Shown: piece by piece, positions 1 through 64,000 of the stretch
Numbering within the stretch: position 1 is the stretch's first letter
Layout of the letters: each line of letters begins with the position of its first letter
Assembly: GCF_001644605.1 (NCBI RefSeq)
Contig: NZ_CP011388.1
Coordinates: 3,810,501 to 3,874,500 of the forward strand
Length of the DNA stretch: 64,000 nt
Reading direction: 5' to 3'
Source of the DNA: Paenibacillus swuensis
Lineage (GTDB): Bacteria > Bacillota > Bacilli > Paenibacillales > DY6
The notes under the pieces: model-generated
Seen by the model: the letters and a program-made list of their open reading frames with translations, nothing else
What the model was told of the DNA's origin: nothing
Database searches by the model: none
Program-made: the position numbers and the translations under genes

Positions 1-265
1 CCAAAGAGATCTAGGTCTTTAGTATCTAGGTACAAAGAACTTGTAAAATAGATGAATACAAAAACCTTATTTTAAATTATGCAGTCATTACGTTGAATTT
101 GAATCATTAATGTCATTAATGAAATGTCATAAACCAGTGACAACCATAATGACTATCGACAAAATAATGTGCACACCCGTGAACAAGATTAGTTCCTCAG
201 GTTGAAGAGACCTCTTGGATATATATGTATAATCTAAGCAGTGTCGAAGAACAGGGGGAACCGCA
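1..265. other. Intergenic region with a 19-bp palindrome
   Basis: No gene is seen here. Positions 104-122 form a perfect palindrome (TCATTAATG, one central base, CATTAATGA), a plausible operator. A TATAAT hexamer at 228-233 lies 33 bases before the first gene and could be its -10 box. The TTGAAG at 202-207 is 20 bases upstream of it, which is too far for a standard spacer. The octamer atctaggt occurs twice near the left edge. Confidence 0.4.
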
Positions 266-1483
266 GTGAATCATTTGTTTGAGAAAGATGTACTGATCGT
301 GAACCAAGAAGCTGTGAATCCAAGAGCATTAACACCGATAAAGCCGGTGCAACAGCAATCGAAGATTTCACCGCCTGCAGAATTGGAAGGAACCGTTACT
401 CCCAAGGATACAGAATTAGCGGTAGCGTATGTGGAGCAGGCCTTTCAAATTCAATTAGAAAGGCTGCAAATCATCGTGGATGCCTCATTATTAGCGGTTG
501 AGCAAGTACAGGACAAGCGCATTGAAGTACTGGAGCAGGGGAAGAACGTCACCGTGGAAGACGTCATCTTTGACTTACTGTCCGTGTATTTGTGGGAAGT
601 CGGTATATTAGGGCATGTGTTAACGCCATTAATTAAAGAAGTGACAAGTGTCATCTGCGCCAAGTCCTTGGCCATGCAAGCGGTTTATGACCGAATTCCC
701 AAGACAGATTATGGCGCTCAAATCATCGGGATGGGAAGGTCCGAGAAGGAAGGTAAAGAAATCATCCGCACGATTATCCAGGATCACGTCCGTAATCCTA
801 AACAATTCACAAGCGAACAGTATGCCATGTTTACGAAATCGGTAACGGATCTGATCAGTAAAGCGCCGGATCAAGCAGCGGCCAAAGTGAAAAGTACGAT
901 TAAAAATTGGAAATCTCTTGCGGATAAAGTAAAGACGACCGCATTGAAAACCACGGACACTCCGAATGTCGCCCTGTTGAAAGCGGCGCAATCCTACGCG
1001 AGCAGGAACCGTACGGCTTTACATATGCAGAAGTCGAACACAATCGCCTTTATCCGTTCTAATCCGCGCATGAGCAAGAAGGAATTAAAGGAATTCGTCC
1101 GTGTTTTTGCCTGGGAAGAAATACCGGATGTCCAATTTATACGCGATCAATATCAGATGGCGCTGGAGATCGTAGTTTGGGCTCAATTGTATCGCTTTAA
1201 GGCGAATGATCCTTCCTCGCCGGAGGTCCTATTGAATAGCGGTAAATTCAGAGGAATTAACGATAAAATCGTTGATTATTGGATTATTCGCTTCCGAAGT
1301 GTGCTCGAATCTTATGAGAAAGTAAGCAAAGAACCTTGGGATACAATGCCAAGAGGAATCAAATGCAAAAAAATTAAAGCCTATTTCGAAGATATTTCCA
1401 AAAAGCTGGATGAAGTCTCCAATAAAGTAAAGCAGCCGATCAACAAAGTGTTCGTTGTTATTCCAAGCGCAGAGGAAGAATAA
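266..1483 (+). CDS. Unknown 405-residue protein
   Basis: I do not recognise this protein. It starts with GTG, preceded by a good AGGGGGA ribosome-binding site at 253-259. The first 45 residues are proline/glutamine-rich and look disordered. The rest is charged and mostly helical, with a more hydrophobic stretch around residues 100-135 and lysine-rich C-terminal helices ending in an acidic tail. There is no signal peptide and no clear transmembrane helix. It stands alone: the next gene is convergent and ends 9 bases away. Codon use resembles its neighbours, so it is probably a real expressed gene. Confidence 0.75.
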   Translation: MNHLFEKDVLIVNQEAVNPRALTPIKPVQQQSKISPPAELEGTVTPKDTELAVAYVEQAFQIQLERLQIIVDASLLAVEQVQDKRIEVLEQGKNVTVEDVIFDLLSVYLWEVGILGHVLTPLIKEVTSVICAKSLAMQAVYDRIPKTDYGAQIIGMGRSEKEGKEIIRTIIQDHVRNPKQFTSEQYAMFTKSVTDLISKAPDQAAAKVKSTIKNWKSLADKVKTTALKTTDTPNVALLKAAQSYASRNRTALHMQKSNTIAFIRSNPRMSKKELKEFVRVFAWEEIPDVQFIRDQYQMALEIVVWAQLYRFKANDPSSPEVLLNSGKFRGINDKIVDYWIIRFRSVLESYEKVSKEPWDTMPRGIKCKKIKAYFEDISKKLDEVSNKVKQPINKVFVVIPSAEEE

Positions 1484-1491
1484 ATTTCAAG

Positions 1492-2181
1492 CTAGTCAAC
1501 CGGCTTGATGACATATAAGCCTTCGCCTTGTTTCCATTCGGCATAGGGGATGGATGAAGGAGCGGAGTAACCGAGACTGCTTAATTCCTGCAGTAACCAT
1601 TCTTTCGTTTTGCCGATCTTCGCAAGTTCTTCTTTATTGATCTCACCGTCCTCGATGAGACTGTAAGCGATATGGGTTTCCTGCTCAGGCAAATTTAAGT
1701 CTGAGCGGGTTACGCCATCATAGAACGACTTTTTCAGCACACTTAAATTTCCGTTCGTCTCCAATACCGCATATGCCACCTCACGAATCGAAAATATATC
1801 CTTCTGACGAAGCAGCATTTGCAGTTGTTCAAAATCCATTTTGTTATGATGCATTTGCTTAAGATTAATTCGGCCGTCCTCAATAATGATGTCCGGGCTA
1901 CCGTCCAACGGTTTTCGCAATCGCTTCACCCTAAACGTTAGGATTTCCAGCGCATAACTGAGCAAACCCCAAAAAGCGATCGCATAAAGCAAATGGGAGA
2001 AATGGATTTCCTTGTCGTATATTGTATTTCCTACAAGTTCACTAAGCAATAAAGAAGAGATGAAATCGAAAGGCGTCAGCTGTGAAATTTCCTTCTTTCC
2101 CAAAATCCTTGTCGTAAGCCATAAGCCCGCAAACCCGGTAACCAATTTAAGGGTTATATAAGTATAATCCATTCTAAACAC
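1492..2181 (-). CDS. YetF-type (DUF421) membrane protein
   Basis: A 229-residue protein of the DUF421/YetF family (YetF, YdfR and YkjA in Bacillus). The N-terminal third has three hydrophobic segments and the family signature LTPFDFISSLLLSELVGN at about residues 35-52. The rest is the soluble C-terminal YetF domain. Family members are inner-membrane proteins linked to sporulation or germination, with no established activity. It lies 11 bases downstream of the SNF2 helicase gene on the same strand, so the two are probably co-transcribed. Confidence 0.85.
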   Translation of the reverse strand: MFRMDYTYITLKLVTGFAGLWLTTRILGKKEISQLTPFDFISSLLLSELVGNTIYDKEIHFSHLLYAIAFWGLLSYALEILTFRVKRLRKPLDGSPDIIIEDGRINLKQMHHNKMDFEQLQMLLRQKDIFSIREVAYAVLETNGNLSVLKKSFYDGVTRSDLNLPEQETHIAYSLIEDGEINKEELAKIGKTKEWLLQELSSLGYSAPSSIPYAEWKQGEGLYVIKPVD

Positions 2182-2192
2182 CTCTTCGCGGC

Positions 2193-5100
2193 TTAAATTA
2201 GCATCATTTCCCGAATATCCTCTTCTGTCAGCGTCATATCTGTGTTCGTGTTCCGACCGGAATCCACAATCGTTTCCATGAGTGACTTCTTCCGTTGTTG
2301 TAGCTCATACATCTTATCTTCTATTGTGCCTTGAGCAAGCAAGCGAATAACATGAACAACCTTCTGCTGTCCCATGCGGTGCGCGCGGTCCGTCGCTTGT
2401 TGTTCAACAGCGGGATTCCACCAGAGATCGTATAGAATGACGGTGTCCGCACCCGTCAAATTCAGTCCGGTACCGCCTGCCTTAAGCGAAACAAGAAAAA
2501 CATCGCGCTCGCCCTCATTGAATAGTTCACAATAGCGCATGCGTGTGGCCGCAGGGGTCTCACCATCCAGGTAGAAATGAGAAATGCCTTGCTCACTTAA
2601 CTGACGGCGCATCAGAGTCAGCATCTGTGTGAATTGTGAGAATACGAGGACCCGTTTCTCGGCGTTTCGGCAATCCTCCATCAAGGCGGCCCATTGTTCA
2701 AACTTGGCGGAGCTGCCGGTATACCCTTCCACAAATAAAGAGGGGTGACAGCAAAGCTGTCTGAGCCGCGTAATCCCAGCCAAAATCTTGATCCGATTTT
2801 TTTTAAAGCCTTCGTCATTCAGATGTTTTACCGTTTCTTGCTTCAGTTTCGCCAAATAAGCGATATATAATTTCTTCTGTTCAGGCAGCAACTCGGATGC
2901 TTGAGTCGTTTCAATCTTGTCCGGTAATTCCTGCAACACTTCGGATTTCAACCGGCGAAGCATGAAAGGACGTACTTGTCTGATCACTTGCTCTTGAGTT
3001 AATTCACGGAATGATTGCCGGTCGGGAAGTAAGCCGGGAAACACGATATTGTAAATAGACCAGAGATCTTCCAAGCGGTTTTCCACGGGTGTTCCTGTCA
3101 GAGCAAACCGGTGACGGGCCTTAAGCTTCTTCACGGATTGAGCTGTCTGCGTGAAGTGGTTCTTGAAATATTGCGCCTCGTCCAAAAACAGGGTATGAAA
3201 ATTGATATTCACATACGAATTCACATCTCTACGTAACAGAGGATAGGACGTCACAATCACATCCACCCGGGACAATTCTTGTAGCTGCCGATGTCTTTCC
3301 AACTTACTCCCCAGGGCAATAAGGACTTTAATCTGCGGAGCAAACTTGTTGAATTCGTTAAGCCAATTGTAAAGCAGAGAAGAGGGGCAGACGATGAGGA
3401 CGGGCCGTTGCAGGTCACGGATTTCCTGCAGTACGGACTGGATATAGGCGATGCTCATCAACGATTTACCCAGTCCCATGTCATCCGCCAGAATGCCGCC
3501 GAATCCGTACCTGGCAAGTGTCTTCAACCATTGAAAACCGTAGCTTTGATAATCCCTCAGCACATGGGTAAGATTCTCAGGCAACGGATGATCCAGATGA
3601 TCGGGGTTTCTTAAATGTTCCAGTAATCTCCGCAAGGGCTTGCTTAGGGAAATGGAGGGTCCCAGGTCCTGCTGATTAATGGAAGGGAGTCCGCGAGTCA
3701 AAGGAATCTGAATGCGGTTGCTCTCCAAATCCGCGGGGTTGATATCCACTTTGTTCATGAAATCCATAATCCGTTGAAAGCTTGCATCTTCCAGAGAGAG
3801 CAGACTTCCGTTAGCCAAGCGATGATATTTGCGTTTCTCCTTTAAAGCCGTAATGAGCGTACGAATGTCTTCTTCCGGAATTCCGTTCATCTGAAATTTA
3901 AATTCCAACCAATCGGTTCTCTCGTCAAAAGTAAGATGTATTTTGGGTATGATATGGGATTTGAACAGCTTTGCCTTAACAGCGGATGTAGCATAGACCT
4001 GCACATATGGACTGAGCTTGGGAACGGTATGATACAGAAAGTGATACTCGGCATCCTCATCTGTCATAAAGAAGCCGCTTTCTGTCCGGGTGAATGCCGC
4101 TCCTTCAATCATTTCCATAATAAGTTGTTCCGTCTCCCCGTCGCGTAGAAGTATGCGTTCAGGATGGTTGGAACGATTGGTCTCTTCCATGGGATTAATC
4201 AGAATATCTCCGTAATGAAACTCTAAACCGGCAAGAAGCCGATCCTTCACCCGATCCAGATACAATTTGGCTTGCAACTGGTTCCGTTCCAATCTTCGCG
4301 ATACGCTCTCTTCAATCAATACATTCCCTAGCTTCATTAATCCGGGAACGACCTTATCGATAAACGGCTCCATCTGTTCATGAGGAATGACCACATGTTG
4401 TTGTCCCGAGCGATTCAGCATTTGCTTGAAAGCTGTTAGACGGGAAACAGACTCATCTCCTAACCGCCATAGCTTACCGTCGGTAACGACCAAAGCATAA
4501 GATTCCATAACAGTGATCCGTTCCATTCCTGACACATTTAATCGATAAACTCCATCATCGGTCTGGGCTATGTTAAATTGCAAAGGAAGGGGATCAGCGG
4601 AAATGGAAATACCGTCGGTATTTCGTCCCTCATGCTCCAACCTCACATGTGGCGCACGTAACAGTAATGTATGAACTCTATCCCAAAGTGGCGGTGGGAC
4701 GGGAAGCCAGCGTAAAGAATCCTTCTTCTCATGAGTACGTAAGGTTTCCGAGGACCGGCGGTGAACCGTTTCACTTCGGCAAATCTGAATCAACAGCTGA
4801 ATGGCCGCCTCATCCGTGGCATCCATACTGTGCATCTCCGGATCATAAGTGAAAGATTTTGAGATTAGAATCGTTTTTTGCAGGCTAAGTTGACTTAAAT
4901 AATCCCTGATATCCGGCACGGCATATAAACGTTGTGTTCCTATTTTTAAAGCGATACACATCATGACAGGACCTGATCCGATACCAATCGGTTTACAGCT
5001 GAATTCCACTTGAAGCTTCTCCCGAGTATCAAACATAGAACGGGTAGCCAAAGACCCAGCGGAACGGCCCGTGAACAGCTTGAGCACTTCATTGGATAAT

Positions 5101-5450
5101 TCCGATTCATAGGCAGGAGCATCCTTCTTGGCTTTGGAAGATGGATTTGTCATGTTGTCTTGTTGCTGAAAGTAAATCGACAGAAGCACACCCGCAATAT
5201 GCGAGCAATATTTGTCGAAGGATGACAAGGTAGGGCAACTGCAAGAAGCCACAAGTTCATTTTGATGGTTGACGTGAACGGACACCTGCTCAAAGTTGCC
5301 GCTGCTTTGGACAGAGCCTTGACATTCCAGAGGATCTAAATCTAAATGTTGGATGGTTACTTTTCCAGATCGAAATAGTGCCGTGCCCGTGCGATATGCA
5401 ATTTGTCCGCAATGATTTTGGATATCTTTTAGCCTAAGAGTATAGCTCAT
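2193..5450 (-). CDS. SWIM zinc-finger SNF2-family helicase
   Basis: A 1085-residue SNF2/RapA-like ATPase. A SWIM zinc finger (CxC at 70-72, CxH at 82-84) lies at the N terminus, followed by a long bacterial SNF2-associated region. The C-terminal 450 residues hold the helicase core with Walker A DDMGLGKS, DEAQ box LDEAQ, and late motifs LVSLKAGGTGLNLTGA and QATDRAHRMGQ. The family remodels nucleic acid-protein complexes in transcription or repair. I chose the ATG at 5450 because AAGGAAGG sits just upstream; an in-frame ATG 30 bases earlier has no such site. It probably leads a two-gene operon with the DUF421 gene. Confidence 0.9.
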   Translation of the reverse strand: MSYTLRLKDIQNHCGQIAYRTGTALFRSGKVTIQHLDLDPLECQGSVQSSGNFEQVSVHVNHQNELVASCSCPTLSSFDKYCSHIAGVLLSIYFQQQDNMTNPSSKAKKDAPAYESELSNEVLKLFTGRSAGSLATRSMFDTREKLQVEFSCKPIGIGSGPVMMCIALKIGTQRLYAVPDIRDYLSQLSLQKTILISKSFTYDPEMHSMDATDEAAIQLLIQICRSETVHRRSSETLRTHEKKDSLRWLPVPPPLWDRVHTLLLRAPHVRLEHEGRNTDGISISADPLPLQFNIAQTDDGVYRLNVSGMERITVMESYALVVTDGKLWRLGDESVSRLTAFKQMLNRSGQQHVVIPHEQMEPFIDKVVPGLMKLGNVLIEESVSRRLERNQLQAKLYLDRVKDRLLAGLEFHYGDILINPMEETNRSNHPERILLRDGETEQLIMEMIEGAAFTRTESGFFMTDEDAEYHFLYHTVPKLSPYVQVYATSAVKAKLFKSHIIPKIHLTFDERTDWLEFKFQMNGIPEEDIRTLITALKEKRKYHRLANGSLLSLEDASFQRIMDFMNKVDINPADLESNRIQIPLTRGLPSINQQDLGPSISLSKPLRRLLEHLRNPDHLDHPLPENLTHVLRDYQSYGFQWLKTLARYGFGGILADDMGLGKSLMSIAYIQSVLQEIRDLQRPVLIVCPSSLLYNWLNEFNKFAPQIKVLIALGSKLERHRQLQELSRVDVIVTSYPLLRRDVNSYVNINFHTLFLDEAQYFKNHFTQTAQSVKKLKARHRFALTGTPVENRLEDLWSIYNIVFPGLLPDRQSFRELTQEQVIRQVRPFMLRRLKSEVLQELPDKIETTQASELLPEQKKLYIAYLAKLKQETVKHLNDEGFKKNRIKILAGITRLRQLCCHPSLFVEGYTGSSAKFEQWAALMEDCRNAEKRVLVFSQFTQMLTLMRRQLSEQGISHFYLDGETPAATRMRYCELFNEGERDVFLVSLKAGGTGLNLTGADTVILYDLWWNPAVEQQATDRAHRMGQQKVVHVIRLLAQGTIEDKMYELQQRKKSLMETIVDSGRNTNTDMTLTEEDIREMMLI

Positions 5451-5604
5451 AACTGATCCTTCCTTTAACAAATGACTCATGAACCGTTTATACTGATCCT
5501 CCTATCATAACAGACTCTGTTGCACATCAAAAACGACGCATTTACACATGACATGGTTTAGTTTTTAATAGTAGATAAGATAGTTGTGGGAGAGGATGAG
5601 GCAC

Positions 5605-5991
5605 ATGATTCATTTTGAAAAAATACATCACGTAAGCTTAGCGGTCAGGGATCTGGAAAAGGCGCGAGTTTTCTATAGTGAGCTCCTGGGGCTTCGGGAA
5701 ATTCAGCGTCCGGCGTTTAATTCCAGAGGAATCTGGTACGCCATCGGGAATCAGCAACTTCATTTGCTGGAACATGCCAACGGAGAAACACTGCGATTTG
5801 GTGCGATCGACACGGTAGACGGTCATTGCGCTTTCTGGGTCAGCAGTTACAAAGATACAGTTGCCTGGTTAGAGCAGGCGGGAATACCTTTTGAGGCCAG
5901 ACCGCAAAGCATTGCTGGATTTACCCAAATTTATGTTCTGGACCCGGATCACAATATTCTCGAATTTGATGCGCCCTATGAATCTAAATGA
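5605..5991 (+). CDS. VOC / glyoxalase-fold protein
   Basis: A 128-residue vicinal-oxygen-chelate protein with the typical start HHVSLAVRDLEKARVFYSELLG and the typical end YVLDPDHNILEFDAP. Candidate metal ligands are the His of HHVSL, the His of LHLLE and the Glu of ILEFD. VOC proteins include glyoxalases, dioxygenases and fosfomycin-modifying enzymes; the substrate cannot be read from sequence. ATG 5605 is preferred because GGGAGAGGA lies about 8 bases upstream; a TTG at 5584 would extend it by 7 residues. It is probably monocistronic. Confidence 0.8.
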   Translation: MIHFEKIHHVSLAVRDLEKARVFYSELLGLREIQRPAFNSRGIWYAIGNQQLHLLEHANGETLRFGAIDTVDGHCAFWVSSYKDTVAWLEQAGIPFEARPQSIAGFTQIYVLDPDHNILEFDAPYESK

Positions 5992-6091
5992 GATAGCATC
6001 CAATCATAGGGAGAACCCTTTTCATAGAATACATAAGCACATTCCAGTGTCGATTGTTGCTGGTTAACCTTATGAAAAGGGGTTGTTCGAG

Positions 6092-7477
6092 ATGGCGTGT
6101 AACGCGCAGGCTTTGGGGGGATGCTCGCATGCGGAGGGGCTTAACACAACGGCCGCAGGCACCGCTTCGCATGCGGAAGGCTATTTGACGCTAGCGACGG
6201 GTGATGCCGCTCATGTGGAAGGAGGAGGCTCCCTAGCGACGGGTTTGTATTCGCATGCGGAAGGCTTCAGCACCTCAGCGACCAATGTAGGCTCACATGC
6301 GGAGGGGTATCTGACGCAAGCATCGGGTCCCGCCTCGCATGCGGAAGGCGGAGGCTCCGTGGCAAGCGGGCTTTACGCCCATGCGGAAGGGCAAGGGACA
6401 TCCGCCTTGGCGATCAATGCCCATGCGGAAGGGGAATTTACCATCGCCAGCGGAGTAAATTCGCATGCGGAAGGGTTTGAATCCCTCGCCTCCGGGCAGG
6501 GTTCTCACGCCGAGGGTGAGCAGAATACGGCCAGCGGAAGGGCTTCGCATGCGGAAGGCAGCTTAAACCTGGCATCGGGCCTCTTTGCTCACGCGGAAGG
6601 TCAACGCACTGTGGCATCGGGCGATTTGTCCCACGCGCAAGGCAACCAGACGACGGCTAGCGGGTTGGCCGCCCATGCCGAAGGCGCCTTGACCACGGCA
6701 ACGGAGATCGCTTCCCATGCCGAGGGAGTGAATACGGTAGCGAATGCGTTGTTATCGCACACGGAGGGGCAAGGGACATCTGCGAACGGTTTGGAAGGCG
6801 CGCACATCATGGGCAGATTCGGCGCGGCGAATGAACTGGAATATTCCTGGTATCTCGCGAACGGAACCAGTGATGTAACACCGGGACTTGCCGCCAAAAT
6901 ACTGAGCAACGGTGACGTGAAAATCGACGGAACGGTTAGCAGTCCCGCGGCGGATTACGCCGAAATGTTCGAGACGCTGGACGGGCTGCCGCTTGAACCG
7001 GGGTACTTTGTGGCTCTCGAACAAGATAAGGTTCGGACCGCGACCGAGTCTGATCGGTTTGTCATTGGTGTGACCAGCGCCAAACCCGCATTCCTTTCGG
7101 ACAGCGCGGCATTAAGGTGGCATCACAAATTCATGACAGATGAATGGGGCAGAATCCAATATGAGACGGTAAAAGTGCCTGCCATTATGGATGAAGCCTG
7201 TAATTCCGTTGTACCTGAGCGAACGCTTCGTCAGCCCGTGCTTAACCCGGATTGGGATGCTTCGCTGGACTATATTCCTCGGAGCCAAAGACCGGAATGG
7301 GTTGCTGTCGGGATGATTGGAAAGCTTCTTGTGCGTGATGACGGAACTTCTCAGCCTGGCGGGCTATGCATTCCCAATCATCTGGGCGTTGCTACAGCCT
7401 CAGATCAAGGTTTCCTTGTTCTTAAACGGACTTTGCCTCATCAGATTCTCATACTGGTAGGCAGAACATACTCCTGA
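6092..7477 (+). CDS. Tail-spike-like protein: SHAEG repeats plus Peptidase G2 self-cleaving domain
   Basis: A 461-residue two-part protein. Residues about 10-235 are 16 copies of a 14-residue repeat centred on SHAEG with a following T-ASG, like the left-handed beta-roll of YadA-type adhesin heads. From about residue 285 (ADYAEMFE) to the end it matches the Peptidase_G2 / intramolecular-chaperone domain of phage tail spikes and appendages, which helps a trimer fold and then cuts itself off. There is no signal peptide, no anchor and no phage gene nearby. ATG 6092 is 9 bases after AAGGGG. It could be a spore-surface or released fibre, but its location is not known. Confidence 0.8.
   Translation: MACNAQALGGCSHAEGLNTTAAGTASHAEGYLTLATGDAAHVEGGGSLATGLYSHAEGFSTSATNVGSHAEGYLTQASGPASHAEGGGSVASGLYAHAEGQGTSALAINAHAEGEFTIASGVNSHAEGFESLASGQGSHAEGEQNTASGRASHAEGSLNLASGLFAHAEGQRTVASGDLSHAQGNQTTASGLAAHAEGALTTATEIASHAEGVNTVANALLSHTEGQGTSANGLEGAHIMGRFGAANELEYSWYLANGTSDVTPGLAAKILSNGDVKIDGTVSSPAADYAEMFETLDGLPLEPGYFVALEQDKVRTATESDRFVIGVTSAKPAFLSDSAALRWHHKFMTDEWGRIQYETVKVPAIMDEACNSVVPERTLRQPVLNPDWDASLDYIPRSQRPEWVAVGMIGKLLVRDDGTSQPGGLCIPNHLGVATASDQGFLVLKRTLPHQILILVGRTYS
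6110..6790 (+). repeat. 16 tandem 42-bp repeats encoding SHAEG units
   Basis: In-frame tandem repeats of 42 bases, each encoding 14 residues with the core SHAEG (variants HVEG, AHAEG, SHAQG, SHTEG). The DNA core is close to TCGCATGCGGAAGG. The copies are similar but not identical, so the array is old enough to have diverged and may still change length by recombination. Confidence 0.9.
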
Positions 7478-7501
7478 ACTACTTAATTAGTCTATCTAAA
7501 G

Positions 7502-7534
7502 ACCGTGCGTTGAAAGATGCACGGTTTTGTTTTG
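7502..7534 (+). terminator. Intrinsic terminator
   Basis: A 7-bp stem ACCGTGC/GCACGGT with a 10-base loop is followed by TTTGTTTTG. It ends the tail-spike-like gene. Confidence 0.8.
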
Positions 7535-7645
7535 ACTTAGGTCATAGATGTGGTCTATATCTAATGTGAATTCTATTGATTACTTGTATGGAAGACATTC
7601 GTATTATAGTGGAGTTAATAACTAAAACAGAGAGAGGACTTGAAC

Positions 7646-9655
7646 ATGCCTACAACACAAACCATTGAACAACTAGCGATTGATACGATCAGGACGTTAT
7701 CGATTGATTCCATTAACAGCGCGAATTCCGGTCACCCGGGGCTTCCGATGGGAGCGGCTCCAATGGCTTACACGCTCTGGTCCCAGTTTTTAAATCATAA
7801 TCCTGCTCACGCCGGGTGGTTTAACCGTGACCGGTTTGTTCTCTCCGCGGGTCATGGATCTGCACTGCTTTACAGCCTCTTGCACTTGTCCGGCTATCAA
7901 GTAACGCTGGATGATTTGAAGCAGTTCCGCAAGCTGAACAGCAAGACGCCGGGTCATCCCGAATACGGTCATACCGATGGTGTGGACGCCACAACCGGGC
8001 CGCTGGGGCAAGGGTTAGCGATGGCCGTCGGGATGGCTATGGCCGAAGCTCATCTTGGCGCCAAGTTCAACAAAGACAAGTTTCCCGTGGTGGATCATTA
8101 CACTTATGCGCTTGTGGGAGACGGCTGTCTGATGGAAGGTATTTCCTACGAGGCCATGTCGATGGCTGGTCATATGAAGTTGGGCAAGTTAATCGTCTTG
8201 TATGATTCCAATGAGATCTCCTTGGACGGTGAGCTGCATCTTTCCTTTGGTGAGCATATTCAAAAAAGAGCCGAATCCGCGAATTGGGAGTATATCCGGG
8301 TTGAAGACGGCAATGATCTTCCCGGCATTGCCGAAGCGATTGCGTCTGCCCGGCAGAATCATTCACAACCTACGCTGATCGAGGTTCGAACGATTATCGG
8401 TTACGGCAGCAAGGCGGCGGGAACGAATAAGGTGCACGGTAACCCGCTTGGTCTGGAAGAGGCGAAGGCGACTAAGGCCGTCTATGGTTGGCATCATGAA
8501 GAAGAGTTCACCGTTCCGGAAGAGGTCAAAGCTCATTATGAGCAGTTAAAGCTTAAAGGCGCGGGCAAAGAAGATGAATGGAATCAACTTATGGCCGCTT
8601 ACTCAGCTCAGTATCCGTCACAAGGTAAAGAACTCGCGCAAGTGATTGACGGATCTGTGTCGTTGGAAACAGCGGATATTCTGACATTTGACACGTCCAA
8701 ATCCGTTTCGACCCGTGTCGCGAGCGGTGAGTCCATTAATCATTACGTTGGAATCGTTCCGTCAATCTTCGGTGGCAGCGCGGACTTGTCGCATTCGACG
8801 ATGACAAACATTAAGGGCGAACAATCTTTCGCTATAGAATCCTACGCGGGACGTAATATTTATTTCGGTGTCCGAGAGCATGCGATGGGAGCGGCAGGGA
8901 ACGGTATGGCGTTACATGGGGGCGTTAAACCATTCGTCAGCACATTCTTCGTTTTCAGCGACTATTTGCGCCCGTCGATCCGACTGGCGGCATTGCAACA
9001 GCTGCCTGTCATTTATGTCTTCACCCATGACTCCATTGCTGTGGGGGAAGATGGTCCTACGCATGAGCCTGTCGAGCATCTGGCAGCATTGCGCACAATC
9101 CCGGGTCTAACCGTCATCAGACCGACGGACGCCAATGAAACAGCAAGCGCCTGGGCGTACGCCCTGCAACAACAGGAGGGACCTGTTGCTCTTATTCTGA
9201 GCAGACAGAATCTTCCGGTGTATGAAACAACCAAGGCTAATGTGGCAGGAGTGATGAAAGGAGCGTATATTCTTACGGAAACGAACCCTGAGCCGGATGT
9301 AATCCTCATCGCCACAGGGTCGGAAGTATCTCTTGCGGTGAATGCGAAGATTGAGCTTGAACGGGATGGTATATCGGTGCGTGTTGTCGCGATGCCTTGC
9401 CGAGAGTTGTTCGACCGTCAAACCGAGGCGTACAAACAAAGCGTGCTTCCTGATCGCGTCGGTAACAGGGTAACGATAGAAGCCGGCATCGGGCTCGGAT
9501 GGGAACGTTATGCCGGGCCGATAGGGAAAGTGTTGTCCATCGATACGTTCGGGGCTTCAGGTCCGGGGCCGCAGGTTATGGAACACTTTGGATTCTCAAC
9601 GGAAAACGTGGTACGTCTGACGAAAGCAATGCTGAAGAAATCATCTAACCTATAA
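7646..9655 (+). CDS. tkt: Transketolase
   Basis: A 669-residue thiamine-diphosphate transketolase that moves two-carbon units between ketose and aldose phosphates in the pentose phosphate pathway. Visible are the N-terminal [17 protein letters not shown] region, the ThDP/Mg motif [19 protein letters not shown], and the pyrimidine-domain stretch [18 protein letters not shown]. The length is typical. ATG 7646 follows GAGAGG by 8 bases. It is followed after 15 bases by transaldolase, so the two non-oxidative pentose phosphate enzymes form an operon. Confidence 0.97.
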
Positions 9656-9670
9656 ACGGAGGTAATAACT

Positions 9671-10333
9671 ATGAAATTTTTTATCGATACGGCCAATGTG
9701 GAAGATATCAAAAAAGCCTACAAAATCGGCGTGCTTTCCGGCGTGACTACGAATCCTTCGTTGGTGGCCAAGGAAGGCGTCAAATTCGAGGATCGAATCG
9801 CTGAAATTTTGCGTGAAGTGCCCGAGGTTGAATCTGTTTCCGCGGAAGTAACGCCTGATGCTCTAACGGCTGAAGAGATGATTGCGCAAGCCGATGAACT
9901 AATTAAGATTAACGATTATGATAAGAACATCACAATTAAGCTTCCGATGACGCTGGAAGGACTGGAGGCCTGCCGCTACCTGACCCAAAAAGGCGTGAAA
10001 ACGAACGTAACGTTAATCTTTACTGTTAATCAAGCGCTGCTGGCCGCCCGAGCGGGCGCTACGTATGTTTCGCCGTTTCTTGGCCGCTTGGATGATATTT
10101 CGGAGGACGGCGTCCAATTAATTACCAGAGTGGCTGAAGTATTCCGCACCCATAACTTGAGTGCGCAGATCATTGCCGCATCGGTTCGTCATCCGGACCA
10201 CGTGACGCGTGTAGCTATGGCGGGCGCGCATATCGCGACCATTCCTTTCTCAGTCATTGAACAAATTTCCAAGCATCCGTTAACCGACCAAGGCATGGAG
10301 AAGTTTGCTGCCGATTGGAAAAAGACCGTCTAA
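9671..10333 (+). CDS. tal: Transaldolase (FSA/TalC-type)
   Basis: A 220-residue small-type transaldolase / fructose-6-phosphate aldolase-like protein. It shows the N-terminal [13 protein letters not shown] and [13 protein letters not shown] motifs and the Schiff-base lysine in ITIKLP (about K90). It transfers dihydroxyacetone units between sugar phosphates. A perfect GGAGG lies at 9659-9663. Its position directly after tkt suggests pentose phosphate transaldolase rather than a free aldolase. Confidence 0.95.
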
Positions 10334-10375
10334 TAGAGATTGATTGTTATTTGTTAGTAGTTGTACACTAGATGA

Positions 10376-11266
10376 ATGAATAATAATTATGAGTTGTACA
10401 AGGTTTTCTATTGGGCCGCCAAAACAGGCAGTTTGACTCAAGCCGCCAAGTCTTTATTTCTAACCCAACCCAGCGTCAGCCATGCCGTCAAACAGCTGGA
10501 AGACAGCTTTGGTCTTACCTTGTTTTATCGAAATTCCAAAGGCGTTTCGCTCACACAAGAGGGCGCCATCTTGTATTCATATATTGAACAGTCTCAGATT
10601 CTAATCTCACTTGCGGAAGAGAAAATGGCCGCGCTGAAAAATCTCGATAGCGGCGAATTACGGATCGGCGGCAGTGACTCCCTGTTTAAGCATTACATGC
10701 TTCCTTATCTGGAAGACTTTCATCAGCAATATCCCGGCGTCCGACTGCATCTCAATCATGGAACTACGCCTGAGATTATTACGTTTCTGAAGGAAGGCAA
10801 GATTGATTTAGGCGTTGTGCGCATGCCGATTGTGGATGCCCAGCTGGAAGTGAGAGAAAGTATTCAGCTGAAGGATTGCTTTGTGGCGGGTGAGCGCTAT
10901 GCCGAGCTTAAGGACAGTGTGCTCACGTTGGAGATGTTAATGCAATATCCGGTCATTCTGTTTTCCCGCAACAGCAGGGCGCGAATGGCCATAACAGAGT
11001 TATTTCTAAGCTTCGGCCATTCGCTGAAACCGGAGATTGAGGTAGGCAGCGTGGATCTGCTCATAGAGTTTGCCCGCAGAGGACTTGGCATTTCCTACGT
11101 TACGAGGGAATTTATCACGAAGGAACTGGAGGCGGGTTCTCTCTTTGAAATTCAGTTAGACGTAGAGTTGCCGCCGTCGCAAGTAGGCATTATGACGATA
11201 CGCAATATGCCGATCTCAAGCAGTGCAAGCAAGTATATCGAGCTGATTTCCCGCCACCTTACCTGA
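10376..11266 (+). CDS. LysR-family transcriptional regulator
   Basis: A 296-residue LysR regulator: a winged helix-turn-helix in residues 1-60 (GSLTQAAKSLFLTQPSVSH) and a periplasmic-binding-like effector domain from about residue 90. No good ribosome-binding site precedes the ATG, so translation may be weak. It lies just after tkt-tal on the same strand and ends at its own terminator. The target is unknown. Confidence 0.9.
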   Translation: MNNNYELYKVFYWAAKTGSLTQAAKSLFLTQPSVSHAVKQLEDSFGLTLFYRNSKGVSLTQEGAILYSYIEQSQILISLAEEKMAALKNLDSGELRIGGSDSLFKHYMLPYLEDFHQQYPGVRLHLNHGTTPEIITFLKEGKIDLGVVRMPIVDAQLEVRESIQLKDCFVAGERYAELKDSVLTLEMLMQYPVILFSRNSRARMAITELFLSFGHSLKPEIEVGSVDLLIEFARRGLGISYVTREFITKELEAGSLFEIQLDVELPPSQVGIMTIRNMPISSSASKYIELISRHLT

Positions 11267-11286
11267 CCGTTCTCCACACGTAACGA

Positions 11287-11311
11287 GCTTCCCTGACGGG
11301 AGGCTTTTTTC
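11287..11311 (+). terminator. Intrinsic terminator
   Basis: Stem GCTTCCC/GGGAGGC with loop TGAC is followed by TTTTTT. It ends the LysR gene. Confidence 0.8.
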
Positions 11312-11383
11312 CTTTGGGAAACTTCTGTTATACTTCATATAACGAATGTTCACAGAGAAATTCACACACTGAGGTGCACAACT

Positions 11384-12796
11384 ATGAAAACCATATTGGT
11401 CATCGGCGGCGGCGTTACCGGGCTGTCAACGATGTACTATCTGCAGAAGATGCTGCAGACCAATCGAATAGACGCGAAATTAATTTTACTGGAAGCTGAG
11501 TCCTCTCTAGGGGGCAAAATCAGTACGCATCACGAAGGCGAATTTATTATGGAGACCGGCGCGGATTCAATTGTAAGCCGAAAGTCTAATGTAGCCGCTT
11601 TTTTGGAAGATCTCGATCTCACCGAAGATGTCGTCTATAACGCTACGGGAACATCTTATATTCATATCGACGGGGAGTTAAAACCGATCCCGGAGGACTG
11701 TATATTCGGTATTCCGCTAAGTCTGCAATCTCTTGTGGAGAGTGAACTGGTTTCCCCTGAAGGCAAACTGGAGGCATTGAAGGATTACTACACACCGAAT
11801 GAACAATTTACCAAGAACGATTCCATGGGCGAATTTCTGGTGCACTTCCTGGGTAAGGAGTTGGTGGAGCGGCAGATTGAGCCGGTGATGTCAGGCGTTT
11901 ATTCGGGAAAGCTTGATCAGTTAACCATCGCATCCACTTTACCTTATTTACTGGAATACAAGAATCAATACGGCAGCATCCTTAAAGGACTCTCGGAGAA
12001 CCGAACTAAACTTAAGGGAGACGGAAAGCCCAAATTTCTCTCTTTTCAAAATGGCGTTTCAACACTGATTGATCGCTTTGAACAACGACTGGATGGGGTG
12101 GAGATTCGGAAAGGGGTCCGGGCGACCCAAATTCAACAACTAGAAACGGAAGGATATGTCGTCACTGCATCAGATGATCGAAAGATTCATGCAGATTATG
12201 TTGTGTTGAGTACGCATCATCCCGTAGCGCAGAAACTGCTGGATGATGAACAATTAGATTTGGAGTTCGACCGATTGAAGAACAGCTCTCTAATCAGCGT
12301 TTATATCGGAATGGATGTCCCCGATGAACAACTCCCTAAGGATGGAACAGGCTTTATAGCAGCCGATGACAGTGACTTGGCATGTAATGCATGTACCTGG
12401 ACCAGTCGCAAATGGTCTCATACGTCGGAGAACAGCAGGCTGTTAGTACGTTTGTTTTACAAAAGCTCAAAGCCCGTCTATGAAACGCTGCAAAGACTAA
12501 CAGAGGACCAGTTGTTGGAGGTGGCCTTAACGGATATTGAGCGCAGTTTAGGCATCTCAGGCCAACCTGTAACTTATCGGGTGACCCGTTGGCATGAGAC
12601 CATGCCCAATTATCACTTGGGACATCATGACATTGTATCTAACCTGGAAAGCCTATTAGCGGAGACGCACCCAGGGCTCTTTGTGGCAGGTTGTTCCTAC
12701 TACGGCGTGGGGATTCCGGACTGTATAGCGAACGGAGAGCATACGGCCAACAAGATCATGACTTGTATTCATAAAGCGGATTTGAGACAATACTAA
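11384..12796 (+). CDS. cgoX: Coproporphyrinogen III oxidase (HemY/CgoX type)
   Basis: A 470-residue FAD enzyme of the Gram-positive HemY/CgoX family, which oxidises coproporphyrinogen III to coproporphyrin III in the coproporphyrin-dependent haem pathway. The dinucleotide-binding motif VIGGGVTGLS is at residues 6-15, ETGADSIVSRK is the flavin/substrate segment, and YYGVGIPDCIANGE closes the FAD site. GAGGTG sits 7 bases before the ATG. Unlike Bacillus subtilis it is not next to hemE or hemH here; it stands alone before rlmN. Confidence 0.9.
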   Translation: MKTILVIGGGVTGLSTMYYLQKMLQTNRIDAKLILLEAESSLGGKISTHHEGEFIMETGADSIVSRKSNVAAFLEDLDLTEDVVYNATGTSYIHIDGELKPIPEDCIFGIPLSLQSLVESELVSPEGKLEALKDYYTPNEQFTKNDSMGEFLVHFLGKELVERQIEPVMSGVYSGKLDQLTIASTLPYLLEYKNQYGSILKGLSENRTKLKGDGKPKFLSFQNGVSTLIDRFEQRLDGVEIRKGVRATQIQQLETEGYVVTASDDRKIHADYVVLSTHHPVAQKLLDDEQLDLEFDRLKNSSLISVYIGMDVPDEQLPKDGTGFIAADDSDLACNACTWTSRKWSHTSENSRLLVRLFYKSSKPVYETLQRLTEDQLLEVALTDIERSLGISGQPVTYRVTRWHETMPNYHLGHHDIVSNLESLLAETHPGLFVAGCSYYGVGIPDCIANGEHTANKIMTCIHKADLRQY

Positions 12797-12864
12797 TCAG
12801 ATGATCAGCGCAGTTTGCAACAAGAATAGAACTGTAGTTTAAGTTTTGGAAAGAGGAACGAAGG

Positions 12865-13932
12865 ATGAACACGGAATCCATCTATGGATTAACATTTGAA
12901 CAACTAACCGCATGGCTTGGCGAACGCGGACACCGCAAATTCCGCGCATCTCAGGTATGGGATTGGCTTTACCGCAAGCGGGTTACATCTTTCTCCGATA
13001 TGGAGGATGTCAAACCGGATTGCTTGCGTCTGCTGGAAGAACACTTCGCTATTCAGACTTTAGAAGAGCATACCCTGCAGGAATCGGCGGACGGCACGAT
13101 CAAGTTTCTGCTTCGGTTGCAAGACGGCAATCTCATTGAAACCGTCCTGATGCGTCATAAATTTGGCTTATCCGTCTGTGTCACTACCCAAGTGGGATGT
13201 AATATCGGCTGCAGCTTCTGTGCAAGCGGTTTGCTGGCGAAGAGCCGTGATTTGTCCAGCGGAGAAATTGTTGGGCAAATCATGAAAGTCCAGCTCTTTC
13301 TTGACAGTCTTCAGAAAGAGGAACGTGTCAGTCATATCGTGGTGATGGGCATCGGGGAGCCTTTTGATAACTTCGGCAACATGGTTGATTTCATTAATGT
13401 GGTTAAGGATCAGAAGGGGTTGGCGATCGGCGCCAGACATATCACAGTGTCAACGAGCGGATTGGCCGCCAAAATCGTGGAATTTACCGATACTCAACTT
13501 GGCGTTAACCTGGCCGTATCCTTGCATGCTCCGAATGATGAACTGAGAACACGAATCATGAAGATTAACCGAGCGATACCGATTGCGCAGTTAATGGATT
13601 CAATCGATTATTATTTGGAGAAGACCAAACGCAGGGTGACGCTGGAATATATTTTGCTCAAAGATGTCAATGACCAGAGGGAACACGCTGTGGAATTAGC
13701 CGCATTAATTGGAGAAAAGCGCAAATCGGCTGTAAATGTCAATTTGATTCCTTACAATCCTGTGGATGAACACAGTCAATACCAACGGACCGAACGCGAT
13801 ACGGTAACCGCCTTCTTCGATACGTTAAAGAAGCACGGCGTAAGCTGCAGTGTTCGCCTGGAACACGGCGCAGACATCGATGCCGCTTGTGGCCAACTAA
13901 GAAGCAAACAAATGAAAGAACCAAGCTTGTAA
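12865..13932 (+). CDS. rlmN: 23S rRNA (adenine-2503-C2) methyltransferase RlmN
   Basis: A 355-residue radical-SAM enzyme that methylates A2503 of 23S rRNA (and some tRNAs). The cluster motif CxxxCxxC is at C112/C116/C119; the SAM-contact motif reads MGIGEPFDN; the C-terminal catalytic Cys (about C342) is in [10 protein letters not shown]. The C-terminal LR and the GEPFDN loop match RlmN rather than the resistance enzyme Cfr, which has GEALAN. A second rlmN copy elsewhere in the genome is possible. Confidence 0.9.
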
Positions 13933-13958
13933 TCACTCTAAATTTAAGGGGCGAGGAT

Positions 13959-15194
13959 ATGTCTACATTTGAACAACAGCTATCCGTATATGCGGAATTG
14001 ATCGTGAAAGTCGGCGTGAACATTCAGCAAGGACAAGAAGTAGTTATCAACGGGGCAACAACCGAGATTGCGCAATTCGTTCGGATTGTTGCCGCGAAAG
14101 CCTATGAAGCGGGAGCCAGCAATGTCCATGTGGATTGGACAGACGAGGCCTTGACAAGAATGAAATACGAGAAGGCCGCTGAAGAAGTGTTTCATGATTT
14201 CCCGGCTTGGGAAACGCTGAAGCGTAACAGTTTCGTCGAGAAAGGGGCAGCATTTATCTCCATTACTTCCCCGAATCCGGCGTTACTTAAAGGGATTGAT
14301 CCTAAACGAATCGGCAATTTCCAGAAGGCTGCCGGTCAAGGTCTTAAGGAATTCCGTCGCGCGATTCAATCCGACAAAGTCAGTTGGACCGTCGTGGCGG
14401 CAGCCACCAAAGATTGGGCCGAGAAGGTCTTCACAGATGTGTCCGGTCAAGATGCGGTTGAGAAACTGTGGAGCGCGATCTTCGACTCTGTTCGGTTACA
14501 TGCCGAGAACCCTGTGAAGGCATGGGAAGAGCATAACGCGAACCTACATAAGAAAGTGGATATTTTGAACGGACTCGGCATTCATAAACTTCATTACCAG
14601 GCGAATGGCACAGACCTGACGATTGAGTTCAATGAAAAGCATTTATGGGTCGGCGCGGGCAGCACGAACGAGAAGAACATTCCTTTTATGGCGAATATGC
14701 CCACAGAGGAAGTGTTTACGGTGCCGCAACGAAACGGAATTCAGGGTGTTGTGTCCAGCACCAAGCCTCTTAGCTATGGCGGGAACATTATTGACAACTT
14801 TAAACTGACCTTTGAAGAGGGCCGTATCGTGAAGGTGGAAGCGGAGCAGGGTCAAGATATTCTGCAACAACTTGTGGATACGGACGAAGGTTCCCATTAT
14901 ATTGGTGAAGTCGCGCTGGTGCCGCATGAATCGCCGATCTCGCTATCCGGTGTATTGTTCCTGAATACGCTGTTTGATGAGAATGCTTCGAACCATTTGG
15001 CGATCGGCAGCGGGTATGCGTTTAACGTGGAAGGTGGCAAAACGATGTCTCCCGAGGAGCTGGAGAAAAACGGCGTGAACCAGAGCATGACCCATGTCGA
15101 CTTTATGATCGGTTCCGCGGAGATGGATATCGATGCGATCCTTCGTGACGGTACAACAACTCCGATCTTCCGTAAAGGCAACTGGGCGATTTAA
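13959..15194 (+). CDS. ampS: M29-family metallo-aminopeptidase (AmpS-like)
   Basis: A 411-residue thermophilic-type aminopeptidase of family M29, which removes N-terminal residues from peptides in the cytoplasm. Supporting features are the conserved N terminus (YAELIVKVGVNIQQGQEVVI), the metal/active-site segment TNEKNIPFMANMPTEEVF and the C-terminal VDFMIGSAEMDIDAI. ATG 13959 follows AAGGGGCGAGG; an upstream ATG at 13887 inside rlmN would add 24 unconserved residues. Confidence 0.92.
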   Translation: MSTFEQQLSVYAELIVKVGVNIQQGQEVVINGATTEIAQFVRIVAAKAYEAGASNVHVDWTDEALTRMKYEKAAEEVFHDFPAWETLKRNSFVEKGAAFISITSPNPALLKGIDPKRIGNFQKAAGQGLKEFRRAIQSDKVSWTVVAAATKDWAEKVFTDVSGQDAVEKLWSAIFDSVRLHAENPVKAWEEHNANLHKKVDILNGLGIHKLHYQANGTDLTIEFNEKHLWVGAGSTNEKNIPFMANMPTEEVFTVPQRNGIQGVVSSTKPLSYGGNIIDNFKLTFEEGRIVKVEAEQGQDILQQLVDTDEGSHYIGEVALVPHESPISLSGVLFLNTLFDENASNHLAIGSGYAFNVEGGKTMSPEELEKNGVNQSMTHVDFMIGSAEMDIDAILRDGTTTPIFRKGNWAI

Positions 15195-15214
15195 ACTACT
15201 GTGATTGAAACTTA

Positions 15215-15251
15215 AGCCGGGAGTATCCTTGGGGTACTTTCGGCTCTTTTT
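15215..15251 (+). terminator. Intrinsic terminator
   Basis: A long stem (AGCCGGGAGTATCC against GGTACTTTCGGCT, with G-U pairs) is followed by CTTTTTATG. It ends the rlmN-ampS unit. Confidence 0.8.
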
Positions 15252-15291
15252 ATGTATAATGAAGATAGACTATGGTTTGGGAGGAACTGGG

Positions 15292-16182
15292 ATGAAGATG
15301 CGAATGAAAATTCTCTTTATATTAGGCTTGGGTACTTTCGCCCTGACATCGGGGTTTGACGTTAACACTTCCCACGTGAAAGATAAAGAAACGAACATGT
15401 TTCTGAACCATACAACAGCCGAACAAGCGAAACGTTCATCATGGTCCTTGTTTCCGGAAACCGTGTCGATCGGCGATGCAGTTTTCGTGCGAAGCAGCAA
15501 GGCAAGTAAGGTAAGTTGGCAAGGCAAGAGCTACACGTTGCAACCATTCGGTTCAGGATATTATACATATTTACCAATCCAACGACATGTCAAACCGGGG
15601 ACTTACACCATCGGAAATCAGAAGCTGAAAGTCATCACAAAGAAATTTAAAACACAATATTTACAAGTGACCAAACAGATGGAAGGGATGAAACGGAACA
15701 CGAAACGGATTGAAGAGGATCAGAAGAAGATTAACGCGGCGCGCAGTAAATCCCAACCTACCCTGCTGTACACATCATCCTTCATCCAGCCTGTGAGCGG
15801 ACGAGTTTCTACTTATTACGGGGAAACACGCTTCGTGAACGGTAAGTTCGATAAATCCCATATGGCGATTGATTATGCCGCGAAGACCGGAACCCCCGTG
15901 AAGGCAACCAATGACGGAAAGGTTGTGCTGGCGGAATCCCTTTATCTGTCGGGGAACTCCATTTATGTAGATCACGGCATGAAGTTGTTCTCACAATATA
16001 TTCACTTGTCCAAGCTGAATGTTAAGCCTGGCGAAACGGTCAAGCGCGGACAGGTCATCGGATGGGTGGGTTCAACGGGATTTTCCACGGGACCCCATCT
16101 GCACTTTGCTTTCTGGATGCACAACGTACCTGTAAATCCGAATCAATTTTACAACACGAACCCGTTCAGGTGGACCTCATAA
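15292..16182 (+). CDS. Secreted M23-family (LytM-like) peptidase
   Basis: A 296-residue exported metalloprotein. An N-terminal signal segment (residues 5-22) is followed by a spacer and a C-terminal M23 domain with zinc ligands in HMAID and HLHF. M23 enzymes cut peptidoglycan cross-bridges or serve as inactive regulators; the main ligands are kept here, so it is probably active. ATG 15292 follows GGGAGGA by 6 bases; an earlier start at 15205 would run through the preceding terminator. Confidence 0.88.
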   Translation: MKMRMKILFILGLGTFALTSGFDVNTSHVKDKETNMFLNHTTAEQAKRSSWSLFPETVSIGDAVFVRSSKASKVSWQGKSYTLQPFGSGYYTYLPIQRHVKPGTYTIGNQKLKVITKKFKTQYLQVTKQMEGMKRNTKRIEEDQKKINAARSKSQPTLLYTSSFIQPVSGRVSTYYGETRFVNGKFDKSHMAIDYAAKTGTPVKATNDGKVVLAESLYLSGNSIYVDHGMKLFSQYIHLSKLNVKPGETVKRGQVIGWVGSTGFSTGPHLHFAFWMHNVPVNPNQFYNTNPFRWTS

Positions 16183-16217
16183 TACCGACATAGACTAAAG
16201 TCAGGAGAAAATGATTA

Positions 16218-16586
16218 ATGGCTAAAGCGCCCACTTTCATTCAGATGAATACCGTTGCAAAATATAACCGACATGATGCAATAGACGATGCCAAGCAAAT
16301 CATTCAACAAAGCGGAGGCTGGGTTAACGATTACAAGATGTTCTCCAACCGGTCCATTTGCCTACAATTTGAAATTGCAATGGCCGATGCTTTACAACTA
16401 TACCCCAATTTAAAACAAACGCGGCTAATTATACTGGATGAAACCCGAACCGCACTTGAACAGTTAGAATTATGGTTGAATAACGAGATGATCCATGCGG
16501 AGAGGGACTTGATGGGGACCTTTCAAATCACACTCATACATGATGAACCGGACCTCATCATCGAAGTACCGCCATTGGAATTGTAG
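16218..16586 (+). CDS. Unknown small cytoplasmic protein
   Basis: A 122-residue protein I do not recognise. It has no signal peptide or membrane segment, and is alpha/beta in character, with the C terminus ending in a hydrophobic strand (FQITLIHDEPDLIIEVPPLEL, split by two acidic residues). CAGGAG precedes the start by about 12 bases. It is 35 bases after the M23 gene and may be co-transcribed with it. A strong bidirectional terminator follows. Confidence 0.7.
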   Translation: MAKAPTFIQMNTVAKYNRHDAIDDAKQIIQQSGGWVNDYKMFSNRSICLQFEIAMADALQLYPNLKQTRLIILDETRTALEQLELWLNNEMIHAERDLMGTFQITLIHDEPDLIIEVPPLEL

Positions 16587-16610
16587 TGCAGGAAGCCAAA
16601 TCATTGCAGA

Positions 16611-16655
16611 AAAAAAAGCCTTTTCCTCCGGTCGGAAGGATAAGGCTTTTTGGTG
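16611..16655. terminator. Bidirectional terminator
   Basis: A-rich and T-rich flanks surround a stem AAAAAGCCTT.TCCTCC against GGAAGGATAAGGCTTTTT. It serves the unknown gene to the left and the MFS gene to the right, which converge. Confidence 0.85.
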
Positions 16656-16667
16656 ATTTTGATATTA

Positions 16668-17918
16668 TTATGCCACTTGTTCTTCTACAGCTGTATTTGG
16701 CGCTTTTTGTTTCATAATCGGAACCAACACGCATGCTCCCAACAAGAACAGAACTCCTGCTCCGGCGTAGATGGAAGTGAGGGGGAATGCGTCTTTCAGT
16801 ACGCCTGCAAAGGACATGGACACAACCATCATTCCGATAAACATCGGGTTGAGCACGCCGTTAACCCTGCCCACGATCGAGTTATGGGACCATGTAAGAA
16901 TCATGGTGCTTATTCCGATATGAATGCAAGGGAACACCAGGCCGTTAAAGAATTGGGTAACCAATGTGAGCGGAACACTTTCGGAATACCCTACAATTAC
17001 GGTACATACAGCCCCAACCAGCATACCGATGGCAAGCAGAACTTGCGGCGGAACCTTTTTGGCGAATACAGCCACAATACCGCCTCCGGCCAGCATCGCA
17101 ATCCCGTTGATCATCAGGATATACTGCAGGAACTCCTCGCTCTTGCCCAATCTTTCCGTAACAATGAACAAGTTCAGCGCCTGTGCGACACCGACAGCCA
17201 ATCCAGCAAGTATGAACACAAGTCCCAGTACGCGCAATACTTGGCTCTGCCATACATAACGGAAGCCCTCCATAAATTCTTGCTTAAACTGTCCTTTTAC
17301 CGCTGGAGGACGATCCTCTTGCACATCTTTAGGCAGTCGGAGTAGCACCACAGCGGACAGCAGGAATGCAATACCCATCACGGCAATAGAAACTTCCAGT
17401 CCGAATCGGCTGTAGACAAAAGTTCCGAGCATGGGCCCAAGAACCATAAAGGTTGCCATTACGGATTGAAACAGCGCCATTCCCTGCTGCAGCTGCTCTT
17501 CGGGCACATGATATTTAAATAAACGCATGCCGGAAGGTTGGGAAAACTGCGACAGAATCGCGGAAATAAAGGCAACCAGATACACCCATTCCCATGATCC
17601 GAAATGGATCGTGATCAGAACGACAAAGACAGATACGGCAGATAATAAATCACACCATATCATTGTGCGCTTCGGACGCCAACGATCCGCGAAGGTGCCG
17701 CCGATAAACGAAAATACGAAGATAGGCGCAAATTCCGCTACACTTATCAAGGAGATTGCATAAGGGTCGTTGTTGGTTTTTGCAGCAACAAAGAGCAGAA
17801 TAGCAAAGTTCCTTACCCAAATCCCGATCTGAAGTAACATGTTGGACAATAATATGGTCTGCAAAAATTTATTCTGTAGCAGACTTGGTGCTTTGTTCGT
17901 TTGCTTTACGGTTTCCAT
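16668..17918 (-). CDS. MFS efflux transporter
   Basis: A 416-residue major facilitator with about 12 transmembrane helices. The loop 2-3 motif GGTFADRWRPKRTM and the overall pattern place it near the macrolide/multidrug exporter group. The substrate is unknown. AAGGTGG precedes the start. It is divergent from the tyrosine recombinase gene, and both promoters carry the same 10-base element. Confidence 0.88.
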   Translation of the reverse strand: METVKQTNKAPSLLQNKFLQTILLSNMLLQIGIWVRNFAILLFVAAKTNNDPYAISLISVAEFAPIFVFSFIGGTFADRWRPKRTMIWCDLLSAVSVFVVLITIHFGSWEWVYLVAFISAILSQFSQPSGMRLFKYHVPEEQLQQGMALFQSVMATFMVLGPMLGTFVYSRFGLEVSIAVMGIAFLLSAVVLLRLPKDVQEDRPPAVKGQFKQEFMEGFRYVWQSQVLRVLGLVFILAGLAVGVAQALNLFIVTERLGKSEEFLQYILMINGIAMLAGGGIVAVFAKKVPPQVLLAIGMLVGAVCTVIVGYSESVPLTLVTQFFNGLVFPCIHIGISTMILTWSHNSIVGRVNGVLNPMFIGMMVVSMSFAGVLKDAFPLTSIYAGAGVLFLLGACVLVPIMKQKAPNTAVEEQVA

Positions 17919-17953
17919 ACTTTTATTACCACCTTACCATTTTGGACGTCCTT

Positions 17954-18075
17954 CTATTGTACAATGTTTTGTGCGATTTGCCAGAGGATAATTCTGCTTT
18001 AGCCATATTTTCTAAAGTTTATCCTTCTCTGTTTTTTGTGCTATAATAAGTGCGCAAAATCAATGTTTTGCGCAC
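17954..18075. promoter_or_regulatory. Divergent promoters with shared 10-mer and inverted repeat
   Basis: On the + strand a TATAAT at 18042-18047 is followed at once by an inverted repeat GTGCGCAAAA (18050-18059) / TTTTGCGCAC (18066-18075), lying over the expected transcription start. The 10-mer CAATGTTTTG occurs at 17962-17971 and again at 18061-18070. On the minus strand the first copy overlaps a TACAAT -10 box for the MFS gene. Confidence 0.5.
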
Positions 18076-18127
18076 TTTCGATTTAAACACATTAAATATT
18101 GCGTTTTAGACCTGGGGGATGTAATTT

Positions 18128-19045
18128 TTGCCGCTTATTACGGAGTTTATAGAACAATACACAGAGGTCATGGACGCCTTCATTCTATGGATGAAGCAGG
18201 CGGGCTACACCGAGACGACCAGAAAAGAATATATGCGTGAAGTCCAATCCTATCTTGTTTCTCTGGACGGACGTGAAGTACATAAAGCAACGAAGATGAA
18301 TGTGATCAGCTTTCTGGTAGGCAAACAGTCCACAACCGGGGAGCATACCCGTAATCGAACATTGTCCGCGATTCGAACCTTTTATGCGGCCTTGATCGAT
18401 TTTGAACTGGCGGAACGAAATCCTGCCAACGATGTAAAGAAATCAAAGACGGAGAAGAATAAGAAACCGGTTTACCTTGAGGAACAAGACTTGGCGAATG
18501 CACTTCAATTCATAAATGGGCGGTACAAGGAACGCAATATTGCGATCTTCATGCTGATGGGCTATTGCGGCTTGCGGGTCGGTGAGGTGCATCGGCTAAA
18601 TCTCTCCCATTTCCGAAAGTTGAAAGGAACGCTTGAAGTGCTGGGGAAAGGTCGGAAGTGGAATGAGATCCCGGTACCTGAACTGCTGTTGCCTTATTTG
18701 GCCAAAGTGGAAGAAGAACGCATTCATCCTTACAGCACAAGGGAGGAAGCCTTCTTTGTTTCACAGAAAAAGCAGCGATTATCCATTCGCCAAATTCAGA
18801 AGATCGCCGGACTGACTTTTGCCAGTTTCAAAAAGCACCATCCGCACTTAAGCGACATGGACCTATCCTGTCATAAGTTACGGCACTCGTTTGCCACGAT
18901 GCTGTTGAATAACGGTGTAGATGTGCGGATTGTGAAAGAGTTGATGGGGCATGCTTCCATTGAGACGACGATGATTTATACCCATGTGAATGATGATCAG
19001 AAGAAGCAAGCGATGGCCACAATGAACCGAAATGTTCGATTTTAA
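18128..19045 (+). CDS. Tyrosine recombinase / integrase
   Basis: A 305-residue XerC/D-like recombinase. An N-terminal SAM-like core-binding domain (residues 10-95) is followed by the catalytic domain with all expected residues: Arg in GLRVGEV, Lys in [19 protein letters not shown], His in MGHASIETT and the nucleophile in MIYTHV. It starts at TTG 18128 after TGGGGGA. It is not beside an excisionase, repressor or visible attachment site, so it may be a lone chromosomal recombinase rather than part of an element. Confidence 0.88.
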
Positions 19046-19121
19046 TCTAGAATAAATGAATTGATACTGTGCATAATACCAATGTGAAAATTACATAACA
19101 TTGGAAGCGGAGGGTTTTGTC

Positions 19122-19976
19122 ATTTATTTTTACAAACAAGATTTAATCAACCAGATTGTGCCGGATCAACCGGATCCAGCTGCCGCTAAGGTACTGCAAG
19201 AAATTCTCGGCGGTCACTATGGTGAAATGCGGACGATGATGCAGTACTTTTTTCAAAGCAATAACTTTCGCGGTAAAGATACGCAGTATCAGGACTTGGT
19301 TCGCGGCGTATTCTTGGAGGAAATTGCGCATGTTGAATTGGTACAGCACACCATTAACCAATTGCTGAACGGTTCTGGATATGAACAGCCTGGGAACGCA
19401 GGCAGGGATGGCGCACCTTTGGATGAAGCCATAAAACATGCCAATCCGCATCATTACATTATCGGTGCCCAAGCATCACTGCCGGCAGACGCAGCAGGCA
19501 ATCCTTGGCTTGGCAATTACGTGTATAACCACGGTAATTTGATAAGTGACTTACTGGATAACTTAGTAGTGGAATCTACGGGCGTTCTCCAAAAAACTCG
19601 AATATATGAAATGAGTTCCAATAAAACGTTTCGTGAAACACTGGGCTTCTTAATTGTTCGGGATAATGCTCACCAGAATGCTTTCGCCAAAGCGCTTGAA
19701 ACCCTTGGTGTTGATTGGGGTAAGCTATTTCCTGTACCGAACTATGATCTTAATAAATATCCGGAATGCCGGAAGTTTGTTGATATGGGCTATCACAATG
19801 CGCAATTCAACTTTAGACTGGATGATACGAGAATCGGTGAAGTATTCCAAGGGGAATCTCCAAGCCGCAATAAAGGTAATTTAGAAGTAATTGAGCCTCC
19901 GCAAGGATTTACTTTACCGAGGATGCCAGAAATGCCTAATGAGCATAGCCCTGGATTGTATGACTTAAATAATTAA
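19122..19976 (+). CDS. Manganese catalase
   Basis: A non-haem di-manganese catalase of about 284 residues, breaking hydrogen peroxide to water and oxygen. Metal-site segments are GGHYGEMRTMMQYFFQSNNF, EEIAHVELVQ, NLVVESTG and NAHQNAFAKALE. The start is unusual: GGAGGG at 19109-19114 lies exactly 7 bases before an ATT at 19122, which would give the usual family N terminus YFYKQDLIN. The only normal start codon in frame is TTG 19101, which has no ribosome-binding site and would place GGAGGG inside the gene. I prefer the ATT. A terminator follows. Confidence 0.88.
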   Translation: MYFYKQDLINQIVPDQPDPAAAKVLQEILGGHYGEMRTMMQYFFQSNNFRGKDTQYQDLVRGVFLEEIAHVELVQHTINQLLNGSGYEQPGNAGRDGAPLDEAIKHANPHHYIIGAQASLPADAAGNPWLGNYVYNHGNLISDLLDNLVVESTGVLQKTRIYEMSSNKTFRETLGFLIVRDNAHQNAFAKALETLGVDWGKLFPVPNYDLNKYPECRKFVDMGYHNAQFNFRLDDTRIGEVFQGESPSRNKGNLEVIEPPQGFTLPRMPEMPNEHSPGLYDLNN

Positions 19977-19980
19977 TATG

Positions 19981-20020
19981 TACGCCACCTTAGACTTATC
20001 GTCCCAGGTGGCGTATTTCA
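19981..20020. terminator. Bidirectional terminator
   Basis: A perfect 10-bp stem TACGCCACCT/AGGTGGCGTA lies between convergent manganese catalase and clpP. The T tract is interrupted (TTTCATT). Confidence 0.7.
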
Positions 20021-20602
20021 TTACAAGCTGGTAATGACTTTGTCAATGATCCCGTATTCCAGCGCTTCTTGAGCAGATAAGAAGAAATCGCGGTCCATGT
20101 CTTTTTCCACTTTCTCAAATGGTTGACCGGTTCGCTCCGCGGTAATTCGCGTGGATTTCTCACGAATCATGAGGATTCGCTTCGCGCTGATCGCGATATC
20201 GCTGGCCTGCCCTTGGGCGCCGCCATGCGGTTGATGAATCATGATTTCACTGTTCGGCAGGGCGAATCGTTTCCCTTCTGCTCCTGCGAGTAACAGCAAC
20301 GCGGCGAAGGAGGCGGCAAATCCCGTACAAATTGTGCTGACTTGAGGCTTAATAAACTGCATCGTGTCAAATATGCCAAAGCCTGCCGAGGTGGATCCGC
20401 CGGGACTGTTAATGTACATGTGAATATCCTTCTCCGGATCTTCAGCGGACAAGAACAGTAACTGAGCAATGATGCTGTTGGCCAGCTGATCATCAATGGC
20501 CGCTCCAAGAAAAATAATTCGGTCTTTCAACAGTCGGGAATAAATGTCATAGGACCGTTCACCGCGACTCGTCTGTTCCACTACATAAGGCATATAATTC
20601 AT
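20021..20602 (-). CDS. clpP: ClpP-family serine protease (paralogue)
   Basis: A 193-residue ClpP-type peptidase. The catalytic Ser98 (FAASF), His123 (MIHQP) and Asp172 (DRDFF) are all present, as is the oxyanion loop SPGGS. The region around the nucleophile reads GFAASFAA rather than the canonical GMAASMG, so this is likely a second ClpP paralogue and not the housekeeping subunit. The start follows GGAGG by 8 bases. It is divergent from a small sigma factor gene. Confidence 0.88.
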
Positions 20603-20620
20603 TGCATATTCCTCCGCATC

Positions 20621-20665
20621 ATCGTTTATTAGGTGACGTATAGTAAACGATTATGCTTTGGTAAA
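20621..20665 (-). promoter_or_regulatory. clpP promoter with inverted repeat around the -10 box
   Basis: Read on the minus strand, TTTACC (20660-20665) and TATACG (20637-20642) are 17 bases apart. An inverted repeat ATCGTTTA (20621-20628) / TAAACGAT (20644-20651) brackets the -10 box, as a repressor operator would. Confidence 0.45.
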
Positions 20666-20825
20666 GGATACTTTGAAATAATAAATGGAAAGGAGAATTT
20701 ATATTTAAGGGTACTCCGGTTATGCCAAATCATTATTTTTCTGAAGTTGGTGCGTACCTTTTGGGGAATTACATTCGTGTATACTGTAGATATGTAAATC
20801 TTTAAGCCCAAAGGGGATGTCCTGA

Positions 20826-21518
20826 ATGTCTAAAGAAAACATTTACCATACAACCGCGGAACACACTAAATTGATTCGATATTGTAATTCTATGACTAGA
20901 TCTTCTTGGGAGGCCGAGGATTTAGCACAAGATACTTGGCTGAAAGCGATTCAGCATGACCAAGGTAACCGACCCGAGAAATCGGATGCATTCTTATACC
21001 GTATTGCTCGGAACACTTGGATTGATAAAATTCGTCGTCAGGCGCGGTTACACAAAATTATGCAACAAGATCTGTCCAGTACAAAGCAAGAAATGAACGA
21101 GGGTACGATACAGCTGGAAATCATTTTTCATACGATGATTCACTATCTAACGCCTGTGCAGAGAACGGTATTTATGTTACGGGATGTGTTCGGTTATACC
21201 GCTAAGGAAGCATCGGAACATCTAGGGACCACGGAAGGCGCAGTGAAAGCCGCTCTTTTGCGAGGACGGCAATCAATCCTCGCTGTAAGGGAGGAGCTTG
21301 ATAAAGGGGGATTACCCTTACCGCAAGAAGAAGGGGCTCGTGATTACCTGAAAGCAATCGCCGCGGCATATATGGACGGAGATGTGGCGCTGCTCGTGCG
21401 GATGGTGCTGAGTAACGAAGCGGACTCAGCGGTCGCTGTCGTTCAGGTTCAGATCAAAGCGATCGAGACTCGTTCCATAAACATGTCCCGCCGATCGGAC
21501 ATGTTCATGGCGGCATAG
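20826..21518 (+). CDS. Small sigma-70 family (ECF-like) sigma factor
   Basis: A 230-residue sigma factor with region 2 (EAEDLAQDTWLKAI, then FLYRIARNTWIDKIRRQ) and region 4 (LTPVQRTVFMLRDVFGYTAKEASEHLGTTEG, helix-turn-helix in the second half). A C-terminal extension of about 65 residues (DYLKAIAAAYMDGDVALLV...) resembles the start of the SnoaL-like tail of SigJ-type ECF factors. No anti-sigma gene is adjacent. AAGGGGA lies about 10 bases before the ATG. A frameshifted relative lies near 62.6 kb. Confidence 0.88.
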   Translation: MSKENIYHTTAEHTKLIRYCNSMTRSSWEAEDLAQDTWLKAIQHDQGNRPEKSDAFLYRIARNTWIDKIRRQARLHKIMQQDLSSTKQEMNEGTIQLEIIFHTMIHYLTPVQRTVFMLRDVFGYTAKEASEHLGTTEGAVKAALLRGRQSILAVREELDKGGLPLPQEEGARDYLKAIAAAYMDGDVALLVRMVLSNEADSAVAVVQVQIKAIETRSINMSRRSDMFMAA

Positions 21519-21522
21519 TGAA

Positions 21523-21556
21523 ATGAAAAAGACGCCATTTCGGCGTCTTTTTCATG
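21523..21556. terminator. Bidirectional terminator
   Basis: A perfect 14-bp stem ATGAAAAAGACGCC/GGCGTCTTTTTCAT lies between the convergent sigma factor and GlsB-type genes. Confidence 0.9.
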
Positions 21557-21574
21557 TTCAATATTCAGCTTTGC

Positions 21575-21817
21575 TTACATTTTACGTGCAATTAATGAGA
21601 AGAGGAACACGAAAATAACGGCCCCGATAATGGCGGGAATGATTGAGAATCCGCCCACAACGGGACCGAACGTTCCGAGCAGCGCCACCCCGAGCCAAGA
21701 TCCGATAATACCGGCGATGACATTACCGATTACACCGCCCGGGATATTTTTGCCACTGACAATCTGAGCAAACCAACCGATAACGCCGCCAACAATCAAC
21801 ATCCATAAAAACTCCAT
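21575..21817 (-). CDS. GlsB/YeaQ/YmgE-family stress membrane protein
   Basis: An 80-residue protein with three glycine-rich hydrophobic helices, matching the transglycosylase-associated GlsB/YeaQ/YmgE family (WMLIVGGVIGWFAQ, GNVIAGIIGSWLG). Members are small membrane proteins induced by general stress; no enzyme activity is established. GGAGGG precedes the start. It may belong to the neighbouring stress genes (catalase, ClpP, sigma factor). Confidence 0.9.
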   Translation of the reverse strand: MEFLWMLIVGGVIGWFAQIVSGKNIPGGVIGNVIAGIIGSWLGVALLGTFGPVVGGFSIIPAIIGAVIFVFLFSLIARKM

Positions 21818-21887
21818 AATAAGAACCCTCCTTGATTAGAAGCTTACTTCATATGTATGGGGTTTGGACAAAGTTATTCCGGTGATG

Positions 21888-22742
21888 CTACAACTTTCTG
21901 TAACTAAGCGGAGCTATGCCGACAAACTTTTTGAAAGCTTTTGAGAATGTGAATAGATCCGCATATCCTACAGATTCTGCAATTTCAGACAGTTTATACT
22001 GGGTTTCTTTCAGCAGCAACTTAGATTGCTCAATCCGAAGTTTCTGTAAATATTGGACGGGAGAAATTCCATAAATTTGTTTAAACTTCTTAGCGAAGGT
22101 TGTTCGATCCACACCTGCATATGCGGCCATCTCCTGAATGGTAATCCCTTCGGCATAATGTATCTCCATATAGTCCCGGCCCCGTTCAAGCCATGAAGTG
22201 GATGATACCATCGCATCAAGTCCGTTGTTGGATGGGTTGGATAGACAATCGAATACACGCAGGAAATAAACCATCCGGTTTAAGTCCGTACAAGCCCCGC
22301 GAACTCTAGAAGCCTGCAGAAATTCTTGCATCAGATGAATGGCATCAACATTGGCGCCGCCGGGGAGAAACGGCCGATGCGGAACCAGTCCGATCCTCTT
22401 AAGAAGGTCCAGCGCCTGTTTTCCGTCAAAAGCAAACCAGATCTTCTTAAGCGTATCGTGGGGGTCGGTATAATACTCATGCACAACTTGAGGAAACAGG
22501 CAAAACAGATCGCCGCTCTTTAACGGGTAACTCCCTCCGCCTTGATGGAACATACCTGTTCCTTCCAGAACAAACATCAAGAAATAGTAAGGAGAAGTGC
22601 GAGGTCCGATATGGTAGTGAGTCTTTACAACATTGGTACCTATTCGCAAAGGCCATGCGCCTCCCGACTTCTCAAAGGAAGAGGGGATGAAGTAATGATT
22701 TTCCAAAAATTCGTTTGCTTCTTCTTTCATAAACCCGCTCAT
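21888..22742 (-). CDS. AraC-family regulator
   Basis: A 284-residue regulator with an N-terminal cupin-like sensing domain (residues about 20-150) and a C-terminal double helix-turn-helix (IQEMAAYAGVDRTTFAKKFKQ and LSEIAESVGYADLFTFSKAF). It begins with ATG after GAGGTG. It is divergent from the SsuD-like monooxygenase and sugar-type ABC genes and is their likely activator; the sensing domain is of the kind that often binds sugars. Confidence 0.88.
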   Translation of the reverse strand: MSGFMKEEANEFLENHYFIPSSFEKSGGAWPLRIGTNVVKTHYHIGPRTSPYYFLMFVLEGTGMFHQGGGSYPLKSGDLFCLFPQVVHEYYTDPHDTLKKIWFAFDGKQALDLLKRIGLVPHRPFLPGGANVDAIHLMQEFLQASRVRGACTDLNRMVYFLRVFDCLSNPSNNGLDAMVSSTSWLERGRDYMEIHYAEGITIQEMAAYAGVDRTTFAKKFKQIYGISPVQYLQKLRIEQSKLLLKETQYKLSEIAESVGYADLFTFSKAFKKFVGIAPLSYRKL

Positions 22743-22843
22743 GGTATCACCTCATTTATCTGATAGTAATCAACTTAAATGGCGTTTTCAAGCACTATAT
22801 ACTCATACAATACCACAAAAAGACAAATTATAAATGCCACGGA

Positions 22844-22978
22844 TTGACATTTACCCAGTTACGAAGTTGCTGTATAGTTCTACTTATACATAATACCAAC
22901 TAAACAACTAGGAATTGTCGACCAGACTACTGGAGATGCAACTGAACGGATGTAATGCCGGGTATGTTGTATTTTTTT
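22844..22978 (+). promoter_or_regulatory. Attenuator-like leader of the SsuD-like operon
   Basis: Possible promoter elements are TTGCTG 22867 / CATAAT 22889 (spacer 16) and TTGACA 22844. The leader has the core GACCAGACTACTGGAG (22920-22935; CCAG/CTGG hairpin) followed by a terminator: ATGCAAC (22936-22942) pairs with GTTGTAT (22966-22972), an inner CGG/CCG stem, then seven T. An upstream ACAAC (22904-22908) could pair with GTTGT instead and act as antiterminator. The gene starts 44 bases after the T run. The same core precedes the sulfatase leader terminator. I do not recognise a known riboswitch class. Confidence 0.5.
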
Positions 22979-23021
22979 AGCTTATGGCGGCACTTCGTAT
23001 GATGCGGAGGAGAAGAGAACA

Positions 23022-24158
23022 ATGAGTGAAACCACAAAAGTCGAGTTTGGGTGGTTCATACCAACGACGGGGGACGGTGAACATATCGGTATTCCGCCGG
23101 AACGCGAATCCACTGTGGAGTACATGGTTCAGGTTGCCCAGGCAGCCGAGCAAGCAGGTTATGAATTTGCCTTAATTCCCACGGGAGGAGCGTGTCTGGA
23201 CGCTTGGGTTGTGGGTTCATGGATTGCGGCCAAGACCAAGAATTTCAAATCCCTGGTAGCCATGAGACCGGGACTAGTTGCCCCTGTATTATCGGCGCAG
23301 ATGGCGACTACGCTGGATCAGATGTCTCAAGGCCGTGTGCTCGTCAATGTGGTAACTGGCCATTATCCGGCTGATTTGAAGGCTGCGGGAGACGCGTTGG
23401 CTGAAAACCATGACGGCAGATATGAAAGAACGAGAGAGTTTCTGCAAATCGTTAGGGGAGTTTGGGATGAAGCTTCGGGAAGAACAGCCGAGACGCTAAA
23501 TTTCAAAGGGGAACATTACGAAATTGAAGGGGGTAAAGTTCGACCAGCACCTTACACGGATAGCCATCCTCCGCTATATTTCGGCGGAAGTTCACCGGCA
23601 GGTAAACAGGTAGCGGCTGAATTCGCTGACGTCTATCTCATGTGGGCCGAGCCGCTGGATTGGATTCAAGGACAGATTAACGAGATGAAGAACTACTTGG
23701 AAGAGCTAAAAAACGCCAAGGGAGCTTCACGAGAGCTTCGATACGGCATTCGGGCTCAATTAGTTGTTCGAGATAGTGAAGAAGCGGCATGGGAAGCGGC
23801 ATGGAATATTATCAGTAAGGCTGATCCCGAAATGATGAAGTCCAGAGAGAAGCTTCACAGCAAGACGGACGCGGTAAATCAGAAGCGCCAGATGGAATTG
23901 TGGGAAGAATCAAGCAACAATGATTATGTCATTGGTCCGAATTTATGGTCCGGATTGTCCGCCATCCGAGGCGGAGGGGCTGTGGCATTCGTGGGGACAC
24001 CCGAGCAGGTAACAGATCGGATTCTCGAATTCGTAGACATCGGCGTAACCTCTTTTATCCTGTCAGGGTACCCGCATTTAGAAGAAGCCGTCATTTCCGG
24101 AGATATTCTAATGCCTTTACTAAAGCGTAAATTAGCCGAGCGTGGTGTACACGTGTAA
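23022..24158 (+). CDS. SsuD-like FMNH2-dependent sulfonate monooxygenase
   Basis: A 378-residue flavin-dependent monooxygenase of the luciferase-like family, close to alkanesulfonate monooxygenase SsuD (N terminus FGWFIPTTGDGEHIG; the Cys of GACLDAWVVGSW; C-terminal GPNLWSGLSAIRGGGAVAFVG and FILSGYPHLEEA). Such enzymes use reduced flavin and oxygen to release sulfite from sulfonates. Here the neighbours are a sugar-type ABC importer rather than SsuABC, as in the sulfoquinovose monooxygenase (sulfo-ASMO) loci, so a sulfosugar is a reasonable guess for the substrate. GCGGAGGAG precedes the ATG. Confidence 0.88.
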   Translation: MSETTKVEFGWFIPTTGDGEHIGIPPERESTVEYMVQVAQAAEQAGYEFALIPTGGACLDAWVVGSWIAAKTKNFKSLVAMRPGLVAPVLSAQMATTLDQMSQGRVLVNVVTGHYPADLKAAGDALAENHDGRYERTREFLQIVRGVWDEASGRTAETLNFKGEHYEIEGGKVRPAPYTDSHPPLYFGGSSPAGKQVAAEFADVYLMWAEPLDWIQGQINEMKNYLEELKNAKGASRELRYGIRAQLVVRDSEEAAWEAAWNIISKADPEMMKSREKLHSKTDAVNQKRQMELWEESSNNDYVIGPNLWSGLSAIRGGGAVAFVGTPEQVTDRILEFVDIGVTSFILSGYPHLEEAVISGDILMPLLKRKLAERGVHV

Positions 24159-24195
24159 TGAAAACAAATGTATATTTTAAGGGAGGATTTTGTAC

Positions 24196-25515
24196 ATGAA
24201 TAAACGTTTCGTACTGTCCACAATAGCTTTGATCTTAATTGTTTTCCTTGCAGCCTGCGGCTCTGACACTAACGGGTCGGCGTCCAACAATACCAACTCA
24301 ACAGTGAAGGAAACAACACCGGAAGCAAACGAGCCTTCCAAAGATAGCGGAAAAGAAGCCGAACCGGTGAAATTAAGCTTTATCCATTGGCGGGGGGAAG
24401 ACAAGGCGGTACTGGACGGAATCATCTCCAAGTTTCAGACCGAAAATCCTGGGATCACGATTGAAACTCAGGTGTTTACTTCCGAACAGTATCAATCTAC
24501 AGCGCAAGCCAAGTTATTGGATGAATCCGTAGGAGATGTGTTTGCATCGTTTCCCGGCGCTCAATTCGAGGCCATCGTAAAAGCGGGTATATTCACGGAT
24601 CTTTCAGGGGCGCCGTTCTTAAATAACTTTACGCCAAACCTGATCCAGTCAGGCCAGAAAGACGGAAAACAATACGCTGTTCCGTATCAACTTGTATACA
24701 ACATGCCCATTTATAATGTGAAGTTGTTTGAAAAACACGGGATCGAGATCCCTAAGGACTGGGATGGTTTCCTTGCCGCCGCGGAAAAGTTGAAGCAAGC
24801 CGGTATTACACCGATTGCTTTTCCGGGAGCCGATATCGGCCCGGGTCAGTTTATGAACACGATGGTTATGAACAACGCGCCGGATGAACAGATCTTCACG
24901 AAACTGGTCAACGGGGAAGCGAAGCTGACAGAAGACTGGTGGATCAAGACATTGTCCCAGTTCAAAGAACTGAACGACAAAGGCTATTTCCAGAAGGATG
25001 CCCTGGGTACCAAAGATCAGGGTGCGGGCGCATTATTTGCCCAAGAAAAAGCGGCCATTCTGGCAACCGGCTCTTACCAGCTGGCTCAGAATAAGAAGAA
25101 TAACCCGAATCTGGTGCAAGGTTTGTTGGCGCCGATTACGGTAACAGCGGACAAGGCGGTATTCGAGGGGATTCATACCACAACATTTATGCTTGGTGTG
25201 AACAGCAAATCCAAACATCCCGAAGAAGCGAAGAAGTTTCTTGAATTCCTAAGCAGAACAGAGATTGCGGCGGAATATGCGAATGGAACGGTTCAAGGGG
25301 TTACGGTGAAAGATGTGGAATACACTAGCGAGGAATTAAAGATCGTTTCCTCATGGACTTCACGTAAAACGAGATTCCAACCGCGTTTCACGATCACGAA
25401 CACAGAGATTCAGAAAGCTGTAACGAGCTCAATCCAAGCTGTCCTTGGCGGAAAATCTCCGGAAGATGCCGCTAAAGAAGCTCAGGCGATCGTAGATCAA
25501 CAGATCAAAGGGTAA
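24196..25515 (+). CDS. Sugar-type ABC transporter solute-binding lipoprotein
   Basis: A 439-residue family 1 extracellular binding protein. The signal peptide ends in the lipobox LAAC (about C20), followed by a Ser/Asn/Thr-rich linker and the bilobal domain (SFIHWRGEDKAVLDGIISKF; FTSEQYQSTAQAKL; NVKLFEKHGIEIPKDWDGF). It binds the ligand outside the membrane for the two permeases that follow. ATG 24196 is 8 bases after GGGAGGA. It begins 37 bases after the monooxygenase gene and is probably in one operon. Confidence 0.93.
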   Translation: MNKRFVLSTIALILIVFLAACGSDTNGSASNNTNSTVKETTPEANEPSKDSGKEAEPVKLSFIHWRGEDKAVLDGIISKFQTENPGITIETQVFTSEQYQSTAQAKLLDESVGDVFASFPGAQFEAIVKAGIFTDLSGAPFLNNFTPNLIQSGQKDGKQYAVPYQLVYNMPIYNVKLFEKHGIEIPKDWDGFLAAAEKLKQAGITPIAFPGADIGPGQFMNTMVMNNAPDEQIFTKLVNGEAKLTEDWWIKTLSQFKELNDKGYFQKDALGTKDQGAGALFAQEKAAILATGSYQLAQNKKNNPNLVQGLLAPITVTADKAVFEGIHTTTFMLGVNSKSKHPEEAKKFLEFLSRTEIAAEYANGTVQGVTVKDVEYTSEELKIVSSWTSRKTRFQPRFTITNTEIQKAVTSSIQAVLGGKSPEDAAKEAQAIVDQQIKG

Positions 25516-25516
25516 T

Positions 25517-26389
25517 ATGAGAAGATCCAAACTTATCTATATATTCTTCCTGCCGGGGACTCTGTTATATCTATTCTTGTTTATTTATCCTTCGCTCACC
25601 GGCTTGTATTACTCATTTACGGATTGGGACGGTTTATCGCCGTCCTACCGTTTTGTCGGGACCGATAACTATGTACGTCTTTCTGAGGATATTGTTTTTC
25701 GAAAGGCATTCGTAAATAACCTTAAATTTATGCTTTTCGTGGTTGCTGCCCAGACTTTAATCTCATTACTATTGGCTTTAAGGCTTGCAGGAAACACCAA
25801 GGTAAATGTGGCGCTGCGGTCGCTCTACTTCATTCCGACGATTATCTCGTCCGTGGCTGTCGGATTTATCTGGACGTTTGTCTATGATCCGACGCAAGGC
25901 GCGTTAAATCTGATGTTCGCCAAAGCCGGTTTGCCGAATCTTGCGCAAAATTGGCTTGGAAATATGAATATGGCCATCTTCTCCGTTGCCGCCGTGCAAG
26001 CTTGGGCGCATATCGGACAAATGGTGATTCTGTTTGTGGCTGGGATTCAAGCTATACCCAAGGAGTTACTGGAGTCCGCCAAGCTTGACGGTGGTTCACG
26101 TCTTCAAATCTTTACGAAGATCATGTGGCCGTTACTCGCTCCTGCTGCGGCTATCGTGGTATCGTACACTACCATTCAATCCTTCAAAGCTTTCGATCTG
26201 GTGTTCACAATGACGGGTGGAGGACCAGCCTATTCTACGGAAATCTTGACAACGTTCATTTATAGTTCCGCATTTACGAATTATTCCTTTGGTTTAGCTT
26301 CCGCGGGTTCCGTAGTGTTCCTCGTTCTGATCTCAGTCATTACATTCCTGCAGTTCCGAGTGCTTCGCACCGATCGAATTACTTATTAA
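25517..26389 (+). CDS. Sugar ABC transporter permease (MalF-like)
   Basis: A 290-residue inner-membrane permease with about six helices and the ATPase-contact EAA loop ELLESAKLDGGSRLQIFTKIMWPLL (shown in part). It starts one base after the stop of the binding-protein gene, so translation is coupled. It pairs with the next permease. No ATPase gene is present; import probably uses a shared MsmX/MsmK-type ATPase encoded elsewhere. Confidence 0.93.
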   Translation: MRRSKLIYIFFLPGTLLYLFLFIYPSLTGLYYSFTDWDGLSPSYRFVGTDNYVRLSEDIVFRKAFVNNLKFMLFVVAAQTLISLLLALRLAGNTKVNVALRSLYFIPTIISSVAVGFIWTFVYDPTQGALNLMFAKAGLPNLAQNWLGNMNMAIFSVAAVQAWAHIGQMVILFVAGIQAIPKELLESAKLDGGSRLQIFTKIMWPLLAPAAAIVVSYTTIQSFKAFDLVFTMTGGGPAYSTEILTTFIYSSAFTNYSFGLASAGSVVFLVLISVITFLQFRVLRTDRITY

Positions 26390-26412
26390 ACCTTCGGAGG
26401 TGTACATACATC

Positions 26413-27228
26413 ATGTGGATTCGAATCGCCGGCTGGGGTTTACTGGCTGTATTCGCGGTTATCATACTTGGTCCTCTACTGTTGGTGTTATCCACATCGT
26501 TCAAAACCACACCACAGTTCATTACAGACCCGCTCGGGATTCCGCCGTCTCTGTCCTTTCATAACTATATAACGATTTTTCAAGGGCAGCAGATGTGGCG
26601 ATATATCAGTAACAGTGCTATTGTCACCGGAAGTTCTGTCTTTATAGAACTTGTCATTTCCGGAATGATCGCCTACGGCATCACCAGGTTAGGGCGCTTA
26701 ACAAGTACCGTCGTATTCGGATTTTTTGCCTTAGGCATGATGATTCCTTCTCAGGTGAATATTATTCCGATTTATTTACTTGTTAACCGGCTGGGGTGGA
26801 ATAACAGCTTATCCGGCTTGACCGCGGTTACAGTCGCTATGCTTATTCCATTGTCCGTGTTTATGTTAACGGGATTTATGCGAACTCTTCCAAAAGAGAT
26901 GATGGAAGCGGCATCCATCGACGGTGCGGGCGAGTGGAGGTTGTTAACACAGATTGCTGTTCCGCTGTGCGCGCCATTCTTTGCTGCGACGGCTGCTTTC
27001 TTGTTCGTCATCGTATGGAATGATTTATTGTTTCCTATGTTGCTTGTGAACGGCAGTGACAAATTAACTTTACCGCTGGCTATGTTGCGGTTTCGGGGAG
27101 AGTATGTCACGGATTATCCGATGTTATTAACGGGAGTCACGATCGCAACTATCCCCATGGTTATTATGTTTGTGTTTCTTCAACGTTACTTCATCTCAGG
27201 TACGTTGGCAGGAGCGGTCAAAGGTTAG
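26413..27228 (+). CDS. Sugar ABC transporter permease (MalG-like)
   Basis: A 271-residue permease of the carbohydrate-uptake type, with the EAA loop EMMEAASIDGAGEWRLLTQI and the C-terminal end YFISGTLAGAVKG typical of MalG-like subunits. It begins 23 bases after the first permease, after GGAGGTG. It is the last gene of the operon; a terminator follows. Confidence 0.93.
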   Translation: MWIRIAGWGLLAVFAVIILGPLLLVLSTSFKTTPQFITDPLGIPPSLSFHNYITIFQGQQMWRYISNSAIVTGSSVFIELVISGMIAYGITRLGRLTSTVVFGFFALGMMIPSQVNIIPIYLLVNRLGWNNSLSGLTAVTVAMLIPLSVFMLTGFMRTLPKEMMEAASIDGAGEWRLLTQIAVPLCAPFFAATAAFLFVIVWNDLLFPMLLVNGSDKLTLPLAMLRFRGEYVTDYPMLLTGVTIATIPMVIMFVFLQRYFISGTLAGAVKG

Positions 27229-27244
27229 ATTGGAAGAAAGGAAG

Positions 27245-27266
27245 GACGCCGATTCGGCGTCTTTTT
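27245..27266 (+). terminator. Intrinsic terminator
   Basis: Stem GACGCCG/CGGCGTC with loop ATT and a TTTTT tail ends the ABC operon. Confidence 0.85.
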
Positions 27267-27272
27267 GGTTAT

Positions 27273-27902
27273 TTAATTGTGTTTAACAAGGGGGGTGAAT
27301 AATGGTGCTAATCTGGAAGAGTGAACCCTGCCGTTAAGCCCGTAGAATTCACAGAAATTCATGATCAAGGGTTTCCACTTATCCGGATCAATATAATGTT
27401 GATCTTTATACAACAGTAGCTCCTCATCAATATGTACCTTTAAGATTTTCACCTCAATAGATACAAGACTGCTTGGTTGCTCGAAATCGTGTATTTGAAC
27501 CATAGTTGCTTCCAATTGTACAGGACATTCCATCACACGGGGGGGTCCAACAAGGTGCGACGGTTGCTCAGATACCCCTGCGGTTTCAAATTTATCCCCT
27601 AGATAGGTATAGCCTCGTTTAGCTTTGCTTTCAGGAACTGGATTTTTGCCTGTATAGAGAGCAAGCCGATCTACAGCCCGGACAAGTTCCACAGATGGAA
27701 GATTGAGCACGCACTCCTTGTTCCTTTGCAAATTCTCTACGGTTTGGGACTTCCGGCTTAAACCAAGCATGCACGATTGGTTTAGCCACCAAGCGGAAGA
27801 CATGGGTGCCAAGTTCGCGGAGCCGTCTTCGTTCATCGTACTGATCAATACGACAGGTGTTCCGAAATACAAGATATTCGGCTGAATTTCAACATGTTTC
27901 AT
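27273..27902 (-). CDS. Flavin reductase domain protein
   Basis: A 209-residue FMN-binding split-barrel protein of the flavin-reductase-like (DIM6/NTAB) group: FGTPVVLISTMNEDGSANLAPMSS, then the flavin-contact GLSRKSQTVENL. It may supply reduced flavin to a two-component monooxygenase. I chose ATG 27902 (MKHVEI) because GAGGGAG lies 9 bases upstream; the open frame continues 71 codons further but overlaps the divergent adaA promoter and gene. It faces the SsuD-like operon tail to tail, and it is the obvious local flavin donor for that enzyme. Confidence 0.85.
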   Translation of the reverse strand: MKHVEIQPNILYFGTPVVLISTMNEDGSANLAPMSSAWWLNQSCMLGLSRKSQTVENLQRNKECVLNLPSVELVRAVDRLALYTGKNPVPESKAKRGYTYLGDKFETAGVSEQPSHLVGPPRVMECPVQLEATMVQIHDFEQPSSLVSIEVKILKVHIDEELLLYKDQHYIDPDKWKPLIMNFCEFYGLNGRVHSSRLAPLFTPLVKHN

Positions 27903-28025
27903 TCCACATTTCTCCCTCATCAATTCCAACTGGATTGCATCTGTAATGTACCTTAATTTGGCTATTGAAACTTTCGAAATCTTGACAGTACATTTAGAAT
28001 TGAAGATAAGCTGCTCATGGCATGG

Positions 28026-28059
28026 TATAATTTGAGTGAAGGAAGGGTGGGCTGATTCA
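28026..28059 (+). promoter_or_regulatory. adaA promoter -10 and ribosome-binding site
   Basis: An extended -10 (TGG then TATAAT, 28026-28031) without a good -35 is followed by GGAAGGGTGGG. The start site this implies (about 28038) rules out the GTG at 28036 as the start codon of adaA. Confidence 0.5.
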
Positions 28060-28602
28060 TTGAGAATAGAGGAATGGCAAGCCATCGTGGAGTGTGACAA
28101 ACAATTTGACGGCATCTTTTATTACGGTGTGAAGACGACACGAATTTTTTGCAAACCTTCCTGTCCATCCCGTGAGCCTAAACGAACGAATGTATTCATC
28201 TTCAACGAACCTTCTGAAGCGATCCATGAAGGATTTAGGCCCTGTAAAAGGTGTCAGCCCGCGGATGCCCATGGTAGGTCAAGAGAAGATGAGATTATAG
28301 AAGAAACATTATCCTATATTGAATCTCGTTATCATGAGAACTTATGCTTGACCTCCTTGGCCGAGTTGATGTTTATTAATCAGTATCATTTGCATCGTAT
28401 GTTTAAGAAGAAGATGAATGTTACCCTTGGTGAGTATGTAACAGACTTCCGCTTAACTAAGGCGAAGCAATTGCTCTTGAGCACCGAGTTAACGATAACG
28501 GAAATCGGTTTACGCACAGGATTTAGTTCACCTTCGCACTTCTCCTACACTTTTCGCAAAAATACACAGGTATCACCCAAAGCATACCGCAATCGGACAT
28601 GA
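28060..28602 (+). CDS. adaA: AdaA-like methylphosphotriester repair protein / activator
   Basis: A 180-residue protein with an N-terminal Ada zinc domain and a C-terminal AraC helix-turn-helix. The zinc ligands are C31, C35, C62 and C65 (IFCKPSC, PCKRC); C31 takes the methyl group from DNA methylphosphotriesters and turns the protein into an activator of the adaptive response. TTG 28060 is preferred over GTG 28036, which lies at the promoter's own start site. No alkyl-transferase (adaB) or glycosylase gene follows, so its targets lie elsewhere. Confidence 0.88.
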   Translation: MRIEEWQAIVECDKQFDGIFYYGVKTTRIFCKPSCPSREPKRTNVFIFNEPSEAIHEGFRPCKRCQPADAHGRSREDEIIEETLSYIESRYHENLCLTSLAELMFINQYHLHRMFKKKMNVTLGEYVTDFRLTKAKQLLLSTELTITEIGLRTGFSSPSHFSYTFRKNTQVSPKAYRNRT

Positions 28603-28646
28603 AGTAAGGCAACAAACGAATACGCTAATTAATACGCTAATGTTGA

Positions 28647-28676
28647 AGAACTTTCCTTCCCGGAAAGTTCTTTCGC
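28647..28676 (+). terminator. Intrinsic terminator
   Basis: A 10-bp stem AGAACTTTCC/GGAAAGTTCT with loop TTCCC follows adaA. The T tract is short, so termination may be partial. Confidence 0.65.
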
Positions 28677-28679
28677 GTC

Positions 28680-28768
28680 TTGACGGTATAGCGGAGATCA
28701 ACTATACTTTGAATCTGCGCACAAACATGCTTCAACGCACAAAAGCATAAAAGCACAGAAGCGTTGAA
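28680..28768 (+). promoter_or_regulatory. nhaC promoter and leader hairpin
   Basis: TTGACG (28680-28685) and TATACT (28703-28708) are 17 bases apart, a good sigma-A promoter. The leader carries TTCAACGC (28731-28738) / GCGTTGAA (28761-28768), a stem with a large purine-rich loop, before the weak AGGGGTG ribosome-binding site. Confidence 0.55.
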
Positions 28769-28802
28769 AGTAGTTCAGAAATTTTTGTAGGGGTGTAACA
28801 TC

Positions 28803-30200
28803 ATGAATGAAACTTCTTCCGAGGAACCCGGCTTTAGACAGAGTTTAATTATTTTAGGTTGTCTTGTGGGCTGGCTCATTTACTCCATATTCGTTATGAA
28901 ATCGGAGCCGCATATACCTTTGTTAACTGCAACTGTTATAACGGCGCTGCTGCTTAAATGGTTTGGAGTCCGTTGGAACCGAATTGAACATGGAATGATC
29001 GAGGGCATACGCAATGCTCTGCAACCCATTCTCATCTTGTGCTTAATTGGTATTCTAATCGGTACATGGATGATGAGCGGAACTGTGCCAACCCTGTTAT
29101 ATGTAGGAATGGAGTGGCTTGATGCTCGTTATTTTGCTTTCAGCGCTTTGGGTATAACGGTTCTGGTATCCTTATTTACAGGCAGCTCATTTACAACGAT
29201 CTCCACTGTCGGTGTCGCGCTTATGGGCATTGGAACAGCGATCGGGGCGGATCCATATGTAGCTGCCGGAGCGATTGTAAGCGGGGCTTGCTTCGGTGAC
29301 AAAATGTCGCCTTTGTCGGATACGACGAATTTCGCGCCTGCCGTCGCAGGCACGGACTTATACACACATATTCGCAATATGATGTATACATCAGGTCCTG
29401 CTATGATCATTACGGTGTTTATTTTCTTATGGTCGGGCACAAAGGAAGATATGCCGATGGAACAATTGAAGTCGGTTCAAACTTCTTTATCTCAAAACTT
29501 TCATCTTCACTGGTTAACGTTGACCCCGCTTCTGGTTGTCTTGATGGGTTCGATGCGACGCTATCCGATCCTGCCAACACTGACCGCCGGCATTGCCTCC
29601 GGGTTAGTCGTAACCGCTGTGACCCAGGGAAACAGCAATCCTTCGGTTTGGTTTCAAGTGATGCAACAGGGATATAAAGCGGATTTCACGAATGAAATCG
29701 TGGCGTCGATTGTCAATCGCGGCGGGTTGCAGTCCATGATGTGGTCGGTTTCACTAATCTTGATCGCATTAGCTTTAGGCGGGATTCTTCAGCACGGCGG
29801 GGTGATTACGGCTTTATTCCGCAGATGGGTGCGTCCGATTCAGTCGAACGGAGCGATGGTCTGGGCGGCGGGCACTTCATCGATAGGTGTTAATTTGTTA
29901 ACCGGGGAACAATACTTGTCCATTCTCTTGCCGGGACAAATGTTTCGGGAAGAATTCAAGCACCGTTTGATACCTGCCAAAACATTATCCCGAACATTAG
30001 AAGACTGCGGTACTCTGGTCAATGCTCTGGTTCCCTGGGGAGTCAGCGGTGCATTCTTTGCGAATGCACTTCATGTGCCCGTCACCGCCTACATGCCATA
30101 TGCGTTCTTTCTGTGGCTTTCGCCCATTCTCACATTTATGTATGCAACGTTACCTTATCTCCGGGAAAAGACGCTATACGAACATAAAATGAAGATGTGA
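28803..30200 (+). CDS. nhaC: NhaC-family Na+/H+ antiporter
   Basis: A 465-residue membrane protein with about 11-12 helices, matching NhaC (GSSFTTISTVGVALMGIG; GACFGDKMSPLSDTTNFAPA; LEDCGTLVNALVPWGVSGAFF). It exchanges sodium, or in some members malate/lactate, for protons, and helps cells tolerate salt and alkali. It is transcribed alone from its own promoter. Confidence 0.92.
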   Translation: MNETSSEEPGFRQSLIILGCLVGWLIYSIFVMKSEPHIPLLTATVITALLLKWFGVRWNRIEHGMIEGIRNALQPILILCLIGILIGTWMMSGTVPTLLYVGMEWLDARYFAFSALGITVLVSLFTGSSFTTISTVGVALMGIGTAIGADPYVAAGAIVSGACFGDKMSPLSDTTNFAPAVAGTDLYTHIRNMMYTSGPAMIITVFIFLWSGTKEDMPMEQLKSVQTSLSQNFHLHWLTLTPLLVVLMGSMRRYPILPTLTAGIASGLVVTAVTQGNSNPSVWFQVMQQGYKADFTNEIVASIVNRGGLQSMMWSVSLILIALALGGILQHGGVITALFRRWVRPIQSNGAMVWAAGTSSIGVNLLTGEQYLSILLPGQMFREEFKHRLIPAKTLSRTLEDCGTLVNALVPWGVSGAFFANALHVPVTAYMPYAFFLWLSPILTFMYATLPYLREKTLYEHKMKM

Positions 30201-30206
30201 ACGGTC

Positions 30207-30234
30207 ACATCGCCCAACCCTAATCCATACAATA
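30207..30234 (+). promoter_or_regulatory. Sigma-K-type promoter of tgl
   Basis: ACA (30207-30209), then 16 bases, then CATACAATA (30226-30234). This fits the late mother-cell sigma-K pattern (AC, 16-17 bases, CATAnnnTA). Bacillus subtilis tgl is also expressed late in the mother cell. Confidence 0.5.
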
Positions 30235-30272
30235 ATAGAAGTGAATGTTGAATATGGAGAAGGGGATATGCT

Positions 30273-30983
30273 ATGTCATTTGAATCGTCCTTGAGAGCGA
30301 ATATTCTGGAAGCCGCGAGGGATATGAATACGGGGGGCACCCGATTCGCTAATTTTCGAAACTCCCGATGCAACGACAAATACTGGCATTTGACCAATCA
30401 GGGCGGGTTTCTGTTGAAAAAAGGAGTGACACCGGCCGCCGGCATCAAAGATATATTTGTGCATGGTCCTAAGTATGCGTTTGAATGCGCGGTCGCTGTT
30501 GTCATTTTGATGTATAAGGCGGTGCTGGATACGATTGGAGAAGAATCATTCAACACGTTATTTCCGGATCTCGAATTATACAGCTGGAACAACGACCGTG
30601 ATTTGGGACTTACCAACCGGGTCATAGACAGTGGGTATGCTTTACCGGGGGACATTCTTTATTTCAAAAATCCCGATGTCAACCGTGATAAGCTGGAATG
30701 GCAAGGGGAAAATGTCATTAAGATGGGCAATGACCTGTATTACGGACATGGCCTTGGCATCAAGAATGCGGCGGGAATGATTAAAGCTTTGAACCGGCAA
30801 AGACACGCCGACGCTGATGAATCCGCCTACCTGGAAGACCAGATTACGTACCCCAATTATGCATATTTAGCACAATACGCACCTGCGGAGATGCGTAACC
30901 ATCAGGAATTAAGCCTGAGGGCCGGCTCCCGTAGAGAACCGTTACTCTATGCGCAAATAAACGATTTGTTATATTTTATATAG
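30273..30983 (+). CDS. tgl: Spore-coat transglutaminase Tgl
   Basis: A 236-residue protein-glutamine gamma-glutamyltransferase that cross-links spore coat proteins through glutamine-lysine bonds. The nucleophile is C72 in YAFECAVAVV; E146 and H159 (WQGENVIK, YYGHGLGI) complete the active site; the GDILYFKNPD segment is also conserved with the Bacillus enzyme. It is slightly shorter than the Bacillus protein (245) at the N terminus and has a longer C terminus. AGAAGGGGA precedes the ATG, and a sigma-K-like promoter lies just upstream. Confidence 0.92.
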   Translation: MSFESSLRANILEAARDMNTGGTRFANFRNSRCNDKYWHLTNQGGFLLKKGVTPAAGIKDIFVHGPKYAFECAVAVVILMYKAVLDTIGEESFNTLFPDLELYSWNNDRDLGLTNRVIDSGYALPGDILYFKNPDVNRDKLEWQGENVIKMGNDLYYGHGLGIKNAAGMIKALNRQRHADADESAYLEDQITYPNYAYLAQYAPAEMRNHQELSLRAGSRREPLLYAQINDLLYFI

Positions 30984-30984
30984 T

Positions 30985-31021
30985 AACCAGCTGCAGGTGT
31001 AAATGGCCTGTGGTTTTTTTT
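30985..31021 (+). terminator. Intrinsic terminator
   Basis: Stem ACCA(bulge)CAGG / CCTGTGGT followed by eight T ends tgl. Confidence 0.75.
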
Positions 31022-31122
31022 GTCCGTCATAGACTTGTACTCCTGCCTTGTTTTCGATTAAGATGGAGAGTATGGGTATCTGTTTACAACTATTTTATTA
31101 GTCAAAGTGAGTGTGATTGGTG

Positions 31123-31848
31123 ATGGGTCGCAAGTGGAACAACATTAAGGAAAAGAAAGCTTCGAAAGATAAGAATACTAGCCGGGTTTATGCCAAGTTC
31201 GGTATTGAGATTTATGTCGCAGCTAAGAAGGGCGAGCCGAATCCGGAATCAAACCAAGCATTAAAAGTTGTGCTGGAGCGCGCCAAAACGTACAATGTGC
31301 CGAAAGCGATCATTGATCGCGCCCTGGATAAAGCGAAGGGAAGCTCCGATCAGAACTACGTTGAGTTACGTTACGAAGGCTTTGGACCGAGCGGTTCCAT
31401 GGTCATAGTGGACGCGTTAACGGATAATGTAAACCGCACGGCGCCCGATGTGCGTTCCGCCTTCAATAAGAGCGGCGGCAACATGGGCGTTAGCGGCTCG
31501 GTAAATTATATGTTTGATGAAACAGCCGTTATCGGACTGGAAGGGAAATCGGCGGACAACGTGATGGAAATTCTGTTGGAAGCGGATGTAGACGTGCGTG
31601 ACATCCTTGAAGAAGATGAGGCTGTTATCGTATACGCCGAGCCGGATCAGTTCCATGCGGTTCAAGATGCCTTGAAGACGGCGGGAGTGGAGGAGTTTAC
31701 CATTGCCGAGATTACGATGTTGGCTCAGAACTTCGTGACGATTCCAGAGGACGCTCAGGCTCAATTCGATAAGCTGATTGACGCGCTGGAAGATCTGGAA
31801 GATGTGCAACAGGTATATCACAATGTGGAGTTTGACGACGAAGACTAG
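31123..31848 (+). CDS. yeeI: YebC/PmpR-family protein, YeeI type
   Basis: A 241-residue protein very similar to Bacillus subtilis YeeI ([48 protein letters not shown]). The family was first called a transcriptional regulator; later work links the YeeI/YebC2 branch to helping ribosomes through proline-rich stalls. ATG 31123 gives the family N terminus. Its ribosome-binding site is weak. It is transcribed alone. Confidence 0.93.
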
Positions 31849-31879
31849 GAAAACACATGAACATAAGGCGTGGCGGACA

Positions 31880-31915
31880 AGCCGGCAAGGGATAAGTCCT
31901 TGCTGGCTTTATTCT
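31880..31915 (+). terminator. Intrinsic terminator
   Basis: An 11-bp stem AGCCGGCAAGG/CCTTGCTGGCT with tail TTTATTCTT ends yeeI; it overlaps the 3' end of the convergent gntR gene. Confidence 0.8.
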
Positions 31916-32571
31916 TGTTTCAACAAAGCAATGTTGGAATCATAAATGTGCTTGTTCAGTTCAGCGCAGGACAGTTCAATATCCATAGTGCGTATAGCAT
32001 CCAGCAAGACTTGATGTTGTTTCCAGGTAGTTGAAATGTCTTCATAGAGATGATCCTGCATAAGAAAGTGCAGGCGGATCCGATTGTAGATATTAGACCA
32101 CATGTTAGTAATGTTGGTGAGGTCCGGTTTTCTTACGATATATTCATGAAACGCTAAATCATAATCCACCAGCTTAGGAATATTCCCCGCTTTTCCGCTT
32201 GCCCGCATCTCGTCGATATAAGTTTGCATGTGGTTGAAGTCCGTTTCGTTCATTAGCGGTATTGCCTTGCGCAAGGCATATAATTCTACAGTAAGTCTAA
32301 TAGGAATCAAGACGTGAACGACTTCCTCGGCTGAAAATTCCGCTACAACTGTTTCTTTATAGGGATGAGAATGAATCAGCCCCTCTTGTTCCAACACACG
32401 CAACGCCTCGCGTATCGGACCTCTGCTAACACCCATCTGCTTGGAAAGCTCTAGTTCCACCAGTCGTTCCCCGGATTTCAAACGTCCTTCGATAATGGCT
32501 TGCCGTATATCATCCGCAATTACATGCCGCAGGGATACAGGCTTATGGGTATTAAAGCGATGGCTTGGCAT
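31909..32571 (-). CDS. GntR-family (FadR/FCD) repressor
   Basis: A 220-residue regulator: an N-terminal winged helix (LVELELSKQMGVSRGPIREALRVLE) and an all-helical FCD effector domain with likely metal-binding histidines (FHEYI; HIYDSN). AGGAGG precedes the start. It is divergent from the enolase-superfamily gene, whose promoter carries an inverted repeat over the -35 box, so it most likely represses that gene until its substrate or product is present. Confidence 0.9.
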   Translation of the reverse strand: MPSHRFNTHKPVSLRHVIADDIRQAIIEGRLKSGERLVELELSKQMGVSRGPIREALRVLEQEGLIHSHPYKETVVAEFSAEEVVHVLIPIRLTVELYALRKAIPLMNETDFNHMQTYIDEMRASGKAGNIPKLVDYDLAFHEYIVRKPDLTNITNMWSNIYNRIRLHFLMQDHLYEDISTTWKQHQVLLDAIRTMDIELSCAELNKHIYDSNIALLKQE

Positions 32572-32630
32572 ATCAAGATCCTCCTAATAACTAATCATTC
32601 GATTATAAAATGAAATGTGATTTATGTAAA

Positions 32631-32683
32631 TGTCGATTGTAGACAATGTATTGTTGACAATCGACAATTAGGCTGAGTATAGT
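32631..32683 (+). promoter_or_regulatory. Sigma-A promoter with GntR-type operator
   Basis: TTGACA (32654-32659) and TATAGT (32678-32683) are 18 bases apart. A perfect inverted repeat TGTCGATTGT (32631-32640) / ACAATCGACA (32657-32666) covers the -35 box, with a second ACAAT/ATTGT pair nested inside. This is a likely binding site for the divergent GntR protein. Confidence 0.65.
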
Positions 32684-32725
32684 GTGGGGAGGGTGGATTT
32701 TATAGTCTGATGAGGAGGATGTGTT

Positions 32726-33841
32726 ATGAAGATTACGGACGTTGAAGTCGTGTATTTAAAATTACCTGAGATTGATCCACAGCGTTGTGACGGCACACAA
32801 GACACATTAATGGTTCGAGTACATACGGATGAAGGCATATCAGGAATCGGAGAAATTGACTCTTCACCTATGGTGGCTAAAGCTATTATTGAAGCCCCCG
32901 CTTCGCATCTGATTGCTAACGGACTGCGAGATCTGATTGTGGGAATGGACCCGTTCGAAATCGAGAAGATTTGGGAACGGATGTTTAGGGGAACGCTGTA
33001 TTTCGGACGCACAGGACCTGCTATACACGCCATGAGCGGGATTGATATTGCGCTATGGGACATCATTGGAAAGGTTACTGGCAGACCCGTTGCTCAAATG
33101 CTTGGAGGCATTTACCGGGAGAAAATTAAAGCTTATGCGAGCCTGGTTATGTCCGAAACCATTCAAGAGGCTGCTAAACTTGCCGAGAAGTATATGGGCT
33201 ATGGCTACAAAGCCATCAAATTCGGTTGGGGACCGCTTGGCAGGGATGAGCGATTCGATATCGAGGCGGTCAAGACGATCCGATCTGTAATCGGTCCTCA
33301 TGTGGATCTCATGATCGACATAGGACATGTTTGGGACGCTCAACATGCCATCCGTATGGCGAAGAAATTTGAAGAGTATGGAGTCTATTGGCTCGAAGAA
33401 CCTTTACCTCCGGATGATCTTACCGGTTACGCGCAGCTGGCGGATGCGGTTGATATTTATATCGCCGCAGGAGAGCAGGAGAGTGGGAGAAGGGCATATG
33501 ACCGACTCCTTCGTGAAGCGCGGCTTGATATTCTGCAACCCGATCTAGGACGATGCGGCGGATTAACAGAAGGGAAGAAAATTGCAACGATGGCGTATGA
33601 CCATAACAAGAAGGTTGTACCGCACGCGTTTAAGACGGGAATCCTCGTAGCGGCTAGTACACATTATGTTGCCAGCATGCCGAACGGCTATTTGCTTGAG
33701 TACACTGTATCCGAGTCTCCGCTGGCCCGACATCTGGTTGCCAACCCGATCGTCTTTCAAGATGGTTATGTAACTTTGCCGGATCGGCCGGGACTGGGTA
33801 TTGACATTGATGACAAGGTGGAAGCCAAGTTTCGATCATGA
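32726..33841 (+). CDS. Mandelate racemase / enolase-superfamily sugar-acid dehydratase
   Basis: A 371-residue member of the mandelate racemase subgroup. Catalytic residues in the barrel are K165 (KAIKF), metal ligands D198, E224 and E250, and the D273-H300 pair (ILQPDL, VVPHAF). Such enzymes remove a proton next to a carboxylate, usually dehydrating or epimerising an aldonate; the exact substrate is not clear. GAGGAGG lies about 8 bases before the ATG. It is controlled by the divergent GntR gene and no transporter or kinase accompanies it. Confidence 0.88.
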   Translation: MKITDVEVVYLKLPEIDPQRCDGTQDTLMVRVHTDEGISGIGEIDSSPMVAKAIIEAPASHLIANGLRDLIVGMDPFEIEKIWERMFRGTLYFGRTGPAIHAMSGIDIALWDIIGKVTGRPVAQMLGGIYREKIKAYASLVMSETIQEAAKLAEKYMGYGYKAIKFGWGPLGRDERFDIEAVKTIRSVIGPHVDLMIDIGHVWDAQHAIRMAKKFEEYGVYWLEEPLPPDDLTGYAQLADAVDIYIAAGEQESGRRAYDRLLREARLDILQPDLGRCGGLTEGKKIATMAYDHNKKVVPHAFKTGILVAASTHYVASMPNGYLLEYTVSESPLARHLVANPIVFQDGYVTLPDRPGLGIDIDDKVEAKFRS

Positions 33842-33843
33842 GA

Positions 33844-33875
33844 AAGAGCGCCTGCTAGATTAGCAAGGCGCTCTT
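33844..33875. terminator. Bidirectional terminator
   Basis: Stem AAGAGCGCCT/AAGGCGCTCTT with an inner GCTA/TAGC hairpin lies between the convergent enolase-superfamily and PhyH genes. Confidence 0.8.
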
Positions 33876-33888
33876 ACGATTGTCTTAC

Positions 33889-34677
33889 TTAAGTTAAAAT
33901 ACCCGTTGTCTCGAATGCTTTAGAATCGCTTACCCAAGGGGACATCCCCAGCAGCATCTTGCGCAAATTCGTATGAGCCTTCACCTTCAAGGTTTCAGAA
34001 GGCTCATATCCCGGCCAGGTACGCACGACAGAAGGCGCATAATTGTATATTACCGAACGGCGGGTATGATCCGTATAATTGTTCAACGCCGAATGATACA
34101 GATGTCCTTGGAAAACAACGGCCGTTCCCTTCTTCACATTCATGCGGACATGGCCAGGCATATCTTCCTGCTTGGTTACTTTAGGCAATTCATCATTACG
34201 CATATGAATGCTGCGGGGAAGGAAGGCGAGACAACCGCCGTCATAATCTACGTCAGAAAGGAAATAAAACACTTTTACCATGAAAGGAACAGGCTTCTCA
34301 TCGACAATCATCTGTATTCCGGTATCCCGGTGCCAATTCGTATGGGCTTCCTTCTGCGGCGGTTTAAGGAGACCGTCATTATCAATCATTACGAAGGAAT
34401 CCCCCAACACGTCTCGCATGACCGACATCATTCGCGGGTTTTCCATAAGCTCCAGGAACCCCTCATGATGTTCAATAATATTACATACCTGCTGAACGTT
34501 CTGTAACTGGCCATGCTCAGGATTCGTACCGCCGAACTGGTTAAATCGTTCGAAGGTTTCATCAAGTTGATGGTTATAAAGGTCAATTTCCTGGTCTGAT
34601 AGAAACGATTCAAAAACTAGGTATCCTTCGCGATTCCACGTTGTAAGTTGCTCTTCGCTTAATCCATGTAAAGTCAT
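33889..34677 (-). CDS. Phytanoyl-CoA dioxygenase family protein
   Basis: A 262-residue Fe(II)/2-oxoglutarate oxygenase of the PhyH family. The iron site is H116-x-D118 (NWHRDTG) with the distal His in HLYHSALNN and an Arg about ten residues later (TRRSV) for 2-oxoglutarate. The substrate is unknown; PhyH enzymes hydroxylate diverse small molecules. GGAGGG lies 8 bases before the ATG. It is downstream of, and in the same direction as, an AraC regulator, its probable controller. Confidence 0.88.
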   Translation of the reverse strand: MTLHGLSEEQLTTWNREGYLVFESFLSDQEIDLYNHQLDETFERFNQFGGTNPEHGQLQNVQQVCNIIEHHEGFLELMENPRMMSVMRDVLGDSFVMIDNDGLLKPPQKEAHTNWHRDTGIQMIVDEKPVPFMVKVFYFLSDVDYDGGCLAFLPRSIHMRNDELPKVTKQEDMPGHVRMNVKKGTAVVFQGHLYHSALNNYTDHTRRSVIYNYAPSVVRTWPGYEPSETLKVKAHTNLRKMLLGMSPWVSDSKAFETTGILT

Positions 34678-34772
34678 GTGTAAATCCCTCCATATATGGG
34701 TGATATCAACATTTTAAACGTAAAACTGCTGATATGATATATGGTTTATTGCGTGAAATACACTGTAAATTG

Positions 34773-35642
34773 CTATGTATATCTATCTTGCTGGTTTCTT
34801 TGCCATGTTTTTCGAAATACGCTGGGCGAGCATTCTTCTCTGCTGAGAAAGGCGGACAAGAAAGCATTATAACTGCCGAAGCCTACGGCCTCAACCATCT
34901 CCGTAACGGGCATATCGGTATGCAGTAACAGATGTTTGGCCTGGTCAATCCGTAAACCTAGTACATACTCCTTCGGAGAATTTCCGTAATAGCGTTTAAA
35001 TTGCCGAATAAAATGGTAGTAGCTAAGCCCGGCGACCTTTGCGGCCTTGTGAATATCTGCTTCTGCAGAGAAATGTTGCTCTAAGTATTGCCGTCCATGT
35101 TCGAGAGTTGCAGGTTTCAATACATGGGGACCCAGCGCATGTGATCGGCTCTTCAAGAACACCTCTGTTAACATCTGATAGAGTTTCATTGAAAGGTAGG
35201 GTTCCAGGCCGGGTTCATGGAGAGCCATGAGATCAAGAATGTCCTCAAGGGTGTGCTTATAATCTTCTTCCATACCCGTTGTACCCCGCAATACGAAACA
35301 AGGTTTCTCGAACCAAGCATGCCATAGTCGGTCTAATTCCTGACCAGAGAACACGACAAACATCATTTCATAAGGTTCGTCTGGATCAGCCTTGTAAACA
35401 TGAGGTTGCCGCATATCATAGAGCAAAGTGTCACCCGCTTCTAATGTGAACCACTCTTCCTGATACCGAAACGAGCCTTTGCCTGAGGTTACATAAATAG
35501 CTTCAAAGGCCGGATAATGTTCACGTTCAAAATAGAATGTAGGCGCAGCCTGCATAAACCCGCCAATGAGCGTATAGTACAGATTAGCGCGTGCGAATTT
35601 GCTTGGAGATTGAACATGTTCCGTGTGTTGTCGTGATTGCAT
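34773..35642 (-). CDS. AraC-family regulator
   Basis: A 289-residue regulator with an N-terminal cupin (about residues 30-120: GKGSFRYQEEWFTLEAGDTLLY) and a C-terminal double helix-turn-helix (IHKAAKVAGLSYYHFIRQFKRYYG; VTEMVEAVGFGSYNAFLSAF, given in part). Its stop is 95 bases upstream of the PhyH gene start, suggesting a regulator-enzyme pair. Confidence 0.88.
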   Translation of the reverse strand: MQSRQHTEHVQSPSKFARANLYYTLIGGFMQAAPTFYFEREHYPAFEAIYVTSGKGSFRYQEEWFTLEAGDTLLYDMRQPHVYKADPDEPYEMMFVVFSGQELDRLWHAWFEKPCFVLRGTTGMEEDYKHTLEDILDLMALHEPGLEPYLSMKLYQMLTEVFLKSRSHALGPHVLKPATLEHGRQYLEQHFSAEADIHKAAKVAGLSYYHFIRQFKRYYGNSPKEYVLGLRIDQAKHLLLHTDMPVTEMVEAVGFGSYNAFLSAFLSREECSPSVFRKTWQRNQQDRYT

Positions 35643-35792
35643 ACGGCCCCCTTATTAGTAGGCATTACCTCTTATTTTACTATTGTAACATTCCTGCATC
35701 ACTCATTAAACGGACGAAAAAATGTGATTATGGTATAATTGCCCCGAGTATAAATGAATATAAATAATCGTCTTGAGGAGGATGTGTTTATT

Positions 35793-36248
35793 TTGGAGAT
35801 TAGAATTGATGATTTGACAGGTCCGGAAGTGGCTCAGTTATTAAGTGAACACCTACATAGTATGACATTGCACTCACCTCCGGAAAGCATACATGCCCTG
35901 GACCTCGAGAAGCTGAGACGACCGGAAATCACGTTCTGGAGTGTATGGGAACGGGATGAACTCATCGGCTGCGGGGCGCTTAAGGAATTGGATCCTCGGC
36001 ATGGCGAATTGAAATCGATGAAAACCTCCACATCACATTTGAAAAAAGGGATAGCCTCGAAACTCCTCGAACACATCATAGATCAAGCTAAACAACGCGG
36101 ATATACTCGGCTTAGTTTGGAAACGGGTTCCATGGAAGCTTTCGATCCCGCCAGAAGATTATATGCTAGATTCGGGTTTGAAGAATGCGGACCGTTTGCA
36201 GACTATACTGAGGACCCTTACAGTGTTTTTATGACCAAAGAAATCTGA
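35793..36248 (+). CDS. GNAT acetyltransferase (YjgM/ElaA-like)
   Basis: A 151-residue GNAT protein with the acetyl-CoA loop as THLKKGIASKLLEHIIDQA and a C-terminal RLYARFGFEECGPFADY. The substrate is unknown. I chose TTG 35793 because GAGGAGGA lies 10 bases upstream and the protein then begins MEIRIDDLTG as relatives do; an ATG at 35754 would put this ribosome-binding site inside the gene. It is followed 22 bases later by an aldo/keto reductase gene. Confidence 0.88.
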   Translation: MEIRIDDLTGPEVAQLLSEHLHSMTLHSPPESIHALDLEKLRRPEITFWSVWERDELIGCGALKELDPRHGELKSMKTSTSHLKKGIASKLLEHIIDQAKQRGYTRLSLETGSMEAFDPARRLYARFGFEECGPFADYTEDPYSVFMTKEI

Positions 36249-36269
36249 TATACGAGAGGAGATAAGAGA

Positions 36270-37256
36270 ATGCAGATCAGAATGTTAGGACGCAGCGGGC
36301 TTGCCGTCTCGGAGTTGTGTCTGGGGACGATGACATTTGGAAATACGACCAATGTGCAGGATTCGACACGGATGATCCATCAGTTTAGGGAGCAGGGCGG
36401 TAACTTTCTCGATACCGCCAATGTATATGTGTCCGGGCGTTCAGAAGAAATTGTCGGACAAGCGATCAAGGACTATCGGTCCGAGGTGGTCCTGGCCACG
36501 AAGGTAAGGATGACAACTTCCGATCATCCCAATGGAGCGGGGATCTCCCGTAAACATATTATGCAAAGCGTAGAAGAAAGCTTGCGGCGTCTACAGACGG
36601 ATTACATTGACTTATATCAGGTGCATGTGTGGGACCATCTGACTCCGATCGAGGAGACGCTCCGCGCACTGGATGATCTGGTTACTTCGGGCAAAGTACG
36701 ATATATCGGATGTTCCAATTTCTTGGCTTGGCAGCTGATGAAATCCTTGGCTTGCAGCGATGCTAACCGTTACGTGCGTTTTATTTCCATTCAACCTCAA
36801 TACAGTCTTGTAAGCAGGGAAATGGATCGGGAAGTGATGTCCTTGTGTCTCGAAGAGAACGTTGGGGTTATCCCTTGGGCTCCGCTCGGAGGAGGGTTTC
36901 TTACCGGGCGCTACACTAGAGAAGAACCTGCGTCCGGGCGCTTAACATCCAAGGCGGGTGAGAGCTCTTGGGCGTTAAGAGGCACAGAACGAAATTTCGC
37001 CATATTGGACGCGGTTCGTGCTGCCGCCAAGGAATTGGACAAATCACCGGCACAGATTGCGCTTGCATGGCTTCTACAGAAGAAGGGAGTAACATCCCCG
37101 ATATTTGGAGCCAGCACGCTCGAGCAGTTTGCGGATAATATGGGGGCTATCGGATGGACGATGCCTGCCGAAGTCTGGAATCAGCTGGACGAAGTAAGCG
37201 CGCTTCCTTCCGAGTACCCGAATCGGTTCATCGACAAATTTGCCCGGCCCATTTAA
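36270..37256 (+). CDS. Aldo/keto reductase
   Basis: A 328-residue NADPH-dependent (beta/alpha)8 oxidoreductase. The catalytic tetrad is visible: Asp and Tyr in FLDTANVYVSGRSEE, Lys in ATKVRM, His in QVHVWD. The C-terminal cofactor region has SPIFGAST. It is in the large YhdN/IolS-like group; the substrate is not known. GAGGAGA precedes the ATG. Probably co-transcribed with the GNAT gene. Confidence 0.92.
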   Translation: MQIRMLGRSGLAVSELCLGTMTFGNTTNVQDSTRMIHQFREQGGNFLDTANVYVSGRSEEIVGQAIKDYRSEVVLATKVRMTTSDHPNGAGISRKHIMQSVEESLRRLQTDYIDLYQVHVWDHLTPIEETLRALDDLVTSGKVRYIGCSNFLAWQLMKSLACSDANRYVRFISIQPQYSLVSREMDREVMSLCLEENVGVIPWAPLGGGFLTGRYTREEPASGRLTSKAGESSWALRGTERNFAILDAVRAAAKELDKSPAQIALAWLLQKKGVTSPIFGASTLEQFADNMGAIGWTMPAEVWNQLDEVSALPSEYPNRFIDKFARPI

Positions 37257-37270
37257 ATCCCGAAGAAAAG

Positions 37271-37314
37271 AACCAACAAAATCCTCGCTAAAGAGGTTTT
37301 GTTGGTTTTTTTTA
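37271..37314 (+). terminator. Intrinsic terminator
   Basis: A 15-bp stem (AACCAACAAAATCCTC against GAGGTTTTGTTGGTT) followed by seven T ends the aldo/keto reductase gene. Confidence 0.9.
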
Positions 37315-37776
37315 TCCCGTTGTCCCGGCTGATGCAGATCCATTAAAAACGACGGGGCCCGTGAGTATAAGACTTCCTTCACCTTCTACAACTATAAATA
37401 ATGAATAGCGGATTTCCCCGTTCAATACATCGCTCTCTGGAGGGAAATCGCCCGCACTGACGCTCAGCGGAGGAAAAGCGGCGATACCCGTTGTAACGAA
37501 GATTTCAGTTAATACCGTAACACCCGTTCCAGCCTCACCCGTGCTATTCCGCTCAACGGTTAAGGTCACTGTATCTATGACACCGATATCTGTTGATAGT
37601 CCAACGATTCCGTTTAGGGCCACCCTTACATCCGCCGCATTGCCAGTTGGAATCGCCGCAAGCACCTGTAAGCCAATATCGCCTAGGAGCAAGGGAGCGG
37701 GGGTCGGTAAAACCAGGGTTCCGGAACTGGTATCATTTTGAACTGATATCCGTTCGTCTAAAAACTGAATAGCCAT
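37312..37776 (-). CDS. Unknown beta-rich protein, possibly spore-surface
   Basis: A 154-residue protein I cannot assign. It is rich in Gly, Thr, Val and Ser, has alternating hydrophobic strands, no Cys and no signal peptide, and resembles in composition the beta-sandwich (TNF/C1q-like) proteins of exosporium. GGAGGTGAT gives a near-perfect ribosome-binding site. On its strand CATACAAT, a good sigma-E/sigma-K -10 match, lies about 30 bases upstream. Its divergent neighbours are germination genes. A spore role is therefore inferred, not shown. Confidence 0.7.
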   Translation of the reverse strand: MAIQFLDERISVQNDTSSGTLVLPTPAPLLLGDIGLQVLAAIPTGNAADVRVALNGIVGLSTDIGVIDTVTLTVERNSTGEAGTGVTVLTEIFVTTGIAAFPPLSVSAGDFPPESDVLNGEIRYSLFIVVEGEGSLILTGPVVFNGSASAGTTG

Positions 37777-37899
37777 TTCATATCACCTCCGTATTGTTAC
37801 TAGCATTGTATGTGTTCCGAGAACATCTTGTACTAGTAGTTTAGTTTAATTTTGCAGGAATCATAAAAACAACCGAAATGGGCATCATTAGAAAATGAT

Positions 37900-39243
37900 A
37901 TGAATGGCGGTGCGGATATGCAAAAGCGACTGGAACAAATCAAGCAGGAGTTATTTCATAGTGAAGATTTAAAAGTCAGACCCTTTATGTTGGATGGGGA
38001 AACGGCGAACTTGATATATATTGAAACACTCTGTGATGCGGCGAAACTGGAAACTAGTGTGTTTAAACAATGGTTTCTTGCCAGATCTAGAGCAGAGCGG
38101 GAATTTAACATCGATGATTTGTTAACGGCAGCTAGCGTCCAAAAAATAAATGACGTCCAGGATGCGGTTAAATCACTTCTTCAAGGCAAAGGGTTAATCG
38201 GGTTTGTAAATTCGGAGGAATTATACGCATTTAACGCGGAACAGTCCAACGTACGTTCGATTCAAGAGCCGGTTAACGAACGTTCCATTGTAGGTGAGCG
38301 CGCCGGTTTTGTAGAGCATTTATCAGTTAATTTGAATCTGATCAGAAACCGGGCTTCTTCCAGCTTTGTTAAAGTCCGTTATTTAACCGTCGGAAAACAT
38401 AAAAGTCATAAGGTTGCGATTATCTGGTTGGAAGGCGTCGCGGAGGAATCCGTAGTCCATGAAACCATTGAACGCCTCTCCGATTTTCAATCTTCCATGG
38501 AAGTGCATCCGGGCAAGCTTCAACGCCAACTTGTTGCAAGGCGTTCCATCTTCCCGCTAGTTTACAGCACGGAGCGGGTGGATACAACCTCAACCTTGCT
38601 CATGCAAGGACGTGTAGCTATCTTGACGGATCAAAGTTCCACATGCTTGATTGTTCCCGCTTCATTTTACACGTTTATGCGAACTATTGATTCTTTATTG
38701 TTAGGACCTCAAATTTCCCAACTGCTGCATTTTTTAAGAATGATCGGTTTGATGCTTAGCTTATACGCTTGCAGTTTGTACATTGCTACAACGATGTTTC
38801 ATCACGAAGTGCTTCCGGCCAAGATGACGATTAATATTAAGAGTTCTCTGGAGAATGTGCCGTATCCGCCAATTATTGAAGCGATTATTATGATTATTGT
38901 CTTTCAACTCATTGCTGAAGCAACCATTCGATTACCTTCGCAATTAGCCCAGATGGTAGGTGTGGCGGGTGGGATTATCATTAGTGAATCGCTTGTGAAG
39001 GTTGGTTTCGTATCAAATGTATTTATCGTTATCATCGCCATCTCCATGATTGGCTCTTTCATTATCCCTACCTATCAAATGCGGATTTTTGCCTTAATGG
39101 TACAGCTAATGTTATTGCTTGGCGCTTCCCTGTTAGGTTTTTATGGAATTGTTTTTGTGACGGCTGGTGTATTAATTCATTTCTTTACACTAGAACCATT
39201 TGGTATTCCGTATTGCTTACCCATAAGGAGTAATGCCAAATGA
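37900..39243 (+). CDS. Germinant receptor A subunit (GerA family)
   Basis: A 447-residue spore germination protein of the GerA/KA group: a soluble N-terminal domain of about 250 residues (conserved GERAGFVEHLSVNLNLIRNR) and a C-terminal membrane domain with about five helices and the signature PPIIEAIIMII...EATIRLP. It sits in the spore inner membrane and with B and C subunits senses nutrients. The ATG at 37900 has no good ribosome-binding site; ATG 37918 is an alternative. It overlaps the B gene by four bases. Confidence 0.93.
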   Translation: MNGGADMQKRLEQIKQELFHSEDLKVRPFMLDGETANLIYIETLCDAAKLETSVFKQWFLARSRAEREFNIDDLLTAASVQKINDVQDAVKSLLQGKGLIGFVNSEELYAFNAEQSNVRSIQEPVNERSIVGERAGFVEHLSVNLNLIRNRASSSFVKVRYLTVGKHKSHKVAIIWLEGVAEESVVHETIERLSDFQSSMEVHPGKLQRQLVARRSIFPLVYSTERVDTTSTLLMQGRVAILTDQSSTCLIVPASFYTFMRTIDSLLLGPQISQLLHFLRMIGLMLSLYACSLYIATTMFHHEVLPAKMTINIKSSLENVPYPPIIEAIIMIIVFQLIAEATIRLPSQLAQMVGVAGGIIISESLVKVGFVSNVFIVIIAISMIGSFIIPTYQMRIFALMVQLMLLLGASLLGFYGIVFVTAGVLIHFFTLEPFGIPYCLPIRSNAK

Positions 39244-40343
39244 ATAAACCCATTATTAAAATTGGTTCATTTCAGTTGTATTGTATTTTTTTGCAAGCTC
39301 AATTCGGTTCCTCGATCCTTTCCATCGCCAATCAATTAAATGATACGTCGGGAACAAGCGCATGGATGGCCTGTCTAATCGGCGGGGGCATCAATATGGT
39401 CTTCATTTACTTCATCTGGCTATTGGTTACCAAAGCTCCTCAATCTAACGTTTTTCAAATGATAATGCAGCGGTTTGGGAATATAGGAGGACGGTTCCTG
39501 TTATTCATATTGTCCGTACTCTATGGCATATTCGCTTATATCATCCTAACAAACTGGATTTTCACCACAAACGCATGGGCATACGAAAGGACACCCGCAT
39601 GGATGTTAGGCTTTATATTTATTGCGCTGTGTACTTATTTAACGATCAAGCCCATTAGCGTGTACGCCAGGTTTGCGGTGTTTGCAACGTTCTTCACGCC
39701 TTTGTTTATCATTTTTGCCATCTATACGATGAAGGATTCCAACATTTATAATGTATTACCCATACTGGATGCAAGTCCTTTGAATCTATTGCATGGATCT
39801 TTCTTGGTGCTCTGGGCATTGGCCGGCATTGAAATCATGTTAGTGCTCCCACGATATGTACAGCATTTAGGCGCTAAGAAAGTACTTCGGATAGCCATGT
39901 TGAGCAACGGAACGACAGCGGTGCTGTACACGTTTTGCGTATTCGCCTCCATGATTGTCTTCGGTACAGAGATGATCACCTATATTCGTGAACCGCTTTT
40001 GTATCAGATGAAGGCTATTTCCTTCGATATTATTGAGCGGATAGATCTCATTATCATTTCCGTCTGGATCTTGTTTGTAATGTCATCCTTCTGCTCCTAC
40101 TTTATTCTCTTTGTCTCGTCCATCGCGGCTATGTTTAAGAAGAAGGAAGAGGCGCCCATGGGCATCGTAGTCTGTTGCGGGGGGATATTGTTTATCGCAA
40201 GTCTTTATGAGGTTGACGTGGACATGTTGAGTTTTATTCAGCAATACATTGATCAAACGTTAACAGCCGTGTCTTTGGTTATTTTGATCATCATCTTGTT
40301 CATGATTAAACTCATCGGAATGAAAGGAATAAGAAAATCATGA
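39240..40343 (+). CDS. Germinant receptor B subunit (GerB family)
   Basis: A 367-residue membrane protein with about ten helices, of the amino-acid-permease-like GerAB family (LQAQFGSSILSIANQL; GSFLVLWALAGIEIMLVLPR). It holds the germinant pocket in studied receptors. Its ATG overlaps the stop of the A gene (ATGA), so translation is coupled. Confidence 0.92.
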   Translation: MNKPIIKIGSFQLYCIFLQAQFGSSILSIANQLNDTSGTSAWMACLIGGGINMVFIYFIWLLVTKAPQSNVFQMIMQRFGNIGGRFLLFILSVLYGIFAYIILTNWIFTTNAWAYERTPAWMLGFIFIALCTYLTIKPISVYARFAVFATFFTPLFIIFAIYTMKDSNIYNVLPILDASPLNLLHGSFLVLWALAGIEIMLVLPRYVQHLGAKKVLRIAMLSNGTTAVLYTFCVFASMIVFGTEMITYIREPLLYQMKAISFDIIERIDLIIISVWILFVMSSFCSYFILFVSSIAAMFKKKEEAPMGIVVCCGGILFIASLYEVDVDMLSFIQQYIDQTLTAVSLVILIIILFMIKLIGMKGIRKS

Positions 40344-41443
40344 TCAAATTCTTTGGAGGAAGGAGCTTTCTTTTACTGTTATTGCTGTGTCTGTGCGGTT
40401 GCTGGGATCAGAGGGAAATGAAGGATATTCGTATGGTTCATACCGCGGGTGTTGATTTGATTACTCACAACCACATTCGTCTTACGGTTTCCATCCCCAC
40501 AGTCAAATCTTCCGTTGAATCACAAGGAAGCGTGGTAATACCGAAACTCAGCGGAGAAGGTCACAGCGTCCAGGAAGCCAGTATGAATTTGCAAAAAGTC
40601 GTTTCTCAGCATATGGATCTTCGGGAAACTCGAATTCTACTTGTGAACCGTAAGTTTGCCGAACATAACTTATATGAGGGGTTGGATTTCTTCTATCGCG
40701 AAGCTCATTACCCCGTAAATGTTTATATTGCTGTTACCGATTCATCCGCACAAGATATTGTCCAACTCCAGGTTGAAGACCGTTCTTTAATCAGCGAGTA
40801 TTTGTATGACTTGTTAATCAGCTCCGAAGAACAAGGGTTGATTCCCAATAGTGCGCCTTATTTAATCATGCCCGTTATGGCTACTACCGGAATTGACAAT
40901 GTGTTACCTTATATCCGGAAATCCAGTTTGAAAGACCGTGCTATGGTGGACGGGGTTGCTTTATTCCATGACGCGAAGATGACGGGACATTTAAATAATG
41001 TATATTCCAAAATGTTCGTTATGTTCATGAACACAAAAACGTACGGTTCATTAACAGAAAAGATAGGAGCCAAGGACACTTATAATACATTTATGTTCAG
41101 GACGAGCGGGCATCACATTAAGCTCAATACGAAAGGACGTATTCAAGCAGATCTGTACACGAGTATCACCTGTGAGTTGATTGATAATCCTTCAGGCGTT
41201 CGCATCAAGAAGTCTGATACGGATGAAATGGAGCGGCAATTGGAACAATTGCTGACGAAACGTGCGGAAGAAATGCTGAGCCAGCTTCAGCAGGCGAATT
41301 GCGACGGGTTAGGAATCGGTCAACGGATTAAGGGAATGAATGATAACCTTTGGAAAAAAATGAACTGGAATGAACAATATCCGCACATTAAAATGGTACC
41401 TCATATTGAAGTCAAAATTGAAAATCACGGTCTTCTGAATTAA
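40340..41443 (+). CDS. Germinant receptor C lipoprotein (GerC family)
   Basis: A 367-residue lipoprotein of the Ger(x)C family. A signal peptide ends in the lipobox LCGC (about C22), followed by the typical WDQREMKDIRMVHTAGVD. The protein faces outward on the spore inner membrane and is needed for receptor function. ATGA overlap with the B gene completes a gerABC-type operon. Confidence 0.92.
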   Translation: MIKFFGGRSFLLLLLLCLCGCWDQREMKDIRMVHTAGVDLITHNHIRLTVSIPTVKSSVESQGSVVIPKLSGEGHSVQEASMNLQKVVSQHMDLRETRILLVNRKFAEHNLYEGLDFFYREAHYPVNVYIAVTDSSAQDIVQLQVEDRSLISEYLYDLLISSEEQGLIPNSAPYLIMPVMATTGIDNVLPYIRKSSLKDRAMVDGVALFHDAKMTGHLNNVYSKMFVMFMNTKTYGSLTEKIGAKDTYNTFMFRTSGHHIKLNTKGRIQADLYTSITCELIDNPSGVRIKKSDTDEMERQLEQLLTKRAEEMLSQLQQANCDGLGIGQRIKGMNDNLWKKMNWNEQYPHIKMVPHIEVKIENHGLLN

Positions 41444-41456
41444 ATAGTGTGGAGGC

Positions 41457-41489
41457 AGTCAATGTACGGATTCGTGCATTGGCTTTTTT
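41457..41489 (+). terminator. Intrinsic terminator
   Basis: A 12-bp stem AGTCAATGTACG/CGTGCATTGGCT with loop GATT and six T ends the ger operon. A second inverted repeat, CGTCTAAAT / ATTTTAGACG, follows at about 41492-41527. Confidence 0.85.
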
Positions 41490-41634
41490 ATCGTCTAAAT
41501 CGTGAACAAATTCGTTACGGATTTTAGACGATTGTTTGTCGCATTTGTTAACACGCCACTTTCACTGTTCAAATTATGATATTTTATGAGTACTTAGTAT
41601 TACCAAGGTATCAGGGACAGGAGTGGAAAGGATT

Positions 41635-42615
41635 ATGAAACACAGGAAATGGTACAAACAACTTGCCTTCCTTACGACATGGATTGTATTTATTGTGTTC
41701 ATGACAGGCTGTACCAATCCCATCGTCTTGGACCCTAAAGGGCCCATTGGAGATCAGCAAAGGGATTTAATCTGGTTTACGATTGCAATATGTATTGCCG
41801 TCCTTATTCCGGTATTAGGATTAACCGCATTTATCATATGGAGATACAGAGATAAAGCAGATAACAAGGCTCCTTATCATCCTGACTGGGAGCACAGTAC
41901 GAAGCTGGAAACGATCTGGTGGGGGATTCCCATCTTGATTATCATCGTACTCGGAACGGTTACTGTGAAATACACCTACGATCTCGTTCCGGCCAAACCG
42001 ATTGCTTCAGAGAAAAAGGCGATTACCATTCAAGCGACAGCGTTGGATTGGAAGTGGCTGTTTACTTATCCGGATCAGGGCATTGCGACGGTAAACTATT
42101 TGCAAATTCCGGAAGATGTTCCGATTCGGTTCGAGCTTACGGCGGATGCGCCTATGAATTCATTCTGGATTCCGCAGCTTGGCGGTCAACTCTACGCGAT
42201 GTCCGGCATGTCCAGCACGCTTTATTTGCAAGCCGATGAAATAGGAGAGTACTTGAGCTCAGGCGCGAATTTCAGCGGTGAACATTTCGGTAAGATGACA
42301 TTTAATACTAAAGCAACCTCACAAGCGGATTTTGATGCTTGGGTCAACAAGGTGAAATTGGACTCTCCGGTATTAACAATTGATGGATACAAGAAATTGT
42401 CACAAAAGAGTGTGGAAGACCCACTTCTGTATTCGGCTTTCCCTAACAAATTGTATGAGAAAATTGTTACAAAGTATTCTGCTCACTATAACCATGAATT
42501 ATCGTACAAGGAACCAAATTCTAAACCTTCACACGACCACAAGATGAACAAAGAAGATCACGAGAACATGGATCAACAACTTGAAGATATGCCTGCCCAT
42601 CATGGGCATCACTGA
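41635..42615 (+). CDS. qoxA: Quinol oxidase subunit II (CyoA/QoxA type)
   Basis: A 326-residue lipoprotein subunit: lipobox MTGC (about C26), two membrane helices, then a cupredoxin domain (DWKWLFTYPDQGIATVNYL; IPQLGGQLYAMSGM). The CuA ligands CxxxC are absent, so electrons come from menaquinol and not cytochrome c. The C-terminal tail is unusually rich in histidine (HDHKMNKEDH...PAHHGHH), possibly metal-binding. First gene of the operon; ATG 41635 follows AAAGGA. Confidence 0.93.
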   Translation: MKHRKWYKQLAFLTTWIVFIVFMTGCTNPIVLDPKGPIGDQQRDLIWFTIAICIAVLIPVLGLTAFIIWRYRDKADNKAPYHPDWEHSTKLETIWWGIPILIIIVLGTVTVKYTYDLVPAKPIASEKKAITIQATALDWKWLFTYPDQGIATVNYLQIPEDVPIRFELTADAPMNSFWIPQLGGQLYAMSGMSSTLYLQADEIGEYLSSGANFSGEHFGKMTFNTKATSQADFDAWVNKVKLDSPVLTIDGYKKLSQKSVEDPLLYSAFPNKLYEKIVTKYSAHYNHELSYKEPNSKPSHDHKMNKEDHENMDQQLEDMPAHHGHH

Positions 42616-42638
42616 CGAAGGAAAGGGGGAATACGAAC

Positions 42639-44609
42639 ATGCTAGAATCGATTAAGAAATTCGCTTCTGAATTTTTTGTGACGGGTGATCCGCTGATTTA
42701 CGGCGCGATGGTCAGTATTGGATTTACCATGATCGCTCTGGTCGCTACACTAACCTATTTCAAAAAATGGGGTTGGCTATGGCGCGAGTGGATCACAACC
42801 GTTGATCATAAACGAATCGGGATTATGTATGTAATCGCAGCTTTACTAATGTTGTTCCGGGGCGGCGTCGACGCTTTATTAATGAGAACTCAACTCGCTC
42901 TGCCCAATATGGAATTCCTGACGCCTGAACATTATAATCAAATTTTTACGACTCACGGTGTTATCATGATTCTCTTCATGGCCATGCCTTTAATGTTCGG
43001 TTTATTTAATCTAGTTGTACCTTTACAGATCGGAGCGAGGGATGTCGCGTTTCCGTTCTTGAACTCCCTAAGCTTCTGGTTATTCTTAATGGGAGCTATG
43101 CTCTTTAACTTATCCTTTGTCATTGGAGGTTCTCCGGATGCGGGGTGGCTTGCTTATCCGCCGCTTTCCGAGAAAGTGTTTAGCCCGAGTGTAGGACAAG
43201 ATTTCTATAACTGGGGGATCCAGATTTCAGGTATAGGTTCCTTAATGACGGGTATTAACTTTATTGTAACCATCTTAAAAATGCGTGCACCTGGCATGAA
43301 GTTGATGAAAATGCCTATGTTTGTATGGTCTGTACTGGCAAGCAGCGTTACGATCATCTTTGCTTTCCCTATTTTGACCGTAACTCTTGCCCTGCTGATG
43401 TTGGATCGAACGTTCGGCGCTCACTTCTTTACCCTTGACGGTGGCGGGAACCCGATGATGTACATTAACTTAATATGGATGTGGGGTCATCCGGAGGTTT
43501 ATATCGTTATCTTGCCTGCCTTCGGTATTTTCTCGGAAATCGTTTCAACGTTCTCTAAGAAGAAATTGTTCGGTTACAAATCCATGGTATTTGCGCTCAT
43601 GACGATTAGTATCACTTCCTTCTTTACGTGGGCTCATCACTTCTTCACGATGGGTACGGATGCCAATGTCATAGCATTTTTTGCAGTCACAACGATGATC
43701 ATAGCCATACCGACAGGCGTTAAAGTATTTAACTGGCTGTTCACCATGTTCCGTGGTCGAATAACCTTCCAGACGCCGATGTTGTGGACTCTTGGATTTA
43801 TTCCGTGCTTTGTTGTTGGCGGTCTAACAGGCGTGATGCTTTCCGTAGCACCTGCCGACTTCCAGTTCCATAACAGTTACTTCTTGATTGCCCATTTCCA
43901 CCAGGTATTAATCGGAGGGGTCGCGTTTGGATTCTTCGCAGGGTTGTACTATTGGTGGCCTAAAGTGTTCGGATTTACGCTCAATGAGAAATTAGGTAAG
44001 TGGGCATTCTGGACATGGAACATCGGTTTCTATGTATGCTTTATGCCTCAATACTTCTTAGGATTAGACGGCATGACTCGCAGAACAAGCACATTTGGCT
44101 GGGATAAGGGATGGTACGAACTTAACCTTACATCCACGATTGGCGGATTCATGATGGGTCTAGGATTCATATTCCAAGTATGGCAGATCGCTCACAGTGT
44201 GAGATTTATGCAAAAGGATACTACAGGTGATCCATGGAACGGCAGAACCCTGGAATGGTCGATTCCGTCACCTGCACCTGAGTACAACTTTGCTGTAATC
44301 CCTCAAGCCGATGAGCAAGACGCATGGTGGGAAGAAAAGAAACGCCGCGCAGAGGGTATTGTTACTGTAACTGAGCAACCGATCGAACCTATTCATATGC
44401 CGGGTAAATCGGGCATCCCGTTCATTAAATCGGTTTGTTGGTTTGTGACCGGCTTCGGATTCATTTGGGGATGGTATTGGATGGCAATTCCAGGATTGAT
44501 TGGTATTGCCGCATGTATGTTAATTCATTCGTTTACGTACGATAATGAATATTATATCCCTGCTGAGACAGTTAAACACACAGAAGCAACTTTAAGGGGG
44601 ACGATGTGA
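42639..44609 (+). CDS. qoxB: Quinol oxidase subunit I (CyoB/QoxB type)
   Basis: A 656-residue haem-copper oxidase core with about 14-15 helices. Conserved sites are TTVDHKRIGIMY, the low-spin haem His in FTTHGVIMI, the CuB His and cross-linked Tyr in WGHPEVYIVILP, the HH pair in WAHHFFTMG, and the haem ligands in HFHQVLIGG. It reduces oxygen and pumps protons. AAAGGGGGA precedes the ATG. Confidence 0.96.
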   Translation: MLESIKKFASEFFVTGDPLIYGAMVSIGFTMIALVATLTYFKKWGWLWREWITTVDHKRIGIMYVIAALLMLFRGGVDALLMRTQLALPNMEFLTPEHYNQIFTTHGVIMILFMAMPLMFGLFNLVVPLQIGARDVAFPFLNSLSFWLFLMGAMLFNLSFVIGGSPDAGWLAYPPLSEKVFSPSVGQDFYNWGIQISGIGSLMTGINFIVTILKMRAPGMKLMKMPMFVWSVLASSVTIIFAFPILTVTLALLMLDRTFGAHFFTLDGGGNPMMYINLIWMWGHPEVYIVILPAFGIFSEIVSTFSKKKLFGYKSMVFALMTISITSFFTWAHHFFTMGTDANVIAFFAVTTMIIAIPTGVKVFNWLFTMFRGRITFQTPMLWTLGFIPCFVVGGLTGVMLSVAPADFQFHNSYFLIAHFHQVLIGGVAFGFFAGLYYWWPKVFGFTLNEKLGKWAFWTWNIGFYVCFMPQYFLGLDGMTRRTSTFGWDKGWYELNLTSTIGGFMMGLGFIFQVWQIAHSVRFMQKDTTGDPWNGRTLEWSIPSPAPEYNFAVIPQADEQDAWWEEKKRRAEGIVTVTEQPIEPIHMPGKSGIPFIKSVCWFVTGFGFIWGWYWMAIPGLIGIAACMLIHSFTYDNEYYIPAETVKHTEATLRGTM

Positions 44610-45226
44610 TGGCAAATTCATTGAACCATGAGATGATGAATGAGCACCAACATGGACATGACGGCCATCATGATCAGGAAGAACTTCGTCAATTCGGTTT
44701 CTGGATTTTCCTGATGACCGACGTTATCCTGTTCTCCGTATTGTTCGCAACCTATATTGTATTGAGCGGCAGCACCAATGGAGGACCCGGAACAGAGCTG
44801 TTTGAGCTCAACGGGATTATTATCTCCACGTTCGTTCTGCTAACAAGCAGCTTCACAAGCGGTTTGGCCGTGCTTGCGATGCATCAAGGGAAGAAGAATG
44901 CGCTAATTAATTGGTTAATCGTTACAGCGCTTCTCGGTGCAACGTTCATAACACTCGAAGTTACAGAGTTTATGACCTTGGTTCATGAAGGGGCAACGAT
45001 CGGAACCAGCGCATTCTGGTCCGCTTTCTTTACGCTGGTGGGAACGCATGGTCTTCACGTGTCCATTGGTTTAGTGTGGATGGTAGCGCTGATGTTTCAA
45101 ATCAAGAAGTATGGCATCAATCCGGTAACGATCCGAAAAGTGAATATTGTAAGCTTATATTGGCACTTCTTGGACGTGGTCTGGATTTTCGTATTCACCA
45201 TCGTTTACCTGATGGGGGTGATGTAA
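44609..45226 (+). CDS. qoxC: Quinol oxidase subunit III (CyoC/QoxC type)
   Basis: A 205-residue subunit with five membrane helices (FGFWIFLMTDVILFSVLFATY; GTHGLHVSIGLVW; LYWHFLDVVWIFVFTIVYL, given in part). A His-rich N terminus (HEMMNEHQHGHDGHHDQ) precedes helix 1. It stabilises subunit I. The ATG overlaps the qoxB stop by one base and follows AAGGGGG by 8 bases. Confidence 0.94.
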   Translation: MANSLNHEMMNEHQHGHDGHHDQEELRQFGFWIFLMTDVILFSVLFATYIVLSGSTNGGPGTELFELNGIIISTFVLLTSSFTSGLAVLAMHQGKKNALINWLIVTALLGATFITLEVTEFMTLVHEGATIGTSAFWSAFFTLVGTHGLHVSIGLVWMVALMFQIKKYGINPVTIRKVNIVSLYWHFLDVVWIFVFTIVYLMGVM

Positions 45227-45227
45227 C

Positions 45228-45554
45228 ATGATGGACCAGCAGCATTCAGAACATGGTCAAGGGCATGGAACCCTGAAACAATATGTGATCGGCTTTGCCT
45301 TGTCCATTATATTAACCATAATTCCGCTTATCATCGTATTGAATGATCTTCTTGAGGGAGCAGCGGCGATCGTAGTGCTGATCGGTATGGGTGCCTTGCA
45401 ATTTATCGTTCAACTGATCTTCTTCATGCATCTACGGGAAGAGAAGAAGCCCAGATACAATTTAATGACATTAATATTCGGATTAATCATTCTAGTCACC
45501 ATTGTTGGCGGATCGATGTGGATTCTACTCTACAACGGGGTCATGCATCATTAA
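45228..45554 (+). CDS. qoxD: Quinol oxidase subunit IV (CyoD/QoxD type)
   Basis: A 108-residue subunit with three helices and the typical start HGQGHGTLKQYVIGFALSIILT and FIVQLIFFMHLREE. It assists assembly of the oxidase. Two ATG codons (45228, 45231) are possible, one base after the qoxC stop. Last gene of the qox operon. No haem O/A synthase gene is in the window. Confidence 0.93.
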   Translation: MMDQQHSEHGQGHGTLKQYVIGFALSIILTIIPLIIVLNDLLEGAAAIVVLIGMGALQFIVQLIFFMHLREEKKPRYNLMTLIFGLIILVTIVGGSMWILLYNGVMHH

Positions 45555-45567
45555 TCTAAATTAACGT

Positions 45568-45600
45568 AGCTTGTCGCTTATTTGCGGCAAGCTTTTTTTG
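45568..45600 (+). terminator. Intrinsic terminator
   Basis: Stem AGCTTGTCGC/GCGGCAAGCT with loop TTATTT and seven T ends qoxABCD. The AT-rich 200 bases that follow hold no gene; a hairpin near 45699-45730 (AAGG...GTCACGCCTT) lies in the mqo leader. Confidence 0.9.
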
Positions 45601-45798
45601 TAAACTAGCTGTATCAATAGATTATAATTATCGGGAATAGTAGATATTTTAATCTATAAATAATTGTAATTCATTATAGGTTAGTTATAATTGAAACAGT
45701 AAAGGTGTGTGACTAGGTCACGCCTTGTCTTGGTATTAAAGCCTAAGCAAGAGCGCCTACATCCTATTTGCAAATTTCAGGGTATAAGGATGGTAAAC

Positions 45799-47298
45799 AT
45801 GAGCAGCGGTGAAAAGAAAACAGACGTTATTTTAATTGGTGCGGGAATTATGAGCGCTACACTAGGGACAATTTTGAAAGAGTTAGTACCAGAATGGAAA
45901 ATTACAGTGTTTGAGAAGCTTGATACGGCAGGAGAAGAAAGCTCTAACGAATGGAACAATGCGGGAACAGGGCATGCCGCGCTGTGCGAGCTTAATTACA
46001 CGGTCGAACAACCAGACGGCTCTATAGATATTAGCAAAGCTATTCAAATTAATGAACAGTTTCACCTTTCGATGCAGTTTTGGTCTTATCTGGTCAAGAG
46101 TAACCTGATTCGCAATCCGCAGGATTTTATCATGCCGTTGCCTCATATGAGTTTGGTACAAGGGAACAACAATATAACCTTTTTGAGAAAACGGTTTGAA
46201 GCGATGATGAAGAATCCTCTGTTTCAAGGGATGGAATTTTCAGATGATCCCCAGAAACTGATGGAATGGATTCCGCTTATTATGCAAGGGCGTCCATCGG
46301 ATGAACCTATAGCGGCAACCAAGATTGATTCGGGTACGGATGTGAACTTTGGTGCTTTAACACGTATTTTATTTGACCACCTGAAGAGTAAGCAAGTTAA
46401 TATGAACTACAACCATAGAGTGGATACGATGAGACGTACCAGCGACGGGTTGTGGGAATTGAAAGTTCGAAACGAAAGCGGTCACATGGAACACCATACA
46501 GCTAAATTTGTCTTCATCGGAGCGGGAGGAGCAAGTCTGCATTTACTGCAAAAATCCGGGATCCCTGAAGAAAAACATATTGGTGGATTTCCGGTAAGCG
46601 GACTGTTCATGTCTTGTACGAATCCGGATGTAATAGCCCAGCATCATGCCAAAGTATATGGTAAAGCTAAGGTCGGAGCTCCGCCTATGTCGGTTCCCCA
46701 TCTGGATACAAGATTTATAGATAATCAGAAATCATTGCTATTCGGACCTTTTGCCGGATTCTCGCCAAAGTTTCTAAAAACCGGATCCTTATTTGATTTG
46801 GTCACTTCCATAAAACCTCATAATCTTGTGACGATGTTGTCAGCGGGTGTTAAGAACATGTCTTTAACCAAATACCTGATTGAACAAGTCATGTTATCCA
46901 AAGAAAAGCGCATGGAAGAGTTAAGAGAGTTTATCCCGAATGCCAAGAGCGAGGATTGGGAATTAGTAGTTGCGGGCCAACGTGTGCAAGTGATCAAAGA
47001 TACGGAAGCCGGCGGCAAAGGCACACTGCAGTTTGGTACCGAAGTAATTACATCTGCTGACGGCTCCATTGCAGCATTGCTGGGGGCTTCTCCAGGCGCT
47101 TCTACGGCAGTGCACGTGATGCTGGAGGTTCTAAGTAAATGCTTCCCGCAACATATGAAAGAATGGGAACCTAAAATTAAACAGATGATTCCCTCTGCAG
47201 GTAAATCATTAATGGCTAATCCGGAGCTCCTAAGGGAAGTTCATACTTCTACATCAGAGGTGCTGGGTTTAAACGGGAAACAGTTAGTTAATAGTTAA
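45799..47298 (+). CDS. mqo: Malate:quinone oxidoreductase
   Basis: A 499-residue FAD-dependent membrane-associated enzyme that oxidises malate to oxaloacetate and passes electrons to quinone. Visible are the FAD motif [15 protein letters not shown] at residues 10-24, [19 protein letters not shown], and [14 protein letters not shown] near the C terminus. ATG 45799 follows AAGG by 9 bases and matches family length; the open frame extends 30 codons upstream without support. It feeds the same quinone pool as the quinol oxidase upstream. Confidence 0.95.
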
Positions 47299-47379
47299 AG
47301 ACTTGGAGCTATGAATTGCTTTAAGTTAAATTTACTATAGACAGATTGTTATTCCAGGTATAAAATCACATACAAAGAA

Positions 47380-47665
47380 TCTAATGACGTTGAAGAGGAA
47401 CAGTAAAATTTTCTAAGCAATCAGAGAGCTGTTGGATGGTGTGAAACAGCGGTGGAGAAAATTTGAACTCGCCTTGGAGTTGCTCGCTGAACAAGAATGT
47501 TGTAGGCGGAGCCGGAGCCTGTCCGTTATCATCAGGAGGATATAGGGTATATTTGTTAACCCGTATCTATGAGCGCATGCCGTGTAAGGCATGAATTCGG
47601 AGTGGTACCGCGTAAGATTTCACAGTCTTTCGTCTCTGTTTAGTAGAGACGAAAGACTTTTTTGC
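47380..47665 (+). promoter_or_regulatory. T-box leader (leucine) of leuA
   Basis: The T-box core GAGTGGTACCGCG is at 47600-47612 and the terminator AGTCTTTCGTCTC / GAGACGAAAGACT plus T run at 47624-47665. Stem I begins near 47385 and the specifier loop reads GAACTCGCC, where CTC (47468-47470) would be read by tRNA-Leu. Uncharged tRNA-Leu would prevent termination and raise leuA expression when leucine is short. Confidence 0.9.
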
Positions 47666-47717
47666 GTTCCGTCGGGCCAAAGAAAGGTACAATGAACTGA
47701 TGAAGGGGAGAAGAATT

Positions 47718-49373
47718 ATGAAACAAGTTGATAAATACGCCAGAGGGTATTTTGCGGCGCCGGAAACAAGCTTAAACTGGACTCGGAAGGAATATATTAC
47801 AGAGGCGCCGATATGGTGCAGTGTTGATCTTCGCGACGGGAATCAGGCATTAATTGTTCCAATGAATCTGGAGGAGAAGCTGGAATACTTTCAGATGCTC
47901 GTGGAGATCGGGTTCAAGGAAATTGAGGTGGGTTTCCCCGCGGCGTCGGAAACCGAGTTCACGTTCTTGCGCACCTTGATTGAGCAGAATCTCATCCCGG
48001 ACGATGTGACGATTCAGGTCCTGACCCAAGCGAGAGAACATATCATTCGCAGAACGTTCGAATCGCTTAAAGGCGCCAAGAAAGCGGTTGTACATTTGTA
48101 CAATTCGACTTCAGTCGCACAGCGGGAGCAGGTATTCCGTAAATCCAAGGAAGAAATTATTGAAATTGCTCTGGCCGGAGCCCACCTGTTGAAGCAATGT
48201 GCTGAGGAAACAGAAGGGAACTTCCAGTTCCAGTATTCACCGGAGAGCTTTACGGGGACAGAGATCGATTTTGCTCTGGATATATGCAATGGCGTACTTG
48301 ATGTGTGGGAACCCCGTGCGGACAACCCGGTTATTATCAACCTTCCCGCAACAGTCTCCATGTCAATGCCGCATATTTATGCCAGTCAGATTGAATATAT
48401 GAGTGAGAACCTGAAGTATCGGGAGCATGTAATTGTGTCCGTACATCCGCATAACGATCGAGGAACAGGAGTAGCCGATGCGGAGTTGGGCATACTTGCA
48501 GGTGCTCAACGGATCGAAGGCACGCTGTTCGGGAATGGTGAACGCACGGGGAATGTGGACATCGTGACGCTGGCCCTGAATATGTACTCGCATGGGGTAG
48601 ATCCTAAGTTGAATTTTGAGAATATTCCTGCAATTATTGCGGTTTATGAACGACTGACGCGTATGAGAGTAGGAGAGCGGCATCCGTATGGGGGAGAGCT
48701 TGTATTCACCGCTTTCTCGGGCTCACATCAGGATGCGATTGCCAAGGGGATGCAGTGGCGCGAAGAGGAGAAACGGGAGCATTGGTCCGTCCCTTATCTG
48801 CTCATCGATCCTATGGATATCGGCAGAACGTACGAAGGGGATATTATCCGCATCAACAGTCAGTCCGGCAAAGGAGGGATTGGGTACGTGCTGCAGCACA
48901 AGTACGGGCTCGATCTGCCGCCGAAGATGCGCGAGAACTTTGGCTATCGAGTGAAGAACGTTTCGGACCTTCAGCAGAAGGAATTGTTGGCGGATGATAT
49001 CTATGAGATTTTCACGAAGGAATATGTGAATATTGGCACGCCTGTGGAATTAATTAAATATCGGGATGCGGACCGTGAAGATGCTTCAACCATTGTGACT
49101 GTACGGATTAATGATGAAGTTCAAGAGATTACAGGGAATGGGAATGGGCGGCTTGATGCGATCAGCCGTGCATTACAAACCCATTTCGGGCTTGAGTACA
49201 GCGATTTGGTCTATAAGGAGCATGCTCTGGAAACCGGCTCGCAATCCCAAGCGATTTCGTATATCGGTATTACATCAGCGGACGGAACTGTATATTGGGG
49301 CTGTGGTATTGATGTAGATATTATGACTTCTTCTGTGAAGGCCCTGTTCAGTGCTGTTAATCAGATGATTTAA
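47718..49373 (+). CDS. leuA: 2-isopropylmalate synthase (type 2)
   Basis: A 551-residue enzyme making 2-isopropylmalate from acetyl-CoA and 2-oxoisovalerate, the first step of leucine synthesis. The N-terminal barrel has SVDLRDGNQAL and metal ligands in HPHNDRGTG, with GNGERTGNVD; the C-terminal LeuA regulatory domain ends near the stop. It belongs to the longer type 2 (fungal/actinobacterial-like) class. ATG 47718 follows AAGGGGAG by 8 bases. The T-box leader upstream controls it; no other leu gene follows. Confidence 0.95.
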   Translation: MKQVDKYARGYFAAPETSLNWTRKEYITEAPIWCSVDLRDGNQALIVPMNLEEKLEYFQMLVEIGFKEIEVGFPAASETEFTFLRTLIEQNLIPDDVTIQVLTQAREHIIRRTFESLKGAKKAVVHLYNSTSVAQREQVFRKSKEEIIEIALAGAHLLKQCAEETEGNFQFQYSPESFTGTEIDFALDICNGVLDVWEPRADNPVIINLPATVSMSMPHIYASQIEYMSENLKYREHVIVSVHPHNDRGTGVADAELGILAGAQRIEGTLFGNGERTGNVDIVTLALNMYSHGVDPKLNFENIPAIIAVYERLTRMRVGERHPYGGELVFTAFSGSHQDAIAKGMQWREEEKREHWSVPYLLIDPMDIGRTYEGDIIRINSQSGKGGIGYVLQHKYGLDLPPKMRENFGYRVKNVSDLQQKELLADDIYEIFTKEYVNIGTPVELIKYRDADREDASTIVTVRINDEVQEITGNGNGRLDAISRALQTHFGLEYSDLVYKEHALETGSQSQAISYIGITSADGTVYWGCGIDVDIMTSSVKALFSAVNQMI

Positions 49374-49398
49374 AATATAACTTTACGCGGAGGGTGCT

Positions 49399-49764
49399 AT
49401 GAAGATCTCAACAGTACACAATAATGGAGTAAATGTTGCCATTGTTCATAGTGACGAAATCATTATATATGATGTGCAATCTGCATTAGACCTTATGGCA
49501 ACAGTAAGATATGAGGTTGACAGCAATCACATTATTATTTCTAAGTTGTTGGTTAGTGAGGAGTTTTTTGACTTGAAGACAAGAATGGCTGGTGATATAT
49601 TGCAAAAGTTTATAAATTACCAAACCAAACTTGCAGTCATTGGTGACTTCACGACCTATTCCAGCAAAAGTCTTCGAGACTTTATATATGAGAGCAACAG
49701 GGGCAGGGATATTTTCTTTTTGCCCGATGAGAATCAGGCTATTGAAAAGTTGTCAAGTGTTTGA
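49399..49764 (+). CDS. DUF4180 protein
   Basis: A 121-residue protein matching the DUF4180 family (MKISTVHNNGVNVAIVHSDEIIIYDVQSALDLMA; KTRMAGDILQKFINYQTKLAVIGDF, both shown as parts). Function is unknown; these proteins often lie near transcription regulators. GGAGGG precedes the ATG. It begins 26 bases after leuA and may be read with it, though its AT-richer codon use suggests a separate history. Confidence 0.85.
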   Translation: MKISTVHNNGVNVAIVHSDEIIIYDVQSALDLMATVRYEVDSNHIIISKLLVSEEFFDLKTRMAGDILQKFINYQTKLAVIGDFTTYSSKSLRDFIYESNRGRDIFFLPDENQAIEKLSSV

Positions 49765-49804
49765 TGGACTTCCAATTAGCTATGGCAGACCTCTGCGCTT
49801 CTGT

Positions 49805-49847
49805 CGCACAAATAACGCAGCCTATAAGAGGCTGCGTTATTTGTGCG
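49805..49847. terminator. Perfect 18-bp inverted repeat between convergent genes
   Basis: CGCACAAATAACGCAGCC (49805-49822) and its exact complement (49830-49847) flank a 7-base loop. The position between DUF4180 and the convergent nitroreductase suggests a bidirectional terminator, but neither side has a proper T tract after the stem. Confidence 0.65.
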
Positions 49848-49883
49848 TGAACGCAGCTAAGAAAATCGCGTTTTGCCGCTACG

Positions 49884-50552
49884 TCATGTGGCATCGGGCT
49901 CAAACCCGTTCCAGATGATCGTCTGCTCTACAGGGAAGCGGGAGGTAGTCCGGGCAGGTTTAGCAGCCTTGCCAATGGCTACGAGTAGGACTGGAATATA
50001 ACGCGGCGGGACATGGAACGCATTGATGAAGGCGTCAGCTTCGAACCCTACCAACGGGCCCGAGTCGAGGCCTTTCGCTTTCGTGGCGAGCATAAGTTGC
50101 ATCGCTGCAAGCGATGCGTTACGAATCGCTTCGTCTCGTCGATAGGAGGATGTTTCATTTACCGCATAAGCCTCTTCGATATCAGACAACAGGACTTGGT
50201 GGGAATTATAGCCTGCATAAGTATCTTCAAGCCCGGCTCGGATGACAGACCCGTACACTAATTCGGCATTTCGGTTAGCTTCCAAGTCCCCGAGTATGGC
50301 GATGGTAACGGAAGCGTCGACGATTTGTTTTTGGCCTCTCGCGATAGGAAGCAGCTTTTCCTTGGCTTCCGCATCGGTAAAGGCGACGAACTTCCAATGT
50401 TGAAGATTCCATGATGAAGGAGCACCGCCAGCGATTTCCAGTAACTCCTTAATTTCTTGTTCACTGAGTTTGTAAGATGCATCAAAATGTCTTACGGAAT
50501 GACGTTCACGGAATACCTTGAGAGCATCGTTTTGGATACTAGATGTTGTCAT
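49884..50552 (-). CDS. Nitroreductase family protein
   Basis: A 222-residue FMN-dependent nitroreductase-fold enzyme: RHSVRHFDASYKLSEQEI binds the FMN phosphate, GAPSSWNLQHWKFV is the next conserved block, and KAKGLDSGPLVGF the C-terminal one. It probably reduces quinones or nitro compounds with NAD(P)H. ATG 50552 lies 10 bases after AAAGGAG. It is divergent from the MocR-type regulator, which may control it. Confidence 0.9.
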   Translation of the reverse strand: MTTSSIQNDALKVFRERHSVRHFDASYKLSEQEIKELLEIAGGAPSSWNLQHWKFVAFTDAEAKEKLLPIARGQKQIVDASVTIAILGDLEANRNAELVYGSVIRAGLEDTYAGYNSHQVLLSDIEEAYAVNETSSYRRDEAIRNASLAAMQLMLATKAKGLDSGPLVGFEADAFINAFHVPPRYIPVLLVAIGKAAKPARTTSRFPVEQTIIWNGFEPDAT

Positions 50553-50696
50553 ATTCAATCGTCTCCTTTGAATGTGAATTATTTACATCTTATGCCAAAT
50601 TACGTCTTGAATCGATAGCATATTTTCAGAAGTGTATCGTAACAGTTGCACGACAATAATATAATGAACTATATAAAACGTGAGGAGGGGAGCAGA

Positions 50697-52046
50697 ATGA
50701 AGAAGTATTTGGAAGTTCTCTCTGATCTAGAGCAAAAAATGAATCATGGACAATTTGTTTCGGGTCAAAAGCTACCTTCCGTAAGAAATGCGGCGAAGCA
50801 TTACGGCTGTAGTGTCAGTACGATCACTCGGGCATACGCGGAATTGGAGAACAACCACTCTGTTTACTCCATTGCTCAAAGCGGCTATTATGTGGTGGAA
50901 AAGCAGCGGAACCGGCCAAACGTATCGGAGAGCAACCGGATAGATTTTGCCTCCACATCACCGGATCCGTCCGTGTTTCCGTATCTGGATTTCAAGCACA
51001 GCCTGGACAAAGCCTTAGACACTTACAAATTCGACCTTTTCACCTGCGGTGATTCGAAGGGAATGGAAACGCTTCGTCATACACTCATTTCTCATTTGGC
51101 CGGCGAGCAAGTGTTTGCTAAAGTAGATTGGATAACCATCACGTCGGGTGCCAACAGGGCGCTCGAAATATTGGCAAAAATGCCGTTTCCTAACGGAAAT
51201 TCGGTCATATTGGTTGAACAGCCGAGTTATGATTTGTATTTACGTTTTCTTGAGGCAGAGGGTATTCCGGTATGTGGGATTAGCAGGTCGACAGCGGGTA
51301 TCGATTTACGTGAATTAGAGGAGAAGTTCATACATGGCGGAATTAAGTTCTTCTATACCATGCCGAGGTACCATAACCCGCTTGGCACCTCATACAGCGC
51401 GGATGACAGGAGAATAATTGCCCGACTAGCGAGCAAATATAATGTTTACATTGTAGAGGACGATTATATGGCCGATTTAGGAGAAGAACGAGGCATGGAT
51501 CCCATTTACTCTTATAACGCTACGTCTCACGTTGTTTACTTGAAAAGCTTCTCAAAAATTATTTTCCCGGGACTTAGGCTTGGTGTTGCCGTATTGCCGG
51601 AAAAGGTAATAGAGACGTTCTATGAATACCAGAGATATGCAGATACCTCGCAACTGTCACAAGCGGCTCTCGAAGTGTACATCCAAAACGGCATGTATGA
51701 GCGGCATAAACGTAAAATATCCAAACAATATGCTGCGCGAATTATCGTTTTAAATGAGGCGGTGAAGAAGCATAACGCCGCAGGTTTACTCCAAATATCA
51801 GAAGTTCAATCCGGTGTGTTCATACAGTTCAAGATGCCTCAGAAGGTGAATCTTGAGCGCCTAGTAGAGCGGCTTGCAGCAATGAATATCTTTGTCGTCT
51901 CGGGAAAGCAATTTTATTTATCAGGTTATATGGAACGGGAGAAGTTTATAAGGATCAGCATTTCACGGGCACAGCCGGAGCAAATCGAAGCAGGGGTGCG
52001 AATGATTATCGAAGAAGTAGGGCGGGAAGTAAAATCACCATTTTAA
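50697..52046 (+). CDS. MocR-type regulator (GntR domain plus aminotransferase fold)
   Basis: A 449-residue protein with an N-terminal GntR winged helix (LPSVRNAAKHYGCSVSTITR) and a C-terminal type I aminotransferase domain. The PLP lysine is in YLKSFSKIIFPGLRLG; MPRYHNPLG and VEDDYMADL are further conserved sites. MocR regulators sense PLP-linked amines or amino acids. ATG 50697 follows AGGAGGGG by 6 bases. Its promoter, leader and first codons are partly duplicated near 52.5 kb. Confidence 0.9.
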   Translation: MKKYLEVLSDLEQKMNHGQFVSGQKLPSVRNAAKHYGCSVSTITRAYAELENNHSVYSIAQSGYYVVEKQRNRPNVSESNRIDFASTSPDPSVFPYLDFKHSLDKALDTYKFDLFTCGDSKGMETLRHTLISHLAGEQVFAKVDWITITSGANRALEILAKMPFPNGNSVILVEQPSYDLYLRFLEAEGIPVCGISRSTAGIDLRELEEKFIHGGIKFFYTMPRYHNPLGTSYSADDRRIIARLASKYNVYIVEDDYMADLGEERGMDPIYSYNATSHVVYLKSFSKIIFPGLRLGVAVLPEKVIETFYEYQRYADTSQLSQAALEVYIQNGMYERHKRKISKQYAARIIVLNEAVKKHNAAGLLQISEVQSGVFIQFKMPQKVNLERLVERLAAMNIFVVSGKQFYLSGYMEREKFIRISISRAQPEQIEAGVRMIIEEVGREVKSPF

Positions 52047-52205
52047 TGATAGCCGCAACGTAGAAGCGGCTATGGTCCATGGCTGTGGATTCCTGATGTA
52101 TGCTAATACGAGCAAGTTACTATATGATGAATAGAATAAACAACGTGGTCCTAATCAAACTTTAAGAGCGGTGGCTAGTTGAGATAGGTAATGGGTACCC
52201 CTAAA

Positions 52206-52252
52206 TAAGAAGTAGCGCCGATCCTTGTCCCAGGGCGGCCTACTTCTTTTTT
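52206..52252 (+). terminator. Intrinsic terminator
   Basis: Stem AAGAAGTAG.GCCG / CGGC.CTACTTCTT followed by six T lies 160 bases after the MocR gene. The stretch between holds no gene. Confidence 0.8.
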
Positions 52253-52348
52253 AGGTATGTGAGAAGATTCAAGAGCACCTACTGTTAAGGATGATTATAC
52301 CATATCGGCTAGCAGCATCTATTACTAGTTGATTTATATTAGATTACA

Positions 52349-52480
52349 AAAAAAGCGGCCGATCAGGAAAATTCTGATCTACCGTTTTTCTATTTTCTCC
52401 TCGGCATCACGAAGTGTCTGACCTGAAGCATTTTTCAAATTATTGATCCACGTGTCTAGCTTCTGCCTGAGGATCGGATC
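52349..52480 (-). pseudogene. 3' end of a second sulfatase gene (remnant)
   Basis: On the minus strand, 52379-52480 encodes 33 residues plus a stop (DPILRQKLDTWINNLKNAS, then GQTLRDAEEK...) nearly identical to the last residues of the intact sulfatase at 53970 (DPVLKRKLDTWINNLKNAS, GQALRDAEET). The following terminator hairpin (52349-52392) also matches the one after the intact gene. Everything upstream of this fragment is missing, so it is a truncated paralogue. Confidence 0.8.
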
Positions 52481-52497
52481 CGTTTATAGCCTGAGTA

Positions 52498-52620
52498 TCG
52501 TAACAATGGCGCGAGTATAATATAATGAATTGTATAGAACGTGAGGAGATACGCAGTATGAAAGTATTTTTGGAAGTTCTCTCTGGTATAATGCGTAGGG
52601 AAGCCGGCATAAAATTCTGA
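52498..52620 (+). pseudogene. 5' end of a second MocR-type gene (remnant)
   Basis: The stretch repeats the promoter region, GTGAGGAG ribosome-binding site and first codons of the intact MocR gene (50638-50730), including the TATAATATAATGAA run and the codons for FLEVLS. The reading frame from ATG 52558 leaves the homology after nine codons and stops at 52620 (20 codons). It lies directly before dacF and may lend it a promoter. Confidence 0.75.
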
Positions 52621-52625
52621 TCGAG

Positions 52626-53864
52626 GTGACGGACATAATTAAGAAGCGTATACAAATTATGCTGATTATGATTTCAACTTTAGTTTACGGAATCTATCCT
52701 ATGGAAGCCGTAAAGGCGCAAGAAGGATCTCCCCTTGAGATATCTGCTGAATCAGCAATTCTAATAGATCGGAAATCTGGAGCTGTTCTATTCGCAAAGA
52801 ATGAAAATAAGCAAATGGCTCCCGCCAGTATCACGAAGATCGTCACAGCCATTATCGCTTTGGAAACAAGTCCGCTGAATGATATGGTGACTGTATCTAA
52901 GCGTGCGAGGGGCGAAGAAGGCACTAGGGTTTATCTTGAAGAAGGTGAACAACAAACGATGGAGAATTTAATTTATGCGTTAATGGTTAATTCAGGGAAC
53001 GACGCCGGAACAGCCATTGCTGAACATATTTCCGGTAGCAATGAGGCTTTCTCCGAAACGATGAATGTATTTGTCAGAGAACAAATTCAAGTGACAAACA
53101 GTCAATTTATGAATCCTCATGGTTTACCTGATCAACAACACTTTATTACTGCTGCCGACATGGCTAAGATCGCTCAATACGCGATGAATAACCAGAAATT
53201 TCGTGAGATTGTGGCAACGAAGAAAAAAACCTGGAATGGATTGACTTGGAAATCCCAGTTGGTGAACCATAATAAGTTGTTGTCTAGTTATCAAGGAGCA
53301 ACAGGGCTCAAGAATGGTTATACAAGCAAGTCGGGTCATACGTTAGTGGCTTCTGCTTTAAGAAACGATATGGAGCTGATCGGCGTTATATTAAATTCCA
53401 AAAACAGCAAATCTCTGTATAAGGAGATGACCGATTTACTGGATTACGGCTTTGAACAGTATTCTTCCGTGAAACTATTTGAGGATCAACAGAAACATGT
53501 ACTAAACTTTGAAGGCAAACAAATTGAATTTATAGCGAATGCTGAAATAATAACCGTAATTCCCAATAATGAAACCCCAAATGTATTGGTGGATCATCTA
53601 GGTAATGTAAGTGTGAAGACTTCATTAGGCACCCTCCATGCGGGTTCATTGCTAATGATGTCTGAACAGCAAGAGCAAACTTTAGTTTCCGAAACAGATG
53701 TCAAGATGAATAAAACTTCAAATGATACGGTTTGGAGTCTACTTTTAACATGCGCATGGTTCTTGATGAACTTGTTTTTATTGACTATGGGATATCTTAT
53801 GAGGAAGAAACGAAAAAAAGAAATCCGATATACAACAACTTACTGGAACTCCCATGATTACTAA
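52626..53864 (+). CDS. dacF: D-alanyl-D-alanine carboxypeptidase (DacF-like)
   Basis: A 412-residue penicillin-binding protein that trims the terminal D-Ala from peptidoglycan. Signal segment residues 8-30; S-x-x-K as SITK, S-x-N as SGN, K-T-G as KNG; C-terminal beta domain and a membrane anchor near residues 372-395. The start is doubtful: GTG 52626 has no ribosome-binding site, while GAGGTGA (52623-52629) would suit the following ATA or ATT codons. The upstream sequence is a patchwork of gene fragments, which may have damaged the original start. Confidence 0.88.
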   Translation: MTDIIKKRIQIMLIMISTLVYGIYPMEAVKAQEGSPLEISAESAILIDRKSGAVLFAKNENKQMAPASITKIVTAIIALETSPLNDMVTVSKRARGEEGTRVYLEEGEQQTMENLIYALMVNSGNDAGTAIAEHISGSNEAFSETMNVFVREQIQVTNSQFMNPHGLPDQQHFITAADMAKIAQYAMNNQKFREIVATKKKTWNGLTWKSQLVNHNKLLSSYQGATGLKNGYTSKSGHTLVASALRNDMELIGVILNSKNSKSLYKEMTDLLDYGFEQYSSVKLFEDQQKHVLNFEGKQIEFIANAEIITVIPNNETPNVLVDHLGNVSVKTSLGTLHAGSLLMMSEQQEQTLVSETDVKMNKTSNDTVWSLLLTCAWFLMNLFLLTMGYLMRKKRKKEIRYTTTYWNSHDY

Positions 53865-53895
53865 GTCCAAATAAAACGCATTAGGCTAAACCATA

Positions 53896-53947
53896 AAAAA
53901 ATAAAAGCGTCTGGTCAGGGAAAATCCTGTTCCAGCCGCTTTTTTGT
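53896..53947. terminator. Bidirectional terminator
   Basis: A-rich and T-rich flanks surround a stem AAAAGCGTCTGG.CAGG / CCTG.CCAGCCGCTTTTTT. It separates convergent dacF and sulfatase. Confidence 0.85.
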
Positions 53948-53969
53948 GCAAATGAGGTCATACCGGGGT

Positions 53970-55568
53970 TTATTGTGGAATCGTCTCCTCGGCATCACGA
54001 AGTGCCTGACCTGAAGCATTTTTTAAATTGTTAATCCAGGTGTCTAGCTTGCGCTTGAGAACCGGGTCGGCGGTAGTTAAAGCATTATAGGAATTATTGA
54101 GCTGATAAGGATCTGCCTTCAGGTCATATAGCTCATGTTCTCCCGTATCATAAGAGACATAGTTCAATGGACCATATGTTTTGACAGCGGTAGTGATGAC
54201 CGGTTTGACCCTCAGTCCGAGGTACACAGGTGCACCGCCTTTAGCAATTGCTTGGACGTCGTTAGGATCCTGTGGCTCCAATAAACCGTTTGAAGTATTA
54301 CTATTCAGCGTACTCGGACCGGCATGTTCATTTAACAGCGCAAGTCGCCACACTGAAGGTGTATTACCCTTTAGGAACGGTACCAGAGATCTGCCATCCA
54401 CAAAGTTTGGCGGAGTAATTCCGGCCAGGGCGGCAAAGGTTGTTGCAAGATCTATGTGTGCTGTAAAGTTATTGACTACCTGACCTGCAGGTACGCCTGG
54501 GCCGCGTATAATGAGGGGAACGTTAAGGTCCTCTTCAAAGGCTGTATTTTTACCTGAATCCAGGCGGTGCTGTCCTTGGTGAAAGCCGTTGTCAGAAGTA
54601 AAGACAATGTAAGTATTATCAATAATACCTTGAGCCGTCAGAGTGTCGATTACATTACGAACAAGGTCTGTTACTGCTAGAAGAGATTCCCTGCGCTTAA
54701 CATAGAAATCGTCAATATTCTGGATCTGGTTGGCAGTCAGGAGCGGCTTGTTCTTGACCCATTCCGGTTTATCACTTACATCAGCCTCGTTAAATGACGG
54801 TGTACGCGGAGCCTTTTCGCCTGCGTATTTACCGGCATGACGTGATGGAGGTGTTGCGGGTCCATGAGGTAAATAAGGAGCGACCCAGGTGAAAAAAGGT
54901 TTGTTCGGATAATTGGTGGTCGAGTTCTTTATGAAGGTCGTAAGTTTTTTCGAGATTACGTCGGTGCCATAATCGGCATCCGTATTGCCATAGGTGACAA
55001 TGTTACCGTTATCGTTAACACTGTAATTGTATTGAGCATACGGGGTCCCGCCGATCGGGCTAAACCAACGAGTCCAGCCTGGGGGGATATAGGTATTAGA
55101 AGGTGCACCGTTGGGGTAGCCATTCAGGTACTTGCCGAAAAATGCCGTTCTGTATCCTGCATCCTGGAGCCAGGTACCGATTGTGGAGTTCTCCAAACCT
55201 TTGCTATACACCGTCTGGAAGCCTCCGCCGCTGGCAGCGTCATTCGTATAAATTCCCGTGTTGTGAGCGTACTGTCCTCTCAGGGTTGAAGTCCGAGATG
55301 GGCAGCAGAGGGAAAGCTCAACGAAATGTTTGTCGAACTTGGTTCCCTTCTGGGTCAGGAGCGATTGAAGGCCGGCATCTTTAGCAAAAACATCCTCGTT
55401 GAGATCATCGGTTAGAATAAAGACGATGTTAGGTTGGGTCGGTGCAGCCAATGCCTTCTTCGTCGTAAGGTTATCACCGGAGTAGATGAGGCCGGAGAGC
55501 AGGGCAAGCACCAATATCAGCGTTATGATCCATCTTCGGGAATAGAAATTAAAATTTAATATGTTCAT
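53970..55568 (-). CDS. Secreted sulfatase
   Basis: A 532-residue type I sulfatase with an N-terminal membrane/signal segment (residues 11-30). The formylglycine site is C88 in CCPSR, followed by TSTLRGQYAHN; metal ligands are D54/D55 (LTDD) and the Asp-Asn of TSDNGFHQGQHR. It would cut sulfate esters outside the cell; the Cys-type site needs a formylglycine-generating enzyme, not seen here. ATG 55568 follows GAGGTTG by 7 bases. A long leader with a terminator precedes it. Confidence 0.9.
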   Translation of the reverse strand: MNILNFNFYSRRWIITLILVLALLSGLIYSGDNLTTKKALAAPTQPNIVFILTDDLNEDVFAKDAGLQSLLTQKGTKFDKHFVELSLCCPSRTSTLRGQYAHNTGIYTNDAASGGGFQTVYSKGLENSTIGTWLQDAGYRTAFFGKYLNGYPNGAPSNTYIPPGWTRWFSPIGGTPYAQYNYSVNDNGNIVTYGNTDADYGTDVISKKLTTFIKNSTTNYPNKPFFTWVAPYLPHGPATPPSRHAGKYAGEKAPRTPSFNEADVSDKPEWVKNKPLLTANQIQNIDDFYVKRRESLLAVTDLVRNVIDTLTAQGIIDNTYIVFTSDNGFHQGQHRLDSGKNTAFEEDLNVPLIIRGPGVPAGQVVNNFTAHIDLATTFAALAGITPPNFVDGRSLVPFLKGNTPSVWRLALLNEHAGPSTLNSNTSNGLLEPQDPNDVQAIAKGGAPVYLGLRVKPVITTAVKTYGPLNYVSYDTGEHELYDLKADPYQLNNSYNALTTADPVLKRKLDTWINNLKNASGQALRDAEETIPQ

Positions 55569-55642
55569 CAACACAACCTCGCTTTCGTATTATCAAAAAT
55601 AAAAATCCATTACCTCATTCTTCTCAACCATCAGTGGTCAAG

Positions 55643-55830
55643 AAAAAAGAGGCCAAGGAAATTTCCCTTAACCTCCAGTGATCTGGTCAGCTCATCGCTA
55701 CTTAAAAGTTGGATAAAGCAAGTTATCAGGATTTAAAGATGTTATACTTCTGCAAATCACCACCTAATCCTATGTAATTACTATGATTTAAATTCAGTTA
55801 CATATTATTACAGTATTGAATCAGTGTCAA
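55643..55830 (-). promoter_or_regulatory. Promoter and attenuator-like leader of the sulfatase gene
   Basis: On the minus strand, TTGACA (55825-55830) and TAATAT (55802-55807) are 17 bases apart; transcription would begin near 55795. About 105 bases later comes the core GACCAGATCACTGGAG (55673-55688), then a terminator: GAGGTTAAGG (55666-55675) pairs with CCTTGGCCTC (55649-55658), followed by six T. The start codon is 75 bases further. No gene ends here, so the terminator belongs to the leader. The core is shared with the SsuD-like operon leader. Confidence 0.6.
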
Positions 55831-55918
55831 TAAAAGGTTTGAAATTCGTTTATTTCCAATGTCACAAATCAGAGCCTTACATCGTTATATGTGTAAAACG
55901 GATAGGAGCTGATGAAAT

Positions 55919-57100
55919 ATGAACGATTTGACCTGCATCATCATCGGAGGCGGCCACACAGGGCTTGGAGCGCTCAAAAAAATACAGGAAACGACCCGGA
56001 ACATGGCGAAGGAACGGCGGATTCGGATTGTTCTAATCGACAAGCAGCCCGGCCATGTGCGCAAAGTGATGTTGTTTCGGCCGGCGGCGAGTGGGGAAGA
56101 GATTGTGGTTCCCTGGTCGCATTATGGTTCAGAAGGAGTCGAATTTGTGCAAGGAACGGTTACGTCTGTGGAAAGCGGGGAGAAACGAATTCGATATACG
56201 GATGCTCAAGGAAAGGATACTCAAATTCGTTATGACCTTCTAGTCGTAGCGGTCGGCAGCATCGTTCGTCGACCGGACCCCAATCAAGGCGGTATCTCTT
56301 TGACCGACCCGCAAGCCGCGGCAGACATCCGTGAGCAGTGGCGTGGCAATTTGCGGAAGGCTGCCAGCGAGACAAATCCCGAAGAACGTAAGCGACTGAT
56401 GACCATCGCTGTTGCAGGAGCGGGGATCAGCGGCATGGAGGCTTCCGCCGAACTGGTGTTTGCCATGAGGGAAGAAGCGTTGGCGCTGGGGCTGAGCCCT
56501 TCCGCCGTATCGGTTTATTTGTTGAATGCGCAAAAGCGGCTGTTTCCGGAAGGGCCGGAGAAGATTGGACGGAAGTTGGATCAGACACTTGGCCAATGTG
56601 GCGTGACAGTACTTCACAATTGCAAGGCGATAAGGGAGAAATCAGGCGTGGTGACGTTGAATAATGGGAAACGATTGGACGCCAGCTTATGTATTTGGAC
56701 GATTGGATTGATGCCAAACCCGGCCCTTCGCGGTATGGGGTTGCCGCTTACTCCTGAAGGTCAAGTTAAGGTGGATGAATGTTATCGCGTTCAAGGGGCG
56801 CCGGGCGTGTATAGCATTGGCGACTGTACGAGGATCGTCGATCCGCGTACCGGTAAAGTGGATCAAATGACGTGCAAAGAAGGTGGGATGCAGGCGCTTC
56901 GTCTGGGGAAAATTGTGTTGGCTGATCTGGAGGGCCGTCCCGCGCCGGTTCACAAATCGATGATGGATGTATTTTGCATCGGCCTGGGGCAAGATCGCGG
57001 TTTAGTTTGGGCACGCAAATGGGGACTTGATGTCATTATAACGGGAAAGCTTGCCTGGAAAGCCAAGAAGCTGGCGTGGGATAGCGCTAGTACGCTCTGA
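55919..57100 (+). CDS. NDH-2-like FAD-dependent oxidoreductase
   Basis: A 393-residue pyridine nucleotide-disulphide family flavoprotein. The FAD-binding GGGHTGLGAL is at residues 10-19, the NAD(P)-binding VAGAGISGMEASAEL near residue 163, and the second FAD motif GVYSIGDCTRI near residue 300. No C-terminal membrane helix is clear, so assignment as type II NADH dehydrogenase rather than another reductase is tentative. AGGAG lies about 10 bases before the ATG. Codon use is slightly GC-richer than its neighbours. Confidence 0.85.
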   Translation: MNDLTCIIIGGGHTGLGALKKIQETTRNMAKERRIRIVLIDKQPGHVRKVMLFRPAASGEEIVVPWSHYGSEGVEFVQGTVTSVESGEKRIRYTDAQGKDTQIRYDLLVVAVGSIVRRPDPNQGGISLTDPQAAADIREQWRGNLRKAASETNPEERKRLMTIAVAGAGISGMEASAELVFAMREEALALGLSPSAVSVYLLNAQKRLFPEGPEKIGRKLDQTLGQCGVTVLHNCKAIREKSGVVTLNNGKRLDASLCIWTIGLMPNPALRGMGLPLTPEGQVKVDECYRVQGAPGVYSIGDCTRIVDPRTGKVDQMTCKEGGMQALRLGKIVLADLEGRPAPVHKSMMDVFCIGLGQDRGLVWARKWGLDVIITGKLAWKAKKLAWDSASTL

Positions 57101-57145
57101 TAGGAAACAAGGTGAAGGGCGAGGAATGTATGACCATGCCTGCTG

Positions 57146-57178
57146 AAACCGCCTACTAATAGGGCGGTTTATTTTTTG
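57146..57178 (+). terminator. Intrinsic terminator
   Basis: Stem AAACCGCC/GGGCGGTTT with loop TACTAATA and tail ATTTTTTG ends the flavoprotein gene. Confidence 0.85.
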
Positions 57179-57272
57179 CGATCTATTCCGAATTTGAAAA
57201 ATGTTACTAATTTATTGATAGATATATAGATTTCACTAAAAGGTAGGCTACCGATTTGGCGGTCTTTTATTG

Positions 57273-57400
57273 TCATCCGACAAAAAGCACGTGTCGGATG
57301 AAAACAATCTAGTCTCATAACTAATCGCATATAATGCGGTTTTTTTTACCAACCGCATTCAATACGGTTTTTTTGCTTTATAGAACTAGATTGTCTTCTT
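57273..57400 (+). repeat. Hairpin repeat element, copy A
   Basis: A divergent copy of the element at 60.2 and 62.1 kb. First comes TCATCCGAC/GTCGGATGA (57273-57301). Then outer arms ACAATCTAGT (57304-57313) and ACTAGATTGT (57385-57394) enclose two small hairpins, CGCAT/ATGCG and AACCG/CGGTT, each followed by seven or eight T. The arms differ in sequence from the other copies but still pair. Confidence 0.65.
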
Positions 57401-57472
57401 TGGGAATCCATTATATGGATCAGGAATTGGCTACTTCACGGAATACAACAAATGTGGTCAGTTGAATAGCTT

Positions 57473-58321
57473 TCATCGAATTGTCCTCCCTGCAAGATCA
57501 GATTGATTACCTGTATTCTTATACTTATTATTGCCGGAATCTACGCGTGGACGAAGCATGCCTCCAACAAGTCGAAGAGCTTGTTTGCGTGTAATGAATC
57601 TCGATAACTGTGCCCTGATATAATTCTGCACACCCGGAACGACGTAAGTTCTCCCTTCCTTCAACGCACGAAGTGCAACCTCTACAACTCTTTCCGGCGC
57701 ATCTTTCTTTCCAACAGAGGCTTCTTCCGTTCCTACAACATTAAAGAAGCTGGTGTCCGTCGAACCTGGACAAAGTGCGAAAAATTGGATACCTCTGGAG
57801 CGGTTTTCCCACCATAACGCTTGAGTAAACGACAGGACGAAAGCTTTTGTAGCCCCATATACAGCCATATAGGGAAGCGGTTGAAATCCGGCGGTTGAAG
57901 CAACATTGATAACTGCACCTGAGTTTTTACGCAACATATCCGGTAAGAACAAGTGCGTCATATCTACAACAGCGGCGACATTGAGCATAACCTCTTCATG
58001 TTGACGCTCACCTGACACTTGTTCAAAAAAGCCATGTGTAGCAAAGCCTGCATTATTGACCAACAGTTCGATATCCACTTTAAAACATTGACATTGCTGA
58101 TATAACTCGCTGGGCGCGCCTTCTTTTGAGAGATCCATACAAATAACCTTAGCTTTGATGCCATACATCTTTGTGAGCACTGATGCCAGGTTCTCAAGCT
58201 TGCCCTCCGATCGGGCCACGAGCACCAAATGGCTGCCTTGTTTGGCCAGTTGTCTCGCGAATTGCTCTCCAATACCGGAAGAAGCTCCCGTAACGAGTGC
58301 CCATTTTCCTCGAAATGACAT
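57473..58321 (-). CDS. Short-chain dehydrogenase/reductase
   Basis: A 282-residue SDR enzyme of the DltE/YqjQ-like type: cofactor motif TGASSGIGEQFARQLA at residues 12-27, NNAG near residue 89, catalytic Ser in VASTAGF and YGATK for the Tyr-x-x-x-Lys pair. The substrate is unknown. AAAGGAGAG lies 9 bases before the ATG. It is divergent from a TetR regulator, which probably represses it. Confidence 0.92.
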   Translation of the reverse strand: MSFRGKWALVTGASSGIGEQFARQLAKQGSHLVLVARSEGKLENLASVLTKMYGIKAKVICMDLSKEGAPSELYQQCQCFKVDIELLVNNAGFATHGFFEQVSGERQHEEVMLNVAAVVDMTHLFLPDMLRKNSGAVINVASTAGFQPLPYMAVYGATKAFVLSFTQALWWENRSRGIQFFALCPGSTDTSFFNVVGTEEASVGKKDAPERVVEVALRALKEGRTYVVPGVQNYIRAQLSRFITRKQALRLVGGMLRPRVDSGNNKYKNTGNQSDLAGRTIR

Positions 58322-58507
58322 TGTGTCACTCTCCTTTTAGATACTTCGTTATGATAGTATAGAATAATCGTTACCCTACATTCCAAATTAGTTCTCAATT
58401 GACTGGAAATTAAGAGTTATCCGTCATTTGGTAACACTGTTTCTTATCAGTTTCATTGTAACCACATATTTTAGAAAGTCAATACGTTTTGGAACATCCA
58501 TGTCTCA

Positions 58508-58567
58508 TTGACAACTATCTAATCACTGTATAAAATTCTTTGTAAGCAAACCAGAAACATTGTTTCT
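58508..58567 (+). promoter_or_regulatory. tetR promoter and palindromic operator
   Basis: TTGACA (58508-58513) and TAAAAT (58531-58536) are 17 bases apart. Just past the expected start is a perfect 15-bp palindrome, AGAAACA T TGTTTCT (58553-58567). A related half-site TGTTTCT occurs at about 58439 on the SDR side. It is a likely autoregulatory site. Confidence 0.55.
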
Positions 58568-58599
58568 TTACGAAAACATGATAAACGTAGGTGATGATT

Positions 58600-59259
58600 A
58601 TGAGCAACCAGGATAACTCCGTTAATACGAATACACGAGTGTTGAAAACCTATCAAGAGGCTCGCTTACAAAATATCGAAAATCTCCGCAAGCTCGTTGT
58701 TGATGCTGCAGCCACGCTCTTGCAAGAAGAGGGACCGGAAGCCGTTACGGTGCGTAAAGTTGCGCAGAAAATGGATTGCTCGACAAAAATCATTTATAGC
58801 TTATTTGTTAATAAAGAAGGTTTGGCTCAGCAGTTGTATCTGGAAGGTTGTAAGCTTCTCGCTAACGAATTTGAGGGGACGCCGCAAGTTGCTGATCCGG
58901 TGCAGCATTTGCTGAATTTAGGGGAAACCTTTTGGCAATTTGGGCAGCATTACTCCAGCTATTATAAGCTGATGTTCGGAGGAGCCTTCGCAGATTTCAA
59001 ACCGGACGAAGAAAGTTTGCAGGGCACTGTAACAGCCATGCGGCAATTATTGACCTTGATTGGCAATGCACAAGAGCAAGGACGGATTCCCGGACAGTAC
59101 GACACGGAATCTATTGTACGAGTAATCTGGGCGTCGCTCCACGGCGTTATTCATCTCTATATGGGTGGACACTTGGGAGATGTACAATTGGCTCATGACG
59201 TATACAGGAAGACTCTGTCCACGATAGTCAGTTCGTTATTCCCAGATCACACCGCCTAG
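58600..59259 (+). CDS. TetR-family regulator
   Basis: A 219-residue TetR protein: N-terminal helix-turn-helix (VTVRKVAQKMDCSTKIIYSLF, about residues 48-68) and a C-terminal all-helical ligand domain of the WHG type (ending near VIWASLHGVIHLYMGGHLG). It is divergent from the SDR gene, and its promoter has a palindrome. ATG 58600 follows AGGTGA by 5 bases. Confidence 0.9.
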   Translation: MSNQDNSVNTNTRVLKTYQEARLQNIENLRKLVVDAAATLLQEEGPEAVTVRKVAQKMDCSTKIIYSLFVNKEGLAQQLYLEGCKLLANEFEGTPQVADPVQHLLNLGETFWQFGQHYSSYYKLMFGGAFADFKPDEESLQGTVTAMRQLLTLIGNAQEQGRIPGQYDTESIVRVIWASLHGVIHLYMGGHLGDVQLAHDVYRKTLSTIVSSLFPDHTA

Positions 59260-59386
59260 AGGAAAGAGGATTGTGTTCAGTGACAACAAAGTCCCCATTA
59301 GAGAAAGTTTGATTTGTAGGCTTTTTTTAGTTTTACAGCATTACTGGAGCAAGCGCTATAATGGGTATAGAGGGGGAGAAATGGTT

Positions 59387-60166
59387 ATGAAGAGTAAGCT
59401 CGGGCTTGGAGGTCATTCCTTCTATTCGTCCCTAGCGAATGAACCTGTTCCAAGCGAGCAGGAGCAGCTCAACATTGTTCAAGCTTGCTTGGATTCAGGT
59501 GTGGACTGGTTCGACACGACCTATGCACCGGAGAGGATCGCCCTTGGCCGCTGTCTGCAGAAGCTTGGCCGCCGTGAGGAAGCTCGAGTGGCGGTATGGA
59601 ACTTCTTCACGGATTCAACTGGTCAGAGTGAGACTCCTGCCTTCGTCAGGCTGGAGGAGCATCACCTAGCTGTTATGCTGGAAGAGCTGAAGACGGACTA
59701 TGTGGATCTGCTTGTTGTACATGCACATGGCGATCGAGAAGGACTTAAGAGAGAACTAGCTCTAGCTGAATCATGGCTTCGCCGTGGTCAGATTAAGGGC
59801 ATTGGTATTGGTATGTGTCGTGAGGAGCATCTGAAGGAGTTGTCACCTGATTCTCATGTGACAACTGTATTTGCGCCATGCAATTACTTTCATCAAGAAT
59901 CACTTTCTCTATTCGAAGAAGCTAAGCGTAGAGGCATTGGAACTTTCGCCTTATCTCCATTCCAGCGGGGCTGGAAGCTGGAGCAGAACGGTTCTGAACC
60001 AGCTAAGACATCTGAGCTGCTGCTTCGATGGCTCACGAGCCAGCCTCATGTGGATCAAGTTATTGTGTCCATGCGTCGTACAGAGTGGATCGATACCAAT
60101 CGAAGAGCCGAGCAGCAAGGGCCTCTAACAGAGGAACAATTAGCCGTTTTGCAAGGCTGGCAATGA
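59387..60166 (+). CDS. Aldo/keto reductase family protein
   Basis: A 259-residue aldo/keto reductase-like barrel: WFDTTYAPERIALGRCL holds the Asp and Tyr, and YVDLLVVHAHG the His. The usual lysine motif (ATK) is replaced by VAVWNF, so activity is uncertain. It is shorter than typical members. ATG 59387 lies 8 bases after AGGGGGAG; the frame runs open for 38 codons upstream without support. The repeat element copy B follows. Confidence 0.8.
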   Translation: MKSKLGLGGHSFYSSLANEPVPSEQEQLNIVQACLDSGVDWFDTTYAPERIALGRCLQKLGRREEARVAVWNFFTDSTGQSETPAFVRLEEHHLAVMLEELKTDYVDLLVVHAHGDREGLKRELALAESWLRRGQIKGIGIGMCREEHLKELSPDSHVTTVFAPCNYFHQESLSLFEEAKRRGIGTFALSPFQRGWKLEQNGSEPAKTSELLLRWLTSQPHVDQVIVSMRRTEWIDTNRRAEQQGPLTEEQLAVLQGWQ

Positions 60167-60215
60167 TGAAGCAGACAGTCGAACTTCAGATTGGCTGTCT
60201 TTATTTATGGTGGGA

Positions 60216-60396
60216 TGTCGAGTGACAACAATATGGTCTCATAACTAACCGCATATACTGCGGTTTTTTTGTTTTAAGTATTCTAATTGTTGTCAAAAAA
60301 AATGACAACAATTAAGTCCCTTTTCCGAAAAGCACTGGTGAGCACTATTTATTAAACCTTGTGGTCAAAATGTATGTGCTTGGATATGAACCGTAT
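60216..60396 (+). repeat. Hairpin repeat element, copy B
   Basis: Arms TGACAACAAT (60223-60232), ATTGTTGTCA (60286-60295) and TGACAACAAT (60303-60312) allow two mutually exclusive hairpins; the first encloses a terminator-like CCGCATATACTGCGG plus seven T. A tail with GTGAGCACTATT, AACCTTGTGGTCAAAATGTA and TGGATATGAACCGTA is shared with copy C at 62.1 kb. No transposase gene is present. Confidence 0.75.
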
Positions 60397-60401
60397 CAAC
60401 T

Positions 60402-60606
60402 ATGAGCAACTTACGAGATAAATTTAATACGCTGTTTTCGTAAATATTGTTGCTTTCAAAGATATAATGACATTGATCGAGTCAGACAGCGCTATATGAA
60501 GCTTACCAAGCCAGAATCGGTTGATATGCTTATTCGGATGGAACAATACATCTCAGTGCAAAATCAGCATTGGCTGAATAGCGAATTCGAAATGCATATG
60601 AACTAA
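60402..60606 (+). pseudogene. Possible broken small gene
   Basis: From ATG 60402 a short frame (MSNLRDKFNTLFS) stops at 60443. A one-base shift continues in another frame to 60606 with a plausible protein-like sequence (DIDRVRQRYMKLTKPESVDM; QNQHWLNSEFEMHMN). I do not recognise it. It may be the remains of a gene carried with the repeat element. The rest up to 60700 shows nothing. Confidence 0.25.
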
Positions 60607-60706
60607 TAAACTAATGGCCGGTCATTTAGCGGTAGCCTAGGACGTTGTTTTCCAATCCATGGTTGTCGCTTTTTAGTTGTCATCATTCCAGACAGGATAC
60701 CGAATA

Positions 60707-60758
60707 TTGACAAACATCATTTGTTACACTTAACAGTACATGTAACAGTTAAGTGTAA
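60707..60758 (+). promoter_or_regulatory. MerR-like gene promoter with inverted repeat
   Basis: TTGACA (60707-60712) is followed 17 bases later by TTAACA. A perfect 11-bp inverted repeat TTACACTTAAC (60724-60734) / GTTAAGTGTAA (60748-60758) with a 13-base spacer overlaps the -10 box and the start region; it is a likely autoregulatory operator. Confidence 0.6.
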
Positions 60759-60783
60759 TTATAAAGATGGAGAGGTGAATATA

Positions 60784-61206
60784 GTGAATGTCTACACTGC
60801 TAAGCAAATAGCTGATGTATTGCAAAATGATGATTCACAAATAAACTTAAGAACCGTCAGGTACTACACACAAATTGGGATTATTCCCCCTCTTGAATTG
60901 GTTGGAAACAAAAGAATGTATACGGATATTCACCTGCACCATTTTCGCGCCATCCTCGCCTTATCAAAGAGCGGTGAAACTTTGGCTTCCGCGCAAGAAA
61001 AGTTAAAGTGTTTATCGATGGAGGACATTATCAAGATCGGTGAGAATCTGCGTATTTACCAAATCAATCAACTACTCCAGAACGAGACACATGTAGTAAA
61101 CGAAGACGTAATCATTTCCATGAGCCCGCGAATACCACAAGAGTTAAGGGCGAAAATGATTGAGACCGTTGCGCATTTACTGAAAGGGGAGGGAGTAAAT
61201 GATTAA
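60784..61206 (+). CDS. MerR-like transcriptional regulator
   Basis: A 140-residue protein with a MerR-type N-terminal DNA-binding domain (VYTAKQIADVL; LRTVRYYTQIGIIPPLELVG; MYTDIHLHHFRAILALSKSG) and a short helical C terminus. No effector-binding domain or cysteine pair is evident. GTG 60784 follows GAGGTG by 6 bases. Its stop overlaps the start of the next gene by 8 bases, so the two are translationally coupled. A strong inverted repeat covers its promoter. Confidence 0.8.
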   Translation: MNVYTAKQIADVLQNDDSQINLRTVRYYTQIGIIPPLELVGNKRMYTDIHLHHFRAILALSKSGETLASAQEKLKCLSMEDIIKIGENLRIYQINQLLQNETHVVNEDVIISMSPRIPQELRAKMIETVAHLLKGEGVND

Positions 61207-61729
61207 AGTCCTGTTAGCCAAATCAGCGATTGAAAATGAAGAGGGCATGAATCACATGTGGATTCAATTAGCATCTGCTAGAGTTGTTAAACATGCTCGT
61301 TTACAGCTCTTACTTCCAACAGGAATTTATCGACTTCGTAACCTTAATGGATACTATGAAGAACAGACGGGAGAAATATTAATCGTTAACCCCGAAATGG
61401 AAAACGATGTTGTTATTGAAATCTTCACTAGAGAGCCCATACCTTCTGGTGAGAAAACCATTTCGGTCGCTCTTTGTTACAACGATGAAAATGGAAGGTT
61501 CACTCGAATCGAGCATTTTATTCCTTTGGATGTAGTTCCCGAAGAAAAAATGGATAAAGTCGTTATTGACGATGTTGTCGTTAATAAAATAAAGGAACTA
61601 CAGCAGCATAACGAAAATTCAGCCGAAAATGAGTTCATGGATTATTCCCAAACGAAGATAATTAGGATTGACTCTAGCCAAATTTCAAAATGGGAAAAGA
61701 AATATCGGATTGAAGGGATAATTCAGTAG
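61199..61729 (+). CDS. Unknown 176-residue protein
   Basis: I do not recognise this protein. It has no signal peptide. The first two thirds look like a beta-sandwich (HARLQLLLPTGIYRLRNLNG; GEKTISVALCYNDENG) reminiscent of the C-terminal sandwich of some von Willebrand A-domain proteins, and the last third is acidic and helical. GGGAGG lies about 5 bases before the ATG. It overlaps the MerR-like gene and is followed by a truncated clpP gene. Confidence 0.7.
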   Translation: MIKVLLAKSAIENEEGMNHMWIQLASARVVKHARLQLLLPTGIYRLRNLNGYYEEQTGEILIVNPEMENDVVIEIFTREPIPSGEKTISVALCYNDENGRFTRIEHFIPLDVVPEEKMDKVVIDDVVVNKIKELQQHNENSAENEFMDYSQTKIIRIDSSQISKWEKKYRIEGIIQ

Positions 61730-61732
61730 GAG

Positions 61733-62110
61733 GTGGGCATTTACGACGCTATTAAGTATGTTAAACCAGATGTCAGCACATTGTGCATCGGGATGGCAGC
61801 TTCAATGGGAGCTTTTCTCTTATCAAGCGGTGCTAAAGGAAAAAGCTACTGCTTATCAAATAGTGAAGTTATGGTGCATCAGCCACTAGGCGGCGCACAA
61901 GGGCAAGCATCAGATATTGAAATTAGCGCCAAAAGAATCCTGAATCTACGTTCGGAAATTAAATGAACTTTTAGCAACACAAACGGGACAACCGATTGAA
62001 AAAATAGAAAGAGATACAGACCGTGATTACTTCATGTCTGCCCAAGAAGCTTTAGACTACGGCATTATTGATGCCCGTACTTTACTAAAGAATAATTTTC
62101 GGTTAGATGG
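61733..62110 (+). pseudogene. Truncated and frameshifted clpP
   Basis: From GTG 61733 the frame matches the middle of a canonical ClpP, starting inside helix B ([20 protein letters not shown]) and including the catalytic Ser (MAASMGAF) and His (MVHQPLGG). The N-terminal 75 or so residues with the oxyanion loop are missing. At about 61960 an extra A in an AAA run stops the frame; the next frame continues [20 protein letters not shown] and ends past IID, running into repeat copy C. It cannot make a working protease as read. Confidence 0.85.
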
Positions 62111-62115
62111 TAAAC

Positions 62116-62331
62116 AGCTGTCGAATGACAACAATATGGTCCCATATCCAACCGCATATAATGCGGTTTTTTTGTTTTAAGGGATCAAATTGTTGTCAAA
62201 TAAAATTGACAACAATTTGATCCCTTTTCCGATTTGTGACAACAACATGATTCCTTTTCCGAATAGCACTGTGAGCACTATTTAAACCTTGTGGTCAAAA
62301 TGTACTATTTACTATGGATATGAACCGTACT
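62116..62331 (+). repeat. Hairpin repeat element, copy C
   Basis: The longest copy. GGGATCAAATTGTTGTCA (62181-62198) is an exact complement of 62207-62224 (18-bp hairpin, 8-base loop) and also nearly pairs with 62126-62143, enclosing CCGCATATAATGCGG plus seven T. A 30-base direct repeat follows (62207-62236 and 62237-62266, each TGACAACAA...TTTTCCGA). The tail matches copy B. Repeated ends of this sort recall IS21-type transposon ends, but no transposase is present. Confidence 0.75.
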
Positions 62332-62355
62332 AAAGATGATAAATCAAGCATTAAG

Positions 62356-62411
62356 CTAACGGGCAGGAGTGCGCAATGACAACAGGTTGCCGAGAACGTC
62401 GGCAGCCTGTT
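62356..62411. repeat. Palindromic repeat with CTAACGGGCAGGA tag, copy 1
   Basis: CTAACGGGCAGGA (62356-62368) is followed 12 bases later by a 13-bp hairpin AACAGGTTGCCGA/TCGGCAGCCTGTT (62381-62411). The same tag and a related GGCTGCCG hairpin recur near 63.85 kb. This looks like an extragenic palindromic repeat family. The following 140 bases hold no gene. Confidence 0.6.
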
Positions 62412-62553
62412 AAAAGTTCAGCTAAGACAAGGATAGCGGCGAAGACTCCATTGTAATAAAATTGATCTAGCCTAGTTATGATCCAACCATACAAAAAGGG
62501 TGATGCACACATTGTTTATATAAATCAAGATTTATCGACAGGAGCTGGTAGGC

Positions 62554-63269
62554 GTGAATGTAATATCAAAAATAGAGCCTTATCTACCACCATTGAGGCT
62601 TTACTGCCGTTCACTTGCCGGCACCGATTGGGACACAGAGGATTTGGTTCAAGATGTAATAGCGAAGGTGCTGTATGCAATTATGCACTCGCCTGAGCGG
62701 CCGATTAGCCGGTCATATCTGTTTCGGATTGCAAAGAACGCGTGGATCGATCATTACCGGCAGAACGGAAGCGGCGCGGTGATTCGACATTCGACGAGGA
62801 CAATTATTTGAATGTCCCAATTATCATGAACGAGTGGTTGGCGCGTGAATTGCTGGAGCAATTAGCCGAATCGTTGAATCCCAGACAAATGGTACTTGTC
62901 ATTCTAATTGATGCATTCAAATTCAGCACAGCGGAGTCAGGGAAGCTACTAACGATGACCGAAGGCGCAGTGAAGGAAGGGCTGAAACGGGCTCGCCGGC
63001 GCTTGCACACAGTCGCCGGAGGGGATGGCTCGGACATTGTAGATTTTCGTAAACACGGTAGGCCGACTGGTGGGGAAATGACCTCTGCGTTGTTCGAGAC
63101 CTTCATAGCTGGTTTTCGAAAAGGTGACGCCAACATGATTTGTCAGGCCTACTTAAATCTGGCCGTCCAAGGCGTAACGATCGAGAATTTATCTATATGC
63201 AAAGGTAGATATTCATTCACCTTGAGAGATCCGAACGGTCATTTAATCGGTTTTTTTCAAAATATTTAG
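62554..63269 (+). pseudogene. Frameshifted sigma-70 family sigma factor
   Basis: From GTG 62554 (after AGGAGC) a sigma region 2 is encoded (WDTEDLVQDVIAKVL; YLFRIAKNAWIDHYRQ). Near 62760-62770 the frame shifts by one base, and the rest (RKRRGDSTFDEDNY, region 4 LNPRQMVLVILIDAFKFSTA, MTEGAVKEGLKRARRRL, then a 65-residue tail) lies in the next frame up to 63269. Domain order and tail match the intact sigma gene at 20826. It is either a recent pseudogene or a sequencing error. Confidence 0.82.
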
Positions 63270-63341
63270 CACTACCCGTTCCTTTTCTAATTTTTTATAC
63301 GTTTATTACTAGTGAAAAACGAATTGAAGGAGGGATACAGT

Positions 63342-63737
63342 ATGTCTGTTAAAGTGAAAAATTATGCGGTAGTCCAATTGCCGGTCCGCGATCTGGAAGC
63401 ATCCGTGAAATGGTACAAGGAGGTACTTGGCATTCCGTTCACATTTAAATACACTCCAGGCGATAAGGAGGCCTGGCTCAATGTCGGAGGAGTTGGCCTC
63501 GGACTAATCCACTGCCAGGAGGTACCAAAGTTGGATTTTGCCAATAGCCAGGGTCAGTTGCAACCAATTATCTCTTTACAGGTGGAGAACATCCACGAAG
63601 CGTACGAAGAACTAAAGAGTAAAGGGATGGAAGTAGGAGAGATGGTGTATAAGCCACAAGGCGGTTACAGCTTTACCTTCCGCGATCCGGACGGGCATTT
63701 TGGAAACCTCTGGGGCGGTTGGCCAAAGGAAAATTAA
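63342..63737 (+). CDS. VOC / glyoxalase-fold protein
   Basis: A 131-residue vicinal-oxygen-chelate protein (VVQLPVRDLEASVKWYKEVLG; GLGLIHCQEVPKLD; FTFRDPDGHFGNLWGGW). The first ligand position, usually His, is Gln in VVQLPV, as in many non-metal or altered VOC proteins. The function is unknown. ATG 63342 follows AAGGAGGG by 6 bases. It lies downstream of the broken sigma gene. Confidence 0.85.
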   Translation: MSVKVKNYAVVQLPVRDLEASVKWYKEVLGIPFTFKYTPGDKEAWLNVGGVGLGLIHCQEVPKLDFANSQGQLQPIISLQVENIHEAYEELKSKGMEVGEMVYKPQGGYSFTFRDPDGHFGNLWGGWPKEN

Positions 63738-63819
63738 TAAAGCTTGTTTCTATCGCCCAGGAAGGCGGGACTCCTTATGGATACCCTTCTCGGCTGCGTA
63801 TAGCAGCAATATATACTTT

Positions 63820-63870
63820 ACGAGGCTGCCGCGGAGAAGAACGGCAGCCTCGTTACACTAACGGGCAGGA
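63820..63870. repeat. Palindromic repeat with CTAACGGGCAGGA tag, copy 2
   Basis: A 12-bp hairpin ACGAGGCTGCCG/CGGCAGCCTCGT (63820-63853) is followed by the tag CTAACGGGCAGGA (63858-63870). The order is hairpin then tag, unlike copy 1, as if both are cut from a tandem unit. It may also act as a terminator for the VOC gene, though no T tract follows. Confidence 0.6.
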
Positions 63871-63993
63871 TAGTTAAATGATTTCGCGAATAGCTTAAGT
63901 CATGAGAATTTACGAAGTTCGCAAAAAAGACGTTATAGGAAATCAACGCAAGATCGAATAAAAGTATCTTATTCAATATAGGGGGATTATAGA

Positions 63994-64000
63994 ATGAATC
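63994..64000 (+). CDS. Start of a gene cut by the window edge
   Basis: AGGGGGA (63980-63986) lies 7 bases before an ATG at 63994. Only the first two codons are in the window, so nothing can be said of the product. Confidence 0.35.

Follow-up and report, generated by a model that had tools for sequence, protein, structure and literature searches.

The leaders of a monooxygenase and a sulfatase gene

The window analysed here, a stretch of 64,000 nucleotides of the Paenibacillus swuensis genome (contig NZ_CP011388.1, positions 3,810,501 to 3,874,500), contains an SsuD-like monooxygenase gene and a sulfatase-family gene, whose leaders lie about 32 kb apart. The features of both loci, numbered from the first letter of the window, are:

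22893-22915, + strand: ATACC-N13-GGAAT dyad, a possible CymR-type DNA operator (from the sequence, and from the enrichment of GGAAT-type sites upstream of motif copies)
22916-22919, + strand: 5' strand (UGUC) of stem P1, pairing with 22935-22938 (C-G, U-A, G-U, U-G); P1 covaries in the family
22920-22921, + strand: unpaired conserved GA of the internal loop, facing A22934 (conservation in 83 sequences)
22922-22933, + strand: stem P2 (CCAG/CUGG) with tetraloop ACUA; pairing is kept despite sequence change in relatives
22935-22978, + strand: intrinsic terminator, its 5' arm starting with the P1 3' strand (fold of -11.5 kcal/mol; U run at 22972-22978)
23022-24158, + strand: SsuD-like luciferase-family monooxygenase, first gene after the attenuator (NCBIfam alkanesulfonate monooxygenase models)
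24190-27228, + strand: sugar-type ABC transporter, a binding protein and two permeases (NCBIfam matches)
53970-55574, - strand: sulfatase-family gene (NCBIfam arylsulfatase and choline-sulfatase matches)
55648-55676, - strand: terminator of the sulfatase leader, overlapping the P1 3' strand (13 pairs, then a T run)
55669-55693, - strand: second copy of the hairpin, in the sulfatase leader (covariance-model score 32.0 bits)
55802-55830, - strand: promoter-like site of the sulfatase leader, TTGACA-N17-TAATAT (consensus scan, 10 of 12)

A preliminary description of this DNA had noticed a 16-base core in the SsuD-like leader, had recognised it again in the sulfatase leader and had placed it immediately before a terminator. 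All of this holds: the core GACCAGACTACTGGAG is located at 22920-22935 (+) and GACCAGATCACTGGAG at 55673-55688 (-), and both directly adjoin an intrinsic terminator on the 3' side (22935-22978, and 55676-55648 on the minus strand). Exact matches to GACCAGANNACTGGAG occur twice in the window and in none of 100 shuffled versions of it, and the two window copies are the only exact ones in the whole 5.01 Mb genome.

The SsuD-like product matches the NCBIfam alkanesulfonate monooxygenase models at 1.5e-107 and the sulfatase-family product those of arylsulfatase (1.5e-28) and choline-sulfatase (4e-26), yet all matches stay under the equivalog cut-offs. Judging by the short intergenic gaps, the transporter genes probably belong to the same operon as the SsuD-like gene. 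At 23022-27228 (+) the monooxygenase is thus followed by a sugar-type ABC transporter and not by SsuABC, which suggests, as an inference, that the operon imports a sulfonated sugar such as sulfoquinovose.

A covarying hairpin sharing bases with the terminator

The element is a hairpin of about 25 nt, consisting of a covarying stem P1, a G-A/A internal loop, a covarying stem P2 of 4 bp and a loop of 4-5 nt starting with A. Among 83 sequences, A7 and A20 are invariant and G6 is found in more than 90%. In a set of sequences picked by core sequence and terminator, so that the P1 flanks played no role in selection, 22 cells of P1 were changed on both sides compared with 10.1 in shuffles, and none of 500 shuffles reached as high a value. 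P2 covaries too, as seen in an enlarged set; most members of that set had passed a pairing filter, and its P1 counts are therefore biased. G-U pairs are frequent in the stems (at one pair, UG occurs in 40 of 81 sequences). The preliminary description had inferred a common regulatory RNA from the two leaders alone, a proposal that gains support from this covarying hairpin, which precedes sulfur genes in many relatives.

Out of 106 copies examined, 91 possess both stems as well as a terminator; for 81 of these 91, all five bases of the P1 3' strand lie inside the terminator stem. Since the P1 3' strand is also the 5' arm of the terminator, hairpin and terminator should be mutually exclusive. Folding renders the terminator more stable than the hairpin in all nine copies found in the P. 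swuensis genome, so that termination should be the default. It had been suggested earlier that an upstream ACAAC (22904-22908) competes for the terminator arm in the SsuD-like leader; this sequence is not shared, and in other copies it is the P1 flanks of the core that compete. Nearly all copies have one hairpin per terminator. In Kurthia massiliensis (L036:3325-3410), two tandem motif copies lie ahead of a single monooxygenase gene.

Neither is the loose similarity conserved that had been noted in the 12 bases further upstream; what recurs instead is a GGAAT-type site, found upstream of the motif in 42 of 135 leaders (18 expected), and in the form [AT]CC-N2-14-GGAAT upstream of 20 (4.1 expected). 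The dyad of the SsuD-like leader resembles a CymR box, and CymR exerts its control at the DNA level. The position of these sites near the promoter suggests a second, DNA-level control of the same kind. Such sites, together with the fact that CCAG-N4-CTGG is a palindrome in DNA, might also be taken to mean that the core itself is the operator of a transcription factor and that its proximity to a terminator is incidental. We regard this as highly improbable: P1 and P2 covary as RNA stems, in which G-U pairs are common, and the overlap of P1 with the terminator disfavours it as well.

Distribution and regulon

An exact-pattern scan of a collection with one genome per species yielded at least 120 loci, a mixture of true copies and chance matches in coding sequence, which were sorted by terminator, P1 and a neighbouring yezD gene. 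In about 20 of the matches listed, which come from Bacillota, Spirochaetes and Desulfobacterota, an intrinsic terminator follows the core directly; the genes behind it, named by eye from their sequences, encode SsuA/B/C-like transporters, LLM/SsuD-like monooxygenases, CysH, O-acetylhomoserine sulfhydrylase, MetN and one NifB-like protein. The preliminary description would have been refuted by absence of the core from related genomes. In covariance-model searches, however, it turns up in 227 of 298 genomes from this order when the threshold is loose (E<=1), and at E<=0.01 in 70 of 146 Bacilli genera.

The P. swuensis genome itself contains nine copies at E<0.8 with the refined model, including both window leaders. 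Going by sequence, these copies are followed by an epimerase-like TIM-barrel gene together with one of the Gfo/Idh type, by SsuA together with an SsuD-like gene, by the SsuD-like operon and the sulfatase of the window, by a binding protein of the sulfate type, by a LysR regulator together with a solute-binding protein, by SsuB together with SsuA, by an LLM monooxygenase, and by TauD. By this assignment, recognisable or likely sulfur genes stand behind eight of the nine, the epimerase-like operon having no evident sulfur role. Three weaker model matches in this genome have no sulfur-gene context.

Filtering all retrieved loci for hairpin and terminator left 169 distinct loci, a few of them due to chance, and more than 150 copies beyond those of P. 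swuensis precede cysH, metN, metY, ssu and similar genes. Sulfur-type families dominate the 118 downstream proteins, the commonest Pfam families being luciferase-like monooxygenases (17), ABC ATPases (16), NMT1-type binding proteins (11), FMN reductases (8), permeases (8), SBP_bac_11 binding proteins (6), PAPS reductase (3), TauD (3) and Cys/Met PLP enzymes (3); LysR and AraC regulators are present too. Genes freeing sulfur from organic compounds, to which the regulon had originally been assigned, are indeed part of it. As far as the predicted gene functions go, the regulon is wider, covering sulfonate, sulfate, sulfatase, cysteine and methionine genes and thus also sulfate uptake, cysH and metN.

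Could the two leaders be alike merely by chance? In the 257-Gb collection, chance alone should produce a 14-base pattern about 1,900 times, and many exact matches among those listed fall in coding sequence. For the leaders themselves this explanation can practically be dismissed, being refuted by the window shuffles, by a genome with nine copies of which eight precede sulfur genes, and by the covariation of the stems.

Several copies deserve mention in their own right. Those preceding a NifB-like gene in Geobacter (L094:2829-2853) and a heavy-metal-type P-type ATPase in Clostridium luticellarii (L039:3305-3329) lie outside ordinary sulfur supply. In four Pseudomonas loci (L013:1510-1525, L037:7033-7048, L059:6153-6168, L116:3574-3589), the exact core spans the junction of two similar acyl-CoA-dehydrogenase/SfnB-like genes, where its GGAG is positioned as a ribosome-binding site and no terminator is seen; these cores could reflect orthology rather than a switch. 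Copies directly behind yezD in Verrucomicrobia (L006:1878-1893, -) and Acidobacteria (L117:251-266, +) show no obvious T run, hence control there may not be intrinsic termination.

Comparison with known RNA families

The earlier remark that no known riboswitch class has this core was followed up with Rfam 15, in which no family exceeds its gathering score at the window leaders or at the other motif loci scanned; the best sub-threshold match at the leader is a chance match to U6. The SAM-I riboswitch (S box, RF00162) has no match anywhere in the window, both leaders included. This riboswitch is likewise an attenuator of sulfur genes, and it lies upstream of yezD in ten Bacilli loci, but it has a far larger fold than the element. 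A T-box (RF00230) can be rejected, as the only one in the window (47381-47640, +, 115.6 bits) is situated ahead of an ORF at 47700-49373 and not at the leaders. The PyrR-binding site (RF00515) matches neither the window leaders nor the motif loci scanned, and its sole match in the P. swuensis genome (G000:C1:3438862) is not at a motif copy. ANTAR-dependent leaders require two hairpins with hexanucleotide loops, whereas the element is one hairpin with a loop of 4-5 nt in nearly all copies.

The closest resemblance in proposed mechanism is to the RNA antiterminator (RAT) of the BglG/LicT/SacY systems, where a hairpin of about 30 nt overlaps a terminator's 5' arm and, when held by its protein, permits read-through. 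The trait in common is an antiterminator hairpin sharing bases with that arm, a likeness of mechanism and not of membership: the element is smaller, its core differs from what we take to be the RAT consensus, YezD (see below) has no CAT or PRD domain, and the genes concern sulfur, not sugar.

The RNA itself may have been glimpsed before, since a survey mentions a terminator-linked attenuator in bacilli that a sulfonate ABC transporter operon shares with a further gene (Naville and Gautheret 2010; PMC2965389). This may be the same RNA; the accessible part of that text gives it no name, structure, wider regulon or protein partner. For Bacillus methanolicus, PyrR sites (RF00515) have been described that follow SAM riboswitches and precede ssuACB, metNPQ and an MFS gene (PMC4342826). 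The architecture is the one described here, and as the motif loci scanned never reach RF00515, these sites may be mis-called copies of the element. Apart from the hint of 2010, the literature on sulfonate-leader RNAs, on yezD with cysH and on YezD generally yielded only incidental mentions, the main texts of RNA-discovery surveys, as far as accessible, contained no such motif, and a link between YezD and the element was not found in the searchable literature.

Association with yezD

The gene most closely linked to the element is yezD, encoding a protein of the DUF2292 family (PF10055). PF10055 is present in all 19 genomes reached via motif loci and in only one of 14 control genomes. In 399 Bacilli genomes, the motif (E<=0.01) occurs in 137, PF10055 in 157 and both in 120 (odds ratio 43, p 6e-49), compared with an odds ratio of 6.9 for SsuA as a control family; within SsuA-positive Bacilli genomes the odds ratio of motif and yezD still is 47, and among yezD-negative ones SsuA has no significant effect on the motif. 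It should be noted that such p-values overstate independence, because the genomes are related. The repetition in another phylum helps here: in Desulfobacterota, the motif is found in 12 of 13 yezD-positive genomes, and the seven genomes with the best-scoring motifs are all yezD-positive.

The linkage extends to gene order. Among the genomes listed with both, 34 of 73 have yezD at most 350 nt upstream of the motif on the same strand, and the order of yezD and then element recurs in Verrucomicrobia (93 nt apart), an Acidiferrales (Acidobacteria) MAG (66 nt), Thermodesulfobacteriota (55 nt), Bacterium HR12 (54 nt), Tissierellales (18 nt), Thermoactinomyces (9 and 23 nt) and also Treponema. Twenty yezD-positive genomes were re-examined, 19 of Bacilli, most of them motif-negative at the first threshold, and one of Desulfobacterota; a diverged element was found near yezD in 13, with P2 often CUAG/CUAG and a 5-nt loop. 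The ten Bacilli loci with an upstream SAM riboswitch mentioned above belong to this set, and a Cytobacillus plasmid again carries a SAM riboswitch before yezD, with cysH following. Many Bacillaceae-type loci thus have the order SAM riboswitch, yezD, element, cysH or metN. Several Paenibacillus-type yezD genes in the re-examined loci have no element beside them; in P. swuensis, yezD lies about 2.2 kb behind the motif copy at the sulfate-binding protein gene. The family search also detected DUF2292 in Bacillus subtilis 168.

A search for the unpaired signature only, in the 320 nt downstream of 73 distinct yezD genes, returned fully paired hairpins for 45 genes and none on the reverse strand or in 50 shuffles. 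The hairpins comprise 11 combinations of P2 sequence and loop length, all of them paired. The fraction of 45 in 73 is no estimate of frequency, since many loci had been retrieved through the motif.

Two observations stand apart. In a Tissierellales MAG (L025:3134-3548), the exact core lies between two diverged YezD paralogues with IQN instead of VHD, one of which scores just at the Pfam cut-off. On Priestia plasmids (L388, L389, L391), yezD is found outside sulfur operons, and some 0.7 kb from each of these genes the opposite strand carries a diverged hairpin (CUUG/CAAG).

These data bear on what operates the switch. The preliminary description had left the choice between a riboswitch and a protein-bound attenuator; the attenuator stands, and the tight link with yezD favours the protein-bound option. 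That the hairpin is instead a very small riboswitch for a sulfur metabolite, with yezD merely another gene of the regulon, is unlikely but deserves consideration, given the conserved unpaired bases of its internal loop, the general frequency of metabolite-responsive attenuators and a SAM riboswitch acting in the same operons. A single simple hairpin with only about four conserved unpaired positions speaks against it, as does the finding that yezD is a better predictor of the motif than a gene for a sulfonate transporter. No more credible is a different, unidentified protein as the binder, YezD being co-inherited for another role in sulfur metabolism. Yet co-occurrence of proteins could not be scanned genome-wide without bias, and 17 of the 137 motif-positive Bacilli genomes, six of them at E<=2e-5, lack a detected yezD; opposed to this are the gene order, in which yezD immediately precedes the element in several phyla, and the strong association within SsuA-positive genomes.

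YezD and its relative OscA

The YezD protein of P. swuensis, whose domain is encoded at G000:C1:3966373-3966483, meets the requirements for DUF2292 membership (PF10055, 57.9 bits; gathering cut-off 22). Members are small and basic (median 62 aa, median pI 9.1), with an invariant Gly, near-invariant Gln, Glu and Arg, and a cysteine in only three of 58. One helix and one beta hairpin are predicted (mean pLDDT 76); neither a fold search with this model nor a search for solved relatives gave a usable structural match or a detectable RNA-binding relative.

OscA of Pseudomonas (NF033785) is likewise a small DUF2292-type protein linked to sulfur starvation. YezD matches the OscA model with E 3e-10 and 39.9 bits, under the equivalog cut-off of 85, and is accordingly a distant relative of OscA without being its equivalog. 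Viti et al. reportedly described OscA as a sulfur starvation response protein of Pseudomonas in 2009. Despite this tie it is presented, in the accessible parts of two papers, as a small protein of unknown function, which is co-transcribed with a sulfate-binding protein gene and whose inactivation renders Pseudomonas corrugata chromate-sensitive (PMC2996968, PMC3596284); these parts mention no RNA element. Two Novosphingobium DUF2292 loci likewise have no convincing element nearby, in which these homologues differ from YezD.

A putative protein-dependent switch in sulfur starvation

We consider it nearly certain that the element is a conserved transcription attenuator of a bacterial sulfur-starvation regulon and that the leader in the window is one copy of it. 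Sequence comparison supports a covarying conserved hairpin that overlaps the terminator, a regulon of sulfur genes and the linkage to yezD. YezD as the RNA-binding factor, read-through as the consequence of binding and the identity of the signal are inferred, in the absence of binding, termination or induction data. Speaking against YezD in this role are the 17 motif-positive Bacilli genomes without a detected yezD, the Paenibacillus-type and Novosphingobium genes that have no element nearby, and the missing RNA-binding relative.

According to this model, the nascent leader would fold either as the small hairpin or as the intrinsic terminator, which uses the P1 3' strand as its 5' arm, and unaided the far more stable terminator would win. 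When sulfur is short, YezD, basic and of about 60 aa, would bind the conserved unpaired bases and hold P1 shut, allowing RNA polymerase to read through into genes for the supply of sulfonate, sulfate-ester, sulfate and cysteine/methionine; in the window, the switch would control the SsuD-like operon as well as the sulfatase about 32 kb away. The putative targets are the internal-loop bases G6, A7 and A20 and the base with which the hairpin loop starts, proposed because the paired bases vary. The hairpin is synthesised before the terminator and precludes it when held; a protein binding to the hairpin would therefore give read-through, which suits sulfur limitation. The element travels so closely with yezD that YezD probably flips the switch, and we are fairly confident, on inference alone, that under sulfur limitation it binds to the hairpin and keeps transcription from terminating. 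With slightly more reserve, we also think it likely that YezD represents an unrecognised family of RNA-binding antitermination proteins of about 60 aa, acting via the hairpin as a global sulfur-starvation regulator in several phyla, and that many Bacilli employ a relay from a SAM riboswitch via yezD to the attenuator of cysH or metN.

What emerges is an RNA element of sulfur scavenging outside Rfam, simple in structure and present at up to nine operons in one genome, together with a proposed function for YezD, whose family so far is without one. If the proposal is true, it would provide a molecular function for DUF2292 and possibly for OscA. Were YezD indeed the ligand of the hairpin, few antitermination proteins would be smaller, and the succession of SAM riboswitch, yezD and attenuator would represent a riboswitch feeding a protein-RNA switch.
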